Of a stretch of DNA of 64,000 nucleotides, positions 1 through 64,000 are shown in pieces (the first letter of the stretch is position 1; the number at the start of each line of letters is the position of its first letter). Position numbers and translations under genes: made by a program. The stretch is from positions 1,240,001 through 1,304,000 of the forward strand of contig NZ_CP072377.1 in NCBI RefSeq assembly GCF_018128225.1. Reading direction: 5' to 3'. The notes below the pieces were generated by a model. That model ran no database searches. It had not been told where the DNA came from and saw nothing but the letters and a program-made list of their open reading frames with translations. This DNA comes from Leptotrichia sp. oral taxon 218 (lineage in GTDB: Bacteria; Fusobacteriota; Fusobacteriia; Fusobacteriales; Leptotrichiaceae).

Positions 1-174
1 GCATCAGGACTTCTTTTGATTCAGACTACACTGAAGGAAAATGGATATGCTGTATCTTTGAAGCAATTGGCGCTATCTTCAATACCAATTGGGATAATTG
101 CAATAATTTTTACTTTTATTCAAGTATATATTTATGATAAAAAAATAATTTTGAGCAAAGGAGGTAAAAAATAA
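1..174 (+). CDS. DUF969 family membrane protein (3' end only)
   Basis: An open frame enters from the left edge and ends at the TAA at 172-174, leaving 57 residues. The visible part holds a hydrophobic helix (IPIGIIAIIFTFIQVYIY) and a basic tail. The stop overlaps the ATG of the next gene (TAATG), so the two are translationally coupled. Identity rests on context: DUF969 and DUF979 proteins are encoded as a pair, often beside pyroglutamyl peptidase, and are considered subunits of a putative 5-oxoproline transporter. The 5' end lies outside the window. Confidence 0.7.
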   Translation, partial: ASGLLLIQTTLKENGYAVSLKQLALSSIPIGIIAIIFTFIQVYIYDKKIILSKGGKK

Positions 175-1115
175 TGGAAATAAAAGCTCTTTTAAAACTT
201 TTGACACAAATTATTTATATTCTTTGCGGACTTGTCAGTATAAGTACTGGAATTAGAGGATTGAAAAATGAAAAGGCAAAAATAGGAACATTTTTGTTTT
301 GGACTATTCTTGGGATAATATTTATTTTTGGAGAAGCTATTCCATATAAGGTTACTGGCGGACTTCTTGTAATTCTTGCCATAATTACTGTAACAAAACA
401 ATTACATATTGGAAAATTTGAAAATATTTCTTCACAATTCAAAATCGCACAAAGTGAAAAATTAAAAAATAAAATTTTCATCCCAGCTGTATTAATTGGA
501 ATTGCCGCTTTTCTGATACTTCAATTTAAAATTGGAAAAACTGCTATACCACCTGCATTAGGTATCGGTGGAGGTTCGCTTGTCGCTCTTCTAGCAGCTG
601 CAATTATCATAAAACCAAAATTTAGCGAAACAAATGAAGATACTTCAAAACTTCTTATGCAAATTGGTGCAACTGCCATTTTGCCACAGCTTCTTGCTGC
701 ATTAGGTGCTGTATTCACTAAAGCTGGAGTTGGAAAAGTAATAGCCGCCAGCATTTCATCTGTTGTTCCAACTGGAAATATCTTTGTAGGAATCGTTATT
801 TATGCTATTGGAATGGTTATATTCACTATGATTATGGGAAATGCCTTTGCTGCATTTTCAGTAATAACTGCAGGAATTGGAATCCCATTTATTATCAAAA
901 ATGGTGGAAATCCAGCTATTATTGGTGCTTTAGGAATGACCGCCGGCTATTGCGGAACTCTTATGACTCCAATGGCAGCAAACTTTAATATTGTCCCTGC
1001 TTCAATTTTGGAAATAAAAGATAAATATGGAATTATAAAAGTCCAAGCTCCAATGGCTTTATTACTGCTTGTAACACATATTATACTTATGCTGCTGTTA
1101 TTTGGAGTAAAATAA
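174..1115 (+). CDS. DUF979 family membrane protein, putative 5-oxoproline transporter subunit
   Basis: A 313-residue polytopic membrane protein with about eight to nine hydrophobic segments across its length, rich in Gly/Ala/Ile, ending in a hydrophobic helix (ALLLLVTHIILMLLLFGVK). It follows the DUF969 gene with overlapping stop and start, and AGGAGG lies just upstream of its ATG. Pcp is next on the same strand, so uptake or export of 5-oxoproline or pyroglutamyl peptides is the likely role. This is inferred from family and neighbourhood. No catalytic motif is visible. Confidence 0.8.
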   Translation: MEIKALLKLLTQIIYILCGLVSISTGIRGLKNEKAKIGTFLFWTILGIIFIFGEAIPYKVTGGLLVILAIITVTKQLHIGKFENISSQFKIAQSEKLKNKIFIPAVLIGIAAFLILQFKIGKTAIPPALGIGGGSLVALLAAAIIIKPKFSETNEDTSKLLMQIGATAILPQLLAALGAVFTKAGVGKVIAASISSVVPTGNIFVGIVIYAIGMVIFTMIMGNAFAAFSVITAGIGIPFIIKNGGNPAIIGALGMTAGYCGTLMTPMAANFNIVPASILEIKDKYGIIKVQAPMALLLLVTHIILMLLLFGVK

Positions 1116-1242
1116 AACTGAAAATACTATGTTTATTGAGATTTCTAAATTTTTACAAACAAGTAAATTAAAAAAAAATCTAGAAAGGAGAGTATGAAAT
1201 TATAAATTAAATCTATTTTTATAAAATCATATAAAAAATACT

Positions 1243-1884
1243 ATGAAAATATTAGTTACTGGCTTTGACCCTTTTGGAGGTGAGCCCATAAATCCTGCCA
1301 TTGAATCAGTTAAAAAATTGCCTGATAATATTGCAGGAGCACAAATTATCAAATTGGAAATTCCGACAGTAAAAGGAAAATCTATTAAAAAAATTGAAAA
1401 AGCTATTGAAGAGCACAATCCAGATGTCATCTTGTCAATTGGACAAGCAGGCGGAAGATTTGATATTTCCGTTGAACGAGTTGGAATAAATCTTGATGAT
1501 TTCCGAATACCTGACAACGAAGGAAACCAAACTATTGATGAGCCAATTTTTCCAGATGGAGAAAATGCATATTTTGTAGATCTTCCTGTAAAAGCTATGG
1601 TAAAAAACATACAAAAAAATAAAATTCCAGCTTCAGTTTCATACACTGCAGGAACTTTCATCTGTAATCACGTTCTTTACGGTACACTTTATTTAATAAA
1701 TAAAAAATACAAAAACAAAAAATCTGGATTTATTCATATTCCATTTTTACCAGAACAAGTTATTAATAAAAAAAATACACCATCAATGGAATTAAATACT
1801 ATTATAAAAGGTTTAATTGCCGCAATTGAAACTATTGTAAAAAATGATAAAGATATTAAAGAAACTGGCGGAACTATTTGTTAG
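1243..1884 (+). CDS. pcp: pyroglutamyl-peptidase I (pyrrolidone-carboxylate peptidase)
   Basis: A 213-residue cysteine peptidase of family C15 that removes N-terminal pyroglutamate from peptides in the cytoplasm. The start [14 protein letters not shown] is the family signature. The expected catalytic triad is visible: Glu78 in SVERVGIN, Cys141 in [12 protein letters not shown] and His165 in [11 protein letters not shown]. Length matches the family (about 215). It follows the DUF969/DUF979 pair, giving a pyroglutamate unit. Oddly, the best Shine-Dalgarno (AAAGGAG, about 1184-1190) lies some 50 bases upstream and faces a tiny MKL-stop ORF at 1194-1205, not the pcp start. Confidence 0.96.
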
Positions 1885-1921
1885 CAACATTCTTCTAAAC
1901 ATTTAGATATATCAAAAATAA

Positions 1922-1961
1922 AAAACCTGCTTTTATTTAAAAAAATTCTAAAGCAGGTTTT
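1922..1961 (+). terminator. Rho-independent terminator after pcp
   Basis: Perfect 12-bp arms, AAAACCTGCTTT (1922-1933) and AAAGCAGGTTTT (1950-1961), followed by a T-rich stretch. It closes the DUF969-DUF979-pcp transcript. Confidence 0.85.
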
Positions 1962-2128
1962 ATTATTTATTTTTTACTTGTAAAAGGTAAACTTTCTTTT
2001 AAAAAACAGAAACTAAATTTTATTCATTTGCTGTTAAGAAGTCAAAATTTTATTGTCAATTTTCTTTTTAGCCATAACAAAAACCTCCAAATATTATATA
2101 GTTATTTTATCATATATTATTTAGAGAT

Positions 2129-3290
2129 TTACACAAAAATTTTTACACACCCTTTTAACAAAAGATTTAAAGCATATTGAAGGATTTTTATTTTATCTTT
2201 ACAATCATCAATATTTTCAAATTCTAAATATCCTACTGTCATATACTGACCTGCTGCAAATCTCTTTTTGTAAAACTCAATTCCTTTTTCTTTCAATTTT
2301 TCTTTTAATTCTTCATAAATTTTATTTCTAATTTCGGAAGAAATTTTCACTTTTTCATCATATTTTTCATCATCTTTATCTCCCAATGAATATTTTACAG
2401 CAATTATATTTTTCTTATTATATATCTCTTTTTCTTTTTTATAAAATTGTTCAATTTGAAGATACAAGTCATTATTAAGTTCTAGCTGATTTTGCCATAA
2501 TTGAAATTTTTTAGTTACTTGAGATATTTCATCCATTTTTAAAGGAAACCACCACATTCCCATAAATCCACCTGATGAGTTATTCACATACCCCCAACTA
2601 CAATCTTTTTGTCTTCCAATAGCATGCTCTAATAATTTTTTTTTTGTTTTTTAATTCTTTAAAAAATCCGATATAACAGTTTGAATTCCAGTCTTCTAAT
2701 TTTTTATCTATATATGAATTTACATCTTTTTCTATATTGTTTAAATAATTATAATAATCTTCAACTAGAATATTATTAAAACTATTTTTATATTTTTCTA
2801 ATAATGCTAGCATATCTTTTCTTTCAAATATTATATCTATACCCTCCTCTTTTAATCTTTCCATATTATCTTCATCGCATATTTTATAATAAACTACTTT
2901 TATTTTAGCTCTACTTCTATTATATTTTTCATTTTTTTCAGATATTATATCTCTATATGTTTTCTGCTGATTACTATGTAAACCTGTTCCCACTTTATCT
3001 TCTATTATTACATACATGTCTACTACAGGAATTTTTTCTATAAATTCTGTTTTATTTTGAATTTCCAATAATACATCTATTTTCTGATATTGTCTTTTTA
3101 TATTTACTTTTCTATCTCCAAGTTTTTCACCTGACATTTTTTCAATAAAGTCAGTTGCAAGCTCTTTTAATTTTTTCTCATCTTCGGATAAATCATTATC
3201 ATCAAAATTTACCCAGTTGCATAACCAACATATAAAAGCATCCTGTGACAGCTCTGACGTTGCAAAATTAAAAATATTGTTTCTTTCCAT
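2129..3290 (-). pseudogene. PD-(D/E)XK nuclease family protein, frameshifted at an A10 run
   Basis: Two frames form one gene. The N-terminal part (from 3290) has the PD-(D/E)XK pattern: Glu13 in TSELSQDAF, Asp72 in KIDVLLEI and Glu97-x-Lys99 in VIIEDKVGTGLHSNQ. It runs out of frame in ten A residues (T10 at 2636-2645 on the plus strand). One base fewer, or two more, restores a continuous frame: ELKNKKLLEHAIGRQKD, then the 152-codon downstream frame beginning MNNSSGGFMGMWWFPL. The restored protein would be about 386 residues, close to the paralogue at 5076-6206. It is last in the minus-strand cluster after the FtsZ-like gene. As read it would stop after 230 residues, keeping the catalytic core but losing the C-terminal domain. 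It may be a pseudogene, slippage-controlled, or a sequence error. Confidence 0.75.
2636..2645. repeat. T10/A10 homopolymer at the nuclease frameshift
   Basis: Ten consecutive T on the plus strand (A10 in the coding strand) exactly where the nuclease frame breaks. A G and six more T follow. Such runs are prone to slippage in replication and transcription, and to sequencing error. Confidence 0.9.
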
Positions 3291-3327
3291 TTTAAATCCC
3301 TTCTTTCTATAATATTAATTAATTTAT

Positions 3328-4035
3328 TTATTTAACTGAATCTTCCACAATGTAAGCAATAATATTTATGAAATTTTCATTTTCTGGATATATTTGCAGT
3401 CCCCAAAGAAATGCCCGCTCATTAAGAATATTAGTCATTATTTTAGCAATATCTTTTATCTGAGTCAATTCGATATTTTTTCCTGCTGTTATATTCAAAA
3501 ATATTTTATAAGTTTTATTTTTATCAAAAGTTTCCAGCTTTAGTTTTAGGTTTTGCAAGAAATCATCAAAAGTTTCTAAATTTCCTTTTTCAAAAATTAC
3601 GAAAGATTTTGAGGTTTTTTGAAATACAGTTTTTAAGTCCGCTAAATCAAGAGTAACCATTCCTTTTGCTGTTAAAGTTTTTGTTATTCCGTTGATTCCA
3701 TTTTTTAAATCTTCTGAAGATTTGCATTTTATGATAAAGTCTGTTTTTGAATCAAATAGGTCAGTATAGCCATTTTCAATATCGTAAATGCCAGTAAAAA
3801 TGTCGTTTTTTTCAGTGTTTCTGATTATTTCTAAGGCAAAATTTTTATCATTTTCAAAATATGTATTTAAAATTATCAAAATTACATCTGTATCTTGAAA
3901 ATTTATTTTTAAATCTTTGTAGTCATTTTTAATTGTAATAATGCTTATATTTTCATGTGTAATTATTTCTTTTTCAATAGTGCTTAGAGCTGTTTCTCCT
4001 AAACTTATAATTTTTATTTTTGGTATTTTTTCCAT
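3328..4035 (-). CDS. short FtsZ-like protein lacking the tubulin GTP-binding signature
   Basis: A 235-residue protein that aligns by eye with FtsZ over most of its length. The N-terminal strand KIKIISLGETALSTIEKEI matches the start of the FtsZ fold. GMVTLDLADLKTVF (125-138) matches the T7 synergy loop (FtsZ LMNVDFADVRTVM) and keeps both aspartates, Asp130 and Asp133. FLNITAGKNIEL (179-190) matches the C-terminal domain strand VLVNITAGFDLRL. GLQIYPE...INIIAYIV matches the last strands. The GGGTGTG loop is absent: the equivalent stretch reads VILIILNTYFEND. The protein is about 80 residues shorter than the FtsZ core. It probably cannot bind GTP normally but may still contact FtsZ or itself. It lies between the WYL regulator and the nuclease gene, with GGAGA upstream of its ATG. 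Function unknown. Confidence 0.65.
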   Translation of the reverse strand: MEKIPKIKIISLGETALSTIEKEIITHENISIITIKNDYKDLKINFQDTDVILIILNTYFENDKNFALEIIRNTEKNDIFTGIYDIENGYTDLFDSKTDFIIKCKSSEDLKNGINGITKTLTAKGMVTLDLADLKTVFQKTSKSFVIFEKGNLETFDDFLQNLKLKLETFDKNKTYKIFLNITAGKNIELTQIKDIAKIMTNILNERAFLWGLQIYPENENFINIIAYIVEDSVK

Positions 4036-4059
4036 AAATTTTCTCCTTTTTATAGAAAT

Positions 4060-5001
4060 TTATTTTAAAATTTTGTATTCAATAACGTAATCTCCCTGAC
4101 TTCGTAGCCACATTTCCGCTCCAAAACTTCCATAAACTTCGATTTTTATAGTATAAACTGTAGTTTCCCGATTATTTTCTTTAACTATTTTTTCATCCAA
4201 TATTTCTGCAGTTGGAAATTTATCAAGCACATACTCGATATAGCCTCTGTATTTAAATTCTATTCTTGTAAGAGGTCCTGAGTGCATAAAATGTATATAT
4301 TTTCTAAATTCTCCATCTTTAAATTTGTCAGAATAATTTAGGATTTTAAACTTCTTGCCTGTATTTTCTATCTTTTTCATTCTATCAATTCTAAAAATTG
4401 CAGGATATTCTTCTTTATTTTCAATATATCCAATTAAATAAAAATAATATTCAGAAAACATTATTGACAGTGGTTTTATTTTATATTCCTTGTATTGTTT
4501 ATCTTTTTTTGTATAATTTAAATGCACCCATTCTTGGTTTTTTATACATTGCGCTAATTTCCAAATGCTTTCGAGTAGTTTCTGTCCATGTTGTAAAGGA
4601 ATATAATTCACCTTTTCACTATTTATCAAATTTTTTATTATCTCTCTATCGTTTATTGAGGAATTGTTAACTAGTTTCGTTATTAATTTTTCAGTTTCTT
4701 CTTTATTAAAAGCCCGACTTTCAAGGATAATTTTACTTATAGCCAAAAGTTCTTCGTTTGTAAAAGCTATCTTGTCATTCTTTTCAAGATAATAACCTTT
4801 TTTTGAACTAGAATATTTTATATCCGATTCACCTTCTTCAAAAAAATAATTCCTCAAAGTAGCTATATCTCGTTGTATCGTTTTTTTATCAACTTTAAAT
4901 TCATTAGCTAAATCACTTCTATTCACTATCTCTTTTTGATTCAACCTTTTCATTATTTTTAATATTCTAATCGATTTTTCCTCAGAATTTTCATTTTTCA
5001 T
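4060..5001 (-). CDS. WYL-domain transcriptional regulator (DeoR-type HTH)
   Basis: A 313-residue protein. Residues about 10-60 form a winged HTH (RILKIMKRLNQKEIVNRSDLA, then VDKKTIQRDIATL). Residues about 150-215 form a WYL domain (HLNYTKKDKQYKEYKIKPLS, FSEYYFYLIGYIE, IFRIDRMKKIE). A C-terminal WCX-like region contains the GSFGAEMWLRSQG motif. WYL regulators sense nucleic-acid-type ligands and often control phage-defence loci; this is family knowledge. It is the second gene of the minus-strand cluster, 24 bases before the FtsZ-like gene, and is the probable local regulator. Confidence 0.9.
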   Translation of the reverse strand: MKNENSEEKSIRILKIMKRLNQKEIVNRSDLANEFKVDKKTIQRDIATLRNYFFEEGESDIKYSSSKKGYYLEKNDKIAFTNEELLAISKIILESRAFNKEETEKLITKLVNNSSINDREIIKNLINSEKVNYIPLQHGQKLLESIWKLAQCIKNQEWVHLNYTKKDKQYKEYKIKPLSIMFSEYYFYLIGYIENKEEYPAIFRIDRMKKIENTGKKFKILNYSDKFKDGEFRKYIHFMHSGPLTRIEFKYRGYIEYVLDKFPTAEILDEKIVKENNRETTVYTIKIEVYGSFGAEMWLRSQGDYVIEYKILK

Positions 5002-5075
5002 GATTAAGATTAAGCCTTTCTAAAAAATTCTTCTCAACGTTTTAATTATACCTTGATTTGTCACTTTTTCAAAAT

Positions 5076-6206
5076 TTAAAACTTTTTCCTAATTTTTCTA
5101 TTACTTCGAAATCTTTTCTTTAATCTCTTCTCTTCAAAATATTCTACATATTCCTCTCTTATGTCTCTACAATTTTTCATTTTATTAAATTTCTCAATTT
5201 TTTCCGTTATTTTATCAACCATTTTTTTTATATCTTTTAATGAACTATCTAGATTTACTGTAAAACACATTAATGGAATTTCATTATTTTCACAATCAAT
5301 ATCTTCATAATTAACTTCCTTAAAATTAGGAAATATATCTTTTAATTCTTTCTGAATTAATTTTATTGTCTTTTCTTCGATTTTATTATCATTAAACCAT
5401 TTTAACAAAAAATAATTATTTGTTTTTTTATCTTCTGCAATTAAATTTACACAAAAACATTCTATAAAAAATTCATGTTTCAACCATTTTATATAATCAA
5501 AACAACGATATACATCATAATCTTCAAATTTTTTATTTATATAACTTTCTAAAACTAAATATAAAGATAAATTTTCGTTAATACTTACACCAAAATTTTT
5601 CTTATTTTCCTGATTAATTTGATTATAATAACTGTCAAAAATACTGTCATCTATATATTTTTTTGAATTTTCAAATAAAGTTAAAAATTTTTCTTTATCG
5701 TATAAAATACTTATTTCTTCTACTTCTTCCTTTTCATACCTAGAAATTAAATCAGATGAAAAATGAACAATTTTTACATTATTCTCTTCGTTTTCTTTTA
5801 AATTCTCATATTTTTTTAATAATTTAATTAATTTCCCATTGTATTCATTAAAATCTTTTGAATATTCGTAATAACTAAAATCTCTGAAATATATATATTT
5901 TCTGTTTCCATTTTGATTCCTATTTAAAATTAACAAAATCGGACAATCACCTAAAATTCTATCAATAAAACTTCCATTTTCAGAATAATAATTTTTATTT
6001 GAAAAATGTATCTCAATATCTTCTGTAGTTAACTTTTCTCCTAAAATTTCCTCAATAAATTTTTTTGCCATATTTTTTAAAGCCACCTTACTGCTATTAT
6101 TTGTAGTCTCAACATTTAACCATTTTATCATCCAATATAAAAAAATATCGGTATCAAACTCAGCGTTATAAAAAGCATCATTTTTAACTAATTTTACATT
6201 ACTCAT
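5076..6206 (-). CDS. PD-(D/E)XK-like protein with degenerate active site
   Basis: The start is placed at the ATG at 6204-6206, nine bases after GAGGAG; the ATG three codons upstream abuts that site. The 376-residue protein resembles the nuclease at 2129-3290 in layout: an N-terminal FYNAEFDTDIFLYWMIKWLN corresponds to its FATSELSQDAFICWLCNWVN, and a MAKKFIEEILGEKL helix corresponds to LATDFIEKMSGEKL. However, the Glu-x-Lys of the catalytic strand is replaced: YIYFRDFSYYEYS stands where the paralogue has YVIIEDKVGTGLHS. Nuclease activity is therefore unlikely. It may be a partner, an inhibitor or a decaying copy. It is first in the four-gene cluster. Confidence 0.6.
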   Translation of the reverse strand: MSNVKLVKNDAFYNAEFDTDIFLYWMIKWLNVETTNNSSKVALKNMAKKFIEEILGEKLTTEDIEIHFSNKNYYSENGSFIDRILGDCPILLILNRNQNGNRKYIYFRDFSYYEYSKDFNEYNGKLIKLLKKYENLKENEENNVKIVHFSSDLISRYEKEEVEEISILYDKEKFLTLFENSKKYIDDSIFDSYYNQINQENKKNFGVSINENLSLYLVLESYINKKFEDYDVYRCFDYIKWLKHEFFIECFCVNLIAEDKKTNNYFLLKWFNDNKIEEKTIKLIQKELKDIFPNFKEVNYEDIDCENNEIPLMCFTVNLDSSLKDIKKMVDKITEKIEKFNKMKNCRDIREEYVEYFEEKRLKKRFRSNRKIRKKF

Positions 6207-6340
6207 TTTCCCCATCTCCTCAACTTTATTTTTGTTATCTAATTATACTTTTTATATGAGACATATTTTGTCCCTTTAGAATAAAAATTTATTTTTTTAA
6301 AATTTTATAACTACAATATCAAATGCAACATTTTTTCATC

Positions 6341-6368
6341 TTGACAACAACAATTTTCGAGATACAAT
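6341..6368 (+). promoter_or_regulatory. promoter upstream of fucO
   Basis: TTGACA at 6341-6346, a 16-base spacer and TACAAT at 6363-6368, about 60 bases before the fucO start. It is a near-consensus sigma-70 promoter. Confidence 0.6.
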
Positions 6369-6426
6369 TATATCAGAAAGAGAAAAAAATAATTAATATT
6401 TCTATAATAAAAGGAAGTGACTTGTT

Positions 6427-7575
6427 ATGGTAAACCGTATCATTTTAAATGAAGTATCTTATCATGGATTTGGAGCAATTGAATCTATTCCAGGTGAAGT
6501 GGAAAAAAATAAATTCAAAAAGGCTTTTATTTGTACAGATCCTGGATTAATTAAAGCTGGAGCAGCTAAAAAAATTACTGATATACTTGATAAAGCTAAT
6601 TTGGAATATTTAATATTTTCTGATGTTCAACAAAATCCTACAATTGAAAATGTAAAAGCTGGAGTTGAAAAATTTAAAGAAAGTGGTGCAGATTATATTA
6701 TTGCAATTGGTGGAGGTTCTGCTATGGATTGTGCCAAAGCTGTAGCAATTATTATAAATAATCCTGAATTTTCTGATGTTCGAAGTCTTGAAGGAGTTGC
6801 AGATACAAAAAATAAATGCGTTCCAATAATCGCAGTTGCAACTACAGCTGGAACAGCTGCCGAAGTTACAATAAATTATGTTATAACTGATGTTGAAAAA
6901 AATAGAAAATTTGTCTGTGTTGACCCACACGATATGCCAATAGTTGCGATAGTTGATCCAGGAATGATGATGACAATGCCAAAAGAATTGACAGCTGCAA
7001 CTGGACTTGATGCACTAACTCATGCAATCGAAGGATTTACAACAAAAGCTGCTTGGGAAATGACTGACATGTTCCATTTAAAAGCAATTGAATTAATAGC
7101 AAAATATTTGAGAAAAGCTGTGGAAAATGACGAAGAAGCTAAAGAAAAAATGGCTCTTGCCTCATATTTAGCAGGAATGGGATTCTCAAATGTAGGCCTT
7201 GGAATTGTACACTCAATGGCTCATCCTCTAGGAGCATTTTACGGAACTCCGCACGGTGTTGCAAACGCTATAATTTTACCAACTGTAATGGAATACAATG
7301 CTGAATATACAGGGGAAAAATTTAGAGAAATAGCAAAAGCTTTTGGAATAAAACATACTAAAAGAATGGCTCCCGAAGAATATAGAAAAGCAGCAGTAGA
7401 GGCTGTAAGACAATTGGCACATGACGTAAATATTCCTGAAAATTTAAAGGGAATAATGGATATAAAAGATTTAGATTTTATCGCTGAATCAGCTTTGAAT
7501 GATGTTTGTACTGGCGGAAATCCACGAGATACAAACTTGGAAGAAATAAAAGAACTTTATAAAAAATTGTTGTAA
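6427..7575 (+). CDS. fucO: lactaldehyde reductase / iron-containing alcohol dehydrogenase
   Basis: A 382-residue group III (iron-dependent) alcohol dehydrogenase. The nucleotide-binding segment IIAIGGGSAMDCAKAVA and the metal-binding signature GLDALTHAIEGF, with the later histidines of GIVHSMAHPLGAFYGTPHG, are all present. The length equals E. coli FucO (382), and the VAVATTAGTAAEVT-type region favours lactaldehyde:propanediol oxidoreductase, which reduces L-lactaldehyde to 1,2-propanediol with NADH. No fucose or rhamnose genes are beside it, so the physiological substrate is unproven. It is monocistronic, with its own promoter and terminator. Confidence 0.88.
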   Translation: MVNRIILNEVSYHGFGAIESIPGEVEKNKFKKAFICTDPGLIKAGAAKKITDILDKANLEYLIFSDVQQNPTIENVKAGVEKFKESGADYIIAIGGGSAMDCAKAVAIIINNPEFSDVRSLEGVADTKNKCVPIIAVATTAGTAAEVTINYVITDVEKNRKFVCVDPHDMPIVAIVDPGMMMTMPKELTAATGLDALTHAIEGFTTKAAWEMTDMFHLKAIELIAKYLRKAVENDEEAKEKMALASYLAGMGFSNVGLGIVHSMAHPLGAFYGTPHGVANAIILPTVMEYNAEYTGEKFREIAKAFGIKHTKRMAPEEYRKAAVEAVRQLAHDVNIPENLKGIMDIKDLDFIAESALNDVCTGGNPRDTNLEEIKELYKKLL

Positions 7576-7583
7576 TTTACAAA

Positions 7584-7613
7584 AAAACTCCATTCATTTT
7601 AGAGTGGAGTTTT
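7584..7613 (+). terminator. Rho-independent terminator after fucO
   Basis: AAAACTCCA (7584-7592) pairs with TGGAGTTTT (7605-7613), followed by a pyrimidine-rich tail. The 7614-7882 gap beyond holds only a possible small minus-strand ORF and AT-rich sequence. Confidence 0.8.
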
Positions 7614-7665
7614 CTATTAATTTTAATTTCTAAATTTGAATATTTAATTTTCTTAAAATTCAAGT

Positions 7666-7785
7666 CTATTTAATAAATTCCAAAAATTCTTTTACTTGTT
7701 TTTTCAAGGCTTCTTTATAATATCCCTGTTTCCTCCCATTGCAATTCCTCAATTGTGATTTATAATATTGTAAGCGAAAATTCAT
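7666..7785 (-). other. possible gene remnant or small ORF (39 codons)
   Basis: An ATG at 7783-7785 opens a 39-residue frame rich in Lys, Tyr and Gln that looks protein-like (QLRNCNGRKQGYYKEALKKQ...). Only a weak AAGG precedes it, and the plus-strand genes on each side are unrelated. It could be the C-terminal remnant of a lost gene. No family recognised. Confidence 0.2.
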
Positions 7786-7882
7786 TTAAACCTTGAATTT
7801 TTTCCTATTTTACTATACAATATTCTGAAGTATTTAAAACTAATTTTTTAAATTTTATTTCAAAAAAACAGAAAGGAAAAAT

Positions 7883-8671
7883 ATGAAACAATACATTGTA
7901 GATGCCTTTACAGATACTCTTTTCAAAGGGAATCCTGCTGCTGTGTGTATTATGGATTCTTGGATAGATGACGACTTGATGCTTTCGATTACTAGAGAAA
8001 ATAATTTGTCAGAGACGGCTTTTGCTGTGAAGGAAAATGAGAAATATAGATTGCGTTGGTTCACTCCTGGCGGAGAAATCGACCTTTGTGGACATGCTAC
8101 TTTGGCGACAGCTTTTGTGATAACTAATTTTTATGAAAAAGATATTGATAAAATCGTGTTTGACACATTAAGTGGCGATTTAACTGTTCATAAAAAAGGA
8201 GAATTATTTGAATTGAATTTTCCTTCTTACGACTTAAAATCTGTTGAAATTACGGAAGAAATAATTGATGCGATTGGAGTTAAACCGCTAGAAGTCTTTA
8301 TTGACAGGGATTTAGTTTGTGTTTTAGAAAATTCGGAACTTGTGGAAAAGTTTGAGCCAAATTTGGAAAAAATTAAATTGTTTGATGGACTTCTTTTACA
8401 CATTACGGCTAAAGCTGATGAAAAATCAGAATTTGATTGTATTTCTCGTTCCTTTGCACCAAAATTGGATGTTGCCGAAGATCCTGTTTGTGGCTCTGGA
8501 CATTGTCATCTTGTACCACTTTGGTCAGATAAATTGGGAAAAAATGAAATTGTCGCATTTCAAGCTTCCAAACGAACTGGAATTCTCTATTGCAAATTAG
8601 ATAGAGAAAAAAATCGAGTTTCATTGAGTGGAAAAGCTGTATTATTTGCAGTTTCAGAAATTTTTATTTAA
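7883..8671 (+). CDS. PhzF family isomerase/epimerase
   Basis: A 262-residue member of the PhzF / diaminopimelate-epimerase fold family. Signatures: VDAFTDTLFKGNPAAVC near the N-terminus, the conserved Glu in NNLSETAFAV (the proposed catalytic acid-base of PhzF), LRWFTPGGEIDLCGHATLATAF, and DPVCGSGHCHLVPLW in the second half-domain. The family isomerises small carboxylated metabolites; most members, like this one, have no phenazine genes nearby and no assigned substrate. AGAAAGGA precedes the ATG. It appears to be a single gene. Confidence 0.88.
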   Translation: MKQYIVDAFTDTLFKGNPAAVCIMDSWIDDDLMLSITRENNLSETAFAVKENEKYRLRWFTPGGEIDLCGHATLATAFVITNFYEKDIDKIVFDTLSGDLTVHKKGELFELNFPSYDLKSVEITEEIIDAIGVKPLEVFIDRDLVCVLENSELVEKFEPNLEKIKLFDGLLLHITAKADEKSEFDCISRSFAPKLDVAEDPVCGSGHCHLVPLWSDKLGKNEIVAFQASKRTGILYCKLDREKNRVSLSGKAVLFAVSEIFI

Positions 8672-8818
8672 AAAATTCTATTTCTAAAAATTTTTATTCT
8701 ATCTATATTTGATATTTCATTTTTTTTGTAGTAAAATATAATAAATAACTATAAAATTATTTAGTAAAAAAAACTTAAAATTTAGAATATTAAATAACGA
8801 TAGAAGGGTGGATTTTAT

Positions 8819-9997
8819 ATGAAAATTGGAATAGATAAAATTGGATTTGCAATGCCGAATTTCTTTTTGGATATCAGAGATTTAGCGGTTTCTAGAGAAC
8901 AAAACGAAAATAAGTTTACAAAAGGATTACTGCAAAGTGAGATGTGCGTTGCTCCAATTACTCAAGATATTGTGACATTGGGAGCTAGTGCTGCAGAAAA
9001 AATTTTGAACAAAGAAGATAAAAAAAGTATTGATTTAATAATAGTTGGAACGGAATCGGGAATTGACCAGAGCAAATCTTCTGGAGTTTTTATTCATCAT
9101 TTACTTGAAATTCAACCTTTTGCGAGATGTGTTGAAATAAAGGAGGCTTGTTACGGCGCAACTGCTGCACTAAATTTTGCGAAAAACCATATTTTAAAAA
9201 ATCCTGAGTCAAAAGTTTTAGTTATAGCTTCGGACATCGCTAAATATGGCATTGGTACTGCTGGAGAATCCACTCAAGGTGCAGGAAGCGTGGCACTGCT
9301 TATAAAAAAAGATCCTAAAATTGCTGTTTTAAATGATGATAGTGTTTGTCAGACGAGAGATATAATGGATTTTTGGCGTCCTAATTATGCCGACTTTCCA
9401 TTTGTTGATGGACATTTTTCTTCAAAACAATATTTGGATTGCCTTACTACAACTTTTTGCGAATACAAAAAACGCCACAACAAAAATTTACTTGATTTTA
9501 ACGCTTTTTGTTTCCATTTACCTTTTCCAAAACTTGGATTAAAAGGATTAAATTCACTTTTTTCTGAAACTGAAAATTTAACAAAAGAAAAAAAAGCTAT
9601 ATTTTTAGATAATTTCTATTCTTCAATAGTTTACAGCAAACGAATTGGGAATATTTACACAGGTTCTCTTTATTTAAGTTTGCTCTCATTACTTGAAAAT
9701 TGTCAAAATTTAAAAGCAGGTGATGTAATTGGAATGTATAGTTACGGAAGCGGTGCAGTTTGTGAAATTTTTAGTATTACGCTTGTTGATGGATTTAAAA
9801 ATCAGCTGATAAACGACAGAATAAAAGATTTTGACGAAAGAAAAAGACTTAGCACTTCTGAATATGAAAAAATGTTTTTTGAACAAATAGAACTTGACGA
9901 ATATGGAAATAGCATTAACTTACTACAAGATAACAGTCTTTTTTATTTGGAAAAAATTGAAAATCATAAACGAATTTATAAAAAAAGAGGTTATTAA
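8819..9997 (+). CDS. mvaS: hydroxymethylglutaryl-CoA synthase
   Basis: A 392-residue HMG-CoA synthase of the thiolase fold. It condenses acetyl-CoA with acetoacetyl-CoA in the mevalonate pathway to isoprenoids. Glu79 lies in IVGTESGIDQSKS, the nucleophile Cys111 in EIKEACYGATAAL, and the histidine motif in NAFCFHLPFPKLG. SYGSGAVCE near the C-terminus is also typical. Length fits the bacterial enzyme. AAGGGTGG precedes the ATG. The next gene, HMG-CoA reductase, begins one base after its stop, so the first two dedicated steps of the pathway form an operon. Confidence 0.96.
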   Translation: MKIGIDKIGFAMPNFFLDIRDLAVSREQNENKFTKGLLQSEMCVAPITQDIVTLGASAAEKILNKEDKKSIDLIIVGTESGIDQSKSSGVFIHHLLEIQPFARCVEIKEACYGATAALNFAKNHILKNPESKVLVIASDIAKYGIGTAGESTQGAGSVALLIKKDPKIAVLNDDSVCQTRDIMDFWRPNYADFPFVDGHFSSKQYLDCLTTTFCEYKKRHNKNLLDFNAFCFHLPFPKLGLKGLNSLFSETENLTKEKKAIFLDNFYSSIVYSKRIGNIYTGSLYLSLLSLLENCQNLKAGDVIGMYSYGSGAVCEIFSITLVDGFKNQLINDRIKDFDERKRLSTSEYEKMFFEQIELDEYGNSINLLQDNSLFYLEKIENHKRIYKKRGY

Positions 9998-9998
9998 A

Positions 9999-11282
9999 AT
10001 GGATAAAAATAAAAAGGAACAGGAAAAGAAAAAAAATTGGCTTGGATTTCAAAAAAAAGAAAGAATTGAAAGAATTGAAATGCTAGAAAACAATGATTTC
10101 TTGGATAAAAATACAAAAAAAATACTTCTTGAAAATGAAAATTTGCCGCTAGAAATCGCAAATCAAATAACCGAAAATAATATTGCAACTTTTTCGTTGC
10201 CAATGGGAATCGCACCAAACTTTTTAATTGATGGAAAAGAATATGCTGTTCCGATGGTCACTGAAGAGCCGTCTGTAATCGCCGCTGCAAGTTATGCCGC
10301 AAAAATCATTTCAAAATGCAAAGGTTTTAAAACAATTGCTCTAGATAGAAAAATGATTGGAGAAATTGCGCTTTACGATATAATTGATTTTGAAAAAGCT
10401 AAAAATTTGATTTTGAAAAATGAAAATAAAATTTTAGAAATTGCAAACGAAGCTTATCCATCAATTGTAAAAAGAGGTGGAGGTGCTATTTGTTTGGAAA
10501 TCAAAAAATTAGAAAATTTTCTTGTTGTATATTTAACTGTCGATGTGAAGGAAGCAATGGGTGCAAACATCTTAAATACGATGTTAGAAGGAATTAAACC
10601 ACTACTTGAAGAAATTACAAATTCAACTGCACTAATGGGAATTTTATCAAATTATGCGACAAAATCTTTAGTTACTGCAACTTGCGAAATAGACTCCAAA
10701 TTACTTGGAGGAAATCATGTGGCGAAAAAAATTGATTTAGCTTCTAAATTCGCTAAAATTGATACTTATAGAGCAGCAACTCACAACAAAGGAATTTTTA
10801 ATGGAATTGACGCTGTAGTTATTGCGACTGGAAATGACTGGCGTGGAATCGAAGCAGCAGGACATGCTTTTGCAGCAAAAAATGGAAAATATGAAGGACT
10901 TACAACTTGGACTTTTGATGAAAAAATTAACAAATTAAAAGGAGAATTAACACTTCCTATGCCAGTTGCAAGTGTCGGCGGTTCAATCGGTTTAAATCCT
11001 AGTGTAACTGCAGCTTTTGATATTTTAAAAAATCCAAGTGCTATAGAATTAGCTAAAATAATAGTTTCGGTTGGACTTGCACAAAATCTTGCCGCTATAA
11101 AGGCGCTTGTCACGACTGGAATTCAAAAAGGACATATGAAATTACAGGCACGGACTTTAGCTTTATTTTCGGGAGCAAAAGATGGTGAAGTCGATTTAGT
11201 TGTAAATACAATTTTAGAAAAAAAACTTATAATTAATTCTGAGAATATAAAAAATATTTTAGAAGAAATTAGAAATATATAA
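9999..11282 (+). CDS. mvaA: hydroxymethylglutaryl-CoA reductase, class II
   Basis: The start is placed at 9999, preceded by AAAGAGG; an upstream in-frame ATG at 9894 lies inside mvaS and is not used. The 427-residue product reduces HMG-CoA to mevalonate. Class II hallmarks: the ENNIATFSLPMGIAPNF region, the catalytic Glu in VTEEPSVIAAAS, the GAN motif in AMGANILNTM, and the Asn-Asp segment ATGNDWRGIEAAGHAFA. The N-terminal 20 residues are very Lys-rich. A bidirectional terminator follows. Confidence 0.95.
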   Translation: MDKNKKEQEKKKNWLGFQKKERIERIEMLENNDFLDKNTKKILLENENLPLEIANQITENNIATFSLPMGIAPNFLIDGKEYAVPMVTEEPSVIAAASYAAKIISKCKGFKTIALDRKMIGEIALYDIIDFEKAKNLILKNENKILEIANEAYPSIVKRGGGAICLEIKKLENFLVVYLTVDVKEAMGANILNTMLEGIKPLLEEITNSTALMGILSNYATKSLVTATCEIDSKLLGGNHVAKKIDLASKFAKIDTYRAATHNKGIFNGIDAVVIATGNDWRGIEAAGHAFAAKNGKYEGLTTWTFDEKINKLKGELTLPMPVASVGGSIGLNPSVTAAFDILKNPSAIELAKIIVSVGLAQNLAAIKALVTTGIQKGHMKLQARTLALFSGAKDGEVDLVVNTILEKKLIINSENIKNILEEIRNI

Positions 11283-11286
11283 AAAA

Positions 11287-11316
11287 AAACTACACCTAAA
11301 TTAAAGAGTGTAGTTT
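11287..11316. terminator. bidirectional terminator between mvaA and groEL
   Basis: AAACTACAC (11287-11295) pairs with GTGTAGTTT (11308-11316). A T-rich tail exists on both sides, nine T in the groEL direction, so it serves both convergent operons. Confidence 0.85.
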
Positions 11317-11359
11317 ATTTTTAATCTTTAAACATCCTAATCTTATATTTTTAAAATTT

Positions 11360-13027
<1,668 letters not shown>

Positions 13028-13041
13028 TTAAATGCCTCTAT

Positions 13042-13305
13042 TTATTCAACAATGGCAAGTACATTATCTTTTTCTAAAATTAAATAAGTTTCTTCTCCAT
13101 CTTTAACTTCAGTCCCAGAATATTTTTCAAAAATAACTTTATCTCCGACAGAAATTTCTTCAATCTTTTTCCCAACTGCCAAAACTTCTCCAATTATAGG
13201 TTTTTCTTTTGAAGCTGTTCCTGGAAGTACAATTCCACTTTTAGTCACTTCTTCCTGTTCAGTTTGTTTTATCAAAATTCTTTTTCCCAATGGTTTAATT
13301 TTCAT
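13042..13305 (-). CDS. groS: 10 kDa co-chaperonin GroES
   Basis: An 87-residue GroES: MKIKPLGKRILIKQ start, a mobile loop region EEVTKSGIVLPGTASKEKP, and the GEVLAVGK and VGDKVIFEKYSGTEV strands. It forms the lid of GroEL. It is the first gene of the groES-groEL operon, with AGGAGG before its ATG and a promoter plus CIRCE operator within 100 bases upstream. Confidence 0.98.
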   Translation of the reverse strand: MKIKPLGKRILIKQTEQEEVTKSGIVLPGTASKEKPIIGEVLAVGKKIEEISVGDKVIFEKYSGTEVKDGEETYLILEKDNVLAIVE

Positions 13306-13338
13306 TTTTTTGCCTCCTAAAATATTGTATATCTTTTT

Positions 13339-13365
13339 TTAGCACTCTTTATCTTTAACTGCTAA
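13339..13365 (-). promoter_or_regulatory. CIRCE operator of groESL (HrcA site), one half imperfect
   Basis: TTAGCACTC (13339-13347), a 9-base spacer, then AACTGCTAA (13357-13365). The CIRCE consensus is TTAGCACTC-N9-GAGTGCTAA: one arm is perfect and the other matches 7 of 9. It lies at the expected transcription start just downstream of the -10 box, so HrcA binding would block initiation. hrcA itself is not in the window. Confidence 0.85.
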
Positions 13366-13368
13366 TAT

Positions 13369-13397
13369 ATAATAATACATTTTTAAAAATTTTTCAA
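13369..13397 (-). promoter_or_regulatory. promoter of groES-groEL
   Basis: On the minus strand, TTGAAA (13392-13397), a 17-base spacer and TATTAT (13369-13374), directly upstream of the CIRCE element. This is the layout of a HrcA-repressed housekeeping promoter. Confidence 0.65.
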
Positions 13398-13437
13398 GTT
13401 TTTTTTATAAAAATTGAAAATTTTATTTAAAAAATAA

Positions 13438-13473
13438 AAAGTACATCTTAAACTAATATTTAAAATGTACTTT
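13438..13473 (-). terminator. terminator after the coiled-coil protein gene
   Basis: AAAGTACAT and ATGTACTTT arms (13438-13446 and 13465-13473), extended by further AT pairs. A T-rich tail follows in the minus direction, 8 bases after the gene's stop. Confidence 0.75.
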
Positions 13474-13480
13474 AAAACTC

Positions 13481-14110
13481 CTATTTCTTATAATTCGCTC
13501 TTATTTCTTTTAAAACTTTTTGAATTTCTGCATTAGAATATTTTTTTGTTTCAATACCTTCGTTGCTTGTTTTTACTATAAGCGTTTCATTATTTTTCAA
13601 TTTCTGAGATTTATTTTTTGCAAAATATTCTGCTCTTATTTCTTTTAACGCTTTTCGAGCTCTTGCACGATCCTTTGCTGTAAGTTCAGATTTTGCCACA
13701 ACATTTGACACAGGTTCATAAGCAACCACAGGTTTTACTTCTTTTCTAACATTTGCTATAACTTGTTTTACTTTTTCATTATCTTTTTCTTGTGAAGTCA
13801 TTTTTTTCTGTACTTTTGGCGCAACATCTTTTTGTTTTTCCGGTTTATTATCAACAATTTTTATATCTTTTTTATTACTTTCCATCTGTTCTCTCTCTTG
13901 AGCTGCCAATTTTTCTTTTTGTGCTCTTTGTTGTGCCAACTCTTGTTCCCTTTGCGCTTTTTGCTGTGCTTTTTCCAATTCCATCTTTATTTTTTGCTCT
14001 TTATAATAATTATCTCTCGCCTGTTTCAATATCGCATTTGTACTAACTGCCAAAAGTGGTATTCCCACTATCAAACTACTTATTAAAATTAATTTCTTTT
14101 TATTTTTCAT
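13481..14110 (-). CDS. membrane-anchored coiled-coil protein, unknown function
   Basis: The start is chosen at 14110 (MKNKKKLILISS), which has GGAGG upstream; an ATG ten codons earlier lacks a site. The product is 209 residues. Residues about 5-23 form a signal anchor. A long Gln/Lys/Glu-rich coiled coil follows (about 30-85, with repeated QKAQREQELAQQ-like heptads), then a Lys-rich linker. Two related C-terminal motifs, ARKALKEIRAEYFAK and IQKVLKEIRANYKK, stand about 50 residues apart. Family not recognised; a periplasmic or envelope structural role is possible. Confidence 0.65.
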   Translation of the reverse strand: MKNKKKLILISSLIVGIPLLAVSTNAILKQARDNYYKEQKIKMELEKAQQKAQREQELAQQRAQKEKLAAQEREQMESNKKDIKIVDNKPEKQKDVAPKVQKKMTSQEKDNEKVKQVIANVRKEVKPVVAYEPVSNVVAKSELTAKDRARARKALKEIRAEYFAKNKSQKLKNNETLIVKTSNEGIETKKYSNAEIQKVLKEIRANYKK

Positions 14111-14257
14111 AAAAACCTCCAGATTTATTTTCTCTAACAAAAATTATCTAAAAACCTTCCTAACTGTTATTATACTATTATTTTCACAAATATTCAAGAA
14201 AATTTTTTTATTTTGTTAAAATCAATCAAAATTCTTTTCGAAAAATAAACTTTATTT

Positions 14258-15100
14258 TTAATTTTTTTGAATTTCAATATATTTAATGTTCATATTATGT
14301 TTACTTAAAAACATCTGCTCGAATTCTGTTTTTATATTTTGATCCGCCTTTTCTGAATTGTGCAAATCATCTGTGTGATAAATAACCTCATAATTTTTAA
14401 GATTTTCAACTAATTCTAAAACATCTCTGTAATACTGTTCATGATCCGTTTTAAAAAATAATTTCCCCTTTGACTTTAACACAACATCCAATTTTTTGAA
14501 CAAATCTTCACTAATTACTCTTTTTTTCTCTTCACCTTCCCAAGGATCTGGAAAATTTATATAAACTCCCGAAATTTCCTTTTCACCAAAAAATTCTAAA
14601 ATTGTTTCCCCTCTTTTTCTCACAAAAAGTATATTTTTTAAATTTCTTTTATCTGCTTTTTTTGCTCCCAAAACAAGTCTTTTAAATCTCAATTCAAGTG
14701 CAATATAGTTTCTATCTGGAAATTTTTGCGCATTTTGAACTGTAAAATTCCCACTTCCACAACCGATTTCCAAATATATGTCATTTTCATTTTTAAAAAA
14801 CTTATTCCATTTTCCACGAAACTCATTTACTTTTTCGTTATCATACATTAAATATTCAGGATAATCCAACATTTCACACATATATTTGTTATAATTTTTT
14901 TTAGGTTTTTCAAAAAAATATTTCCAAATTTCTTTTTCGTTTATGATTTGACTTTTTTCATAATTTTTTATTTTAAATTCATCGTTTATTTTTTTTATTT
15001 TTTCTCTTCTCTCAAGCTCTTCTTTTGACAAGATTTTTTTATTTTTGTCAGCTTTAATTTGCTTTTCTCTCAATTTATTTTCTTTTTTTTTATTATCCAT
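14258..15100 (-). CDS. trmB: tRNA (guanine-N7-)-methyltransferase
   Basis: A 280-residue SAM-dependent methyltransferase that makes m7G46 in tRNA. The SAM motif LEIGCGSGNFTVQNA, the acidic YIALELRFKR strand, the FPDPW motif (NFPDPWEGEEKKR) and the C-terminal TEFEQMFL signature are visible. The first 60 or so residues are an extra Lys/Glu-rich extension compared with the usual 210-240 residue enzyme. It lies 16 bases after waaA on the same strand, so the two are co-transcribed. Confidence 0.93.
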   Translation of the reverse strand: MDNKKKENKLREKQIKADKNKKILSKEELERREKIKKINDEFKIKNYEKSQIINEKEIWKYFFEKPKKNYNKYMCEMLDYPEYLMYDNEKVNEFRGKWNKFFKNENDIYLEIGCGSGNFTVQNAQKFPDRNYIALELRFKRLVLGAKKADKRNLKNILFVRKRGETILEFFGEKEISGVYINFPDPWEGEEKKRVISEDLFKKLDVVLKSKGKLFFKTDHEQYYRDVLELVENLKNYEVIYHTDDLHNSEKADQNIKTEFEQMFLSKHNMNIKYIEIQKN

Positions 15101-15115
15101 AAATCACACTCCAAA

Positions 15116-16348
15116 TTAAAATATCTCACTAATTATTTTATCTATTTCGTTGTTTTTTTCAAAAAATTCTTTTGTATTTATTTTTTCTTCTTTTTTTAAA
15201 TAATCAATAATTTTGTCTTCATTTTGCACAATCTCCACAAAATTAAGTTTTTTTGCATCATTTACAATCTCTTCAATATTTTGGAAATATTTCCCAATTA
15301 TCGGCTTTCTTCCATAAAAAAGTGGCTCTAAAATCGAATGTCCGCCAATATTTACAAGCGTTCCGCCGACAAACACAAAGTCCGCCATTTGATAAAAATC
15401 TGTAAGAACTCCCATTTTATCCACAATAACTATCTCAGTTTTTTTTAAATTTTTCCAAACTTCAAAATCCGAAAGTAGTGAATAACTTTCTCGTGGAAAC
15501 AATTTTAAAATTTCATCTTCCACTTTTTTTATCCGCTCCAAATGTCTAGGAACCAGCACAAGCTGATATTCATTTTTTTTATTTATTTTTTTTAAAACTT
15601 CAAGCCAAATTTTTTCTTCACTTTCTCTCGTGCTTCCGCAAACTATTATTTTTTTATTTTTGTCCAAAATTTCTTCAAAATATTTATTTTTCTTTTCTTC
15701 AGAAAGAATGTCATATTTTATCGAATATTTTAAATTTTTAAAAACTTTTATTTTTTCATTTTTTATTTTTAAACTCTTATATCTCGACGCATCTTTTTCG
15801 CTTTGCACCAAAATTTTTTTAACTCTATTTAAACTTGAATTTATAAACCAGCCAAACTTTTTGTAAGATTTCATTTTTTTATCGGTAAGTCTGCCATTTA
15901 CAACAAATAACTCTCCAAACTTTGCCGCCAAATAATATAGATTAATCCAAATCTCAGTTTCTATAATAATTGTCTTTTTTATTTTATATTTTTTATAAAT
16001 TTTTTTTAAAGCAAAAAAATCATCAAGAGGAAAATACAAAATTTTCACATTTTTATTATTTCCATATTTTTTATTAATCACTGAAAATCCTGTATCTGTC
16101 ATAACTGAAATAACTATTTTTTCATTTCTTAATAAAATTTTTTCGATTAGTTCAACCGATAAATTAAATTCTCCAACTGATGACAAATGAATTAAAATAG
16201 ATTTCTCATCTTTTCCCAAAAAATTTTCATTTGAAATTTTTTGAAATAGTCGAGTTTTGAAAAATATAAGCAATTTTTTATTAAACAATGCCAATATCAT
16301 TATGACTAAATATAAAAAAAATCTTATTAAATTATAAATTATTAACAT
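15116..16348 (-). CDS. waaA: 3-deoxy-D-manno-octulosonic acid (Kdo) transferase
   Basis: A 410-residue GT30 glycosyltransferase that attaches Kdo to lipid A precursor at the inner membrane. It has an N-terminal membrane anchor (about 1-28), HLSSVGEFNLSVELIEKI with the catalytic Glu of family 30, the IIIETEIWINLYYLA motif, VNGRLTDKKMKSYKKF, a GSTREGEE-like CGSTRESEEKIW region, and FVGGTLVNIGGHSILEPLFYGRKPIIG for nucleotide-sugar binding. Its presence implies an outer membrane with lipopolysaccharide. Confidence 0.95.
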   Translation of the reverse strand: MLIIYNLIRFFLYLVIMILALFNKKLLIFFKTRLFQKISNENFLGKDEKSILIHLSSVGEFNLSVELIEKILLRNEKIVISVMTDTGFSVINKKYGNNKNVKILYFPLDDFFALKKIYKKYKIKKTIIIETEIWINLYYLAAKFGELFVVNGRLTDKKMKSYKKFGWFINSSLNRVKKILVQSEKDASRYKSLKIKNEKIKVFKNLKYSIKYDILSEEKKNKYFEEILDKNKKIIVCGSTRESEEKIWLEVLKKINKKNEYQLVLVPRHLERIKKVEDEILKLFPRESYSLLSDFEVWKNLKKTEIVIVDKMGVLTDFYQMADFVFVGGTLVNIGGHSILEPLFYGRKPIIGKYFQNIEEIVNDAKKLNFVEIVQNEDKIIDYLKKEEKINTKEFFEKNNEIDKIISEIF

Positions 16349-16387
16349 ACTTATCTTCTTTCATATATTTTATTTCTCAAAATTAAG

Positions 16388-16433
16388 AAAAGACTATTTT
16401 TCAATGACCGCTGTCACATCAAAATAGCCTTTT
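16388..16433 (-). terminator. terminator after hup
   Basis: Arms at 16388-16400 and 16421-16433 pair with a single A-C mismatch (AAAAGACTATTTT with AAAATAGCCTTTT). A nested TGAC-CGCT-GTCA hairpin sits in the loop. It lies just past the hup stop. Confidence 0.65.
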
Positions 16434-16439
16434 AAAAAA

Positions 16440-16721
16440 TTATTTAGCATTTGCTACATTATCAGCTAATTTTTTACCTACTTTAAATTTAACTACATTT
16501 TTTGCAGGTATTTGAATTTCTTTTTTAGTTTGAGGGTTAATTCCAGTTCTTGCTGCTCTTTCTTTTACTTCAAATGTTCCCCATCCAACAAATTGAACAG
16601 ATTCACCTTTCACTAAAGATTCTTCCACTGTTTCAAGAAATTGATTTACTAATTCTTCAGCTCTTTTTTTAGTTTCTCCTGTTGCTTTTGCATAAGCATC
16701 AACGAATTCTTTTTTTGACAT
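16440..16721 (-). CDS. hup: HU family DNA-binding protein
   Basis: A 93-residue histone-like protein, the normal HU length. MSKKEFVDAYAKATG starts the helical dimer body. FVGWGTFEVKERAARTGINP is the HU signature and the beta-arm with the DNA-intercalating Asn-Pro. KNVVKFKVGKKLADNV closes the domain. It compacts and bends DNA in the nucleoid. It has its own promoter and terminator, and GGAGG before the ATG. Confidence 0.97.
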   Translation of the reverse strand: MSKKEFVDAYAKATGETKKRAEELVNQFLETVEESLVKGESVQFVGWGTFEVKERAARTGINPQTKKEIQIPAKNVVKFKVGKKLADNVANAK

Positions 16722-16795
16722 ATTATCAAACCTCCAAATTTTATTTGATTGAATTTAATACTCACACTTTTTTTGTGTTTTTAAATTACTTAGTT

Positions 16796-16823
16796 ATTAT
16801 ACACTATTTTCAACATTTGTCCA
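16796..16823 (-). promoter_or_regulatory. promoter of hup
   Basis: On the minus strand, TGGACA (16818-16823), a 16-base spacer and TATAAT (16796-16801), about 75 bases before the hup start. The leader contains a small ACAC/GTGT hairpin. Confidence 0.6.
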
Positions 16824-16874
16824 GTATTTTTTTTAATTTTTTTATTTTTTTAAAAATTTTAATTAAAAATTAAT

Positions 16875-17582
16875 TTATTTAATTTTATCTTTCAAAATTT
16901 TTTTTATTTTATCTTTAACTTCTTCAATAGTTTTAAAAGTCGTATCAACTTCAATCGCATCCTGTGCTTTTACTAAAGGCGATTCCTTTCTTGTGGAATC
17001 AATTTTATCTCGCTCAACAATATTTTTATAAATTTCATCTAAAGTCACATCTTCATTTTTTAAAATTAACTCTTTATATCGTCTTTTAGCTCTTTCCATT
17101 GTATCTGCCACCAAAAATATTTTTAATTCTGCATTTGGAAAAACAACCGTTCCAATATCACGACCATCCAAAATGACATTTTTAGAATTTGAAAATTTTC
17201 TTTGCAAATCGACCATCTTTTCTCTAACTTCCTTAATTTTAGCAATATTCGAAACATTTTCAGAAATTACAGGTTTTCTAATCTCATCACTCACATCAAT
17301 TCCGTCCAAAAAAAATCGATTTTTTTTAATATCAATATTCAAATTTTCCAAAATTTTTTTCATCTTTTGAATAATTTCAAAATCAGAATTATTATTTTTA
17401 CTTTCAGATAAATTTATAATATTTTTTAACAACTCAAACGAAACTTTTTCATCTAATGCTTTTAATGTAACAAGTCTATACATTGCTCCAGTATCCAAAT
17501 ATACAAAGTCAAGTTCATTTGCTAACTTTTTAGCAATCGTACTTTTTCCGCTCCCAGCAGGTCCATCTATTGCAATTATCAT
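16875..17582 (-). CDS. cmk: cytidylate kinase
   Basis: A 235-residue CMP/dCMP kinase for pyrimidine nucleotide supply. P-loop IDGPAGSGKSTIAKKLA at the very N-terminus, LDTGAMYRLVTLKAL for CMP binding, the DGRDIGTVVFPNA motif, and RRYKELILKNEDVTLDE...RDKIDSTRKESPL in the lid. Its ATG overlaps the stop of the upstream membrane glycosyltransferase by four bases (ATGA), so it is translated from the same transcript. Confidence 0.96.
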   Translation of the reverse strand: MIIAIDGPAGSGKSTIAKKLANELDFVYLDTGAMYRLVTLKALDEKVSFELLKNIINLSESKNNNSDFEIIQKMKKILENLNIDIKKNRFFLDGIDVSDEIRKPVISENVSNIAKIKEVREKMVDLQRKFSNSKNVILDGRDIGTVVFPNAELKIFLVADTMERAKRRYKELILKNEDVTLDEIYKNIVERDKIDSTRKESPLVKAQDAIEVDTTFKTIEEVKDKIKKILKDKIK

Positions 17583-19360
17583 TTTTTCTCACTTTCTATT
17601 TTTATTAATTTAATTTTATTAGTTTCTTTTTCAATTTTATAAAAATTATTTGGTTTTAAACCATTTTTAAACATTATCGAATATTTTTTTGAAAAATTCT
17701 CATCAAAATCTTTTAAATAAAGATAATCATAATTTTTTAAAGTTTCAAACAAATTTTCTTCATCATTATAATAGAATCCTTGTATCTTTAATGGAGTAGC
17801 CTCATATCTAAATAGCCAATAATAATAACCTTTATCATTTTTCATATCTGAAACAAAATAAATTTTATTATTGTGATTTTCCCTTATTTCTTCTGGTATT
17901 TCCTTTATTTCCTGTCGTTCTTTCTTTATTTTCTTAATATTTTTAAATTTTTTTATTGTAAGTTTTTTCATTGTACTGTTTTTGAAAAATAAAATCAAAA
18001 ATAATATCATTATTATTTTTCCATATTTCAGAATTTTTTCACTTTTTGCAGTTAACAATATATCTAAAAGAATCAAAAATATTACAATAGTTGACAAATA
18101 TCTGCTAAACGATGCCAAATTTACTGCTTCTACAGGACTAAAAATAAAGATATACATAACCAATAATGAAATCGGATAAATTACAATAATTAAAACATTA
18201 TAAATTAATAACTTTAAATTTTTATTATTTTTTCTTTTTAAATACACAAATATTAATATTCCAATTGTGATGACTAAAAATATAATATATGAAAATAAAC
18301 CTATTTTTGTTTTTATTAATGCCTTAAAGAAATTATTTATCGTTTCATATTGATATTCCTGACCTTTTCCATTCAAAACATTTAATATACCTCCAAACGT
18401 TATCTTTTCAGTCTTCCATATTGCATCAGCATTTGTTTTATACATATAATATCCCCAAGATTTTTTCCCTACAAAAAGAGAAACTAAAATCGTTATTATT
18501 ATTTGAAAATTTAATTTATAATTTTTCATAAAAATCAAATCAAGAATAATATAAATTAAACAAAATACTATTATCGCAGTTCCTGTTGATTTTATTAATA
18601 CTAAAAATAATGTAGCTAATGACATATTTAAAAATACAAATTTTTTATGAATTTTATGAATTTTCGCATATTCATAAAAAATTATTAAATAAACTCCCAT
18701 TATTGCAAGTATTACATCTACATACAAACTAACATATATTTCTTGATTAAATATTGCAGGAATTATAAATAATATAGGATATAGAATTCTTTTTGCTTTA
18801 CTATCTAATTTTGTCATATTAACTATGGACAATAACAGGATTAATACAAAATAATTTGTTATAAACTGACTATTATATTCTAGATTTATATTTTTAAAAA
18901 CTATACTTTGAATATAATTATTAAAATATTGAATTATCGCTGTTGCAGGTGGATATGTCTTAAAAAAAATTGTTGAATTTTCATTGTTTGATAATTCATT
19001 AAATAAAAACATATTTTTAACCGTTAGCAACCAATGGCTAAAATCATCCCAAATTCTTGATTTAAAGCCAATAAGCATTATTGTCATTACAATATATAAA
19101 ATTATTAAAACCTGAAACTCTTTTAAAATTTTGAGCCAACTCATATTTGATTTAAATATATAATATATTAAATATATTATTGCCCCAATTGCCAATAAAA
19201 TTATAAAGATGTTCCCATAAATAAAGCTTGAAAATATCACTCCACTAAAATATAACACCATCATTATAAAGAAGAAAATTGTCGGTGCAATGATTTCTAC
19301 TTTTCTTCTTGAAATTTTTGAATATAAAAAAACTAAACTTAAAAAAATTAATAAAAACAT
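17579..19360 (-). CDS. polytopic membrane protein, probable GT-C type glycosyltransferase
   Basis: A 593-residue protein with about eleven hydrophobic segments and a soluble C-terminal part of about 110 residues. After the third helix, a luminal-type loop holds KSRIWDDFSHWLLTVKNMF (Asp105-Asp106). An acidic pair in this position is characteristic of GT-C glycosyltransferases that use polyprenyl-phosphate sugars. The preceding gene is a GT2-GtrA protein, the usual supplier of such sugars, and it overlaps this gene by 13 bases. A role in modifying LPS or another surface glycan is inferred. Donor and acceptor are unknown. Confidence 0.65.
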   Translation of the reverse strand: MFLLIFLSLVFLYSKISRRKVEIIAPTIFFFIMMVLYFSGVIFSSFIYGNIFIILLAIGAIIYLIYYIFKSNMSWLKILKEFQVLIILYIVMTIMLIGFKSRIWDDFSHWLLTVKNMFLFNELSNNENSTIFFKTYPPATAIIQYFNNYIQSIVFKNINLEYNSQFITNYFVLILLLSIVNMTKLDSKAKRILYPILFIIPAIFNQEIYVSLYVDVILAIMGVYLIIFYEYAKIHKIHKKFVFLNMSLATLFLVLIKSTGTAIIVFCLIYIILDLIFMKNYKLNFQIIITILVSLFVGKKSWGYYMYKTNADAIWKTEKITFGGILNVLNGKGQEYQYETINNFFKALIKTKIGLFSYIIFLVITIGILIFVYLKRKNNKNLKLLIYNVLIIVIYPISLLVMYIFIFSPVEAVNLASFSRYLSTIVIFLILLDILLTAKSEKILKYGKIIMILFLILFFKNSTMKKLTIKKFKNIKKIKKERQEIKEIPEEIRENHNNKIYFVSDMKNDKGYYYWLFRYEATPLKIQGFYYNDEENLFETLKNYDYLYLKDFDENFSKKYSIMFKNGLKPNNFYKIEKETNKIKLIKIESEKK

Positions 19361-20434
19361 TCTCTCTCTCTCCTTTTAAATACCCATTCTCGCTGAATAT
19401 AATAATTTACAATAAAAATTATTAAATCTATTATTATTTTTAAAAATATTACATTTTTATTTACAAATATTTTATGTAAAAACTTTACTGAATATCCTGA
19501 AATAAACATCTGTATTATTACCAAAATATAATATTTTATCAAACTTTTTTTATTAAATGATTTAAAAACTTTATTTTTATTCAAAGTATAATTTAATATT
19601 GAAGAAAGTATCCTTGCAATTATTGTCGCATTTATAATTGTAAATTTAAAAGCCTTAAAAATTCCAAATAGTGCAATATCTAATATAAAAGATAATAATG
19701 AAACAACAATATATTTAAAAAATAATAGATATATTGTAATCGAATCACGAACTGGATTAAAGTGTGACGATTTATTATTTTTTATGTAAACTGTATTTAT
19801 TGGAATTTCTTTAAATTTATATCCTAAATTTTTATTATCAATCAACATATTTGTCTCATATTCAAATCTTTCACCTTTAACTTTTAAAAAATCCTTTACT
19901 TGATTTTTACTAAATGCTCTAAGCCCAGTTTGAGTATCAGATATTTTTAATCCTAAAAGATACTTAAAAACCAAACTTGTTAGTCTATTCCCTAATTTGC
20001 TCCTAAAAGGTACCTTCCCCCCCCCCATTTCCAATTGTTTTCAAATTTTTTTTAAAATTTCTTGTTCCTAAAATTAGTGTATTCTGATTTTCATTTGAAC
20101 ATTTTAAACACAAAATTATGTCTTCTATCAGATGCTGACCATCAGAATCAGCAGTAACCACACTTTTCAAATTTTTTACCTCATTTAATACATAATTAAA
20201 CGCTGTTTTCAAGGCCCGTCCTTTTCCCAAATTTATAGCATGTTGTAAAACTACTATGTCTTTATCTTTAACTTTTTCAAATATATTATTAAAATTTTCA
20301 GAACTTCCATCATTAACAACAACTATACTCGCATTAATTTTTTCTTCAGCAATCTTATTTTCAAATTCTTCTAATAAATTTAAAAAATTCTTATCTGGAT
20401 TTAAACTAGGAATTATTAATATATTTTCTTCCAT
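19348..20434 (-). CDS. GT2 polyprenyl-phosphate sugar transferase fused to GtrA, out of frame at G10 (phase-variable candidate)
   Basis: Two overlapping frames form one gene. The first (20434 to the stop at 20003) is a GT2 catalytic domain of the dolichyl-phosphate mannose synthase type: ILIIPSLNPDKNF, VVVNDGSSENF, LGKGRALKTAFN, TADSDGQHLIEDI. It breaks in ten G residues. With nine (or twelve) G the frame runs on as NGGGKVPFRSKLGNRLT and continues, with the family motif KISDTQTGLRAFS, into a four-helix GtrA domain (about residues 245-360). The restored product would be about 361 residues. It would load a sugar on a lipid carrier for the downstream GT-C protein. As read, translation stops after 143 residues, so this copy is OFF. 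Confidence 0.8.
20017..20026. repeat. C10/G10 mononucleotide tract inside the GT2-GtrA gene
   Basis: Ten C on the plus strand (G10 in the coding strand) with no other comparable G/C run in the window. It sits exactly at the frame break. Slipped-strand mispairing at such tracts switches genes on and off in many host-associated bacteria. Confidence 0.9.
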
Positions 20435-20507
20435 TTACACTTCCTCCTTTTTTATTATTATCAAAATTAAATAATATCAATATTTTTCAATAAAGAATAA
20501 AAATCAA

Positions 20508-21431
20508 TTAATTTTCATATTTAAAAACAAGTGATACCCAATTATTCTTCTCTCGTCTATCAATTTGTTTCAAATTATAATTTTTAGCCTTTTTCACAAA
20601 TGCCTCTTCTTTTTCATTCAAAATCCCAGAAAAAATAACTGTTGCACCCTTTTCTAAAATTTTTTCTATATCTTCAAGCAATTTTTCCAAAACATCTACT
20701 AAAATATTTGAAACAACTAAATCATACTTTTCATTTATGTCATCTACAAGATTTCCGATTATTACTTGAAAATTCTCACTTATTTCATTTTTAGAAAAAT
20801 TTTCCAGCACAACATCATTTACTTTCTCATCAATGTCAATTCCAACAACTTTTTCTACACCTAATTTCTTCCCAATCAACATCAAAATCCCAGAACCGCA
20901 TCCAATATCAAGCAGTTTTTTCTTATTTTGGGCATATTTTTCCAAAAATTCCACACAAAGTGAAGTCGTTTCATGTGTCCCAGTCCCAAAGGCAAGTCCT
21001 GGATCAATTTCTATCACAGTTTCATTGCCCTTTACTTCATAATTATCCCAACTTGGCTTAATTACGATATTTGGTGTTATATTCACTGTGTGAAAATATT
21101 TTTTCCACTCATCTTGCCAATCTTCATCAGAACATCGTGAAGTATAAATTTCTGACATAAAATTTTCGTCATCTTTTGAAATTTCATTGACATTGTTATA
21201 AATTATATTTAATTTACTTTTTACAAATCGATTGTCAATAATATATCCAATCATACTCCAAATATCATTTTCATTTTTAAAATTTACGCTGTAATCCAAA
21301 GAATTATCAGAAAAATAATCGACAAATTCTACTTGTTTTATCCCAACTTCTTCAAAAATATTAATTAATCTTGCTTTTGTTTCTTTCAAATTGTCTGAAA
21401 AATAATCAATTTTTACTTTTATCCATTTCAT
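20508..21431 (-). CDS. prmA: ribosomal protein L11 methyltransferase
   Basis: A 307-residue class I methyltransferase that trimethylates L11. The N-terminal substrate domain starts MKWIKVKIDYFSDNLKETKARL. The catalytic domain has IDPGLAFGTGTHETTSLCVEFLE, the SAM motif LLDIGCGSGILMLIGKKLG, VGIDIDEKV and VVSNILVDVLEKLL (the NxL/NPP-equivalent). All are standard for PrmA. It lies upstream of the GT2 gene on the same strand, separated by a short AT-rich gap. Confidence 0.95.
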   Translation of the reverse strand: MKWIKVKIDYFSDNLKETKARLINIFEEVGIKQVEFVDYFSDNSLDYSVNFKNENDIWSMIGYIIDNRFVKSKLNIIYNNVNEISKDDENFMSEIYTSRCSDEDWQDEWKKYFHTVNITPNIVIKPSWDNYEVKGNETVIEIDPGLAFGTGTHETTSLCVEFLEKYAQNKKKLLDIGCGSGILMLIGKKLGVEKVVGIDIDEKVNDVVLENFSKNEISENFQVIIGNLVDDINEKYDLVVSNILVDVLEKLLEDIEKILEKGATVIFSGILNEKEEAFVKKAKNYNLKQIDRREKNNWVSLVFKYEN

Positions 21432-21504
21432 CTATTTTTATTTCCTCTTTTTTTTAAATTTTTTTATTTTTTTATTTTTTTAATTCTTTATTTTTATTTA
21501 TTTT

Positions 21505-22284
21505 TTAAATTTCATCATAACTCATATTTATTCTTTTAATCGCAACTGCCTTTCCAGTTTTTTCATTTACTTCCACTTCAATTCCGTTTATTTTAGGATT
21601 TTCCTTACAAACCGAATATCTGTTTGGCATTCCATCTTTAAATTTTTGAATGCTTTCTTTCTTATTCATTCCCAAAACTCCATCGTGTCCACCAGTCATT
21701 CCAACATCTGAGATAAAAGCTGTTCCTCCTGGTAAAATTCTCTCATCAGCAGTCTGTGTATGTGTGTGAGTCCCATACACAACAGATACTTTTCCAGTTA
21801 AATTCCATCCCATAGCTTGTTTTTCCGAAGTTGCTTCAGCGTGAAAATCAAGTACAACTATATCCGTTTCTTTCTTTATTTCAAGCAAAATTTCTTCCAC
21901 TGTTAAAAATGGACAAGCAATCGGTGGCATAAAAACTTTTCCTTGCGCATTGATAACTGCTACTTTTACTCCATTTTTTTCAACTATCGTATATCCATTT
22001 CCTGGAGCTTCCTTTGAAAAGTTAATCGGTCTAATCAAATTTTTATGATTATTTATGTACGGATAAATTTCTTTTTTGTCCCAGCTATGATTTCCCAGCG
22101 TAATTACATCCGCTCCACGAGAAAAAATTTGTTCAGCTATTTTTATATTTATTCCAAATCCTCCAGCTGAGTTTTCTCCATTTACAATTATAAAATCATA
22201 ATTTTTCTTTCTTTTTTCCAAAAATTTAAACAAAGTATTTCTTCCAGGTTCTCCAACTACATCTCCAATTATCAAAAATTTCAT
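21505..22284 (-). CDS. YmdB family metallophosphoesterase (2',3'-cyclic nucleotide phosphodiesterase)
   Basis: A 259-residue calcineurin-like phosphoesterase of the YmdB/TIGR00282 type. Metal ligands are visible: MKFLIIGDVVGEPGR, VNGENSAGGFGI, TLGNHSWDKKEI, VLDFHAEATSEKQAMGW and VYGTHTHTQTADERILPGG. The family hydrolyses 2',3'-cNMPs and influences RNase Y output in Bacillus; here it is two genes downstream of rny on the same strand, the conserved association. Start and length agree with the family. Confidence 0.93.
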   Translation of the reverse strand: MKFLIIGDVVGEPGRNTLFKFLEKRKKNYDFIIVNGENSAGGFGINIKIAEQIFSRGADVITLGNHSWDKKEIYPYINNHKNLIRPINFSKEAPGNGYTIVEKNGVKVAVINAQGKVFMPPIACPFLTVEEILLEIKKETDIVVLDFHAEATSEKQAMGWNLTGKVSVVYGTHTHTQTADERILPGGTAFISDVGMTGGHDGVLGMNKKESIQKFKDGMPNRYSVCKENPKINGIEVEVNEKTGKAVAIKRINMSYDEI

Positions 22285-22302
22285 TCTATCTTCCTCTCAA
22301 AT

Positions 22303-22779
22303 TTAAATTTGTTTTTCCATCAATGTTTTCAATGGCAAAAATCCTATTTTTTCATAAAATTTAAACGCACTCTCATTAAAATTCCAAACATCCAATGTAA
22401 CACTAGTGAAATTATTTTCTTTTGCAAAATTTAGCACATATTCATACAGTTTTTTTCCAATTCCACTATTTCTAATATTTTTATCCACACATAAATCATC
22501 AATATACAAAACTTTTCTGTCGCACAAACTTTTATCATTTTTCACTTCACGAAATACACAAAAACAATGTCCCAAAATATTATCATTTTCATCAGTTGCT
22601 ACAAAGATTGGCGTTTTATCATCTTTTAATACTTCTTTCAATTCTATGTCACTAAATTTTTTTTCGCCTTTTTTAAAAATATCAGGTCTGCCATTTACAT
22701 GAACTCCATGAACTTGGTATAAAAGTAAATTTAATCCAGCGATATCTTTCTCATCAGCTTTTCTAATTTTAATTTTCAT
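22303..22779 (-). CDS. GNAT family N-acetyltransferase
   Basis: A 158-residue acetyltransferase with one GNAT domain. Motif A is LYIDDLCVDKNIRNSGIGKKLYEYVLNFA (the acetyl-CoA pyrophosphate loop is RNSGIG), followed by SVTLDVWNFNESAFKFYEKIGF, the typical motif B. The substrate is unknown. It lies 19 bases upstream of ymdB, so the two are probably cotranscribed. An intrinsic terminator separates it from rny. Confidence 0.9.
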   Translation of the reverse strand: MKIKIRKADEKDIAGLNLLLYQVHGVHVNGRPDIFKKGEKKFSDIELKEVLKDDKTPIFVATDENDNILGHCFCVFREVKNDKSLCDRKVLYIDDLCVDKNIRNSGIGKKLYEYVLNFAKENNFTSVTLDVWNFNESAFKFYEKIGFLPLKTLMEKQI

Positions 22780-22830
22780 AAATATATTTCTCCTTTTTTT
22801 AAATTTTTTATAATAAATTTTTATTATAAA

Positions 22831-22856
22831 AAAGACTGAAAACTAATTCAGTCTTT
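22831..22856 (-). terminator. terminator after rny
   Basis: AAAGACTGAA (22831-22840) pairs with TTCAGTCTTT (22847-22856). A T-rich tail follows in the minus direction, immediately beyond the rny stop. Confidence 0.85.
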
Positions 22857-22863
22857 AATTTAT

Positions 22864-24444
22864 CTATTTTGCATATTCTACCGCTCTAGTTTCTCTTATT
22901 ACCGTTACTTTTATCTGTCCTGGATACTGCATTTTTTCTTCGATATCTTTTGCAACATCCCTTGCCAAAATTGTAGCTTTATCATCGTCAATATTGTCAG
23001 GATGAACAATTAATCTAAGTTCTCTTCCAGCCTGAATAGCATACGAACTTTCAATTCCTTCATGACTATTTGCTATTTCTTCCAGCTGCTCTAACCGTTT
23101 TAAGTAATTGGACAAAGTTTCTCTTCTAGCTCCTGGTCTTGACGCTGAAATCGAGTCAGCTGCTTGAACTAGCACAGCTTCTATACTCAACTGCTCAACT
23201 TCATTGTGATGAGCTTCCACCGCATTTATAACGATTTCACTTTCCCTAGAAAATTTTCTCAAAAATTCCCCACCGTTTAATGCATGAGAACCTTCCTGTT
23301 CGTGTGAAAATGCTTTCCCAATGTCATGAAGAAGAGCCGCTCTTTTAGCCACATCTACATTTGCTCCAATTTCTGCTGCAAGTGCTGCTGCAATATGAGC
23401 CACTTCAATTGAGTGCTGCAAAATATTCTGTCCAAACGATGTTCTAAATTTCAATCTTCCAAATACTTTTAAGACTTCTCTTGGAAGAGTTGGAATTCCA
23501 ACTTCTAAGATTGCCTGTTCTGCCGCATCTAATACACTTTCTTCCACTTCTAACTGCGCTTTTGCCACAACTTCTTCAATTTTTGTAGGATGAATTCTTC
23601 CATCCGAAATCAACTTTTCAAGAGCAATTCTAGCGACTTCTCTTCTAACTCCATCAAACGAAGAAAGAACAACAGCTTCTGGTGTATCGTCAATTATCAA
23701 ATCTACGCCAGTTGCAGCTTCAATCGCTCTAATATTTCGACCTTCTCTTCCAATGATTCTACCTTTCATTTCTTCACTAGGAAGTTGAATTACAGAAATT
23801 GTCGAATCTACAACATAGTCAGCCGCAGCTTTTCCAATTGCAGTAGAAATTATTCTTTTAGAAATTCTATCTTTTTCTCTGTCTAAATTATGCTCATAAT
23901 CTCTTATTAACACCGCTTTATCGTGATCCAACTCATTTTCTAATTTTTCTAATATAATTTTTCTTGCGTCATCTTGAGTAAGTTCTGAAATTCTCTCCAA
24001 TTCTTTCTCCTGATTTACAATCATTTCATCCAAATCTTTTTCTTTTTTTGCAAGTCTGTCTTTATATTTTTCATTTTTTATTTCTTTTTCTTCCAGACGC
24101 TCCATTTTTGTTTCCAATGTTTCTTCTTTTTTTGCAATTCTTTCTTCTTTAATAGCCAACTCTGCTTTAATTTTTTTTATTTCATCGTCCGCTATTTTTT
24201 TCTCATTTAGCAATTCTTCTTTTACTTTTAATGTTTCTTCTTTTTTAAAAGATTCAATTTCTATTTCAACTTCTCTTTTCGATGTTTCAAGTCTTCTTTT
24301 GACATCAACTATTCTTAGTTCAAGTTCACTTAACTCTCCATATTTCTTTTTAAATACAGAACTTATCAAAAAATAAGCTATAAAAAAAACTAAAATAGAA
24401 AAAAGAATAATTAATAAAACAAATACTATTATTGTTACACTCAT
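22864..24444 (-). CDS. rny: ribonuclease Y
   Basis: A 526-residue endoribonuclease that starts bulk mRNA decay at the membrane. In order: an N-terminal membrane anchor (about 5-28), a long coiled coil rich in Glu/Lys (about 35-200), a KH RNA-binding domain (GRIIGREGRNIRAIEAATGVD), and an HD domain (HSIEVAHIAAALAAEIG, AALLHDIGKAFSHE). The C-terminal QYPGQIKVTVIRETRAVEYAK is the family ending. Length is normal (about 520). The gene for a small lipoprotein precedes it by 12 bases. Confidence 0.97.
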   Translation of the reverse strand: MSVTIIVFVLLIILFSILVFFIAYFLISSVFKKKYGELSELELRIVDVKRRLETSKREVEIEIESFKKEETLKVKEELLNEKKIADDEIKKIKAELAIKEERIAKKEETLETKMERLEEKEIKNEKYKDRLAKKEKDLDEMIVNQEKELERISELTQDDARKIILEKLENELDHDKAVLIRDYEHNLDREKDRISKRIISTAIGKAAADYVVDSTISVIQLPSEEMKGRIIGREGRNIRAIEAATGVDLIIDDTPEAVVLSSFDGVRREVARIALEKLISDGRIHPTKIEEVVAKAQLEVEESVLDAAEQAILEVGIPTLPREVLKVFGRLKFRTSFGQNILQHSIEVAHIAAALAAEIGANVDVAKRAALLHDIGKAFSHEQEGSHALNGGEFLRKFSRESEIVINAVEAHHNEVEQLSIEAVLVQAADSISASRPGARRETLSNYLKRLEQLEEIANSHEGIESSYAIQAGRELRLIVHPDNIDDDKATILARDVAKDIEEKMQYPGQIKVTVIRETRAVEYAK

Positions 24445-24456
24445 TTTTCTCCTCTC

Positions 24457-24858
24457 TTATTTTTTTTCAGCTACATTTGAAATCTTCCAGCTCCCATCAT
24501 CCATTTTTTTCCAAGTTATATTAAAATAATTACTTTCTGTGCCATAATTTATAGCCATGACACTAGTTGCTTTATTATTAGATTTTACTTTTGGTTCAGA
24601 AAAAATAAATGTTAATTTTGAAAGGTCGTATTCTTGTAATTTTTTTACAATAATATTATTTTTAAATGTAGTTAAAAAAATCTCTTTTATTTTATCGTAT
24701 CTATTTGAGTTTGCATCTTCTTTAAAATTTGTTATAACATTTGTTATTTCATTATTAATTTCATTAATTTCAATTTGAGAAATATTTTTGTTATAGCCAC
24801 TCAAAGATGTACAACTCGCAAAAATTAACAAAATTATTAGACATAAACACTTTTTCAT
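24457..24858 (-). CDS. small lipoprotein, unknown function
   Basis: A 133-residue protein with a lipoprotein signal peptide (MKKCLCLIILLIFASC; lipobox FASC, Cys16). The mature part has a helical stretch (about 25-70) and then beta-rich sequence ending NITWKKMDDGSWKISNVAEKK, which resembles small SnoaL/NTF2-like folds, though this is not certain. It precedes rny and is likely co-transcribed. No family name can be supported. Confidence 0.7.
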   Translation of the reverse strand: MKKCLCLIILLIFASCTSLSGYNKNISQIEINEINNEITNVITNFKEDANSNRYDKIKEIFLTTFKNNIIVKKLQEYDLSKLTFIFSEPKVKSNNKATSVMAINYGTESNYFNITWKKMDDGSWKISNVAEKK

Positions 24859-24949
24859 AGTTCTACCTCCAAAACTTCGCTTATTAATTTTATCATAATT
24901 TTTTTAGTTATTCAAGTCGAAACATCAATTTTTAGGAAAATTTTCATAT

Positions 24950-25017
24950 AAAAAAAGATATACTTTATCTAATTTAAATTTAATTTAAAATTTCAAATTA
25001 AATGTATATCTTTTTTT
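24950..25017 (-). terminator. long-stem terminator after the FtsL-like gene
   Basis: AAAAAAAGATATAC (24950-24963) pairs with GTATATCTTTTTTT (25004-25017) around an AT-rich loop of 40 bases that can itself pair. T or A runs on both sides suit termination in the minus direction. Confidence 0.65.
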
Positions 25018-25062
25018 AGTTATTTTTTATCTATTTTTTTCTTTTTATTTTTTATTTTTAAA

Positions 25063-25485
25063 TTATTTTTTATCTTCAACTTTGATATATCTTATTGGAT
25101 TATTTGGAACAAATCCATCTTCATATGCTTTTTTCTCTAATTTTTTTCTATCAATTCCGTCATAAAACTTATTTTCCAAAGTAGAAACTTGCCTTCTCAA
25201 ATCTTTTAACTCTCTATCTTTTGCCTTATACTGTCTATCTAATGTGCTAACACTGTTTACCGCCAAAATTTTTATAAAAGCTACAACTACTGCAATTCCA
25301 ATATAAATAGCAAATTTACTTATTATTGCTCTATCCAGTCCTGCAGTTTTTGAAAGTCTTTTGTTCATTTTTTTAGGAACTGTAATCTTATTTTCTTTTT
25401 TTTGATTTGCAACTTTTCTTGCTGTATTAGTTATTTTAGGAACTTCCAATACTTGTATCTTTTTTTCTTTAGAAATATTACTCAT
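25063..25485 (-). CDS. FtsL/DivIC-like septum protein
   Basis: The start is taken at the ATG at 25483-25485 (MSNISKEKKIQV), nine bases after GGAGAG; a TTG seven codons earlier is less likely. The 140-residue bitopic protein has a basic cytoplasmic tail, one transmembrane helix (about 60-80, FAIYIGIAVVVAFIKILAV) and an extracytoplasmic leucine-zipper coiled coil (DRQYKAKDRELKDLRRQVSTLENKF). This architecture, and a position directly after rsmH with an 8-base overlap, is that of FtsL in the division cluster. Sequence identity of this family is too low for certainty. Confidence 0.65.
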   Translation of the reverse strand: MSNISKEKKIQVLEVPKITNTARKVANQKKENKITVPKKMNKRLSKTAGLDRAIISKFAIYIGIAVVVAFIKILAVNSVSTLDRQYKAKDRELKDLRRQVSTLENKFYDGIDRKKLEKKAYEDGFVPNNPIRYIKVEDKK

Positions 25486-26413
25486 TCCTATTTTCTCTCC
25501 TTTCAAAAATTCTTAATTTAGCTGAATGTGCTCTTTTATTTTCTTTTAATTCAACTTCTTTTGCCACAATAGGTTTTCTCGTAATAACCTTTCCCAAACT
25601 TTTTTTCCCACAAATACAAATTGGTATATCTTTTGGACAAGTGCAAGGGTTTTCATATTCTCTAAATTTTTCTTTAACTATCCTGTCCTCCAGCGAATGA
25701 AATGTAATTACCAAAAGCCTTCCCCTGTCGTTCAATAAATTAACTGCTTTATCCAAAGTCTGTGTCAAAACTTCTAGTTCTTTATTTACAAAAATTCTTA
25801 TCGCCTGAAAAGTTCTCTTTGCAGGATGCCTTTTCATACTTTTTCCTATTGATTTTATCACGATTTCAGCTAATTCAGTTGTAGTTTCAATTTTTTTATT
25901 TTTTCGATATTCAACTATATTTCTAGCAATTTTCCTAGATTTGGGTTCTTCTCCATATTTATAAATTATATCAGCTATTTCTTTTTCAGAAAAAGTATTT
26001 ACAACATCATAAGCGCTTAATTTTAGTGACTTATCCATTCTCATATCCAGTTTTGCACAAAATCTATAAGAAAAGCCTCTTTTCGCATTATCGAGCTGAT
26101 TTGAAGAAACTCCAATATCCATAAGTATTCTATCAACTTTTTCAAATCCTGCCAAATAAACAACCGTATCTATATTTTTAAAATTGTCCTGAAATACTTT
26201 AAAATTATCATAATTTTCCAGTCTTTTTTTTGCAAACTCAATTGCTTCAATATCTTGATCTATTGCAATAACTTTTGAATTTTTTGAAGAGTTTTCAAGA
26301 ATACCTTGTGTATGACCTCCGCCACCAAGTGTACAGTCAACATAAACTGCATCTTTATCTGTTATAATATTTTCAATGACTTCATCATATAACACAGGTT
26401 TATGATATTCCAT
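25478..26413 (-). CDS. rsmH: 16S rRNA (cytosine(1402)-N4)-methyltransferase
   Basis: A 311-residue RsmH/MraW: HKPVLYDEVIENI start, SAM motif VDCTLGGGGHTQGIL, DRILMDIGVSSNQLDNAKRGFSY, the RSLEDR-like TFHSLEDRIVKEKF motif, and RIFVNKELEVL. It methylates C1402 in the ribosomal P site. Cysteines in ENPCTCPKDIPICICGKK are typical of the C-terminus. GGGAGGAAAAG precedes the ATG. The 268-base gap upstream is AT-rich, with a TATAAT-like -10 on the minus strand at 26511-26516 but no clear -35. Confidence 0.96.
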   Translation of the reverse strand: MEYHKPVLYDEVIENIITDKDAVYVDCTLGGGGHTQGILENSSKNSKVIAIDQDIEAIEFAKKRLENYDNFKVFQDNFKNIDTVVYLAGFEKVDRILMDIGVSSNQLDNAKRGFSYRFCAKLDMRMDKSLKLSAYDVVNTFSEKEIADIIYKYGEEPKSRKIARNIVEYRKNKKIETTTELAEIVIKSIGKSMKRHPAKRTFQAIRIFVNKELEVLTQTLDKAVNLLNDRGRLLVITFHSLEDRIVKEKFREYENPCTCPKDIPICICGKKSLGKVITRKPIVAKEVELKENKRAHSAKLRIFERRENRNE

Positions 26414-26681
26414 AAAACTTTTCCTCCCTCAATTTCATACTTTTTAAATTAATTTAATTAATTAAACTTTACAAATTATCGCAACTTCTATAATTATTGT
26501 ATTATACTACAAATCCATTATATTTTTATTTGAACTAATAAATAAATACATTAATTTTTACTTTTAAAATATAATTAAATTTTAAAATATAGCAATAATT
26601 TTAACTAATTGTACTTGAAATTTCGTTTTATGTCAAGATTTTTTTATTAAATGAAATTATATCAAAATTTTTTCAATTCTT

Positions 26682-27239
26682 TTAATAAACTATTTCATCT
26701 TTAACTTCTTTAGATTTTTCATTTCCCAAAAGCTGTGAAATAACTTCAAGTGCAAAATCTATAGCAGTTCCAGCACTTCTGCTAGTTACAATATTTCCAT
26801 CTACAACAACTTTTTCGTGAGTCAAAATAGGATTTCCTGCGAGTAAATTACTTTCACAAGCTGGAAAACAAATAGCTTTTTTATTTTCCAAAATTCCCAA
26901 TTCTGATAAAATTAATGGAGCTGCGCAAATTGCACCAACTTTTTTATTTTTTGTATCTTTAGAAAATTCTAAAACTTTATCTAAAAGCAACTGCGATTTA
27001 AAATAATTTTTGTGTCCTGGTCCTCCCGGTAAAACTAACATATCATATTTATCAAAATCAATTTCACTTATAACTTTATCTGCAACCACTTTTACTTTTC
27101 TTGCACTTTGTACAAAATTTTCATCTGTTAATGAAACTGTGTCCACTTCTATTTCAGCTCTTCTAAGTAAGTCAATCGGAGCGATTGCTTCAACTTCCTC
27201 AAATCCATCTGCCAAAAAAACTGCAACTTTTTTACTCAT
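26682..27239 (-). CDS. DJ-1/PfpI family protein (YajL/ThiJ-like)
   Basis: A 185-residue DJ-1 superfamily protein. The conserved Glu lies in FLADGFEEVEAIAPIDLLRRA, the reactive Cys in the nucleophile elbow GAICAAPLILSELG, and the partner region in VTSRSAGTAIDFALEVISQL. Members act as stress-related chaperones or glyoxalase/deglycase-like enzymes; the exact activity here is unknown. Length matches YajL. Its ATG is preceded by GAGGAAAA. ptsI, upstream on the same strand, is separated from it by a terminator. Confidence 0.92.
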   Translation of the reverse strand: MSKKVAVFLADGFEEVEAIAPIDLLRRAEIEVDTVSLTDENFVQSARKVKVVADKVISEIDFDKYDMLVLPGGPGHKNYFKSQLLLDKVLEFSKDTKNKKVGAICAAPLILSELGILENKKAICFPACESNLLAGNPILTHEKVVVDGNIVTSRSAGTAIDFALEVISQLLGNEKSKEVKDEIVY

Positions 27240-27331
27240 AGTATTTTCCTCACTTTTTTATTTTTTATTTTTTTTATTATTTTTCTAAATTTAATAAATT
27301 TTTTACTTTTAATTTATTACAAAAAATAATG

Positions 27332-27358
27332 AAAAAGAGCTAAAAAATAGCCCTTTTT
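27332..27358 (-). terminator. terminator after ptsI
   Basis: AAAAAGAGCTA (27332-27342) pairs with TAGCCCTTTTT (27347-27357) with one mismatch. It lies within ten bases of the ptsI stop. Confidence 0.75.
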
Positions 27359-27366
27359 TATTATTA

Positions 27367-29073
27367 TTATTTTAATTTTTCAATTACATCTTCTGGTGTA
27401 TCTTGTTTCAAAATCAAATCTCTATATTTTTGTGCGTCAACATAATTACTGTTTCTAATTATCTTTTTAACTGTAAGTCCTGATGAAGCGCTCATACTAA
27501 ATGAATCAAGTCCCATTCCTAAAAGTAATTTAGTCGCTCTCTTATCCCCTGCAAACTCTCCACACATACTTACACTGATTCCTGCATGATGTGCAGCGTC
27601 AATTACTTTTTGAATAGCTTCTAAAACTGCTGGGTTAAATGAATTATACAAACTAGATACCAATTCATTTCCTCTATCTACAGCTAAGAAATATTGAGTT
27701 AAGTCATTAGTTCCAATTGAGAAGAAATCAACTTCTTTTGCAAATTTATAAGCAACTATTGCAGTTGAAGGAGTTTCCACCATAATTCCAACCTTTATAT
27801 TTCTATCGTAAATTTTACCAATTTCATCTAATTCTTTTTTACATTCTTCCAAAATAGCATTAGCTTTTCTAATTTCATTTATAGAACTTATCATTGGATA
27901 CATAATTTTAATTTGACCATATTGAGAAGCTCTTAAGATAGCTTTCAATTGAGTTTTGAACATATCTTTATTTTCTAATGAAATTCTGATTGCTCTATAT
28001 CCTAAGAATGGGTTCATTTCTTTTGGCAAATCCAAGTAAGGTAATTCTTTATCTCCACCTATATCCATTGTTCTTATTGTAACAGGTTTTCCTTGCATTT
28101 TTTCAGCTACTACTCTATATGCTTTATATTGTTCTTCTTCTGTTGGGAAGTGGTCAGAGTTCATAAACAAGAATTCTGTTCTGTATAATCCAATTCCTGT
28201 AGCTCCAGATTCAATCACTGCATCAACATCATTAGGACTTCCGATATTTCCCCAAATATCTACTTTTCTTCCATCTAATGTAACTGCTTCTTCATGAATT
28301 AATTTTTTAAGTTCTTCTTTTTCTAATCTAATTTGTTCTTGTTTTACTTTATATTCTTCAACTAATTTTTCAGATGGTTCTAGGAAAATTTCCCCTGTTT
28401 CCCCGTCCATTACGACTACTTCTCCATCTTCAACTTCTCCTAAAACACCTTTTACTCCAACTACTGCTGGTAATTCAAGAGATCTAGCCATTATAGCCGA
28501 ATGAGCTGTTTTTCCTCCAATTTCTGTAATAAATCCAACACAATTTGCCAAATCCAATTGAGCTGTATCTGATGGTGTCAAATCTTCAGTAACAACAACT
28601 GTTCCAGGATCCAAATTACTTAAATCGTTAATTTTAATTTCCAATAAGTTTTTTAACCATCTTTTTCCTATATCTTGTAAATCTGCCGCTCTTTCTCTCA
28701 AATAAGGGTCGTCCAATTGAGAAATCATTTCACAATATTCGTCAATTCCTTCTCTTAGAGCTCTTGCAGCTGGTAATTTTTCACCTGTTATTTTAGCTTC
28801 AACTTCTTCAATCAAATCTTCATCTTCTAAAAGCATAATATGACCATCAAAAATTGCTGCTTTATCTTCACCCATTTTTTCTTTTACTTTTTCTCTAATT
28901 GCGATTAATTGAGTTTTTGATTTTTTCAACCCATTTTCCAATTTTGCCAATTCCCCTTCGATAGTTGAATTTTCATCTATTTCTTGAGGAATAATCATTT
29001 TTTCCTCTACAAAAAGTAATACTTTTCCTATTGATACTCCTTCTGAAGCACCAATTCCTGTTAATCTTTTCAT
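27367..29073 (-). CDS. ptsI: phosphoenolpyruvate-protein phosphotransferase (enzyme I)
   Basis: A 568-residue enzyme I of the sugar phosphotransferase system. It passes phosphate from PEP to HPr in the cytoplasm. The phosphohistidine site is GGKTAHSAIMARSLELPAVVG. The PEP-binding TIM barrel has GIGLYRTEFLFMN, TIRTMDIGGDKELPYL, GTNDLTQYFLAVDRGN and the catalytic Cys in ISVSMCGEFAGD. Length is standard (about 570). No HPr or EII gene is in the window, so it is here a single-gene unit. Confidence 0.97.
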   Translation of the reverse strand: MKRLTGIGASEGVSIGKVLLFVEEKMIIPQEIDENSTIEGELAKLENGLKKSKTQLIAIREKVKEKMGEDKAAIFDGHIMLLEDEDLIEEVEAKITGEKLPAARALREGIDEYCEMISQLDDPYLRERAADLQDIGKRWLKNLLEIKINDLSNLDPGTVVVTEDLTPSDTAQLDLANCVGFITEIGGKTAHSAIMARSLELPAVVGVKGVLGEVEDGEVVVMDGETGEIFLEPSEKLVEEYKVKQEQIRLEKEELKKLIHEEAVTLDGRKVDIWGNIGSPNDVDAVIESGATGIGLYRTEFLFMNSDHFPTEEEQYKAYRVVAEKMQGKPVTIRTMDIGGDKELPYLDLPKEMNPFLGYRAIRISLENKDMFKTQLKAILRASQYGQIKIMYPMISSINEIRKANAILEECKKELDEIGKIYDRNIKVGIMVETPSTAIVAYKFAKEVDFFSIGTNDLTQYFLAVDRGNELVSSLYNSFNPAVLEAIQKVIDAAHHAGISVSMCGEFAGDKRATKLLLGMGLDSFSMSASSGLTVKKIIRNSNYVDAQKYRDLILKQDTPEDVIEKLK

Positions 29074-29136
29074 GTTTTTCTCCTTATATATAAATTTTTA
29101 TTATAAATACATTTTTTTTGGATAATATTTATTTTT

Positions 29137-29880
29137 CTAATATTTTCTATTAGCTTTTATATTATCACGAAATAATTTAACAATTTGACCTTTCCCAAAT
29201 TCTGTTGCCATATCCATCGCTGTTCCTCCGCTATAATCTTTTAATTGAGGATTTGCGCCATTTTTTAATAAAATTTTTACTATATCGATATTGGCTTTGA
29301 GTGTTGCATCTTGTAAAGCTGTCCAGCCGTCAATTCCACTTTGTTCATTTATCAATTTGGGATCGGCTGAAAGTAACATCTCCACCGCTTTTTCATTTTC
29401 ATAATAACATGCTACATTTAGTACACTTCTTTTAAAAAGCGGATGTTTTTCTCTCAAATTTGCACCATTTTTTATGAGATATTCCAAAATATCATTATTT
29501 TGAGATTCAATTGCCACAATAATTGGCGTATATCCACTTTCATCTTTAGCATTTACATCTATCAAAGTATTATCCATTCCAAAAAAATCAAAAAAATTTA
29601 TTGCAACTCCATATTTACCATTTCCGGGGGTACTTTGCTCAATTAATTTTTTTCTTCTTTCAATATTTTCTTTAGTCAACAAAGAAAATTTTACAAAATT
29701 GTTATTTTGTTGTCTTATTGCTTTAAATAATGCAGCCAATCGATTTTGTTGCTTTTTTGAATCACTAATTTCATTTAATTTTTGTGAATTTTCTCTTTTG
29801 TAATCGTAAATTGACGAAAATGAAAAAAAATTGGTAATCAAAACTCCTATTAAAATACTTTTTAGAAAAAAAAGTCTCAT
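29137..29880 (-). CDS. exported ankyrin-repeat protein
   Basis: A 247-residue protein with an N-terminal signal sequence (about 1-22, FFLKSILIGVLITNFFSFSS). At least four ankyrin repeats follow from about residue 110: GYTPIIVAIESQNNDILEYLIKNGANL, LNVACYYENEKAVEMLLSADP, GWTALQDATLKANIDIVKILLKNGANP and GGTAMDMATEFGKGQIVKLF. Ankyrin repeats bind proteins; the partner is unknown. It is separated from ptsI by 63 bases and may share its transcript. Confidence 0.85.
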   Translation of the reverse strand: MRLFFLKSILIGVLITNFFSFSSIYDYKRENSQKLNEISDSKKQQNRLAALFKAIRQQNNNFVKFSLLTKENIERRKKLIEQSTPGNGKYGVAINFFDFFGMDNTLIDVNAKDESGYTPIIVAIESQNNDILEYLIKNGANLREKHPLFKRSVLNVACYYENEKAVEMLLSADPKLINEQSGIDGWTALQDATLKANIDIVKILLKNGANPQLKDYSGGTAMDMATEFGKGQIVKLFRDNIKANRKY

Positions 29881-29996
29881 CCTTATACCTCACTTTATAA
29901 TTATACCATATGATTTTTAAAAATCAAATTTTTTTTAAAAAAAATAGAAAAATAACATTAAGTTATCTTTCCATTTTTTTGTTTAATTTTTATTAT

Positions 29997-32372
29997 TTAT
30001 TCCATGAAACTTGGCAATTTGAAATTATTTTTTTTCTTTTTCTCAGTTGAAGAATCGCCTTTGTCATCTTTTTTAAAACTTTCTGAATCATCATTTTCAT
30101 TGTCATCACTATCACTACTGTTATCTTCATTTTTATCTTCATCATCAGTGTCATTTTGATTGCTATTTTTATCGTTGTTATCTTCTTCTTCATTTTCACT
30201 GTCATTTTTATTTCCAGTCAAAAAATCATCTTTTTTCAATTTTTCTTCCAAAGTTTCACTGTCTTTTGTCAACTCTTTTACAGTTTCCTCAAGTTTTTCA
30301 ATTTCAGACTTTTCTTTTGGGTTACCAAATTTAGCGTCGAAATCATCTTTTATATCTCTTACATCTCTTTCATTTTTTTTATTTTTTTCATTTTTTTCAG
30401 AACTTTCTTTTAGTTCTTCATTATTTTCAGCTGAATCTTTAGATTTATTTGCTTCAGATTCCAAAACTTGCTCAAAAGTTTCACCTTTGATAATTCTTCT
30501 AACTTCATCTCCAGTAATTGTTTCTTTTTTAAGAAGAAGTTGAGCTACACCTTCCAATATATGCATATTTTCTTGTAATGTATTAAATGTGTTCAAATAT
30601 TCATCCATTAAGATTTTTCTAACTTCCAAATCAATTTCTCTCATTGTTTCATCACTTTTATTTGTCATAAACGCAAACTCATCATCTGGATTTTCAAGAT
30701 TTATAGGTCCAAATTTTTTGCTCATTCCAACACTTTCCACATACATTCTGGCAATTCTTGTAGCTCTTTTAATGTCTGAATAAGCACCTGTACTCACATC
30801 ATCTAACACAAGCTCTTCTGCAGCTCTTCCACCAAATAAAACTTTTATTTCAGCAAGTAATTCTTTGCTTGAAGTAACCAATTTCTCTTCTGGAAGCGGC
30901 ATCATAAATCCTCCAGCTTCACCTCTTGGAATAATTGTCACTTTGTGAACTGGATCTGCTCCTTCAGTTAATTCAGTCATTACAGAATGTCCAGCTTCAT
31001 GATATGCAAGTAATTTTTTCTCTTCAGGTTTTATAATTTTTCCTTTTTGACCAAGTCCCATTCCGATTTTATCCACAGCTTCATCTAAATCTGCCATCGT
31101 AATTGTGTCAGTAGCACGACGAGCTGCTAAAATTGCTGCTTCATTTAATAAATTTGCTAAATCTGCTCCAACAAATCCAGGAGTTATTTTTGCAATATCT
31201 TCTAAATTTACATCACTAGCCAATTTTTTATTTTTCGAATGAACTTTTAAAATTGCAATTCTTCCTTGTAAATCAGGTGCATCAACTGTAATTCTTCTAT
31301 CAAATCTTCCCGCTCTTAAAAGCGCAGAATCTAGTACATCTTCACGGTTTGTTGCAGCAAGTACAATAACTTTCGTATCAGTATCAAATCCATCCATTTC
31401 AACTAACAATTGATTTAATGTCTGTTCTCTTTCATCGTTACTTCCGCTGTTTTTTCCAGCGCTTCTTTTTCTTCCAATCGCATCAATTTCATCAATAAAA
31501 ATTATTGACGGACTTGATTCTTTCGCTTTTTCAAACAAATCTCTCACACGAGAAGCTCCAACTCCGACAAACATTTCCACAAATTCTGAACCTGAAATGC
31601 TAAAAAACGAAGCTCCAGATTCCCCAGCAACAGCTTTTGCAAGTAATGTCTTTCCAGTTCCAGGTCTTCCAAGTAAAAGTACACCTTTTGGAACTCTAGC
31701 TCCAGCTTTTGTATATTTATCAGGATTTTTCAAAAAGTCAACAACTTCTTTTAATTCTTCTTTTGCACCGTCAACTCCAGCAACATCTTCAAATTTTACA
31801 TCTGGTTTTTTATCAATTTTATTCACACGAGATTTTCCAAATCCAAAAATATTTCCAGGTCCACCTTGACCGCCACCGCTCATCTTTTTAGCTAAATAAA
31901 CCATAAGTCCAATCATTATAATAAGCGGAAGTGCATTTAAAAGTATTGCTAAAAAATATCCACCACCTGATGGAGGCATTGAATTTAATTTTACATTTTT
32001 TGACTCAACCGCATTAATTATTTGTGGCTCATTTCCCACACGGTCAGTAATTTTTTTTGTGTAAAAAAGAATATCTTTTCCAGCAACTCTAGCTTTTGCA
32101 ACCAATTTGTCGTCCTTTTCATCAATTTCCCTAAATTCTCCTCTTCTAGTTCTGTCTAAAAATTCAGAATATGATACATTTTTTTTCTCTTGAAAATAAC
32201 TTTGAATATCTCTTTGAAATAAAAATGTAAATAAAGACAGCAAAACTACAAGCAAAACGAATAAAAATCCAGAAAAAGGCGAATTTTCATTTCCTTGCTT
32301 ATTTTTTCTATTATTGTCTTTTCTTAATTCTTCCAATCTTTTCTTTATGTCGTTTTTATCTCTGTCTGCCAT
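29997..32372 (-). CDS. ftsH: ATP-dependent zinc metalloprotease FtsH, with long acidic tail
   Basis: A 791-residue membrane AAA+ protease. Two transmembrane helices flank a periplasmic domain (about 28-48 and 130-160). The AAA domain has Walker A GRPGTGKTLLAKAVAG, Walker B SIIFIDEIDAIG and the SRH LLRAGRFDRRI. The zinc site is HEAGHSV with the distal acid in the GAYSDIKRATRIA region. From about residue 635 there is an extra tail of about 155 residues, very rich in Glu, Asp, Lys, Ser and Asn and probably disordered; typical FtsH ends near 610-650. Its start overlaps tilS by 28 bases and has GGGAGG. tilS-ftsH adjacency is conserved. Confidence 0.96.
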   Translation of the reverse strand: MADRDKNDIKKRLEELRKDNNRKNKQGNENSPFSGFLFVLLVVLLSLFTFLFQRDIQSYFQEKKNVSYSEFLDRTRRGEFREIDEKDDKLVAKARVAGKDILFYTKKITDRVGNEPQIINAVESKNVKLNSMPPSGGGYFLAILLNALPLIIMIGLMVYLAKKMSGGGQGGPGNIFGFGKSRVNKIDKKPDVKFEDVAGVDGAKEELKEVVDFLKNPDKYTKAGARVPKGVLLLGRPGTGKTLLAKAVAGESGASFFSISGSEFVEMFVGVGASRVRDLFEKAKESSPSIIFIDEIDAIGRKRSAGKNSGSNDEREQTLNQLLVEMDGFDTDTKVIVLAATNREDVLDSALLRAGRFDRRITVDAPDLQGRIAILKVHSKNKKLASDVNLEDIAKITPGFVGADLANLLNEAAILAARRATDTITMADLDEAVDKIGMGLGQKGKIIKPEEKKLLAYHEAGHSVMTELTEGADPVHKVTIIPRGEAGGFMMPLPEEKLVTSSKELLAEIKVLFGGRAAEELVLDDVSTGAYSDIKRATRIARMYVESVGMSKKFGPINLENPDDEFAFMTNKSDETMREIDLEVRKILMDEYLNTFNTLQENMHILEGVAQLLLKKETITGDEVRRIIKGETFEQVLESEANKSKDSAENNEELKESSEKNEKNKKNERDVRDIKDDFDAKFGNPKEKSEIEKLEETVKELTKDSETLEEKLKKDDFLTGNKNDSENEEEDNNDKNSNQNDTDDEDKNEDNSSDSDDNENDDSESFKKDDKGDSSTEKKKKNNFKLPSFME

Positions 32373-33754
32373 TTTTTCCTCCCAATCACTAATATTTTAT
32401 TATTATTTTTAAAATTTTTTATATCTTCTTTAAAAAATTTTTTTACAAATTTTGAAAATTTTATATCAGAAACCGTTAAGATAATATTTTCTTTTTTTTT
32501 ATTTTCAAAAACCAATTCTACAATCGGAATAAAATCTCTTTCACTTTTTGATATTTTTTTGTCTATTAAAATTTTTTTTATTTTTTTTTGACCTAAATTC
32601 TCAAGCCAAATTCTATCACCATTTTCCCTATTTCTCACAACTATTTTACTTTTATCATTTACAAAATTATCCTTGAAAATTAAAAATGTGTACTCAAAAT
32701 CCTTTTTTTCAACAAAAAAATTCTCAAATTCTAATATATTTTCAAAAAAACTTATTGTCTTCGAATTATACCACTCTATACTTTGATTTTTCTTTATAAT
32801 TTCAAATTTCTTTTGATTTTCTAAATTTTTTTTATTTTTTTCAAAAATTTCGTAACTAAAATAACTTTTTTTCAAAACTTTATTTTTTCCCAAATCAAAC
32901 TCTTTTTCTCCATCATTTCTCAAATTTCCAAAATCATCAAAAATAGAATTAAAAATTTGATCAATTTTTTTTCTCGAAATTTCCACATTATTTTTACTCA
33001 AAAATTTAACAAATTCATCTTTTTTTTCGTGTTTTTTGTTTTTTTCACTAATTTTTTCAAATTCATTTTCTCGCTCATTAATTTCCAAAATCAAGTCATT
33101 TATTTTATTTTTAAAATTTCGATTTATTTTTGAAAACATTGGAAAAATCTCATTTCTTATGTAATTTCTTGAATAGTCGCTCTCTTTATTTGTATAATCA
33201 ACTATGTAATCTTGATCAATTCTTTTCAAATAATCCAAAATTTCTCTTTTTTTAAACTGCAAAATTGGTCTTACAATATTTTCTCTTTTAGCAGGAATTC
33301 CCTTTAATCCCTTTATTGAAGTTCCTCTTAAAAGTCTAAAAACAAGCGTTTCCACATTGTCATCCAAATTGTGTCCAGTTGCAATCTTGTCAAAATTTGA
33401 CTCTTTTAACTTCTCAATTAAAACTTTATATCGCAATTCTCTTGCACCAAGTTCAACTGATTTTTTATTTTTTTTACAATAATTCAAAACATCCAAATTT
33501 TCAATAAAAATTTTTACATTATTCTTTTTAGAAAAATTTTTTATAAATTCCAAATCATTTTTTACATCATTTCGCAAATTGTGATTTACATAAAGTAAAA
33601 AAATTTCAAGTTCATATTCTTTTTTCAAAAAATTTAATAAAAGAAACAAAAATACTGAATCAGGTCCACCTGAAAAAGCGATTAAAATCTTATCTCCTTT
33701 TTTTATCAATTCGCTTTTTTTCAAATCTCTTATTTTTTCTTTGAAACTATTCAT
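32345..33754 (-). CDS. tilS: tRNA(Ile)-lysidine synthase
   Basis: A 469-residue enzyme that converts C34 of the CAU-anticodon tRNA-Ile to lysidine. The PP-loop is ILIAFSGGPDSVFLFLLL. Other signatures are YVNHNLRNDVKNDLEFI, the GARELRYK motif, IATGHNLDDNVETLVFRLLRGTSIKGLKG, and YTNKESDYSRNYIRNEIFP. The C-terminal domain is divergent and Lys/Asn-rich, as in other AT-rich genomes. The gene is essential in most bacteria. It overlaps ftsH. Confidence 0.95.
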   Translation of the reverse strand: MNSFKEKIRDLKKSELIKKGDKILIAFSGGPDSVFLFLLLNFLKKEYELEIFLLYVNHNLRNDVKNDLEFIKNFSKKNNVKIFIENLDVLNYCKKNKKSVELGARELRYKVLIEKLKESNFDKIATGHNLDDNVETLVFRLLRGTSIKGLKGIPAKRENIVRPILQFKKREILDYLKRIDQDYIVDYTNKESDYSRNYIRNEIFPMFSKINRNFKNKINDLILEINERENEFEKISEKNKKHEKKDEFVKFLSKNNVEISRKKIDQIFNSIFDDFGNLRNDGEKEFDLGKNKVLKKSYFSYEIFEKNKKNLENQKKFEIIKKNQSIEWYNSKTISFFENILEFENFFVEKKDFEYTFLIFKDNFVNDKSKIVVRNRENGDRIWLENLGQKKIKKILIDKKISKSERDFIPIVELVFENKKKENIILTVSDIKFSKFVKKFFKEDIKNFKNNNKILVIGRKKWQTEIKTT

Positions 33755-33847
33755 TTAATTTTTTCCAACTTTCTTAAATTTTTATTTTTTTATTTTTTTT
33801 AATCTTTATATTGTATTTATCTATTTTATTTATCTTTTATTTTTTTA

Positions 33848-34795
33848 TTATTTCAGTTGTCCACTTTCTTTTCTTTTTTGTAGATGTTCTTCGTGAGTTT
33901 TAGAATAATAAGTTTTTCCATTGTGCGTAAAAAAGAATAAATTGTCAGTTATTTCAGCATTTTCAACCGCTTCAAAAGTTTCATATGGCGGATTTCCAAT
34001 TGGAGTTGGTGGAAGTCCTGCAAATCTATAAGAGTTATACGGCGACATATTTGCCTTTAATTCTCCGCTTTTAGCCTGTCTTCGCAAAACATATTTTAAG
34101 GTTGCGTCAGATTCCAATCTCATTCCAATTTGTAGCCGTTTCAAAAATAATCCTGCAACTTTTGGCTTATCTTCTTTATCTGGAACTTCTGCTTCAACAA
34201 TCGAAGCCAATTTCAAATTGTCATAAAATTTTTGCTTATCTGGATATTTTTCAGGTGGAAATCTTCTTAAAAATTCTTTCAATACAGTTTCCAAAACTTC
34301 TTTTGTTGTAGCAGTTTCTGGAAAAATATATGTTTCTGGATAAAAATATCCTTCAAAATTGTTATCTTTATGTGGATATGGAAAATTTATTTCCGCAAGG
34401 TCTTTTTTAATTTCATCTTCTGTTCCAAGTCCAAGTGCATCCATTCTCTCAAAAACTTGTTTTGAAGTAAAACCTTCAGGAATAGTAAGTCTTATTCCAC
34501 TGATTTCACTTCTTTTAATTTTTCTTATAACTTCATATTTGGAAAGTTTTCCATCAAAACGGTAAACACCTATTTTTAAATTATTTCTTCCACTTAATTT
34601 TAAATATATTCTATCTAAAATACCGTAATTTAACTTTAGATTTTTATAAATTTGACTAAAAGTAGTACCTCTTTTTACATCAATATTTACATTTTTGTAT
34701 TCTCTTTTTGAAACAAAAAAACTGTAAAAAAATATTAAAAACAGAAATAACAATATAGACAAAAATATATTAAAAAGTTTTATTGTATTTTTCAT
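33848..34795 (-). CDS. mltG: endolytic murein transglycosylase MltG
   Basis: A 315-residue YceG/MltG protein that cleaves nascent peptidoglycan strands. One N-terminal transmembrane helix (about 7-27), a LysM-like region (NVDVKRGTTFSQIYKNL), then the catalytic domain: IPEGFTSKQVFERM, LEGYFYPETYIFP, LASIVEAEVPDKEDKPKVAGLFLKRL with the catalytic Glu, LESDATLKYVL and SPYNSYRFAGLPPTPIGNP. All match the family. It is upstream of tilS on the same strand. Confidence 0.95.
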   Translation of the reverse strand: MKNTIKLFNIFLSILLFLFLIFFYSFFVSKREYKNVNIDVKRGTTFSQIYKNLKLNYGILDRIYLKLSGRNNLKIGVYRFDGKLSKYEVIRKIKRSEISGIRLTIPEGFTSKQVFERMDALGLGTEDEIKKDLAEINFPYPHKDNNFEGYFYPETYIFPETATTKEVLETVLKEFLRRFPPEKYPDKQKFYDNLKLASIVEAEVPDKEDKPKVAGLFLKRLQIGMRLESDATLKYVLRRQAKSGELKANMSPYNSYRFAGLPPTPIGNPPYETFEAVENAEITDNLFFFTHNGKTYYSKTHEEHLQKRKESGQLK

Positions 34796-34922
34796 ATTTT
34801 TTTCTCCTATTTCATTAAGTTTTATTTTTCTTAAACTTTCAATAACTTTATTTTTTTAAAAAATAAAAGTTTATCATTTACTTCAAAAATTTTTTTAATA
34901 ACTATTTTTAATTTAAATTTTT

Positions 34923-35942
34923 TTATTTTATTTCACTTCCATCTTTTATTTCAATGGCTTTCATTCCATCCAACTTATTATTTGGATCTTTCGGATTTTT
35001 TTTAAGATCTTTTCGATCTTTTTCCTTTGCTTTCCAATACCCTTTCGTATCAATTTGAAAAACACTCGATGGATCAGTCTTCAACTTTTCTTCCAATTCT
35101 TTAGTTCTTCGTTGTAAATCCTTTTTTTCCTTATTTTCTTCGGTTTGCTCCAAGCCAAATATTTTTGTATCATAATAAACATTTTTTAAATCATCTCTAT
35201 TTTTCACAAAATCTTCAAATTCGACTAATTCTTCTCCATCCAGCGAAATTTTCTCATTATTTGGATACCTAGACAAAACTCGTGTCACGCCATCAGCAAA
35301 CTGGATAATCATATACCTATAATTTTTGTCAAAAAACAAAATTTGATTTTGAATATATTTAAAGTTTTTTTTCTCAAAATCCAAATAGACATTTCCTTTA
35401 GATTCCTCAATCCAAGCTCTTTTTATATCTTCCGACCAAATATTGCTTTGAGGATCTAAATAGCTTTTGGACAATCTATAACCACTTTGTTCCTCTTTAA
35501 AATTATAAGTTATATTTTGAAAATCTTTTTCTTGTGGATCACTTGTCTTTATCACATACCAAGCACCATAACTTTTGTCAACTTTAAATTTCAGTAGTGG
35601 ATTGACTTTCAAATCAATTTTTTTTATAAATTTTTCCAGTCTATTCAATTTATCTGATTTTTCCTTCTTTATATCCTCTTCATCTTCCCGAATCTGATCC
35701 AAATAAATAAGATCTCCGTCTTCAAGTTCATTATTTAAGTCATCATCAGGATAATCTTCATTATTATTGTTGTTATTATTATCTTTATAATTTTCATCTC
35801 TATTAATTATAATATCAACATCTACAACACCATCTTTAAAATTTTGTTTATCAATTTCAGAATTTTGCTTCGAAATTGCTATCGTTGAAATTATAAAAAA
35901 TAAAAGTAGTTTGTATATTTTATTTTTTTTCAAGATATTCAC
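34923..35942 (-). CDS. exported protein with a possible lipocalin-like domain
   Basis: A 339-residue protein with a signal peptide (about 1-22, KIYKLLLFFIISTIAISK). An Asn/Asp-rich low-complexity segment follows, including eight consecutive Asn near residue 57. Residues about 120-270 resemble bacterial lipocalin Blc by eye: YGAWYVIKTSDPQEKDFQNITYNF (the G-x-W motif), KGNVYLDFEKKNF, FFDKNYRYMIIQFADGVTRVLSRYP and a final helix. The tail is highly charged. Lipocalins carry lipids in the envelope. The assignment is tentative; no other family was recognised. Confidence 0.5.
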   Translation of the reverse strand: MNILKKNKIYKLLLFFIISTIAISKQNSEIDKQNFKDGVVDVDIIINRDENYKDNNNNNNNEDYPDDDLNNELEDGDLIYLDQIREDEEDIKKEKSDKLNRLEKFIKKIDLKVNPLLKFKVDKSYGAWYVIKTSDPQEKDFQNITYNFKEEQSGYRLSKSYLDPQSNIWSEDIKRAWIEESKGNVYLDFEKKNFKYIQNQILFFDKNYRYMIIQFADGVTRVLSRYPNNEKISLDGEELVEFEDFVKNRDDLKNVYYDTKIFGLEQTEENKEKKDLQRRTKELEEKLKTDPSSVFQIDTKGYWKAKEKDRKDLKKNPKDPNNKLDGMKAIEIKDGSEIK

Positions 35943-36055
35943 CTTTTTATTTCAATTTTTATTAATTATAGCATATATTTTTATTTTTTGGTAGTTCAAG
36001 TTGAAATATAAAAATTTAAATATATTTTAAATAATAAATTACCAAAATAAAAAGT

Positions 36056-36084
36056 TTGTAAAAACAGAAAAAAAAGGTTATAAT
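36056..36084 (+). promoter_or_regulatory. promoter of the restriction-modification operon
   Basis: TTGTAA (36056-36061), a 17-base spacer and TATAAT (36079-36084), about 57 bases before the controller gene. The only promoter-like sequence seen upstream of this five-gene plus-strand run. Confidence 0.7.
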
Positions 36085-36089
36085 GTAAT

Positions 36090-36117
36090 AAAATTGTAAT
36101 TTGTTACTTACAATTTT
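36090..36117 (+). promoter_or_regulatory. inverted-repeat operator for the controller protein
   Basis: A perfect 10-base inverted repeat, AAAATTGTAA (36090-36099) and TTACAATTTT (36108-36117), with an 8-base spacer. It covers the predicted transcription start of the R-M operon. The placement suits autorepression by the HTH protein encoded next. It could alternatively form an mRNA hairpin. Confidence 0.6.
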
Positions 36118-36140
36118 ATAATAATTAAAAAGGAGATAAA

Positions 36141-36347
36141 ATGTTAAAATTTAGTTACAAGCCATTATGGAAACTACTCATTGATAAAGATATGAATAAT
36201 AGCGATTTAATGGAAAAAACTCATATTTGTAAAAGTACCTTTTACAAAATGAAAAAAAATAAAAATATTACAACTGATGTACTGCTGAGAATTTGTCAAG
36301 AATTGAAATGTGATATATCAGATATTGTAGAATGTGTGAAGGGTTGA
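36141..36347 (+). CDS. XRE-type HTH controller protein
   Basis: A 68-residue Cro/C1-type DNA-binding protein of the HTH_26 kind: MLKFSYKPLWKLLIDKDMNNSDLMEKTHICKSTFYKMKK... with the helix-turn-helix at about 18-40 and the LLRICQELKCDISDIVE ending. Proteins of this size head many restriction-modification operons, where they time methylase and nuclease expression. It has AGGAG before its ATG, an inverted-repeat operator upstream, and ends three bases before the first methyltransferase. Confidence 0.85.
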   Translation: MLKFSYKPLWKLLIDKDMNNSDLMEKTHICKSTFYKMKKNKNITTDVLLRICQELKCDISDIVECVKG

Positions 36348-36350
36348 TCA

Positions 36351-37421
36351 ATGAAAAAAGAATGCACTGTTATTGATTTGTTTTGTGGGGCAGGAGGTTT
36401 AAGTCTGGGATTTAAAAATGCCGGATTTAAGATTATTGGAGGAATTGATTTTGACAAAGATGCTATCGCAACACATGAGCTTAATTTTAAGAATTCTGTT
36501 AATATTTGTGGAGATATTAAAGAAATTACAGATGATAAAATTAAAGACTTGTTTCCGTCTGGAACGGATATTATAATAGGAGGACCACCTTGTCAAGGTT
36601 TTAGTTCTGCTAATATGTGGCAGAATGATGAAGAAAAAAAAGAAAAAAACAGGTTGTTTTTTGAATATATTAGATTTGTGAAAGTTTTAAAACCTAAAGC
36701 TTTTCTGATTGAAAATGTTAGACAAATTTTAACAAAAGATGATTCTTTTGCAAAAAAGGAGATATTAAAAATAGGAGAAGAATTGGGATATAATGTTTCA
36801 TATAATATTTTAGTTGCTTCTGATTATGGTGTACCTCAAAATAGAATTCGAGCTTTTTTTATAGGTATAAAAAAGGAATTTGGTGTTCATTTTAATTTTG
36901 ATTCTTTAGAAAAAAGAAAAAAAGTTACAGTAAAAGAAGCAATTTCTGATTTATATGATTATGAAAAAACTAACAAAATAGGAAAAATTGGTAGTGAATA
37001 TCAAAAACTTATGAGAAAAAATAGCAATGATTTAGTATACAATCATGAAATCAGATACCCTAATGAAAAAGTACAAGAAAGAATGAAATTTGTTCCTCAA
37101 GGTGGAAATTGGAGAGATGTACCAGACAAACTTTGGGACACACAAAGAAATAATAGGCATTCTTCTGCTTATAGAAGGTTAAAAGAAAATGATATAAGTA
37201 TTACTATAGATACAGGTCATATGAACTATTTTCATCCTCTGTTTAACAGAGTTCCTACAGTTAGAGAATCAGCTAGAATACAGAGTTTTTCTGATGATTT
37301 TATTTTTTGTGGTTCTAAAACTAGTCAATTTAGACAAGTTGGAAATGCTGTTCCACCTTTGATGGTATATTCTATTGCAAAAGAAATAAAGAAAATATTA
37401 GGAGAAAAAAATGAGTTATAA
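36351..37421 (+). CDS. DNA (cytosine-5-)-methyltransferase 1 of a LlaJI-type R-M system
   Basis: A 356-residue m5C methyltransferase. Motif I VIDLFCGAGGLSLGF, motif IV IIIGGPPCQGFSS with the catalytic Cys81, motif VI FLIENVRQIL, motif VIII PQNRIRAFFIG, motif IX VRESARIQSF and motif X FRQVGNAVPP. A second m5C methyltransferase follows with an 11-base overlap. Two such enzymes are needed when the recognition site is asymmetric, as in LlaJI (GACGC, known for the Lactococcus system only). The specificity here is not deducible. It protects host DNA. Confidence 0.93.
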   Translation: MKKECTVIDLFCGAGGLSLGFKNAGFKIIGGIDFDKDAIATHELNFKNSVNICGDIKEITDDKIKDLFPSGTDIIIGGPPCQGFSSANMWQNDEEKKEKNRLFFEYIRFVKVLKPKAFLIENVRQILTKDDSFAKKEILKIGEELGYNVSYNILVASDYGVPQNRIRAFFIGIKKEFGVHFNFDSLEKRKKVTVKEAISDLYDYEKTNKIGKIGSEYQKLMRKNSNDLVYNHEIRYPNEKVQERMKFVPQGGNWRDVPDKLWDTQRNNRHSSAYRRLKENDISITIDTGHMNYFHPLFNRVPTVRESARIQSFSDDFIFCGSKTSQFRQVGNAVPPLMVYSIAKEIKKILGEKNEL

Positions 37422-38481
37422 AATTATAGATTTATTTTGTGGGGCTGGTGGATTTAGTTGTGGGTTTGAGCAAGAAAATTTTGAAAGTATTTTAGCTATT
37501 GATAAATGGGAAGACGCCATAAAAACATATAATGAAAACCATAAAAATAAATGTGGACAAAATATTGATATTAACAATTTTACAAATGAAATGATACAAG
37601 ATTTAATTAAAAAAAATGGGGAAATTGATGGGATAATAGGAGGTCCTCCTTGTCAAGGATTTAGTATGGTCGGAACAAGAGATCATAAAGATGAAAGAAA
37701 TAATCTGTATCTACAATATGTAAGATTTGTTGAACAAATAAAACCTAAATTTTTTATTCTTGAAAATGTAAAAGGATTGTTGAATTTACATAAAGGTTTT
37801 TTTAAAAAAGATATAATAAAGAGATTTTCTGATTTGGGATATAATGTTGAATTTAAAATTTTAAAAGCTTCTGAATATGGTGTACCTCAAAGTAGAGAAA
37901 GAGTCTTTTTTGTTGGGTTAAATAAAAATATATTTGATAGAACTTTTTTTGAATTTCCTGAAGGGGATAAAATAAATTTTGTTTCTACTAAGGAAGCTTT
38001 AAGCGATTTACCTAGTTTAGACAATAATGAAGAGGAAACTAAATATAAATTTGATCCAAAAAATGAATATCAAAAATTTATGAGACAAGAGACGAGAGAT
38101 AATAGTATAAAAAATAATGAAAAAACTATTCATCAAGAAAAAACAATAAAAATAATTAGTATGGTTCCTGATGGTGGGAGTATTAAAGATTTAGATGAAA
38201 AATATTATAAAGTTAGAAATTATAATGCAGCTTTTAAAAGAATGAATAGTCAACTTCCAAGTACTACTATAGACTGTGGTCATAGAAATTATTTTCATTA
38301 TGAAGAAAATCGTGTTCCTACAGTTAGAGAATCAGCTAGAATTCAAAGTTTTCCTGATAATTTCATATTTTTAGGAAGTAAAACTAGTCAATATACACAA
38401 GTTGGGAATGCTGTTCCACCTTTATTAGGGAGAGCGATTGCCAAAAAAATAAATAATTATTTAGAAAGGGTTGTAAAATAG
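37411..38481 (+). CDS. DNA (cytosine-5-)-methyltransferase 2 of a LlaJI-type R-M system
   Basis: A 356-residue paralogue of the upstream methyltransferase, identical in length. KIIDLFCGAGGFSCGFE, GIIGGPPCQGFSMVGTRDHKD with Cys81, FILENVKGLL, PQSRERVFFVG, VRESARIQSFPDNF and YTQVGNAVPPLLG are motifs I, IV, VI, VIII, IX and X. The variable region (about 180-290) differs from its partner, consistent with methylation of the other strand of an asymmetric site. It starts inside the end of the first methylase gene (overlap), so translation is coupled. Confidence 0.93.
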   Translation: MSYKIIDLFCGAGGFSCGFEQENFESILAIDKWEDAIKTYNENHKNKCGQNIDINNFTNEMIQDLIKKNGEIDGIIGGPPCQGFSMVGTRDHKDERNNLYLQYVRFVEQIKPKFFILENVKGLLNLHKGFFKKDIIKRFSDLGYNVEFKILKASEYGVPQSRERVFFVGLNKNIFDRTFFEFPEGDKINFVSTKEALSDLPSLDNNEEETKYKFDPKNEYQKFMRQETRDNSIKNNEKTIHQEKTIKIISMVPDGGSIKDLDEKYYKVRNYNAAFKRMNSQLPSTTIDCGHRNYFHYEENRVPTVRESARIQSFPDNFIFLGSKTSQYTQVGNAVPPLLGRAIAKKINNYLERVVK

Positions 38482-38482
38482 T

Positions 38483-40128
38483 ATGGATAAAATAACAGAT
38501 TGTAAAATATTAGGAAAATCAGAAACTAAATTTAAAACTATTTCAAAAGCATATATTTTAGAAAAAAAAAGTACTGGTGGAGGGGGACAAGCTTCTTATA
38601 ATTTACCAGAAAGTTTTTTTAATGAATTAATAAAAAAAGATATTTTAATTGAAAGTGAACCTGTAAAAGCAAAAAATAATCAACAAAACAAAGTTTTTAA
38701 AATTAATGAAAAATTCAAAGTTGTTCTTAGTAATACTGTGCTAAAACTTCTAAAAAATCCTATTACTGAAGAAAAATTACCAATGTTTTTAGTTGTTGAA
38801 GGAAATGGTAACAAGCCTCAAATAAGACCCTCTGCTTATGAGGAATATAAAAAAAAGGGATTATACCTAGAATATAATTTAGATTGGTTTAAAGAATTGT
38901 ATGATAATAACTCTGAAGAAAATATAATGATTTATACATTTGAAAATGATACTTTTATTATTGATATAGAAGAAAAAAATCATATAGAAAATACAACTAT
39001 TGAAAATTTTGAAAATATTGATACTAAAATCAATAAACCTCACCAAAGAATATTTTTCGGTGCTCCTGGAACAGGAAAAAGTTATAAATTAAACAAAGAG
39101 GCAGAAAGAAATTTTGACAAAAATAATATTTCCAGAGTTACTTTCCATCCAAATTATAACTATGGTAATTTTATTGGAACTTTTAAGCCTTTTCCAAAAA
39201 TAAAAAATGACAATGAAACAATTACATATACATATGTTCCTGGAATATTAACAAAACTTTTGATAAGAGCTCTAAATAATCCAACAGAAGATTTTTTATT
39301 AATAATAGAAGAAATAAATAGAGCTAATACTGCAGCTGTTTTTGGTGACTTTTTTCAATTACTAGATAGAGATAAAAATGGAAACAGTGAATATGATATT
39401 GTTGCTTCTGAAGATTTAAAATTACTATTTTCAAAAAATAAAATTTCAGAAAATATAAATACAGAATGTTTAGAAACTATTCAACATGATGAAATTAGTG
39501 TAGCGGAAGAAAATCTTCCATATAATCAAACTGATTTTAAATTAAAATTACCATCTAACTTTTATATTTGGGCGACAATGAACAGTGCTGATCAAGGAGT
39601 CATGCCATTAGATACAGCTTTTAAACGAAGATGGGAATTTGAATATATTGGAATTAATGATGCATATGATAAAAGTAAATCTGAATTTAATGCTTACAAC
39701 TTTTTTAAAATAATGAAAATGAATTAGCCAACTGGAATGACTTTAGAATAAAAATAAATGAAATTTTATCAAAATATCATGTTCCAGAAGATAAATTATT
39801 AGGACCATATTTTATTTCAAAATCAATATTAGAAAGTGAAGATCCTAATAAAATAAAAAATGCCATAAAAAATAAAGTTTTAATGTATCTTTATGAAGAT
39901 GCAGGAAAACAACACAGAAGAAAAATTTTTAAAGATGGAATTTGGGAAACTTATTCTAAATTATGTGATGCTTTTGATAAAAATTGTGAAAAAATATTTA
40001 AGGATGAAATTGAATTATCTAAGATTCCAAAAGAAAAAGCAAATGAAATTATAGAGCAAACAAACAAGGTTGAAAATCAAAATCAAGAAAATGAAATAAC
40101 TGAAAATACTGATTCTAATGATGAATAG
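38483..40128 (+). pseudogene. McrB/R1.LlaJI-like AAA+ GTPase subunit, frameshifted near 39710
   Basis: The first 414 codons hold an N-terminal putative DNA-binding region (1-180) and a McrB-type motor: Walker A FFGAPGTGKSYKLN (Ser200), RVTFHPNYNYGNFIG, Walker B LLIIEEINRANTAAVFGDFFQLLDRD and the sensor IWATMNSADQGVMPLDTAFKRRWEFEYI. The frame stops at 39725-39727. Adding one A to the AAAA at 39707-39710 continues it as FFKNNENELANWNDFRIKINEIL and on to 40128, including GPYFISKSIL and a Glu-rich end (about 548 residues in all). The break falls after the motor core, so partial function cannot be excluded. The McrC-like nuclease gene follows. Confidence 0.8.
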
Positions 40129-40139
40129 AGGTAGATTAA

Positions 40140-41579
40140 ATGAAAGTAAATAAGTTACAAGAATTAAAGTTATATAATATCTCTGAATTACAATCTATAT
40201 TTGATTTACCCGAAGATAAAACAAGAGAAATTTTAAAGACATTAGCGTATAAGAATATTGTTAGAAAAATATCTAAAAATTTATCTAATGCAGAATTAGA
40301 AGAATTAAATAACGGAGAATCTTTTGAACAATTAAATAAGGAATTTGAGGGAGATAACTACAAATTTAAATTTGTTGGTATAATTACTGTAAAAGATGTC
40401 TGCTTAATTATTTATCCAAAATATATTACTGAATTTGATGAAAATTTTGATAAAGACAATAAGATAATAAAACAATTGATCGAAGTTATGAGAAAATATG
40501 AAAGTAAGGAACAAAAACAATTTCTGTCAAATAATGAAGAAAATAAAAATTATAACTTGTTAGCTCTAGCGATAGATTTATACGATGATTATCATGTGAA
40601 TGGACTTTACAGTAGTGAAAAAACAATAATAGAAGAAAATGGGGAAAGAGAAATTCTCTGGGATAAAACTATAAATGAAAAAGATGCTTATTTTATAAAC
40701 GATGTTCCTTTCTATTTAGATTTTTTTTCTGTAAACAAAGAGACAAATGAAGAAGATTTTTTTAGAAGACTACATCGTTGTATAATTACAGAAAGCTATA
40801 ATAAAATTGAGGAAATATTTGATATACTTGATTATGAACCTATAAATATTTCAGATGATGAAATTGATTATTTTGGAGATAAAGAGTACATCATGACAAG
40901 ATTAAATCAAGAAATGAGCATACAGTTTATCGATAAAAAGCAGAAACAGTTAAATATGATGAAGAATTATTTTTTAGAAACTGAAAATTCAAACGAAGAT
41001 GAAGAAATAAAGTTTATCGGAACAACCAGTTTCAATTTAGTGTGGGAAAAGGTATGTGCTATTGTTCTGGGAAATTCTCTGGATAAAAAACTGGAGGATT
41101 TAGGATTAGATATAATAGATAATACTGAAAACATAACTTTGAAAGAAGTAATTCCTAAACTTAAATGGAAAGTTTCTAATTCTAAAGAGCATCGGTCTGC
41201 TAAGACTTTAATTCCAGATTTAATTGTATACGATAAAGAAGATAGAAGTATTTCTATTTATGATGCAAAATATTATAATATTATTTTGACTGAAAAGTTA
41301 TTAAAAAATTATCCTGGAGTAGAGGATATTTCTAAACAATATTTATATGAACTTGCGTATAGAGATTTGATTAAAAGAAATAATTTAAAAATAAAAGAGA
41401 ATGCTTTTATAATGCCAACAGATAAAAAAATCAATCCAGAAGAAACGAACTTTAAAAAAATAGGAAAAGAAATAGGAACAGTAGAATTTGAAATATTTTC
41501 TAAAAGTTTAGAATTAAAAGATATAAAAATAGTATTAACTCCTGCAACTCGGATGTTTGAGAAGTATTTAAGCAAATAA
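40140..41579 (+). CDS. LlaJI/McrC-family restriction endonuclease subunit
   Basis: A 479-residue protein. The C-terminal nuclease core shows a PD-(D/E)XK pattern: TLIPDLIVYDKEDRSISIYDAKYYN, with Asp360 and Asp375-Ala-Lys377. A KQYLYELAYRDLIKR helix follows, as in McrC/LlaJI-type (RE_LlaJI) enzymes. The N-terminal half (KFKFVGIITVKDVCLIIYPKYI) matches the McrC opening domain. It would cut DNA when driven by the GTPase subunit encoded upstream; with that subunit out of frame, restriction may be off while both methylases stay intact. AGAGG precedes the ATG. Confidence 0.85.
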   Translation: MKVNKLQELKLYNISELQSIFDLPEDKTREILKTLAYKNIVRKISKNLSNAELEELNNGESFEQLNKEFEGDNYKFKFVGIITVKDVCLIIYPKYITEFDENFDKDNKIIKQLIEVMRKYESKEQKQFLSNNEENKNYNLLALAIDLYDDYHVNGLYSSEKTIIEENGEREILWDKTINEKDAYFINDVPFYLDFFSVNKETNEEDFFRRLHRCIITESYNKIEEIFDILDYEPINISDDEIDYFGDKEYIMTRLNQEMSIQFIDKKQKQLNMMKNYFLETENSNEDEEIKFIGTTSFNLVWEKVCAIVLGNSLDKKLEDLGLDIIDNTENITLKEVIPKLKWKVSNSKEHRSAKTLIPDLIVYDKEDRSISIYDAKYYNIILTEKLLKNYPGVEDISKQYLYELAYRDLIKRNNLKIKENAFIMPTDKKINPEETNFKKIGKEIGTVEFEIFSKSLELKDIKIVLTPATRMFEKYLSK

Positions 41580-41582
41580 CAT

Positions 41583-41621
41583 AAAAAGTAGTTATTGACT
41601 AAAATCTTTAACTACTTTTTT
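41583..41621. terminator. bidirectional terminator between the R-M and purine operons
   Basis: AAAAAGTAGTTA (41583-41594) pairs with TAACTACTTTTT (41609-41620). T runs lie on both sides. It ends two converging operons. Confidence 0.85.
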
Positions 41622-41646
41622 GGAGTATATAATTTCTACCTTACTT

Positions 41647-42909
41647 TTATTTTATATTTCCAATATCTTTTCTAAAATACATTCCATCAAAATTAATTTT
41701 TGACAATAATTTATAAGCATTTTTTCTTGCTTCATCCAATGTTTTTCCAAATGCAACTGCATTTAAGACTCTTCCACCATTAGTTTTGAACTTCCCGTCT
41801 TCAAATTTTGCTCCTGCGATAAATACCAATTCATCATCTGAAGCATTTTCAATTCCAGTTATCACATCGCCTTTTTTATAACTTTCAGGATAACCTTTTG
41901 CCGCTCCTACGACACAACAAGAATGAAGTGGTTTCCAAGAAACTTTTAATTCCGATAATTTTTTGTCAAATGAATATTCTACCAATTCCAACAAATCGTT
42001 TTCCAAAAGTGGTAAAACTGCTTGAGTTTCAGGATCTCCTAATCTCATGTTGTATTCCAGCAAATAAACACCTTTTTTCGTAATCATAAGTCCAAAGAAA
42101 ATTACTCCTTCAAAATCCATTCCTTCCGCTTGAATACCTTTTAAAGTCGGATTCATAATATCATTTTTAAAACTTTCAAAAACTTCATCTGTAACATACG
42201 GATTTGGACTTATAACTCCCATTCCACCTGTATTTAATCCAGTTTCATTTTCTCCGATTTTTTTGTGGTCTTTCGCCGACAAAAGTGGCACGATAACTTT
42301 GCTATCTGTAAATGATAAAATTGACGCTTCCACTCCGTCCAAAAATTCTTCAATTACAACTTGATTTCCCGCACTTCCAAATTTTTCGTCAACCATTATA
42401 TCTTCAACAGCTTTAATCGCTTCATCATGACTTTGAGCGATAATAACACCTTTTCCAGCTGCAAGTCCACTTGCTTTTACAACTACTGGAAAATAGCTCC
42501 AATTATTCAAAAATTCTTTTGCTTTTTCAGCATTATCAAAAATTTCATAAACAGCAGTTTTTATCCCATATTTTTTCATAAAATCTTTTGAAAATGCTTT
42601 ACTTCCTTCAAGAATTGCTGCTTTTTTGTCAGGACCAAATATTTTTAATCCATTTTTTCTAAATTCATCGACAATACCAGCTACCAATAATTCTTCGCTT
42701 CCAACAAATGTTAAATCAATTTTATTATTTTTTGCAAATTTTACATACTCTTCAATATTGTTTGACAAATTCACATTTTCAGCTTTTTCCAATAACTCCG
42801 CTCCCGCATTTCCAGGTGCAATAAATATTTTTTCAACTTTTTCATTTTGTGAAATTTTCCAAGCAATTGCGTGTTCTCTTCCACCTGCTCCTACAATCAG
42901 TACTTTCAT
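41647..42909 (-). CDS. purD: phosphoribosylamine-glycine ligase (GAR synthetase)
   Basis: A 420-residue ATP-grasp enzyme, the second step of purine synthesis (PRA plus glycine to GAR). MKVLIVGAGGREHAIAWKI start, FIAPGNAGAE, the ATP-grasp loop VVVKASGLAAGKGVIIA, VVIEEFLDGVEASILSF and EYNMRLGDPETQAVLPLL are family signatures. It is the last gene of the purine operon, 96 bases after a small PH-domain protein. Confidence 0.97.
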   Translation of the reverse strand: MKVLIVGAGGREHAIAWKISQNEKVEKIFIAPGNAGAELLEKAENVNLSNNIEEYVKFAKNNKIDLTFVGSEELLVAGIVDEFRKNGLKIFGPDKKAAILEGSKAFSKDFMKKYGIKTAVYEIFDNAEKAKEFLNNWSYFPVVVKASGLAAGKGVIIAQSHDEAIKAVEDIMVDEKFGSAGNQVVIEEFLDGVEASILSFTDSKVIVPLLSAKDHKKIGENETGLNTGGMGVISPNPYVTDEVFESFKNDIMNPTLKGIQAEGMDFEGVIFFGLMITKKGVYLLEYNMRLGDPETQAVLPLLENDLLELVEYSFDKKLSELKVSWKPLHSCCVVGAAKGYPESYKKGDVITGIENASDDELVFIAGAKFEDGKFKTNGGRVLNAVAFGKTLDEARKNAYKLLSKINFDGMYFRKDIGNIK

Positions 42910-43005
42910 TAAAGCCTCCTAAACTTTTTTTATTTTTTCATATTTACTTTTTTATATTTATATTTTAAATTTTTTAATAAATTTATAAATTTTAAGAAAT
43001 TTTTT

Positions 43006-43368
43006 TTACAAAATATAACTTGCAAGTAAATAATCTATTTTTTTCACATCTATATCCACTCCAAGTTTTATTTTAAATTTTCCAATTCTTGTCCAAAGCA
43101 CAACTTCAGAATTAAAATCTACAATTTTCCCAGCATTCTCAATTGACCACATAATTATCGACTTATATGGCAATGAAAAAATTTCAGATTTTAGTCCTGT
43201 TATTCCTTGCTTATCTTTTACAATCAATCTTTTATTCGTAAATATTGCTAAATCCCGTATTGTCTTATACGCAACCATAGCATTTTCGCCATCTACCAAA
43301 ATATTTTCTATATCTTTCGAAATTTTGCTCTCTCTAAAAAATGTCCATTCCAACACTTTTAATTCCAT
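43006..43368 (-). CDS. bacterial PH-domain protein, unknown function
   Basis: The start is set at the ATG at 43366-43368, preceded by GGGAG; an ATG nine codons earlier has no site. The 120-residue product looks like a single bacterial pleckstrin-homology domain (bPH type): MVAYKTIRDLAIFTNKRLIVKDKQG, the characteristic TNKRL strand, then LPYKSIIMWSIENAG and FKIKLGVDIDVKKIDYLLASYIL. Such proteins are stress-associated in Gram-positives, but the role is unknown. It sits inside the pur operon between purH and purD. Confidence 0.8.
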   Translation of the reverse strand: MELKVLEWTFFRESKISKDIENILVDGENAMVAYKTIRDLAIFTNKRLIVKDKQGITGLKSEIFSLPYKSIIMWSIENAGKIVDFNSEVVLWTRIGKFKIKLGVDIDVKKIDYLLASYIL

Positions 43369-43475
43369 TTTTTTCTCCCAAATTTTTTCACACACAAAAT
43401 TTGTTTATACAAATATTTATTAATATTTAAATTTTATTTTAAATTTTTCAAATATAAAAAAATACATTAAAACAC

Positions 43476-43503
43476 GCAGGAAAACTAATATAACCTTTCC
43501 TGC
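43476..43503 (-). terminator. hairpin after purH (terminator or processing site)
   Basis: GCAGGAAA (43476-43483) pairs with TTTCCTGC (43496-43503). The minus-strand tail GTGTTTT has only a short T run, so partial termination within the operon is possible. Confidence 0.55.
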
Positions 43504-43510
43504 TAAAAAA

Positions 43511-45034
43511 TTAATGTTTAAAATGTCTAATTCCAGTAAATACCATTGTTATTCCGTGTTCATTACAAGCCTCAATTGATTCTTTATCTCTAATTGATCC
43601 TCCTGGTTGTACAATCGCTTTAATTCCTGTTTTTGCAGCTGTATCTACGCAATCTCTGAATGGGAAGAAAGCATCTGATGCTAATACTGCTCCTGTCAAG
43701 TCTTTTCCAACTTTTTCTTGAGCATGTTGCAATGCATGTTCTGTTGACCAAATTCTGTTAGTTTGACCAGTTCCTACACCAATTGCCATTCCATCTTTAA
43801 CGACTACAATCGCATTTGATTTTACATATTTTACAACTTTCATTCCTAATTCCATATCAGCTTTTTCTTTTTCAGTAGGTTGTTTTTCAGTAACAACATT
43901 CATTTCATCAATCATTTTATTATTTGTTCCTTGAACCAAAATTCCACCATCAACTTTTACATAATCGAATTTATCTTGAGGTTTTGGAGTTTTACATTCG
44001 ATAACTCTCAAGTTTTTCTTAGTTTTCAAGATTTCCAACGCTTCATCTGTAAATGAAGGTGCAATTACAATTTCCAAGAAGATTTTTTTCAATTCTTCGG
44101 CAGTTTCTTTATTAACTTCTCTGTTAAGTGCCACAATTCCACCAAAAATCGATACTGGGTCACAATCGTGAGCTTTTTTGTACGCTGTGAAAATATCATC
44201 TGCAACAGCCACACCACAAGGAGTTGAGTGTTTTATTGCACAAGCTGCTGGACCATCAAATTCTCCAACCACTTTCCAAGCAATATCCATATCTCTAATA
44301 TTGTTAAATGACAATTCTTTTCCATTCAATTGCTTAATATCTTTCATGCTTCCATTTTCAGTAGTTGAAACATAATAAGCTGAAGATTGATGAGGATTTT
44401 CCCCGTATCTCAAGTCAAATTTTTTCTCATAAGAAACATTCAAATATTTAGGATAATCTTCTTCTAACAAGAACGCAGAAATTGCCGCATCATAAGCTGA
44501 TGTCAAGTTAAATACTTTTCCAGCCAATCTTTTTTTAGTTTCATAAGAAACTTGTCCATCTTTTTCCATTTCTTCCATAACTACTGAATAGTCTTCAGTT
44601 TCGCAAATAACTGTTACATCTTTAAATGATTTTGCAGCTGAACGAAGCATTGTAGGTCCACCTATATCGATAAATTCAATTTTTTCATCAAAAGTTTTGT
44701 CAGTTTGAACTTCTCTAAAGAACGGATAAAGATTAACAACAACATAATCAATTGTTTCAATTCCTTCTTTTGCAATCGTATCCATGTGTTCTTTATTATC
44801 TCTAATCGCCAAAATTCCACCATGAATATTTGGATGCAAAGTTTTTACTCTCCCATCCAGCATTTCTTTAAAATTAGTAACTTCTGAAACATCAATTACA
44901 GAAAGACCATTTTCCTTCAAATATCTGTAAGTCCCTCCTGTCGAAATAATTTCCACACCTTTTTTATCTAAAAACTGTGCAAATTCTAAAATTCCCGTCT
45001 TATCAAAAACGCTTATTAATGCTCTTTTTTTCAT
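43511..45034 (-). CDS. purH: bifunctional AICAR transformylase / IMP cyclohydrolase
   Basis: A 507-residue enzyme for the last two steps to IMP. The MGS-like cyclohydrolase domain starts [17 protein letters not shown], with [27 protein letters not shown] and the [15 protein letters not shown] motif. The transformylase domain carries [27 protein letters not shown] (the Lys-His pair), [16 protein letters not shown] and [18 protein letters not shown]. Length fits. Confidence 0.97.
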
Positions 45035-45144
45035 TTTAAAATTTCCTTTCTTAAATTTTCTATTTTAAAGTACACATCCTTCTTTTTTATAAAATAAACA
45101 TAGAAAAATCAATCACTACTTCTAACATTTCTTTTACAAAATTA

Positions 45145-45738
45145 CTACTTTTCAAGCAACTTCTTAATCCCTTCAATCAGTAAAACATGTTCCTTCTCAA
45201 GTACTCTCTTCTGCAAAACTTCCGGCGTGTCATCAGTAAGTACAGGCACCTTTATCTGCAAAATAATTTCTCCTGTGTCAACTCCTGTGTCAACAAAATG
45301 AATTGTACATCCACTTTCAGTTTCTTTTGCTTCGATAACTGCTCTGTGAACATTCATTCCATACATTCCCTTTCCACCAAATTTTGGAAGCAATGACGGA
45401 TGAATATTTATAATTTTTCTTGACCATTTTTTTATAAATTCTGGTGATAAAATCGACAAATATCCTGCTAATACTATATAATCTGTTTTTTCGTCATCAT
45501 TTTCAAGAACATTGCTAATTTCATCAGACAATTTTTCTTTTAATACTTTTCTGTCAAGCAAAATATTTTTTATGCCATGTTTTTCTGCTCTTTCCAATCC
45601 ATGACACTTTCTATCTGCAATTACATAAGAAATTTCACAATTTAAGTTCCCTTGCTCAATGTTGTCAATAATTGACTGTAAGTTCGACCCTCCGCCAGAA
45701 ACTAAAACTGCTATTCTTTTTTTATTTTTATTAGACAT
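45145..45738 (-). CDS. purN: phosphoribosylglycinamide formyltransferase
   Basis: The start is placed at 45738 (MSNKNKKRIAVLVSGGGSNLQSI), preceded by GAGTG; a longer frame begins inside purM and is rejected. The 197-residue folate-dependent GAR transformylase has the phosphate loop LVSGGGSNLQSI, the catalytic Asn-His-Asp set in IINIHPSLLPKFGGKGMYG, and GCTIHFVDTGVDTGEIILQ. It is the third step of the pathway. Confidence 0.96.
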   Translation of the reverse strand: MSNKNKKRIAVLVSGGGSNLQSIIDNIEQGNLNCEISYVIADRKCHGLERAEKHGIKNILLDRKVLKEKLSDEISNVLENDDEKTDYIVLAGYLSILSPEFIKKWSRKIINIHPSLLPKFGGKGMYGMNVHRAVIEAKETESGCTIHFVDTGVDTGEIILQIKVPVLTDDTPEVLQKRVLEKEHVLLIEGIKKLLEK

Positions 45739-45778
45739 TTTTTCACTCTCTTTAAATTTATTTTTATCATCTTTATTT

Positions 45779-46777
45779 TTAATACAAATTAATTTTTTCG
45801 TCACCTTTAACAATAGTTCCTAATTCATAGGCTTCTTCTCCATTTTCAGCTAAAATATCAATAACTGTTTGAGCATCATTTTTATTTACGATAACAACAA
45901 ATCCAACTCCCATGTTGAATGTTCCCCACATTTCTTCTTCTGGAACTCTTGAGAATGTTTCGTGTTTAAACAACGGATGAACTTTTACTTTCGCTTTTTC
46001 GATGTTTGCACAAAGTCCGTCTGGTATAGTTCTTGGAACATTTTCGATAAGTCCTCCACCAGTTATGTGAGCCATTCCGTTCACTTGTACTTTTTCCATA
46101 ACTTTTTGAATTGGTTTTACATAAATTTTTGTTGGTGTCAATAAATGTTCTCCAATTGTTTTTCCATTGAATTCTTCGCTAAAATCAGTGAATAATTTTC
46201 TTAACAATGAGAATCCGTTACTGTGAGCTCCACTTGAAGGAATTGCAACAATTACATCTCCTTCTTGAACTTTGCTTCCATTGACCATTTTTTCTTCTTC
46301 AACTACACCAACTGCAAATCCTGCAATGTCATATTCTCCGTCTGCATAAAATCCTGGCATTTCAGCAGTTTCTCCACCTACTAAAGCTGAATCTCCTTGA
46401 AGACAACCTTCTACAACACCTTTAATTATTTCAGAAGAAACATTTGAGTCCAATTTTCCACAAGCTAGGTAATCTAAGAAAAATAATGGTTGTGCTCCGT
46501 GACACAAAATATCATTTACACACATCGCAACACAGTCAATTCCAACTGTATCATATTTATTTGTTTCAAATGCAACTTTTAATTTTGTCCCAACTCCGTC
46601 AGTTCCAGACACTAAAATTGGTTTTTTATATTCTCCCAATCTATACAAAGCTCCAAAACTTCCCAATTCGTTCATAACATTTTTGTTGTAAGTCGCTTTT
46701 ACTCTTTCTTTTATTTTTGCAACACTTCTGTATCCTTCTTCTTTATCTACTCCTGAATCTTTATAAGAAATTGACAT
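45779..46777 (-). CDS. purM: phosphoribosylformylglycinamidine cyclo-ligase (AIR synthetase)
   Basis: A 332-residue PurM: SYKDSGVDKEEGYRSVAKIK start, LVSGTDGVGTKLKVAF, the VAMCVNDILCHGAQPLFFLDY motif, VGGETAEMPGFY, ITGGGLIENVPRTIP and EEMWGTFNMGVGFVV. It closes the imidazole ring using ATP. It is paired with purN downstream, as in many bacteria. Confidence 0.97.
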   Translation of the reverse strand: MSISYKDSGVDKEEGYRSVAKIKERVKATYNKNVMNELGSFGALYRLGEYKKPILVSGTDGVGTKLKVAFETNKYDTVGIDCVAMCVNDILCHGAQPLFFLDYLACGKLDSNVSSEIIKGVVEGCLQGDSALVGGETAEMPGFYADGEYDIAGFAVGVVEEEKMVNGSKVQEGDVIVAIPSSGAHSNGFSLLRKLFTDFSEEFNGKTIGEHLLTPTKIYVKPIQKVMEKVQVNGMAHITGGGLIENVPRTIPDGLCANIEKAKVKVHPLFKHETFSRVPEEEMWGTFNMGVGFVVIVNKNDAQTVIDILAENGEEAYELGTIVKGDEKINLY

Positions 46778-46813
46778 TCTTTATCCTCCTGTTTTAAATT
46801 AAATCTCTATTTT

Positions 46814-47101
46814 TTATTTTACAAAGTTTGCAAAATCTTCTGCATATTTTGTAGGGAAAAATTCTGTAATTTCATATTCCGCAATTCCATTTATATTAAA
46901 CGGATCTTCTGAAATTATTTTCTTAACTTCTTCCAAATTTTCTGCATTTAGCAAAATTACACCACCTGTTCTAGGATTTTTTCTTCCTGAACAAATAAAT
47001 TTTCCCATTTCATAATATTTTTCCAAAAATTTTATATGTTCTTCTAAATATTTTTCAACTTCACTTACTGCTTTTACATAATTTAAACTTACTATATACA
47101 T
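46814..47101 (-). CDS. YciI family protein
   Basis: A 95-residue YCII-domain protein: MYIVSLNYVKAVSEVEKYLEEHIKFLEKYYEMGKFICSG... with the conserved His in EEHIKFL and the Asp-Pro of ISEDPFNINGIAEYEITEFFP. The fold is a ferredoxin-like dimer with a His-Asp pair; the biochemical role is mostly unknown. It lies between purF and purM with gaps of 26 and 36 bases, so it is co-transcribed with the purine genes. Confidence 0.88.
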   Translation of the reverse strand: MYIVSLNYVKAVSEVEKYLEEHIKFLEKYYEMGKFICSGRKNPRTGGVILLNAENLEEVKKIISEDPFNINGIAEYEITEFFPTKYAEDFANFVK

Positions 47102-47127
47102 TTTTTCACCTTATTTTTTCAATTCTT

Positions 47128-48561
47128 TCAAAGCCTCTTTTGAATTGGTGTCAACGAAGCATAAAATTCTTCCTCGTAATCTCCCAATCCAGCTGGATAA
47201 TCTCCATTAAAACATTCCATGCAAAGCCCTGTATATGGCGCATCAAAATTAAGTCCAATCGAATCAATTAATCCGTCAATACTCAAGAAAGCCAATGAAT
47301 CTGCACCAATGTAGTCTCTCACTTCTTCAACAGTTTTATTTGCCGAAATCAATTCTGATGAATTTGACACATCAATTCCGTAAAAAATAGGAAACTTAAA
47401 TTCTGGCGATGCAATTCTTACATGAACTTCTTTTGCTCCAGCTTCCTTCAATAACTGAACAATACGGCTTGAAGTAGTTCCACGAACTATTGAATCATCA
47501 ATCATAACTACAACTTTATCTTTTACAACACCTTTTACAGCAGAAAGTTTCATTCTAACACCTTGTTCTCTAAGTTCCTGAGTTGGCTGAATAAATGTTC
47601 TTGCTACATATTGGTTTTTGATTAATCCCATTTCATAAGGTTTTCCGCTTTCTTCTGCATAACCACTTGCTGCTGACAATGACGAATTTGGAACTCCAAT
47701 TATAATATCTGCATTTTCAACAGGTGCTTCTTGTGCCAATCTTCTTCCGCATCTTTTACGAGCTGAATGTACATTTATTCCTGAAATATCCGAATCAGGT
47801 CTTGCAAAATATACATATTCCATCGCCGCAATCGCAGTCGAAGTATCGTCAGTATATTTTTCAATTCTGTATCCATCTTTATCAATGATTACAACTTCTC
47901 CAGATCTAATATTTCTAACAAATTCCGCTCCAACAATTTCCAACGCACAAGTTTCACTCGCCAAAATATACGCTCCATTTTTTGTTTTTCCTAAAATTAA
48001 AGGACGAAATTCAAAAGGGTCAACTGCACCGTACAATTCTGTCTGAGTTTGAACTAAGAAAGAAAATCCACCTTTTACTTGTCTTAACGCATCTTTCAAT
48101 TGGCTCAAAAAATCTTTTTCTTTACTTCTTCTAATCAAATGAACCAACACTTCTGTATCTGATGTAGAATGAAAAATTGCACCGTGTTTTTCCAATTCTC
48201 TTTTTAATTTTTTCGCATTAATCAAATTTCCGTTGTGTGCCAAAGCGATACTTCCGTCAAAAAATTGGAACAAAAATGGCTGAATATTACGACCGCTGCT
48301 ACTTCCAGAAGTCGCATATCTAACATGCCCAATAGCACAATTTCCTTGCAAACGGTTAAAAATTCTATCATCGTTAAATACTTCCGACACAAGTCCAGGC
48401 CCACGATGACCATTCACACGCTTACCGTCACTTACTACAATTCCTGCCGCTTCTTGTCCTCTATGTTGCAAACTATGCAATCCATAATAAGTAAGTCTTG
48501 CCGCTTCGTGGTGTCCAAAAACTCCAAAAACTCCACATTCTTCATTCAAGCTCTTAATCAT
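47128..48561 (-). CDS. purF: amidophosphoribosyltransferase
   Basis: A 477-residue enzyme that makes phosphoribosylamine from PRPP and glutamine, the committed step. A short propeptide precedes Cys9 ([33 protein letters not shown]), the N-terminal nucleophile after processing. [15 protein letters not shown] and GHVRYATSG belong to the glutaminase. [25 protein letters not shown] is the PRPP loop. The Cys-x-x-Cys of the clostridial/Bacillus Fe-S site is kept ([12 protein letters not shown]), but the position before FYGID, Cys in Bacillus, is Ile here, so the cluster is doubtful. Confidence 0.97.
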
Positions 48562-48635
48562 TTGTAGTTTTCCTCCATTTTGTTATAAACAGTTTAGTTT
48601 ATACTTTATCAATATTTTTTATTTTATTTAAATGA

Positions 48636-48655
48636 CAAGGGGTCAAGACCCCTTG
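48636..48655. repeat. GC-rich palindrome, copy 1 (purC-purF gap)
   Basis: CAAGGGGTCAAGACCCCTTG: a 9-bp perfect stem with a two-base centre, much richer in G/C than its surroundings. A near-identical copy lies at 49488-49507 on the other side of purC. It would form a very stable hairpin in the pur mRNA. Confidence 0.85.
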
Positions 48656-48689
48656 CTAATATATGATTTCAGAAATTTATTTTTTTAAT

Positions 48690-49406
48690 TTATTTTAAAA
48701 CTTCTTCCATACGACGAAGAACTTCACGATAAGCACCCATTACGTCTCCTAAATCTTGTCTAAATCTATCTTTATCCAATTTTTTAAGTGTATCTTTATC
48801 CCAAAGTCTCATTGAATCTGGACTAATTTCATCTGCAAGTAAAATATTTCCATCTTTATCTCTTCCAAACTCAATTTTATAATCCACTAAAATCAAGTTC
48901 ATTTTATCAAATAATGCAGACAACAAATCATTAATCAAGAAAGTTTGTTTTTTAATTTCAGCCAATTCTTCTTCAGTAACCAATTCTAATGCCAAAGCGT
49001 GATCATCATTCAATAATGGATCTCCTAAATCATCATTTTTGTAAGACAATTCAAATGTAGGTCTTTTAAAGATTTTTCCTTCTTCAGCCGCATATCTTTT
49101 TACAAAACTTCCAGTTGCTCTATTTCTAATAATTACTTCCAAAGGAACAATTTCCACTTTTTTACAAAGTTGTTCTCTTTCATTCAAAGTTTTAATCCAG
49201 TGAGTTTTTACACCGTGTTTAATCAAATATCCATAAAGTAATGTAGAAATTTTATTATTCAAAATTCCTTTATCTTCCAATTGATCTTTTTTTACTCCAT
49301 TAAATGCAGTCGCATCATCTTTAAAATACATAATTATTTCATCCGCATTATCTGTTGCAAAAATTGATTTTGCTTTTCCTTCATAAATTTGTTCTCTTTT
49401 TTCCAT
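48690..49406 (-). CDS. purC: SAICAR synthase
   Basis: The start is set at 49406 (MEKREQIYEGKAKSIF). GGAGG is at the right distance and lies within the first codons of a longer reading, which is therefore rejected. The 238-residue SAICAR synthetase couples CAIR to aspartate. QIYEGKAKSIFATD, VPLEVIIRNRATGSFVKRY, LDYKIEFGRD-like LVDYKIEFGRDKDGNILLADEISPDSMRLWD are the family signatures. GC-rich palindromes flank it on both sides. Confidence 0.97.
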   Translation of the reverse strand: MEKREQIYEGKAKSIFATDNADEIIMYFKDDATAFNGVKKDQLEDKGILNNKISTLLYGYLIKHGVKTHWIKTLNEREQLCKKVEIVPLEVIIRNRATGSFVKRYAAEEGKIFKRPTFELSYKNDDLGDPLLNDDHALALELVTEEELAEIKKQTFLINDLLSALFDKMNLILVDYKIEFGRDKDGNILLADEISPDSMRLWDKDTLKKLDKDRFRQDLGDVMGAYREVLRRMEEVLK

Positions 49407-49487
49407 TTTTATTTCCTCCATTTTTTATTTTTAAATCATATCAAATAAATATTATATTGTTCAATAACTTGAATTTTTTTATTTCCA

Positions 49488-49507
49488 CAAGGGGTCAATA
49501 CCCCTTG
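49488..49507. repeat. GC-rich palindrome, copy 2 (purE-purC gap)
   Basis: CAAGGGGTCAATACCCCTTG: the same sequence as copy 1 apart from one base in the centre, with an 8-bp stem. It is in the 158-base gap between purE and purC. Confidence 0.85.
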
Positions 49508-49564
49508 TTTCAAATATTTTTTTATTCATAAATGCATATAACTTCCAAATAAGTCTATTACAAA

Positions 49565-50044
49565 TTATAATTCAACTTTTTTCTCATTATCAGCAATAAA
49601 TTTAGCTTTCATTTCTTTTCTAAATGTAACCAATTTTTCTCTAATTTCAGGATATTTTATTGCAAGAATTTGTACTGCCAACATTCCTGAATTGTATGAG
49701 TTATTAATTCCAACAGTTGCTACTGGAATAGATTTTGGCATTTGAACAATCGAATAAAGTGCATCCAATCCTTCAAGTGCACCATTTAAAGGCACTCCAA
49801 CTACTGGCAGTATTGTTTTTGAAGCAATAACTCCAGGTAAATGTGCCGCAAGTCCAGCTCCAGCAATAATCACTTCTGCACCTCTTTTTTCAACATCAGC
49901 CAAAACTTCTTCCAATTTTTCAGGAACTCTGTGAGCCGACAATACATAAGCCTCAAACTCAATCCCAAATTCTCTCAAACAATTTGCTGCACCTCTCATT
50001 TTGTCAGTATCTGACTGACTTCCAAAAAATATTGCTACTTTCAT
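49565..50044 (-). CDS. purE: N5-carboxyaminoimidazole ribonucleotide mutase (class I PurE)
   Basis: A 159-residue PurE: FFGSQSDTDKMRGAANCLREFG start, VLSAHRVPEKL, IIAGAGLAAHLPGVIASKTILPVVGVPL and GLDALYSIVQMPKSIPVATVGI. The class I form normally acts after PurK, which is not in the window. AAGGAGGAA precedes the ATG. Confidence 0.96.
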   Translation of the reverse strand: MKVAIFFGSQSDTDKMRGAANCLREFGIEFEAYVLSAHRVPEKLEEVLADVEKRGAEVIIAGAGLAAHLPGVIASKTILPVVGVPLNGALEGLDALYSIVQMPKSIPVATVGINNSYNSGMLAVQILAIKYPEIREKLVTFRKEMKAKFIADNEKKVEL

Positions 50045-50067
50045 TATAATTCCTCCTTCTAAGTTTA

Positions 50068-51141
50068 TTATTTTACTATTAGATTTTGCCGTATATTTAT
50101 ATACATCTCAAGCGTATTTACAACATTGTCAACTGCAAGTGCATTCAAATTATCATAATTTTTATTATCTATTTTATCCAATATTTTTTTAGATAATTCC
50201 ACACCCTTATCCCCTTGCTCAAGTATTTTTATATACACATCTTTTTTTAAATACATTGAATATATTTTAGAATCTGTTGTTAATTCTTTTGTTTTTTTTA
50301 ATTGTTTTTCTACTTCCATTAAAATTAACTCTAATTCTGCCCTGTATCTCTTCTGATTCTTTATATCAACATTAAATTTTTCATTTTTTCCAATAGAAAT
50401 CTCATTCCAGTCATATAATCTGTCATCAAAAATTCCCATTAATAGATTTAATTTTCTTAAATTCATGTATAAATTATCATCAGATATGGAATTTGATATT
50501 ATTGTTTTTTCTTCCTCGTAATCTTCTTGTTTCACTTTCTTATTAAGTGTTCTAAATATTTGTTTTCTTTTATATAAAATTTTTAAATATTCATCATTTA
50601 AAATTTTGCCTTTTGAATAATCATCTTTTTTATATTCTCCAGTTTCATAATAACTTCTAATTTCTTTTATTTTTGCTCTCTCTTCTCGTAGAATATTTAT
50701 CCAATCCTGTACATACTTATCGAGATCTGCTAATTTAGGCTCTTTTTTTTGTACTTTTTCAAGATTGTCAATCTCTTTATAAAACTTTCCTAATCCAACA
50801 TCCATTACTTTTTCATATACAAGAAAATCCTCAATATTCTTAGGTGTTCCTTTTACAAAATTACCATTTCTATCTAAGAAGCTTGACCTGTAAACATTAT
50901 AATATGCATCTTTATCTGGTGAATAAGCATAACCTGATAAAATCAGGCTATACTCACCTTTTTTATTTCTTATATCTAGTTCCTTTGAGTATTCTTTATC
51001 ATAATAATTTATCTTCTTATTTTCAGTTTTTTCTGGAAAATGTAATATTTGCTCTATTGGTATTCCATCTTCCTGATTTGACTGACAGCTTATAATAAAC
51101 AGAAAAGTTATAATCACTAAGAATAATCGTTTTTTATTCAT
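50068..51141 (-). CDS. lipoprotein, unknown function
   Basis: A 357-residue protein with a lipoprotein signal (MNKKRLFLVIITFLFIISC; Cys19 lipobox ISC). The mature region is mostly alpha-helical and Lys/Glu/Tyr-rich (long stretches at about 140-240 and 270-350). It resembles DUF3829/YiiG-type lipoproteins in general layout, but this is not certain. It lies inside the purine operon, 38 bases after purL and 23 bases before purE. Confidence 0.7.
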   Translation of the reverse strand: MNKKRLFLVIITFLFIISCQSNQEDGIPIEQILHFPEKTENKKINYYDKEYSKELDIRNKKGEYSLILSGYAYSPDKDAYYNVYRSSFLDRNGNFVKGTPKNIEDFLVYEKVMDVGLGKFYKEIDNLEKVQKKEPKLADLDKYVQDWINILREERAKIKEIRSYYETGEYKKDDYSKGKILNDEYLKILYKRKQIFRTLNKKVKQEDYEEEKTIISNSISDDNLYMNLRKLNLLMGIFDDRLYDWNEISIGKNEKFNVDIKNQKRYRAELELILMEVEKQLKKTKELTTDSKIYSMYLKKDVYIKILEQGDKGVELSKKILDKIDNKNYDNLNALAVDNVVNTLEMYINIRQNLIVK

Positions 51142-51179
51142 AATTTTATAAAAATTCCTCTCGGTTAAAAATTTATTAT

Positions 51180-54100
51180 TTATTTAAAGAATTTAATTCC
51201 ATTTCTAAAGATATTTTGTTCTTTATCTCCATAAATATTTTTATAAACATTTTTACCTTTTCTTTCAGAATGTCCCATTTTACCAAAGATTCTACCATTA
51301 TATGCCAACATTCCTTCAATCGCATAATACGAACCATTTGGATTAAATTGTGAATCCATTGTCGAATTTCCATCCAAATCAACATATTTAGTTGCAATTT
51401 GATTATTTTTAAATAATTTTTTGTATTCTTCTTCTGTAATAACAATTCTTCCTTCTCCGTGAGAAATCGCTACTGAATGAATATCTCCTTCTTTCATATT
51501 AGCTAACCAAGGTGAATTATTTGTAATAATTTTTGTTTGCACAATTTTCGACATATGTTTGTCAATTGTATTAAATGTCAATGTTGGCGAAGTTTCATTT
51601 AATTCCCGAATTTCTCCGTAAGGTAACAATCCTGATTTAATCAACGCTTGGAATCCATTACAAATTCCTAAAATTAATCCATCTCTCTTCAATAGATTTT
51701 CCACTGCTTCTTTAACTTTTTTATTTTTCAATACAGCAACCATAAATTTAGCCGATCCATCTGGTTCATCTCCCGCACTAAATCCACCAGGCAACATCAA
51801 TATTTGCGAATTATTAATTTCTTTAACAAAATTATCAATTGAACTTAAAATATTGTTATGTGACAAGTTATTAAATACACCTATTTTCGCAAGTCCACCT
51901 TCTCTATTAAACGCTCTTTCCAAGTCATATTCTGAGTTTGTTCCAGGGAATACTGGAATAAATACTCTTGGTTTCGCATAAGCGTTTGAAATATTGCTAA
52001 TTATATTTTCATGCTCAATTTTTTCAAGTTTCTCATATTCAACACCTTTACAATGTGCAATTCTATGTTCTTCTGCCACTTCTTTTTTAGTTGGAAACAC
52101 TTTTTCAAGCGGTTTTTCCCACTCAGCAATCAATTCATCTAAATCCATCACTGTATCATTATTTATAACAATTTTTGCTTCTTCGGTAACTTTTCCTAAC
52201 AATGTAGCATTTTTATAATCAATTTTTTCAGGAGTTTCAATTATAAATGCTCCATAATTAACTTTAAACCATTCATTTTCCGCATTTTCAGCAAAGTTTA
52301 CATTTACACCTAATTTATTACCAAATGTCATTTTTGCTATACTTTCAGCAATTCCACCGTTTTTAACAGCTACTGACGCAACAATCTTCTTATCTTTAAT
52401 ATTTTTTTCGATGAAATCAAAGTTTTCTTTCAATTCTTTCAAGTCTGGCAAGTCATTTTCATCTAATTTAGTCGTAATCAAGTAAATATTATCTCCCGCT
52501 TTTTTAAATTCACTCGAAACAACATCTTCAGCATTTACAACACTTACAGCAAACGAAACTAATGTTGGCGGAACTGAAATATCATTAAATGTTCCACTCA
52601 TCGAATCTTTTCCACCAATTGAAGGCAATCCAAATTCTTTTTGAATATGTAATGCTCCCAATAATGCTGATAATGGTCTTCCCCATTTTTTAGCATCATT
52701 TCCTAATCTTTCAAAATATTCTTGGAATGTAAATCTTACATTTTTGTAATTTCCTCCAGCTGCTACAACTTTAGCCAAAGATTCAATTACCGCATAAGCT
52801 CCTCCGTGGAATGGAATTTGTTTTGCAATGTAAGGATTGTATCCATATCCAACCATTGACGCAACATCTGTTTCAGCATTTATCACTGACACTTTTTGTA
52901 CAGAAACTTCAGCTGGTGTTAATTGATATTTACCACCAAACGGCATTAATACTGTACTTGCTCCAATTGTCGAATCAAAAGTTTCAACCAATCCTCTTTG
53001 AGAAGTTACATTCAAGTCTTTCAAGTTATTAATAAATTTTTCTTTAAATGTATTTCCAGCAATTTCTCTATCCAACACCAATTTATTAGAATTTTCAATT
53101 TCAATATTAATATTTGAAGACGCTCCGTTTGTATTCAAAAAATCTCTCGAAATATCAACAATTGTTTCTCCATTGTAAGTCATAACCAATCTGTTAGAAT
53201 CATTAATTTCAGCAACTTTGTAAGCCTCTAAGTTTTCTTCAGTCGCATATTCAACAAATTTATCTAAATCTTCTTTTCTAATTACAACTGCCATTCTTTC
53301 TTGTGATTCAGAAATCGCCAATTCAGTTCCAGTAAGTCCAATATATTTAACTCTAATTTCATTCAAGTCAATTACCAATCCGTCAGCAAGTTCTCCTATC
53401 GCAACTGAAACTCCTCCGGCACCAAAATCATTACATTTTTTAATCAATGTCGTAACATTTTTATTTCTAAATAATCTTTGGATTTTTCTTTCAGTAACTG
53501 CATTCCCTTTTTGAACTTCAGCACTTGATTTTTCTGATGATTCTGTAGTATGTTCTTTAGATGAACCAGTAGCTCCACCAATTCCGTCTCTTCCTGTTCT
53601 TCCACCTAAAAGTACTACGATATCTCCCGCTTCAGGTTTTTCACGAATAATATTTTCAGCTGGTGCAGCTCCTACAACAAGTCCTAATTCCATTCTTTTC
53701 GCTTTATAACCTTCATCATAAATTTCATTTACATGAGTTGTCGCAAGTCCAATTTGGTTTCCATAAGATGAAAATCCATGTGCAGCAGTTTTTGTAATAA
53801 CTTTTTGAGGTAATTTACCTTTTATCGTGTCTTCAATTCTTTCAGTTGGATCTCCAGCTCCACTTATTCTAACTGCTTGATAAATAAAAGTTCTTCCTGA
53901 TAATGGATCTCTAATTGCTCCACCTATACAAGTTGCAGCTCCTCCAAATGGTTCAATTTCTGTAGGGTGATTATGTGTTTCATTTTTAAATTGTAAAATC
54001 CATTTTTCTTCAGTTATTTCTGCTTTCCCATCTTCATTTATTCTTTCCACAGGAACATCAATGTAAATCGAACAAGCATTAATTTCATCAGAAACTTCTA

Positions 54101-55001
54101 AATCTGGAAGCGATCCATTTTTTCTTTGTTCTTTTCCAAAAACAGTTGCCAAATCCATTAAAGTCATTGGTCTTTTGGCTTCTCTTTCTTCATAAACATA
54201 TTTTCTACTTTCAACATATTCATTTATTGCTTTATTAAATAAATCTCTATAAACTTCATTCTCAACTTTTATATCATCAATAATTGTTTCAAAAGTAGTA
54301 TGTCTACAGTGATCAGACCAGTAAGTGTCAAGCACTCTTATTTCAGTTTCTGTAGGATCTCTTTTTTCTTCATTTTTAAAATATTCCTGAATGAATAGCA
54401 AGTCTTTTGCAGTCATTGCTAATTCTAAATCATTTCTCATTTTAATAATTTCTTCTTCGGTTTTTTGAGTAAATCCATCATAAACAATGACTTTATCTTT
54501 ATTTGCAGTTTCTACATTTTCAGATAAAATATCCAGATTTTTCTCTCTTGCTTCTACATCGTTTATATAATATTTTTTAATTTCATTGAATTCTTCTGAA
54601 GAAATATCGCCGTACAAAACTATTAATTTTCCACTTTTTACATTGATATTGTTATCTTGGTCAATTAATAAATTTATACATTGAATTGCAGAATCCGCTC
54701 TTTGGTCGTATTGACCTGGTAAAAACTCAACAGAAAAATGCACTTCTTTTGAATTTTTATTTTTGTATGCGTCCAGACTCTCTTCCAATGATTTATAGAC
54801 ATTATCAACATTTACTTCCGAAAATACAGTCTTTTCCAATTTTTGCAAATCATTTTCACTTAAATTAAAAATATCATAAATGTTTAAAACTCTTACATCC
54901 AAAAGTCCATCCAGTCCGATATTTTCTTTTAAATCACTAAATAAATTTTGTGCTTCCACTCTAAAATCTTCTTTTTTTTCAACAAAGATTCTGTAATTCA
55001 T
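51180..55001 (-). CDS. purL: phosphoribosylformylglycinamidine synthase, large single-chain type
   Basis: A 1273-residue FGAM synthase with synthetase and glutaminase on one chain. RDPTETEIRVLDTYWSDHCRHTTF, FKNETHNHPTEIEPFGGAATCIGGAIRDPLSGR and GGRTGRDGIGGATGSSKEH belong to the synthetase halves. The C-terminal GATase has the nucleophile Cys in GLILGICNGFQALIKSGLLPYG and the His/Glu in AISHGEGRIV. It is the fourth step of the pathway and the first gene of the purine operon. A 278-base leader with a small ORF and terminator lies upstream. Confidence 0.97.
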   Translation of the reverse strand: MNYRIFVEKKEDFRVEAQNLFSDLKENIGLDGLLDVRVLNIYDIFNLSENDLQKLEKTVFSEVNVDNVYKSLEESLDAYKNKNSKEVHFSVEFLPGQYDQRADSAIQCINLLIDQDNNINVKSGKLIVLYGDISSEEFNEIKKYYINDVEAREKNLDILSENVETANKDKVIVYDGFTQKTEEEIIKMRNDLELAMTAKDLLFIQEYFKNEEKRDPTETEIRVLDTYWSDHCRHTTFETIIDDIKVENEVYRDLFNKAINEYVESRKYVYEEREAKRPMTLMDLATVFGKEQRKNGSLPDLEVSDEINACSIYIDVPVERINEDGKAEITEEKWILQFKNETHNHPTEIEPFGGAATCIGGAIRDPLSGRTFIYQAVRISGAGDPTERIEDTIKGKLPQKVITKTAAHGFSSYGNQIGLATTHVNEIYDEGYKAKRMELGLVVGAAPAENIIREKPEAGDIVVLLGGRTGRDGIGGATGSSKEHTTESSEKSSAEVQKGNAVTERKIQRLFRNKNVTTLIKKCNDFGAGGVSVAIGELADGLVIDLNEIRVKYIGLTGTELAISESQERMAVVIRKEDLDKFVEYATEENLEAYKVAEINDSNRLVMTYNGETIVDISRDFLNTNGASSNINIEIENSNKLVLDREIAGNTFKEKFINNLKDLNVTSQRGLVETFDSTIGASTVLMPFGGKYQLTPAEVSVQKVSVINAETDVASMVGYGYNPYIAKQIPFHGGAYAVIESLAKVVAAGGNYKNVRFTFQEYFERLGNDAKKWGRPLSALLGALHIQKEFGLPSIGGKDSMSGTFNDISVPPTLVSFAVSVVNAEDVVSSEFKKAGDNIYLITTKLDENDLPDLKELKENFDFIEKNIKDKKIVASVAVKNGGIAESIAKMTFGNKLGVNVNFAENAENEWFKVNYGAFIIETPEKIDYKNATLLGKVTEEAKIVINNDTVMDLDELIAEWEKPLEKVFPTKKEVAEEHRIAHCKGVEYEKLEKIEHENIISNISNAYAKPRVFIPVFPGTNSEYDLERAFNREGGLAKIGVFNNLSHNNILSSIDNFVKEINNSQILMLPGGFSAGDEPDGSAKFMVAVLKNKKVKEAVENLLKRDGLILGICNGFQALIKSGLLPYGEIRELNETSPTLTFNTIDKHMSKIVQTKIITNNSPWLANMKEGDIHSVAISHGEGRIVITEEEYKKLFKNNQIATKYVDLDGNSTMDSQFNPNGSYYAIEGMLAYNGRIFGKMGHSERKGKNVYKNIYGDKEQNIFRNGIKFFK

Positions 55002-55053
55002 TTTTTTCTCTCCTTACTTGTTTTTGTTTAAATTAACAACTTTTAAAATTTTT

Positions 55054-55194
55054 TTACAAAAAAAATCCAAGCAAACAAAAATGCTCAGATTTTAGTATAT
55101 ATTTTCTCCATAACAAAGTAGACAATATAATAATTTGTCTGATAATAAAATTTATCTTAATTGTTGCCATATTAATAAAAAAATTATTTTTCAT
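55054..55194 (-). CDS. 46-codon leader ORF upstream of purL
   Basis: An ATG at 55192-55194 with GGAGG five bases upstream, reading 46 codons to a TAA at 55054-55056. The product is hydrophobic (MKNNFFINMATIKINFII start, ending CLLGFFL). Its last third runs straight through the terminator hairpin at 55062-55093 and stops just beyond it, 52 bases before purL. This is the layout of a translation-linked attenuator or a leader peptide. No purine-specific codon run is obvious. Confidence 0.5.
   Translation of the reverse strand: MKNNFFINMATIKINFIIRQIIILSTLLWRKYILKSEHFCLLGFFL
55062..55093 (-). terminator. intrinsic terminator/attenuator in the purL leader
   Basis: On the minus strand AAAATCTGAGCA pairs with TGCTTGGATTTT (10 of 12 pairs) around an 8-base T-rich loop, followed by a run of T. 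It lies between the pur promoter and purL, so it would stop leader transcripts unless prevented, for example by ribosomes on the leader ORF. Confidence 0.65.
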
Positions 55195-55285
55195 TTTTTC
55201 CTCCAAATTAAAATTAATTTTTAAAATTTTTTCGGCAAAAAATTGTTATGAAATCCACTTTTTGTAAAAAAACCTCTATATAAAA

Positions 55286-55314
55286 AGTATAACAGATATT
55301 TCACTATTTTTCAA
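55286..55314 (-). promoter_or_regulatory. promoter of the purine operon
   Basis: On the minus strand, TTGAAA (55309-55314), a 17-base spacer and TATACT (55286-55291). It starts a leader of about 278 bases before purL. No purine-riboswitch consensus (such as the TCTACC and GACTA elements) was found in the leader. Confidence 0.7.
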
Positions 55315-55436
55315 GAAAAAAAAACTTTAGATAATCTAAATATTTTTATTTTTTTAATTTATTTATTTTAATATATTCTTTTAATTCTTTTATTTTTTCA
55401 TAACCAAAATTTAAAGAAAAATTTTATTTAAATAAT

Positions 55437-55465
55437 TTGATTTTTAAATTTAAATATTGTAAAAT
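55437..55465 (+). promoter_or_regulatory. promoter of deoD
   Basis: TTGATT (55437-55442), a 17-base spacer and TAAAAT (55460-55465), about 57 bases before deoD, divergent from the purine operon promoter. The stretch between the two promoters (55315-55436) is AT-rich with nothing else recognised. Confidence 0.5.
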
Positions 55466-55521
55466 ATAAAGAAATACTGTTTTAGTAAATAAAAAAATAA
55501 AAAATTTAGGAGGTAAAAACA

Positions 55522-56232
55522 ATGGCTACACCACATATCGGAGCAAACAAAGGAGATATTGCAGAAACTATACTATTACCAGGAGATCCGCTTAGAGCAA
55601 AATATATTGCAGAAACTTTTTTGGAGAATGTCGTTCAATATAACAATGTTCGTGGAATGTTGGGATTTACAGGGACTTATAAAGGAAAAAAAGTATCTGT
55701 TCAAGGGACTGGAATGGGAGTTCCTTCAATTGGAATTTATGCATATGAATTGATTGCAGAATTTGGAGTAAAAAATTTGATTAGAATTGGAACTGCTGGT
55801 TCTTATCAGGAAAATGTAAAAATAAGAGATGTTGTACTTGCCATGTCAGCTTCAACTGATTCAGCTATTAACAAACTTAGATTTAACGGAGCAGATTATG
55901 CACCGACTGCAAACGCCGAAATGCTTTTTAAAGCACACGAAATCGCTAAACAAAAAGGGCTTAATGTAAAAGCTGGAAATGTATTTACAAGTGACACTTT
56001 TTACGGAGATGACCCAAATGCTTGGAAAAAATGGGCAAAATTTGGAGTTTTATGTGTAGAAATGGAAACAGCTCAGCTTTATACAACTGCGGCTAAATTG
56101 GGAGCAAATGCATTAACTTTGCTTACAATAAGTGATTCGTTTATAACTCACGAAGTTACAAGTGCCGAAGAAAGACAGACTACTTTTAACGAAATGATTG
56201 AAGTTGCGCTTGAAACTGCCATACAATTATAA
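55522..56232 (+). CDS. deoD: purine nucleoside phosphorylase, DeoD type
   Basis: A 236-residue hexameric purine nucleoside phosphorylase for salvage. [30 protein letters not shown] is the phosphate-binding N-terminus. [39 protein letters not shown] and [10 protein letters not shown] follow, and the catalytic Asp lies in [16 protein letters not shown] precedes the ATG. It is divergent from the de novo purine operon and followed by a small gene and pepD on the same strand. Confidence 0.97.
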
Positions 56233-56267
56233 AAATAAAATAAAAAAAAATTGTGAGGAGAAAATTA

Positions 56268-56417
56268 TTGGAATTTTATAAAAGATTAATCATAAAAATT
56301 TTGGAAAAAAGTTCAGTTGGCTCTGACAATAAACTTTTGGAAAAACTTAAAAGTGGCTACGATTTGACTCAAAAAGAAATGAGCGAATTAGAAGAGCTTT
56401 TGGAAAATATTTTATAA
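56268..56417 (+). CDS. small 49-residue protein with TTG start
   Basis: A frame from TTG at 56268 to TAA at 56415-56417, with GTGAGGAGAA nine bases before the start. The product is 49 residues, helical and charged: it starts MEFYKRLIIKILEKSS and ends TQKEMSELEELLENIL. It sits between deoD and pepD, 35 bases after the former and 26 before the latter, with good ribosome-site spacing, which supports a real gene. No family recognised. Confidence 0.55.
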   Translation: MEFYKRLIIKILEKSSVGSDNKLLEKLKSGYDLTQKEMSELEELLENIL

Positions 56418-56443
56418 TAAAGTTAAAAAGGTAGGGATTTAAA

Positions 56444-57916
56444 ATGGAATTAGAAAATTTATATCCACAAAAAGTTTTTCACTATTTTAGTGAAATTTCA
56501 AAAATACCGAGAGGTTCAAAAAAAGAAAAAAAAATTAGCGATTATCTTGTAAATTTTGCAAAAGAGAGAAATCTTGAAGTTGTACAAGATAAAGCACTAA
56601 ATGTTTTAATAAAAAAAGCAGCCACAAAAGGCTATGAAAACTTTTCTCCCCTAATTTTACAAGGACATATGGACATGGTCTGGGAAAAAAATAAAAATAC
56701 CAACTTTGACTTTGAAAATTGTGGGATTGAACTTGTTGTAAAAGATGGATTTTTAACAGCAAATGGAACTACATTAGGGGCTGACAACGGAATTGCTGTT
56801 GCAATGGCTCTTGCAATTTTGGATAGTGACAAAATATCTCATCCAGCGCTTGAAATCATTTTGACAACCGACGAAGAAGAAGGAATGTCAGGGGTGAACA
56901 ATTTGGATTTCAGTCTTTTTTCTGGAAAAACTTTGATTAACCTTGACACCGAAGAATATGGTCAAGTATATGTGAGCAGCGCAGGTGGAGCTAGAATTGA
57001 AAATGAATTAGATATTCAAAAGAAGGACTGTGAAAGTGATGACACTATTTTCTCAATCGAAGTAAAAGGTCTAAACGGAGGACATTCTGGCGCTGAAATT
57101 CATTTAGGACTTGGAAATTCTAATAAAATACTAAATGAAGTGCTTTACCATTTGAATAAAAGATATTTTATGGAATTAATAGATTTTGACGGTGGCGACA
57201 AAACTAACGCAATTCCCCGTGAAGCAATTTCTCTTATTTCTGTAAAATTGGACGAACCAGGACACAGACTTGAAGAATTGGCGAATTTAGCTTTTAAAAA
57301 TATTTTAGCTGATTTTGGCGTAATTGATAAAAATCCAGTTTTAGAAATTAAAAAAATAGACAATGTCAAAAATTTAAAAAAAATATCAACTGCTGACACA
57401 AACAGAGTTCTTTCATTTTTACATGAATTTCCAAATGGCGTAATTTCAATGAGCAAAGACATCGAAGATCTTGTAGAAACATCAATTAATTTAGGAGTTG
57501 TAAAATCTCAAGATTTTGACAATGAATTAAAAATAAAAATTCATTCATTGCCAAGAAGTTCTGTAAATCATTCTCTTGAAAATTTAATTAAAGAAATTGA
57601 AGAACTTTGTAAAAAATACGATGTAAAAATGAAAGTCAGCGCTCCATACCCATCTTGGGAATACAGAAAAGACTCAAAAATACGAGAACTTATGGTAAAT
57701 TCATTTAAAAAAATTAATAAATCTGAACCTGAAATAAAAGCAATTCACGCAGGTCTTGAATGTGGAGTTTTTGACGCAAATATGGATGTTGACATCACTT
57801 CCATTGGACCAAATATTTATGGTGCTCACACGCCTGAAGAAAGAATGGAAATAAGTTCAGTTGGAAAAACTTGGGATTTGCTTTTGACTGTTTTAAAAGA
57901 TTATAATATTAAATAA
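56444..57916 (+). CDS. pepD: aminoacyl-histidine dipeptidase (peptidase D, M20 family)
   Basis: A 490-residue zinc dipeptidase of the M20/PepD group. ISKIPRGSKKEKKISDYLVNFA start, the metal ligands in LILQGHMDMVWEKN and TLGADNGIAVAMALAILD, TTDEEEGMSGVNNLD with the catalytic Glu pair, NLDTEEYGQVYVSSAGG, GLNGGHSGAEIHLGLGN, and HAGLECGVFDANMD near the C-terminus. It hydrolyses Xaa-His and other dipeptides in the cytoplasm. Length is normal (about 485). Confidence 0.96.
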   Translation: MELENLYPQKVFHYFSEISKIPRGSKKEKKISDYLVNFAKERNLEVVQDKALNVLIKKAATKGYENFSPLILQGHMDMVWEKNKNTNFDFENCGIELVVKDGFLTANGTTLGADNGIAVAMALAILDSDKISHPALEIILTTDEEEGMSGVNNLDFSLFSGKTLINLDTEEYGQVYVSSAGGARIENELDIQKKDCESDDTIFSIEVKGLNGGHSGAEIHLGLGNSNKILNEVLYHLNKRYFMELIDFDGGDKTNAIPREAISLISVKLDEPGHRLEELANLAFKNILADFGVIDKNPVLEIKKIDNVKNLKKISTADTNRVLSFLHEFPNGVISMSKDIEDLVETSINLGVVKSQDFDNELKIKIHSLPRSSVNHSLENLIKEIEELCKKYDVKMKVSAPYPSWEYRKDSKIRELMVNSFKKINKSEPEIKAIHAGLECGVFDANMDVDITSIGPNIYGAHTPEERMEISSVGKTWDLLLTVLKDYNIK

Positions 57917-58034
57917 TTTAAATAATTTAAATTTTAAAGTTTAAATAAAAAAAATAAATAAAATATAAAGTCTAAAAGAATTAAAGAAAAAAAAATAAAT
58001 AAAAATAGAGAAAATAGAGAAAGAAAAATAAAAA

Positions 58035-58586
58035 ATGGAAAAGATCAAAATAAAAGAAATTATAATTGTTGAAGGAAGAGATGACATCACGGCGCTAAAA
58101 AGAGTTGTTGACGCTCATATTGTAGCATTGAATGGATTTTCTGCTCTCTCAAAAAAAACAATAAATAAAATTGTAAATTTGTCTAAAGAAAATGAACTGA
58201 TTTTATTTACCGATCCAGATTATGCTGGAAAAAAAATTCGAGATACGCTAAAAAAATATATTCCAAATATAAAACACGCTTTTATCTCGAGAAAAGATGC
58301 AACTAAAAATAAAAATGTTGGTGTGGAAAATGCAAATGACAAAGCCATTTTAGAAGCACTGCAAAATTTAGTTACTGTTAAAAATAAAAACAGCGGTTAC
58401 ACATTTACAATACAAGACTTACTAGAAAATGAACTTTGCTCTGGAGAAAATGCTAAAAAGCGAAGAACAGAGTTGGGAAATCATTTAAAAATAGGATATT
58501 ATAATTCAAAACAACTTTTAAATGCACTAAATTCTTTTAACATTACAAAAGAACAATTTGATTTAGCAGTAAAAAATTTGGATTAA
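58035..58586 (+). CDS. rnmV: ribonuclease M5 (5S rRNA maturation)
   Basis: A 183-residue RNase M5 with a TOPRIM domain: KEIIIVEGRDDITALKRVV holds the catalytic Glu, and LILFTDPDYAGKKIRDTL the Asp-x-Asp. The C-terminal part (DLLENELCSGENAKKRRTELGNHLKIGYYNSKQLLNALN) is specific to RnmV. It trims 5S rRNA precursors at the ribosome. It follows pepD after a 118-base A-rich gap without a clear ribosome site beyond GAGAAAGAAAAA. Confidence 0.95.
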   Translation: MEKIKIKEIIIVEGRDDITALKRVVDAHIVALNGFSALSKKTINKIVNLSKENELILFTDPDYAGKKIRDTLKKYIPNIKHAFISRKDATKNKNVGVENANDKAILEALQNLVTVKNKNSGYTFTIQDLLENELCSGENAKKRRTELGNHLKIGYYNSKQLLNALNSFNITKEQFDLAVKNLD

Positions 58587-58607
58587 TTATTATTTTTTAC
58601 TAAAATA

Positions 58608-58643
58608 AAAAAAGACTGTCTCTAAAAAGAAACAGTCTTTTTT
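58608..58643. terminator. bidirectional terminator between rnmV and hpf
   Basis: AAAAAAGACTGT (58608-58619) pairs with ACAGTCTTTTTT (58632-58643). It serves both converging genes. Confidence 0.85.
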
Positions 58644-58687
58644 ATATATAAACTTTTTTATTTCAAAATTTTAAAACTTTATTTAAA

Positions 58688-59008
58688 TTAACGAGTTCCT
58701 TTTTTATTGTAATCTTTTTGTTTTTCTTTGTATTTTCTAACTTGTCTTTCCAATCTATCAGATAACTCATCAATTGCTGCATATAAATCTTTGTTTTCAG
58801 CTTCGATTTTTATTTTTGTTCCACTTGCAAAAACTAAACCATCAGCTTTGTGAACTGGTCCTTCAGATTTTGTATCTTCCACAGCCAGAACAACATCGAC
58901 TTCTGTTATAGCGTCCGAATATTTAGAAATTTTGTTTATTTTTTCTTCCGCATATTTTCTGATTGCATCTGTAACTTTAAGTTGTTTTCCGCTAATAATG
59001 ATTTTCAT
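58688..59008 (-). CDS. hpf: ribosome hibernation promoting factor, short form
   Basis: The start is at 59008 (MKIIISGKQLKVTDAIRKYAEEKINKI), preceded by GGGAGTG; six extra upstream codons are rejected. The 106-residue HPF/YfiA domain protein has the conserved ISGKQLKVTDAI and EADNKDLYAAIDELSDRLERQVRKYKEK-type helices. It lacks the C-terminal dimerisation domain of long HPF. It binds the 30S decoding site in stationary phase. Confidence 0.93.
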   Translation of the reverse strand: MKIIISGKQLKVTDAIRKYAEEKINKISKYSDAITEVDVVLAVEDTKSEGPVHKADGLVFASGTKIKIEAENKDLYAAIDELSDRLERQVRKYKEKQKDYNKKGTR

Positions 59009-59108
59009 AAAATCACTCCCTCTCATCTATGTCATTATTATTTTACCCCCAAAAGTACAATAAGTCAATAGAAAATTTTAAAAATTTTTAAATATATTTT
59101 TAAATTTT

Positions 59109-59834
59109 TTACTTTAGTTCGAAAACTGCCATATAAGGCAAGTGATCTGATAATTTTGTCCAATCTCGAGAATTATCATTGATATAAAAACTTTCTTTTA
59201 CCTTGTAACTAGCATCTTTCTGAACCATTATATAATCAATTCTCGCCGTTTCCAAGTCTCTTTTCGCTTCATTTTTGTTTCCGTGTAAATCTTTTCCTTC
59301 AAAGTAACTGTCATTCCAAGTTTCTCTAATTTTTTCATAGTGTTCTGTCGTCGGCAAAAGATTAAAATCTCCACACAGAAACTTCAAATCTCCTCTAAAT
59401 TTATTAATCACAGAAAATAAATTGTTCAATTCTTCGTGCTTATTGTCCATTTTATTGTCTAAATGAGTATTCACAACCAAAATTTTTTTATTAAATCTTC
59501 CTAGGTTCAATTTAGCTGCCAAAACTTGTCTTTTTTCCTTGCTATTTCCTGGCAATTCGTGAATATATATAAATTTTACATCATATTTTGAAATAAACGC
59601 AATTCCATATTCTCCATTATCAAAATCCATTGCCTTTTGAAAATAATAATAATTATACCCCAATTCCTGTGCCATTTCCTGAATTACATCTCGAAATTTA
59701 CTTCTTTTCGTATTTCTGTCAACTTCCTGAAGTCCGATAAAATCAGGTTTATATTTTTTTATACTTTTCGCAAGTTCTCGTCCATCAGTCAATCTTGCTC
59801 CAAAAATATTATATGTCATAAGTCTAAATTCCAT
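59109..59834 (-). CDS. endonuclease/exonuclease/phosphatase (EEP) family protein
   Basis: A 241-residue EEP-fold hydrolase: LMTYNIFGARLTDGRELA, DFIGLQEVDRNTKRSKF with the metal-binding Glu, LVVNTHLDNK, FLCGDFNLLPTT with the Asp-x-Asn pair, IDYIMVQKD, and the terminal SDHLPYMAVFEL with Asp-His. The catalytic set is complete. Substrates in this family range from DNA to phospholipids and phosphoesters, and none can be assigned. It has no signal peptide. Confidence 0.9.
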   Translation of the reverse strand: MEFRLMTYNIFGARLTDGRELAKSIKKYKPDFIGLQEVDRNTKRSKFRDVIQEMAQELGYNYYYFQKAMDFDNGEYGIAFISKYDVKFIYIHELPGNSKEKRQVLAAKLNLGRFNKKILVVNTHLDNKMDNKHEELNNLFSVINKFRGDLKFLCGDFNLLPTTEHYEKIRETWNDSYFEGKDLHGNKNEAKRDLETARIDYIMVQKDASYKVKESFYINDNSRDWTKLSDHLPYMAVFELK

Positions 59835-59880
59835 TTTTATTTCCTATCTTTCTTTCTTTAAATTATTTTTTTTTACTTTT

Positions 59881-59994
59881 TTACAATATTTTTGTCCCGA
59901 TAATTCTGTCTTTTGCTTTAAACCTTTCTAAAATTTTTTTATTTAAATTCAATATATTTTTAATACATAACTTATATAAATTTTTTTTCTCCAT
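59881..59994 (-). CDS. possible small protein (37 codons)
   Basis: A frame from ATG at 59992-59994 to TAA at 59881, preceded by AAAGGGGTGATGTGA. The product is Lys- and Asn-rich (MEKKNLYKLCIKNILNLNKK start). A TATAAT-like -10 (60182-60187) with a GTGAAA -35 (60205-60210) lies about 190 bases upstream on the minus strand and could drive it together with the EEP gene. The rest of the 450-base gap (59835-60283) is AT-rich with nothing else recognised. Confidence 0.3.
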   Translation of the reverse strand: MEKKNLYKLCIKNILNLNKKILERFKAKDRIIGTKIL

Positions 59995-60283
59995 TCACAT
60001 CACCCCTTTCAAAAATTTCTCAATATATAAAAAAAATTATAAAAATAATAAAATTTTAATTCTTTGAAATTATAACTTAATTTTTTTTATAAAGCAATCT
60101 TTTTTTTAATATTCTTTTTAATTTTATTTCATATTAGACTTATACATATATTATAAAAAATTTTAACTATTTTTCACTATAATTATACCTTATTTTTTTT
60201 ATTTTTTCACATTTTTTGAAAAAAAGTACAAAGATTTCTCTTCATACTTTTTTTGATTATAAAAAACTTCCAAATTAATTTTT

Positions 60284-60793
60284 TTAAGTTTGTACAAACA
60301 ATTTTCCATCTTTTATATACATATTTTTCACTTTCACTTTTTTATCATTGTCAAAAGTATAAACTTCGTTAGTTTCTAAATAATTTGAAACAAGCGCTTT
60401 TATTGATTGCGCCACAACTGAGTCATCCACTTTATTACCTTTTTCATCAGTAATTTTAGAAATGTCTAAATCCACTAAATACAATTTATTTGTTTTTGGA
60501 TCAAATTTCACTTGACTGTCCAAAAAAATTGAACCTTTCGCCTTTCCTGCTAAAAGTGAAACATCGTAATCAGCCGAAAAATAAAGTCTATCTTCCTTAA
60601 AACTTATCTCAGGACTTTTAAGTCCAACTTTTCCAAGCAAAAAATTCTTTTCAATCGGAAATTTTTTATTCAATTCCTTCGTAATCATAGAATCTGGAAC
60701 TTTCAATGTTTTATTTGCCAAAAAATCGCAAGATATAACTCCAGCAATTACAATTACAACAAGAAATATCAATCTCAAAAATGTTTTTTTCAT
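60284..60793 (-). CDS. YceB/DUF1439-like lipoprotein, copy 1
   Basis: A 169-residue lipoprotein with a signal peptide (FLRLIFLVVIVIAGVISC; lipobox VISC, Cys22). The mature part has features of the YceB family: KVPDSMITKELNKKFPIEKNFLLGKVGLKSPEISF, FSADYDVSLLAGKAKGSIFLDSQVKF and NKLYLVDLDISKI. The family is thought to fold as a lipid-binding beta-barrel-like module at the outer membrane. A paralogue lies at 62524-63085, and a DUF389 gene between them. Confidence 0.8.
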   Translation of the reverse strand: MKKTFLRLIFLVVIVIAGVISCDFLANKTLKVPDSMITKELNKKFPIEKNFLLGKVGLKSPEISFKEDRLYFSADYDVSLLAGKAKGSIFLDSQVKFDPKTNKLYLVDLDISKITDEKGNKVDDSVVAQSIKALVSNYLETNEVYTFDNDKKVKVKNMYIKDGKLFVQT

Positions 60794-61075
60794 TCTTACC
60801 TCTTTTCATTCTAAATTAATGCTTTAACATCAGATTTTTACTAAGAATATAACACTTTTATAAAAATCTTTCTACTCTTATAATACAGCATTTTTTTCAT
60901 TATTTCAACTATTTTTTATCACTAATTTCATTTTTTTCATAAAAATTTTTTTAGAAAATTTAGGCATTCAAAAATTCAAAACATTTAAATTAATTGCATT
61001 ACAAATACTTCTTCAAAAACTTCAAAGTTAATATTCTCTCAATGAAATTTCTAAATATAATAATAATAAATTTTT

Positions 61076-62392
61076 TTATTTTTTTTCAAGTATTTTTTTC
61101 TGATTTGATGTTTCTTCATCTTCATTCATTGAAATAGATTTTGATTTTTCTACAATAATTTCATATTTCTTATCCGTATCAAATTCAAGATTTTTTATTT
61201 TTTCAGCAATTTCATCAGTCATTGTTTCATTCCCAATAACTAAAACAATGTAACTTTCACTATTATTTGCATCTACCAATTTCCCAATTTTTACTTCACT
61301 AATACTATTTCCAAAACTTTTATACAATATATTTTCTATCGTCTTTAAATCCCTTTCTAAAGAAATTTTATCTTCAGTAGCGTTAGGTACTGTTATTTCT
61401 TCCGATTTATCCTTTATCTGTTCTTCTTTCAAATATTTCGATAAATCCTGTACTGTCAAATATTTTTCATTTGAAATCTGTTTTATATTCAAACTATATT
61501 TTTCCAAATTATACTTCCCTAATTTTTTTTCTAAATTCTTAATATCTTGATTTTTAACATTATCTCCAACAATTTTCAAAGTTATCACTTTATTTTTTTT
61601 ATCAATTGAATCGTCGAAAACATAGTGATTATTCAATTCTTTAGAAATAAATTTTTTTAGTGAATTATCTCTTGCCGTATCTTGCACCAAAATAGTTGCA
61701 GTATATATACTTGGAAGTACTACAAGTAAACTTCCTACATAAAAAATTACTTGCTGTCTTAGGGGCATTCTTCTTTTTCCGTCAAAAATATCCCCATAAT
61801 AAATTTTTAACCCAACAAGTGTTGCCATCATTATAAAAAATACATTTATAATAAATAAATATCCAGCTCCAAGAAAAATTTTAGGATTTCCATGAGCAAT
61901 TCCAAATCCTACTACACATAGAGGCGGCATTAACGCTGTAGCAATAGCCACTCCAGGAACTACATTTCCACCATCTTCCTCTGCTTTTCCTATTACTCCT
62001 GCAATTCCACCAAAAATTGCAATTAATACATCCCATAAAGTAGGAGATGTTCTAGATAAAATTTGTGGAGTTACATCATTTATTGGACTTACCAAAAAAT
62101 AAAATGTTGAACTAATAACACTTATTAAAACAAAAATTCCTAGCCTAAAAAGAGAAAGATAAATTCTTCTCAAATTTCCAGTTGATAGTCCAAGTCCTAA
62201 TGATTGAATTGGTGACATCAAAGGTGAAATCAACATTGCTCCAATAATTACTGCAACAGAATTTGTATTTAATCCAATTGAGGCAATAATCATTGCACAA
62301 ACCAAAATAAATAATGTTTCTTTTGTAAAATCAGAATCTTCAATAATATTCCGTTTTAAAATTCTATACTTTTCATATTTTATTTTTTCCAT
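61076..62392 (-). CDS. DUF389 family membrane protein
   Basis: A 438-residue protein. Residues about 25-235 contain six to seven hydrophobic helices with the DUF389 signatures ETLFILVCAMIIASIGLNTNSVAVIIGAML, MLISPLMSPIQSLGLGLSTGN and VPGVAIATALMPPLCVVGFGIAHGN. The rest is a charged cytoplasmic tail with two ferredoxin-like beta-alpha units (KVITLKIVGDNVKNQDIKNLEKKL and ISEVKIGKLVDANNSESYIVLVIGNE). Function is unknown. GGAGAA precedes the start. Confidence 0.9.
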   Translation of the reverse strand: MEKIKYEKYRILKRNIIEDSDFTKETLFILVCAMIIASIGLNTNSVAVIIGAMLISPLMSPIQSLGLGLSTGNLRRIYLSLFRLGIFVLISVISSTFYFLVSPINDVTPQILSRTSPTLWDVLIAIFGGIAGVIGKAEEDGGNVVPGVAIATALMPPLCVVGFGIAHGNPKIFLGAGYLFIINVFFIMMATLVGLKIYYGDIFDGKRRMPLRQQVIFYVGSLLVVLPSIYTATILVQDTARDNSLKKFISKELNNHYVFDDSIDKKNKVITLKIVGDNVKNQDIKNLEKKLGKYNLEKYSLNIKQISNEKYLTVQDLSKYLKEEQIKDKSEEITVPNATEDKISLERDLKTIENILYKSFGNSISEVKIGKLVDANNSESYIVLVIGNETMTDEIAEKIKNLEFDTDKKYEIIVEKSKSISMNEDEETSNQKKILEKK

Positions 62393-62523
62393 TTTATATT
62401 CTCCTTTTGATCTTAAATTTTCTAAAATTTATTTTTCATAATACTTAAAATTAATAATATAAAATAGCTGTAACCATTACCATTTTTCTAAATAAATCTA
62501 AAATTTCACTACTTTTATATTTT

Positions 62524-63085
62524 TTAAGTTTGAACAAATAATTTACCATCTCTAATGTACATATTTTTAATTTTTACATGTTTTTTTATTCTATCTTTAT
62601 TTTTCTCTTCATATTCCTCACCATATTTATACACTGGCGTAGTCTCAATATAGTTACTCAATAAGGATTTCAACATTTTTGCTTCCGAAGAATCTGCCAC
62701 TTCCTTACCATTTTCATCTAAAATCTTATCAATCGACAAATCCACTAGATATAATTCTTCTTTATTTGTATCATATCTGACATTTGTACTCAAATACATT
62801 TTTCCACTAATTCCACTTCCAACAAGCGAAGCTGAATAATCAGCGTCAATATACATTTTATCACCTTTGAAATCAACTTTAGGATTTTTCAAAGTAACCT
62901 TTGCAAACAAGAAATTTTTTGTAATTGGAAATTTCTTATCCACTTTTCCTTGTATTATAGACTTTGGAACACTTAAAGTTTTATTTTCCAAAAAAGTGCA
63001 AGAAACTATTCCTAATGCAACTACAAATACTAGAATCATGATTAATGCCAATTTTTTTTAGAAAACTGTTTTTCTTTTTTCCCAT
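62524..63085 (-). pseudogene. YceB/DUF1439-like lipoprotein, copy 2, frameshifted at A8
   Basis: The gene should begin at ATG 63083-63085 (MGKKKNSFLKK), which has GGAGG seven bases upstream. This frame leaves the reading frame in a run of eight A (T8 at 63052-63059). Removing one base joins it to KLALIMILVFVVALGIVSC, a lipoprotein signal with lipobox IVSC, and a mature domain close to copy 1 (both end NMYI-DGKLFVQT). A TTG at 63049-63051 could start the shorter form, but then the positively charged n-region of the signal is lost. It may be broken, variable, or a sequence error. Confidence 0.75.
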
Positions 63086-63179
63086 TTTTACACCTCCTTT
63101 TTAATGTTTATCTTTGTTTATTATATCACACAACAATTAAAATAGTATGAAAAAAAATATGTATTATCTTTTTTAAATA

Positions 63180-64000
63180 CTACAAATACTTCTTTAAAAA
63201 TTTCCCAGTCCAAGACCCTTCATTCTCTGCAATTTCTTCAGGAGTTCCTTCTGCAATAATCTGTCCACCTTTGTAACCACCTTCAGGTCCTATATCAAGA
63301 ATGTGATCCGCAACCTTGATTACATCCAAATTATGCTCAATTACTAAGACTGTATTCCCTTTATCAACCAATCTGTTTAACACTTCTAATAATTTTCTGA
63401 TGTCTTCAAAGTGAAGTCCTGTCGTAGGTTCGTCCAAAATGTAAATAGTTTTTCCTCTTGACATTTTTGATAATTCAGTTGCAAGTTTTATCCGTTGAGC
63501 TTCCCCTCCTGAAAGAGTTGTCGCAGGCTGTCCTAATTGAATGTAATTCATTCCTACATCCATCAATGTTTGCAGTTTTCTCTCAAGTGATGGAATATTT
63601 TTGAAAAATTCGTATGCTTCTTCAACTGTCATTTCTAGCACATCTGCGATACTTTTTCCTTTGTACTGAACTTCTAATGTTTCTCGATTGTATCGTTTTC
63701 CTTTACAAACTTCACATTCCACATAAACATCTGGCAAGAAATTCATTTCAATTTTATTAATTCCAGCACCGCTACACGCTTCACATCGTCCACCTTTTAC
63801 ATTAAATGAAAATCTTCCTTTCGTGTATCCACGCACTTTTGCATCGTTTGTCTGTGCAAATAAATCACGAATATCATCAAAGATTTTTGTATATGTCGCA
63901 GTATTAGATCTTGGAGTTCTTCCAATTGGCGACTGGTCAATGTCAATCACTTTTTCCAAGTTTTCAAGCCCATCAATTCCACCATTTTCAAGTGGATACA
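63180..64000 (-). CDS. uvrA: excinuclease ABC subunit A (C-terminal part)
   Basis: The frame continues beyond the right edge, so the 5' part is missing; 273 residues are seen. The second zinc finger CEAC...CEVC ([36 protein letters not shown]), the ABC signature [19 protein letters not shown], Walker [22 protein letters not shown] and the H-loop [23 protein letters not shown] are typical of UvrA. It recognises DNA damage in nucleotide excision repair with UvrB. It ends GKFLKKYL. Confidence 0.97.

Follow-up and report, generated by a model that had tools for sequence, protein, structure and literature searches.

A conserved and exchangeable WYL-nuclease module with a relic of FtsZ in Leptotrichia

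What kind of unit is formed when a WYL-domain regulator, two PD-(D/E)XK-like proteins and a degenerate relative of FtsZ are encoded side by side, and what could such a unit do for a bacterium? The question is raised by four genes of Leptotrichia sp. oral taxon 218, which lie at 2129-6206 of the window, the stretch of 64,000 nucleotides that we analysed. All are on the minus strand in the transcription order PD2, WYL, FtsZ-A and PD1, with intergenic gaps of 74, 24 and 37 nt (Table 1). The earlier note on this DNA, made from the sequence alone, had described a minus-strand cluster of four genes with short gaps, and its coordinates and strand were confirmed. The gene content and order that it gave also stood, but PD1 is split in the window and is not the single reading frame that the note had assumed. 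The reading frame of PD2 opens at 6215, and the relatives start at the methionine at 6206. The note knew of no named system with this composition; this agrees with the open-licence literature, in the titles and abstract starts of which we found no description of the module. No terminators were found, and nothing in the window matched Rfam at gathering scores.

Table 1. Features of the module and of its upstream region (positions in the window)
Feature	Position	Strand	Remark
PD2: PD-(D/E)XK-like paralogue, catalytic residues lost	5076..6206	-	
WYL-domain transcription regulator (HTH_11 + WYL)	4060..5001	-	
FtsZ-A: degenerate FtsZ-like protein	3328..4035	-	T4 lost, T7 aspartates kept, without C-terminal tail
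PD1 N-terminal part, live PDDEXK_4 motif	2598..3290	-	
PD1 C-terminal part, after reading-frame break	2129..2587	-	
Putative WYL operator, palindrome GACA-N5-TGTC	6260..6272	.	at expected -35 box position
-10 box TATAAT	6242..6247	-	12 nt downstream of palindrome
Promoter-like site upstream of WYL, TTGAAA-16-TATAAT	5045..5072	-	11/12 consensus matches

Because the gene order is conserved in relatives and dN/dS of FtsZ-A is 0.055-0.444 among close copies, the cluster is more than a chance arrangement. We compared 14 genomes, 13 of Leptotrichia and G022. FtsZ-A (at least 46% identity) and the WYL protein (at least 82%) co-occur in ten of them (G000, G002-G007, G009, G010 and G022); G001, G008, G011 and G012 have neither FtsZ-A nor the module WYL gene, although in G001 a more distant WYL survives as a broken remnant. 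The regulator adjoins FtsZ-A in all ten genomes that have FtsZ-A, which bears out the conserved neighbourhood expected from the earlier note, and FtsZ-A is placed between WYL and a nuclease in 10/10 loci. PD2 accompanies them in nine genomes, split in G003 and G007, and is absent from G004. The last slot is exchangeable, being occupied by PD1 in six genomes (G000, G003, G005, G022, G009 and G010) and by an Mrr_cat-type nuclease in the other four (G002, G004, G006 and G007). This is a real, conserved and exchangeable WYL-nuclease module that carries a relic of FtsZ.

The place of FtsZ-A in it is less fixed. In G019, which belongs to another genus, PD2 (46%), WYL (69%) and Mrr (87%) are adjacent without FtsZ-A, and the genome gives a single FtsZ match; G026 has a WYL-PD1 remnant. 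It follows from the arrangement in G019 and from the distribution that the core consists of WYL, the nuclease and PD2, and that FtsZ-A is an addition in Leptotrichia and G022, so the earlier note went too far in counting the FtsZ-like subunit as a set part. The histories of the genes also differ. Between G000 and G006, dS is 0.16 for FtsZ-A, 0.80 for WYL and 0.81 for PD2, and between G000 and G004 the WYL proteins are 92% identical and the FtsZ-A proteins 46%. Judged from these divergences, the parts of the module have been exchanged separately and its ancestry is mosaic. The flanks in the window are metabolic, a pyroglutamyl peptidase gene (pcp) and an iron ADH. When both were compared in G012, no clean empty insertion site was found, because pcp and ADH are far apart there. 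A second ADH gene, at G000:C1:26161-27306, is 98% identical to the adjoining one (window 6427-7575). A TnpB-type IS605 gene directly follows the module in G003 (L042:7997-9094).

The two PD-(D/E)XK-like proteins differ in their active sites. The D ... E-x-K motif is present in all four PD1 rows of our alignment, and the acidic and E-x-K positions are lost in all five PD2 rows, in agreement with the dead and live pair proposed in the earlier note. The PDDEXK_4 profile scored 17.3 bits (E 0.005) on the PD1 half in the window and 16.0 bits on the G010 copy, with a cutoff of 22.3, which the homologue in G003 exceeds (23.7 bits, E 5e-5). PD2 gave no Pfam match, and its kinship with PD1 comes from blastp (23% identity, E 1e-6 to 2e-7). 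In PADLOC, PD1 matches the candidate PDC-S26 (E 3e-6); this is a partial match over about 60 residues, and PDC-S26 is a single-gene candidate. For Mrr and PD2, no PADLOC model gave a convincing match. The D ... Q-x-K residues of Mrr_cat are visible in all four Leptotrichiaceae rows; G006 scores 22.0 against a cutoff of 21, G002 and G004 fall below it, and the gene of G004 looks split. PD2 is found with both nuclease types and so is not tied exclusively to PD1. A search for PD2 in phages gave no match.

Several copies of these genes are broken. In contrast to the two reading frames in the window, five relatives (G003, G005, G022, G009 and G010) encode PD1 homologues of 373-402 aa in one uninterrupted ORF, and the break (window 2587-2598) is at an A tract that is not of the same length in the relatives. 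The reading frame is also interrupted in PD2 of G003 (L042) and G007 (L053) and in FtsZ-A of G007. These copies point to loss or decay, phase variation or sequencing error.

FtsZ-A, with 235 aa, has lost the GTP-binding motif. TIGR00065 recognizes it with E 8e-9 and 35 bits, far under the equivalog cutoff of 295, and Pfam FtsZ_C with E 0.007 and 17 bits against a cutoff of 27, which the variant of G004 passes with 30.3 bits; its best PDB FtsZ match has E 3e-8. We aligned four FtsZ-A rows with 17 other rows of the FtsZ family. All four FtsZ-A rows have lost the tubulin signature GGGTGTG (T4) along with some 60-70 residues of the nucleotide domain, and all four keep the catalytic Asp pair of the T7 loop, as do 21/21 rows overall. 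Because the nucleotide pocket was lost but both T7-loop aspartates were kept, FtsZ-A would most likely dock on host FtsZ at one end and block its extension. A comparison of the two FtsZ-A types speaks against any particular importance of the T7 face, since the conservation of this region (48% identity) is no better than that of the remaining protein (51% and 41%); toward host FtsZ it is 29% identical and the remainder 18-23%. Divergent FtsZ-like proteins alongside a normal FtsZ have been described before as FtsZl1 and FtsZl2; according to that report (PMC2875224), they keep T1 and T4 and are found in vWA/GTPase operons or alone, whereas FtsZ-A has lost T4 and sits with WYL and a nuclease.

Up to three further FtsZ-like paralogues occur per Leptotrichia genome. 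FtsZ-B (about 305 aa; L035, L041, L047, L059) has a nearly intact signature, and FtsZ-C (299-325 aa) and FtsZ-D (268-284 aa) have lost it (L040, L043, L054), so that a milder version of the degeneration of FtsZ-A is seen in C and D. A ToxN-type toxin gene (Pfam 4e-36) is located between FtsZ-C and FtsZ-D in five loci (L040:5801-6340, L052, L054, L057, L065), and G004 has other insertions there.

It may be asked whether FtsZ-A is merely a passenger from this FtsZ-like pool, captured by recombination, with PD2, WYL and the nuclease as the module proper. The presence of FtsZ-B, FtsZ-C and FtsZ-D in the genus, the position of FtsZ-C directly beside the module in G005 and the absence of FtsZ-A from G019 would suit such an origin. 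However, FtsZ-A has the same place in all ten loci, and the dN/dS values among close copies, together with 0.44-0.53 in comparisons with G004, indicate that FtsZ-A is kept by purifying selection. In the tree it moreover forms a separate clade (100/100) with a long branch and is not nested in B, C or D. We thus consider it quite unlikely that FtsZ-A is a passenger. Its parent cannot be named because the stem is very long (2.88). FtsZ-A had no match in plasmids, and a search of genome contigs, by a method that reaches close relatives only, found one relative, L. hongkongensis.

In the regulator of the window, the WYL domain (E 5e-11, 42.9 bits) and the HTH_11 domain (E 3e-7, 30.6 bits) are both above cutoff, and 12 WYL rows align over the full length. 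A survey of 389 genomes, in which at most five candidates were scored per genome, gave at least 19 at E <= 1e-30, all in the Fusobacteriales families f1 and f4; on plasmids, the subfamily was found in 17 records. The plasmid operons headed by it encode BnzB-like proteins, dynamins, a relative of PDC-M40B and glycine-zipper proteins. We compared 10 partner proteins from 8 other operons with PADLOC, a set that leaves out the Fusobacterium-family operons G066, G038, G048, G076 and G044. Eight matched at E <= 0.01, in seven of the eight operons, led by BnzA (5e-128), RTasNERD-Hel (4e-67), PDC-M40B (7e-37), LeoA (3e-14) and BnzB (2e-13), with several matches being weak (LeoBC, 4e-6) or due to shared GTPase or helicase domains. 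These partners lend support to the earlier note, but the metabolic genes that flank the module in the window are no defence island. The BnzA/BnzB-like, LeoA-like dynamin, PDC-M40B and NERD-helicase operons resemble the module in having a homologous WYL (37-48% identical) as the first gene, and differ from it in their effectors and in the lack of FtsZ-A; no match to BnzA, BnzB, LeoA or LeoBC was found among the five window proteins. A role in defence in the wide sense is, in our judgement, quite probable.

These operons also share a putative operator. The palindrome GACA-N5-TGTC is found exactly upstream of 17 of 28 WYL-subfamily operons, compared to a mean of 0.04 and a maximum of 1 in shuffled sequences (38 regions); the N5 spacing was picked after inspection of upstream regions, so this count is partly post hoc, and the independent number is below 17 because many of these operons are from close relatives. 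The exact palindrome is missing in 11 operons, namely those of G005 and G026, the C. difficile, Lactococcus (four) and E. eligens plasmid operons, and those of G048, G076 (one mismatch) and G044; the G005 copy is of the window's own module type. A -10 box follows 11-13 nt downstream of the palindrome in 20/20 sites examined, exact in 17, with no good -35 box beneath the palindrome. The palindrome and -10 box together occur 11 times in the 13 Leptotrichia genomes, compared to 3 in the reversed control; 10 of the 11 lie before WYL-subfamily operons, and none is in the four genomes without the module WYL gene. On IMG/VR contigs the palindrome is present in 5/8 WYL loci, at 43-56 nt upstream of the gene; of these five loci, three are near-identical. 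The IMG/VR and 13-genome counts come from sequence unused in choosing N5, though most Leptotrichia promoters had already been inspected. The one combined match away from WYL operons is at G005:C1:1042568-1042599.

The uniqueness of the palindrome in the window (one match, 0.27 expected) is not significant alone, as 23 of 100 shuffles contain at least one; in G000 the reversed control also gives one match, and the loci hold 53 matches in 968,221 bases, overlaps and operator copies included. The alternative spacing GACA-N6-TGTC was rejected, its single window match at 51550 being away from the operon. The promoter-like site before WYL is weak, since there were 47 such sites compared to 35.4 +/- 6.5 in shuffles.

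A palindrome at the position of the -35 box would fit a repressor or an activator of the DriD type. According to PMC9122601, regulators of the BrxR/CapW type are HTH and WYL proteins, first genes of defence operons, with an inverted repeat near the promoter; the two arms of the repeats to which the BrxR repressors bind are 5 bp apart, and these repressors are found next to many defence systems. The module agrees in these features and differs in its short 4+5+4 palindrome, a putative operator, and in its putatively regulated genes, those for a nuclease, for the dead PD2 and for the relic of FtsZ. In this comparison, the A1 profile matched no PDB chain at E 0.001. In Caulobacter, the WYL factor DriD switches on DidA, which inhibits division (PMC4211646), and DriD binds ssDNA (PMC12340889). 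That pair is similar to the module in tying a WYL factor to a division inhibitor and in a site near -35/-10; unlike FtsZ-A, DidA is no paralogue of FtsZ but a small membrane protein that acts at FtsW/I/N, and the pair is without a nuclease.

The precedent of DriD and DidA (PMC4211646, PMC12340889), like the -10 box without a good -35 box, could also mean that the module is a stress checkpoint and not immunity, in which WYL would sense ssDNA after damage, FtsZ-A would delay division and the nuclease would process DNA. However, the patchy presence (10/14), the exchange of nucleases and the mosaic ancestry fit accessory immunity better, and the partners of the WYL subfamily match defence models. 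A pure checkpoint therefore seems rather improbable to us.

Other operons of the subfamily also contain look-alikes of host proteins. In G007 and G010 an HPr-like protein (Pfam 3e-15; L159:5035-5901, L161:3707-4603), whose catalytic His is replaced by Asp, is encoded one or two genes after a second subfamily WYL, with dynamin pieces next. On pNP40 (L147:6113-7573) a 486-aa protein has EF-Tu domain III at its C terminus (E 7e-23, 47% identical to EF-Tu) and lies, together with a BnzB-like gene, in an operon headed by WYL. A shared N-terminal part of this fusion and the E. eligens dynamin was considered and rejected, as blastp finds no similarity. With FtsZ-A, there are three mimics among the operon types seen. 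According to PMC7159879, FtsZ/tubulin domains are rare among the effectors of predicted conflict systems, and other such systems have inactive modules drawn from cellular subsystems, for which dominant-negative action was suggested. Given the HPr-like protein lacking the His and the EF-Tu domain III fusion elsewhere in the subfamily, it is possible that disabled copies serve the class as baits or dominant negatives. Our tentative and still doubtful proposal is that one class of defence operons switched by WYL has taken up crippled versions of essential host proteins in this way (FtsZ lacking the GTP pocket, HPr lacking the catalytic His, and EF-Tu domain III), so that an attacker or imitator of the host target would trigger or power immunity.

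For FtsZ-A this would mean a bait: phage FtsZ inhibitors would bind the disabled copy and thereby release the nuclease or the regulator. The three look-alikes in one WYL class are in line with this, and so is the FtsZ-A that differs by 54% beside a WYL protein 92% identical, as arms-race genes may. However, FtsZ-A is otherwise at least 92% identical among eight close copies, its physical link to WYL or the nuclease is only putative, and a mimic of this kind is absent from most of the subfamily's other operons. We also know of no FtsZ inhibitor of Leptotrichia phages. We regard a bait as unlikely.

Instead, we suggest with moderate confidence that the cluster is a WYL-switched, probably abortive, defence or DNA-damage module in which FtsZ-A most likely blocks division. 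The WYL factor would probably sense infection or DNA damage through a nucleic-acid or nucleotide signal and switch the one operon through GACA-N5-TGTC, either as a repressor like BrxR or as an activator like DriD. The exchangeable slot would supply a nuclease, PDDEXK_4 or Mrr, presumably directed at DNA, and the dead paralogue PD2 may hold, pair with or restrain it. Division stopped during DNA cutting would amount to an abortive or dormancy response, and the module may be mobile or recombining. We infer division arrest and DNA cleavage from sequence. In favour of the reading as a whole count the ten of 14 genomes with both FtsZ-A and WYL against none of the four others, the six PD1 against four Mrr genes in one slot, the conservation of the putative operator and promoter, the defence models matched by PD1 and by partners of the WYL subfamily, the purifying selection on FtsZ-A and its pattern of T7 kept and T4 lost. 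Against it count that FtsZ-A is dispensable to the arrangement (G019; the remnant of G026), the unexceptional conservation of the T7 region, the PADLOC result for Mrr and PD2, the 11 operons in which the exact palindrome is missing, and the broken copies.

The idea of the integrated decoy is known from plants. If the pattern of host mimics is true, bacteria would possess an immune counterpart of it. The conserved putative operator is a handle on the regulon and for finding further modules. If FtsZ-A blocks division under the control of WYL, the arrest subunit of the module would be a relic of the division protein itself.
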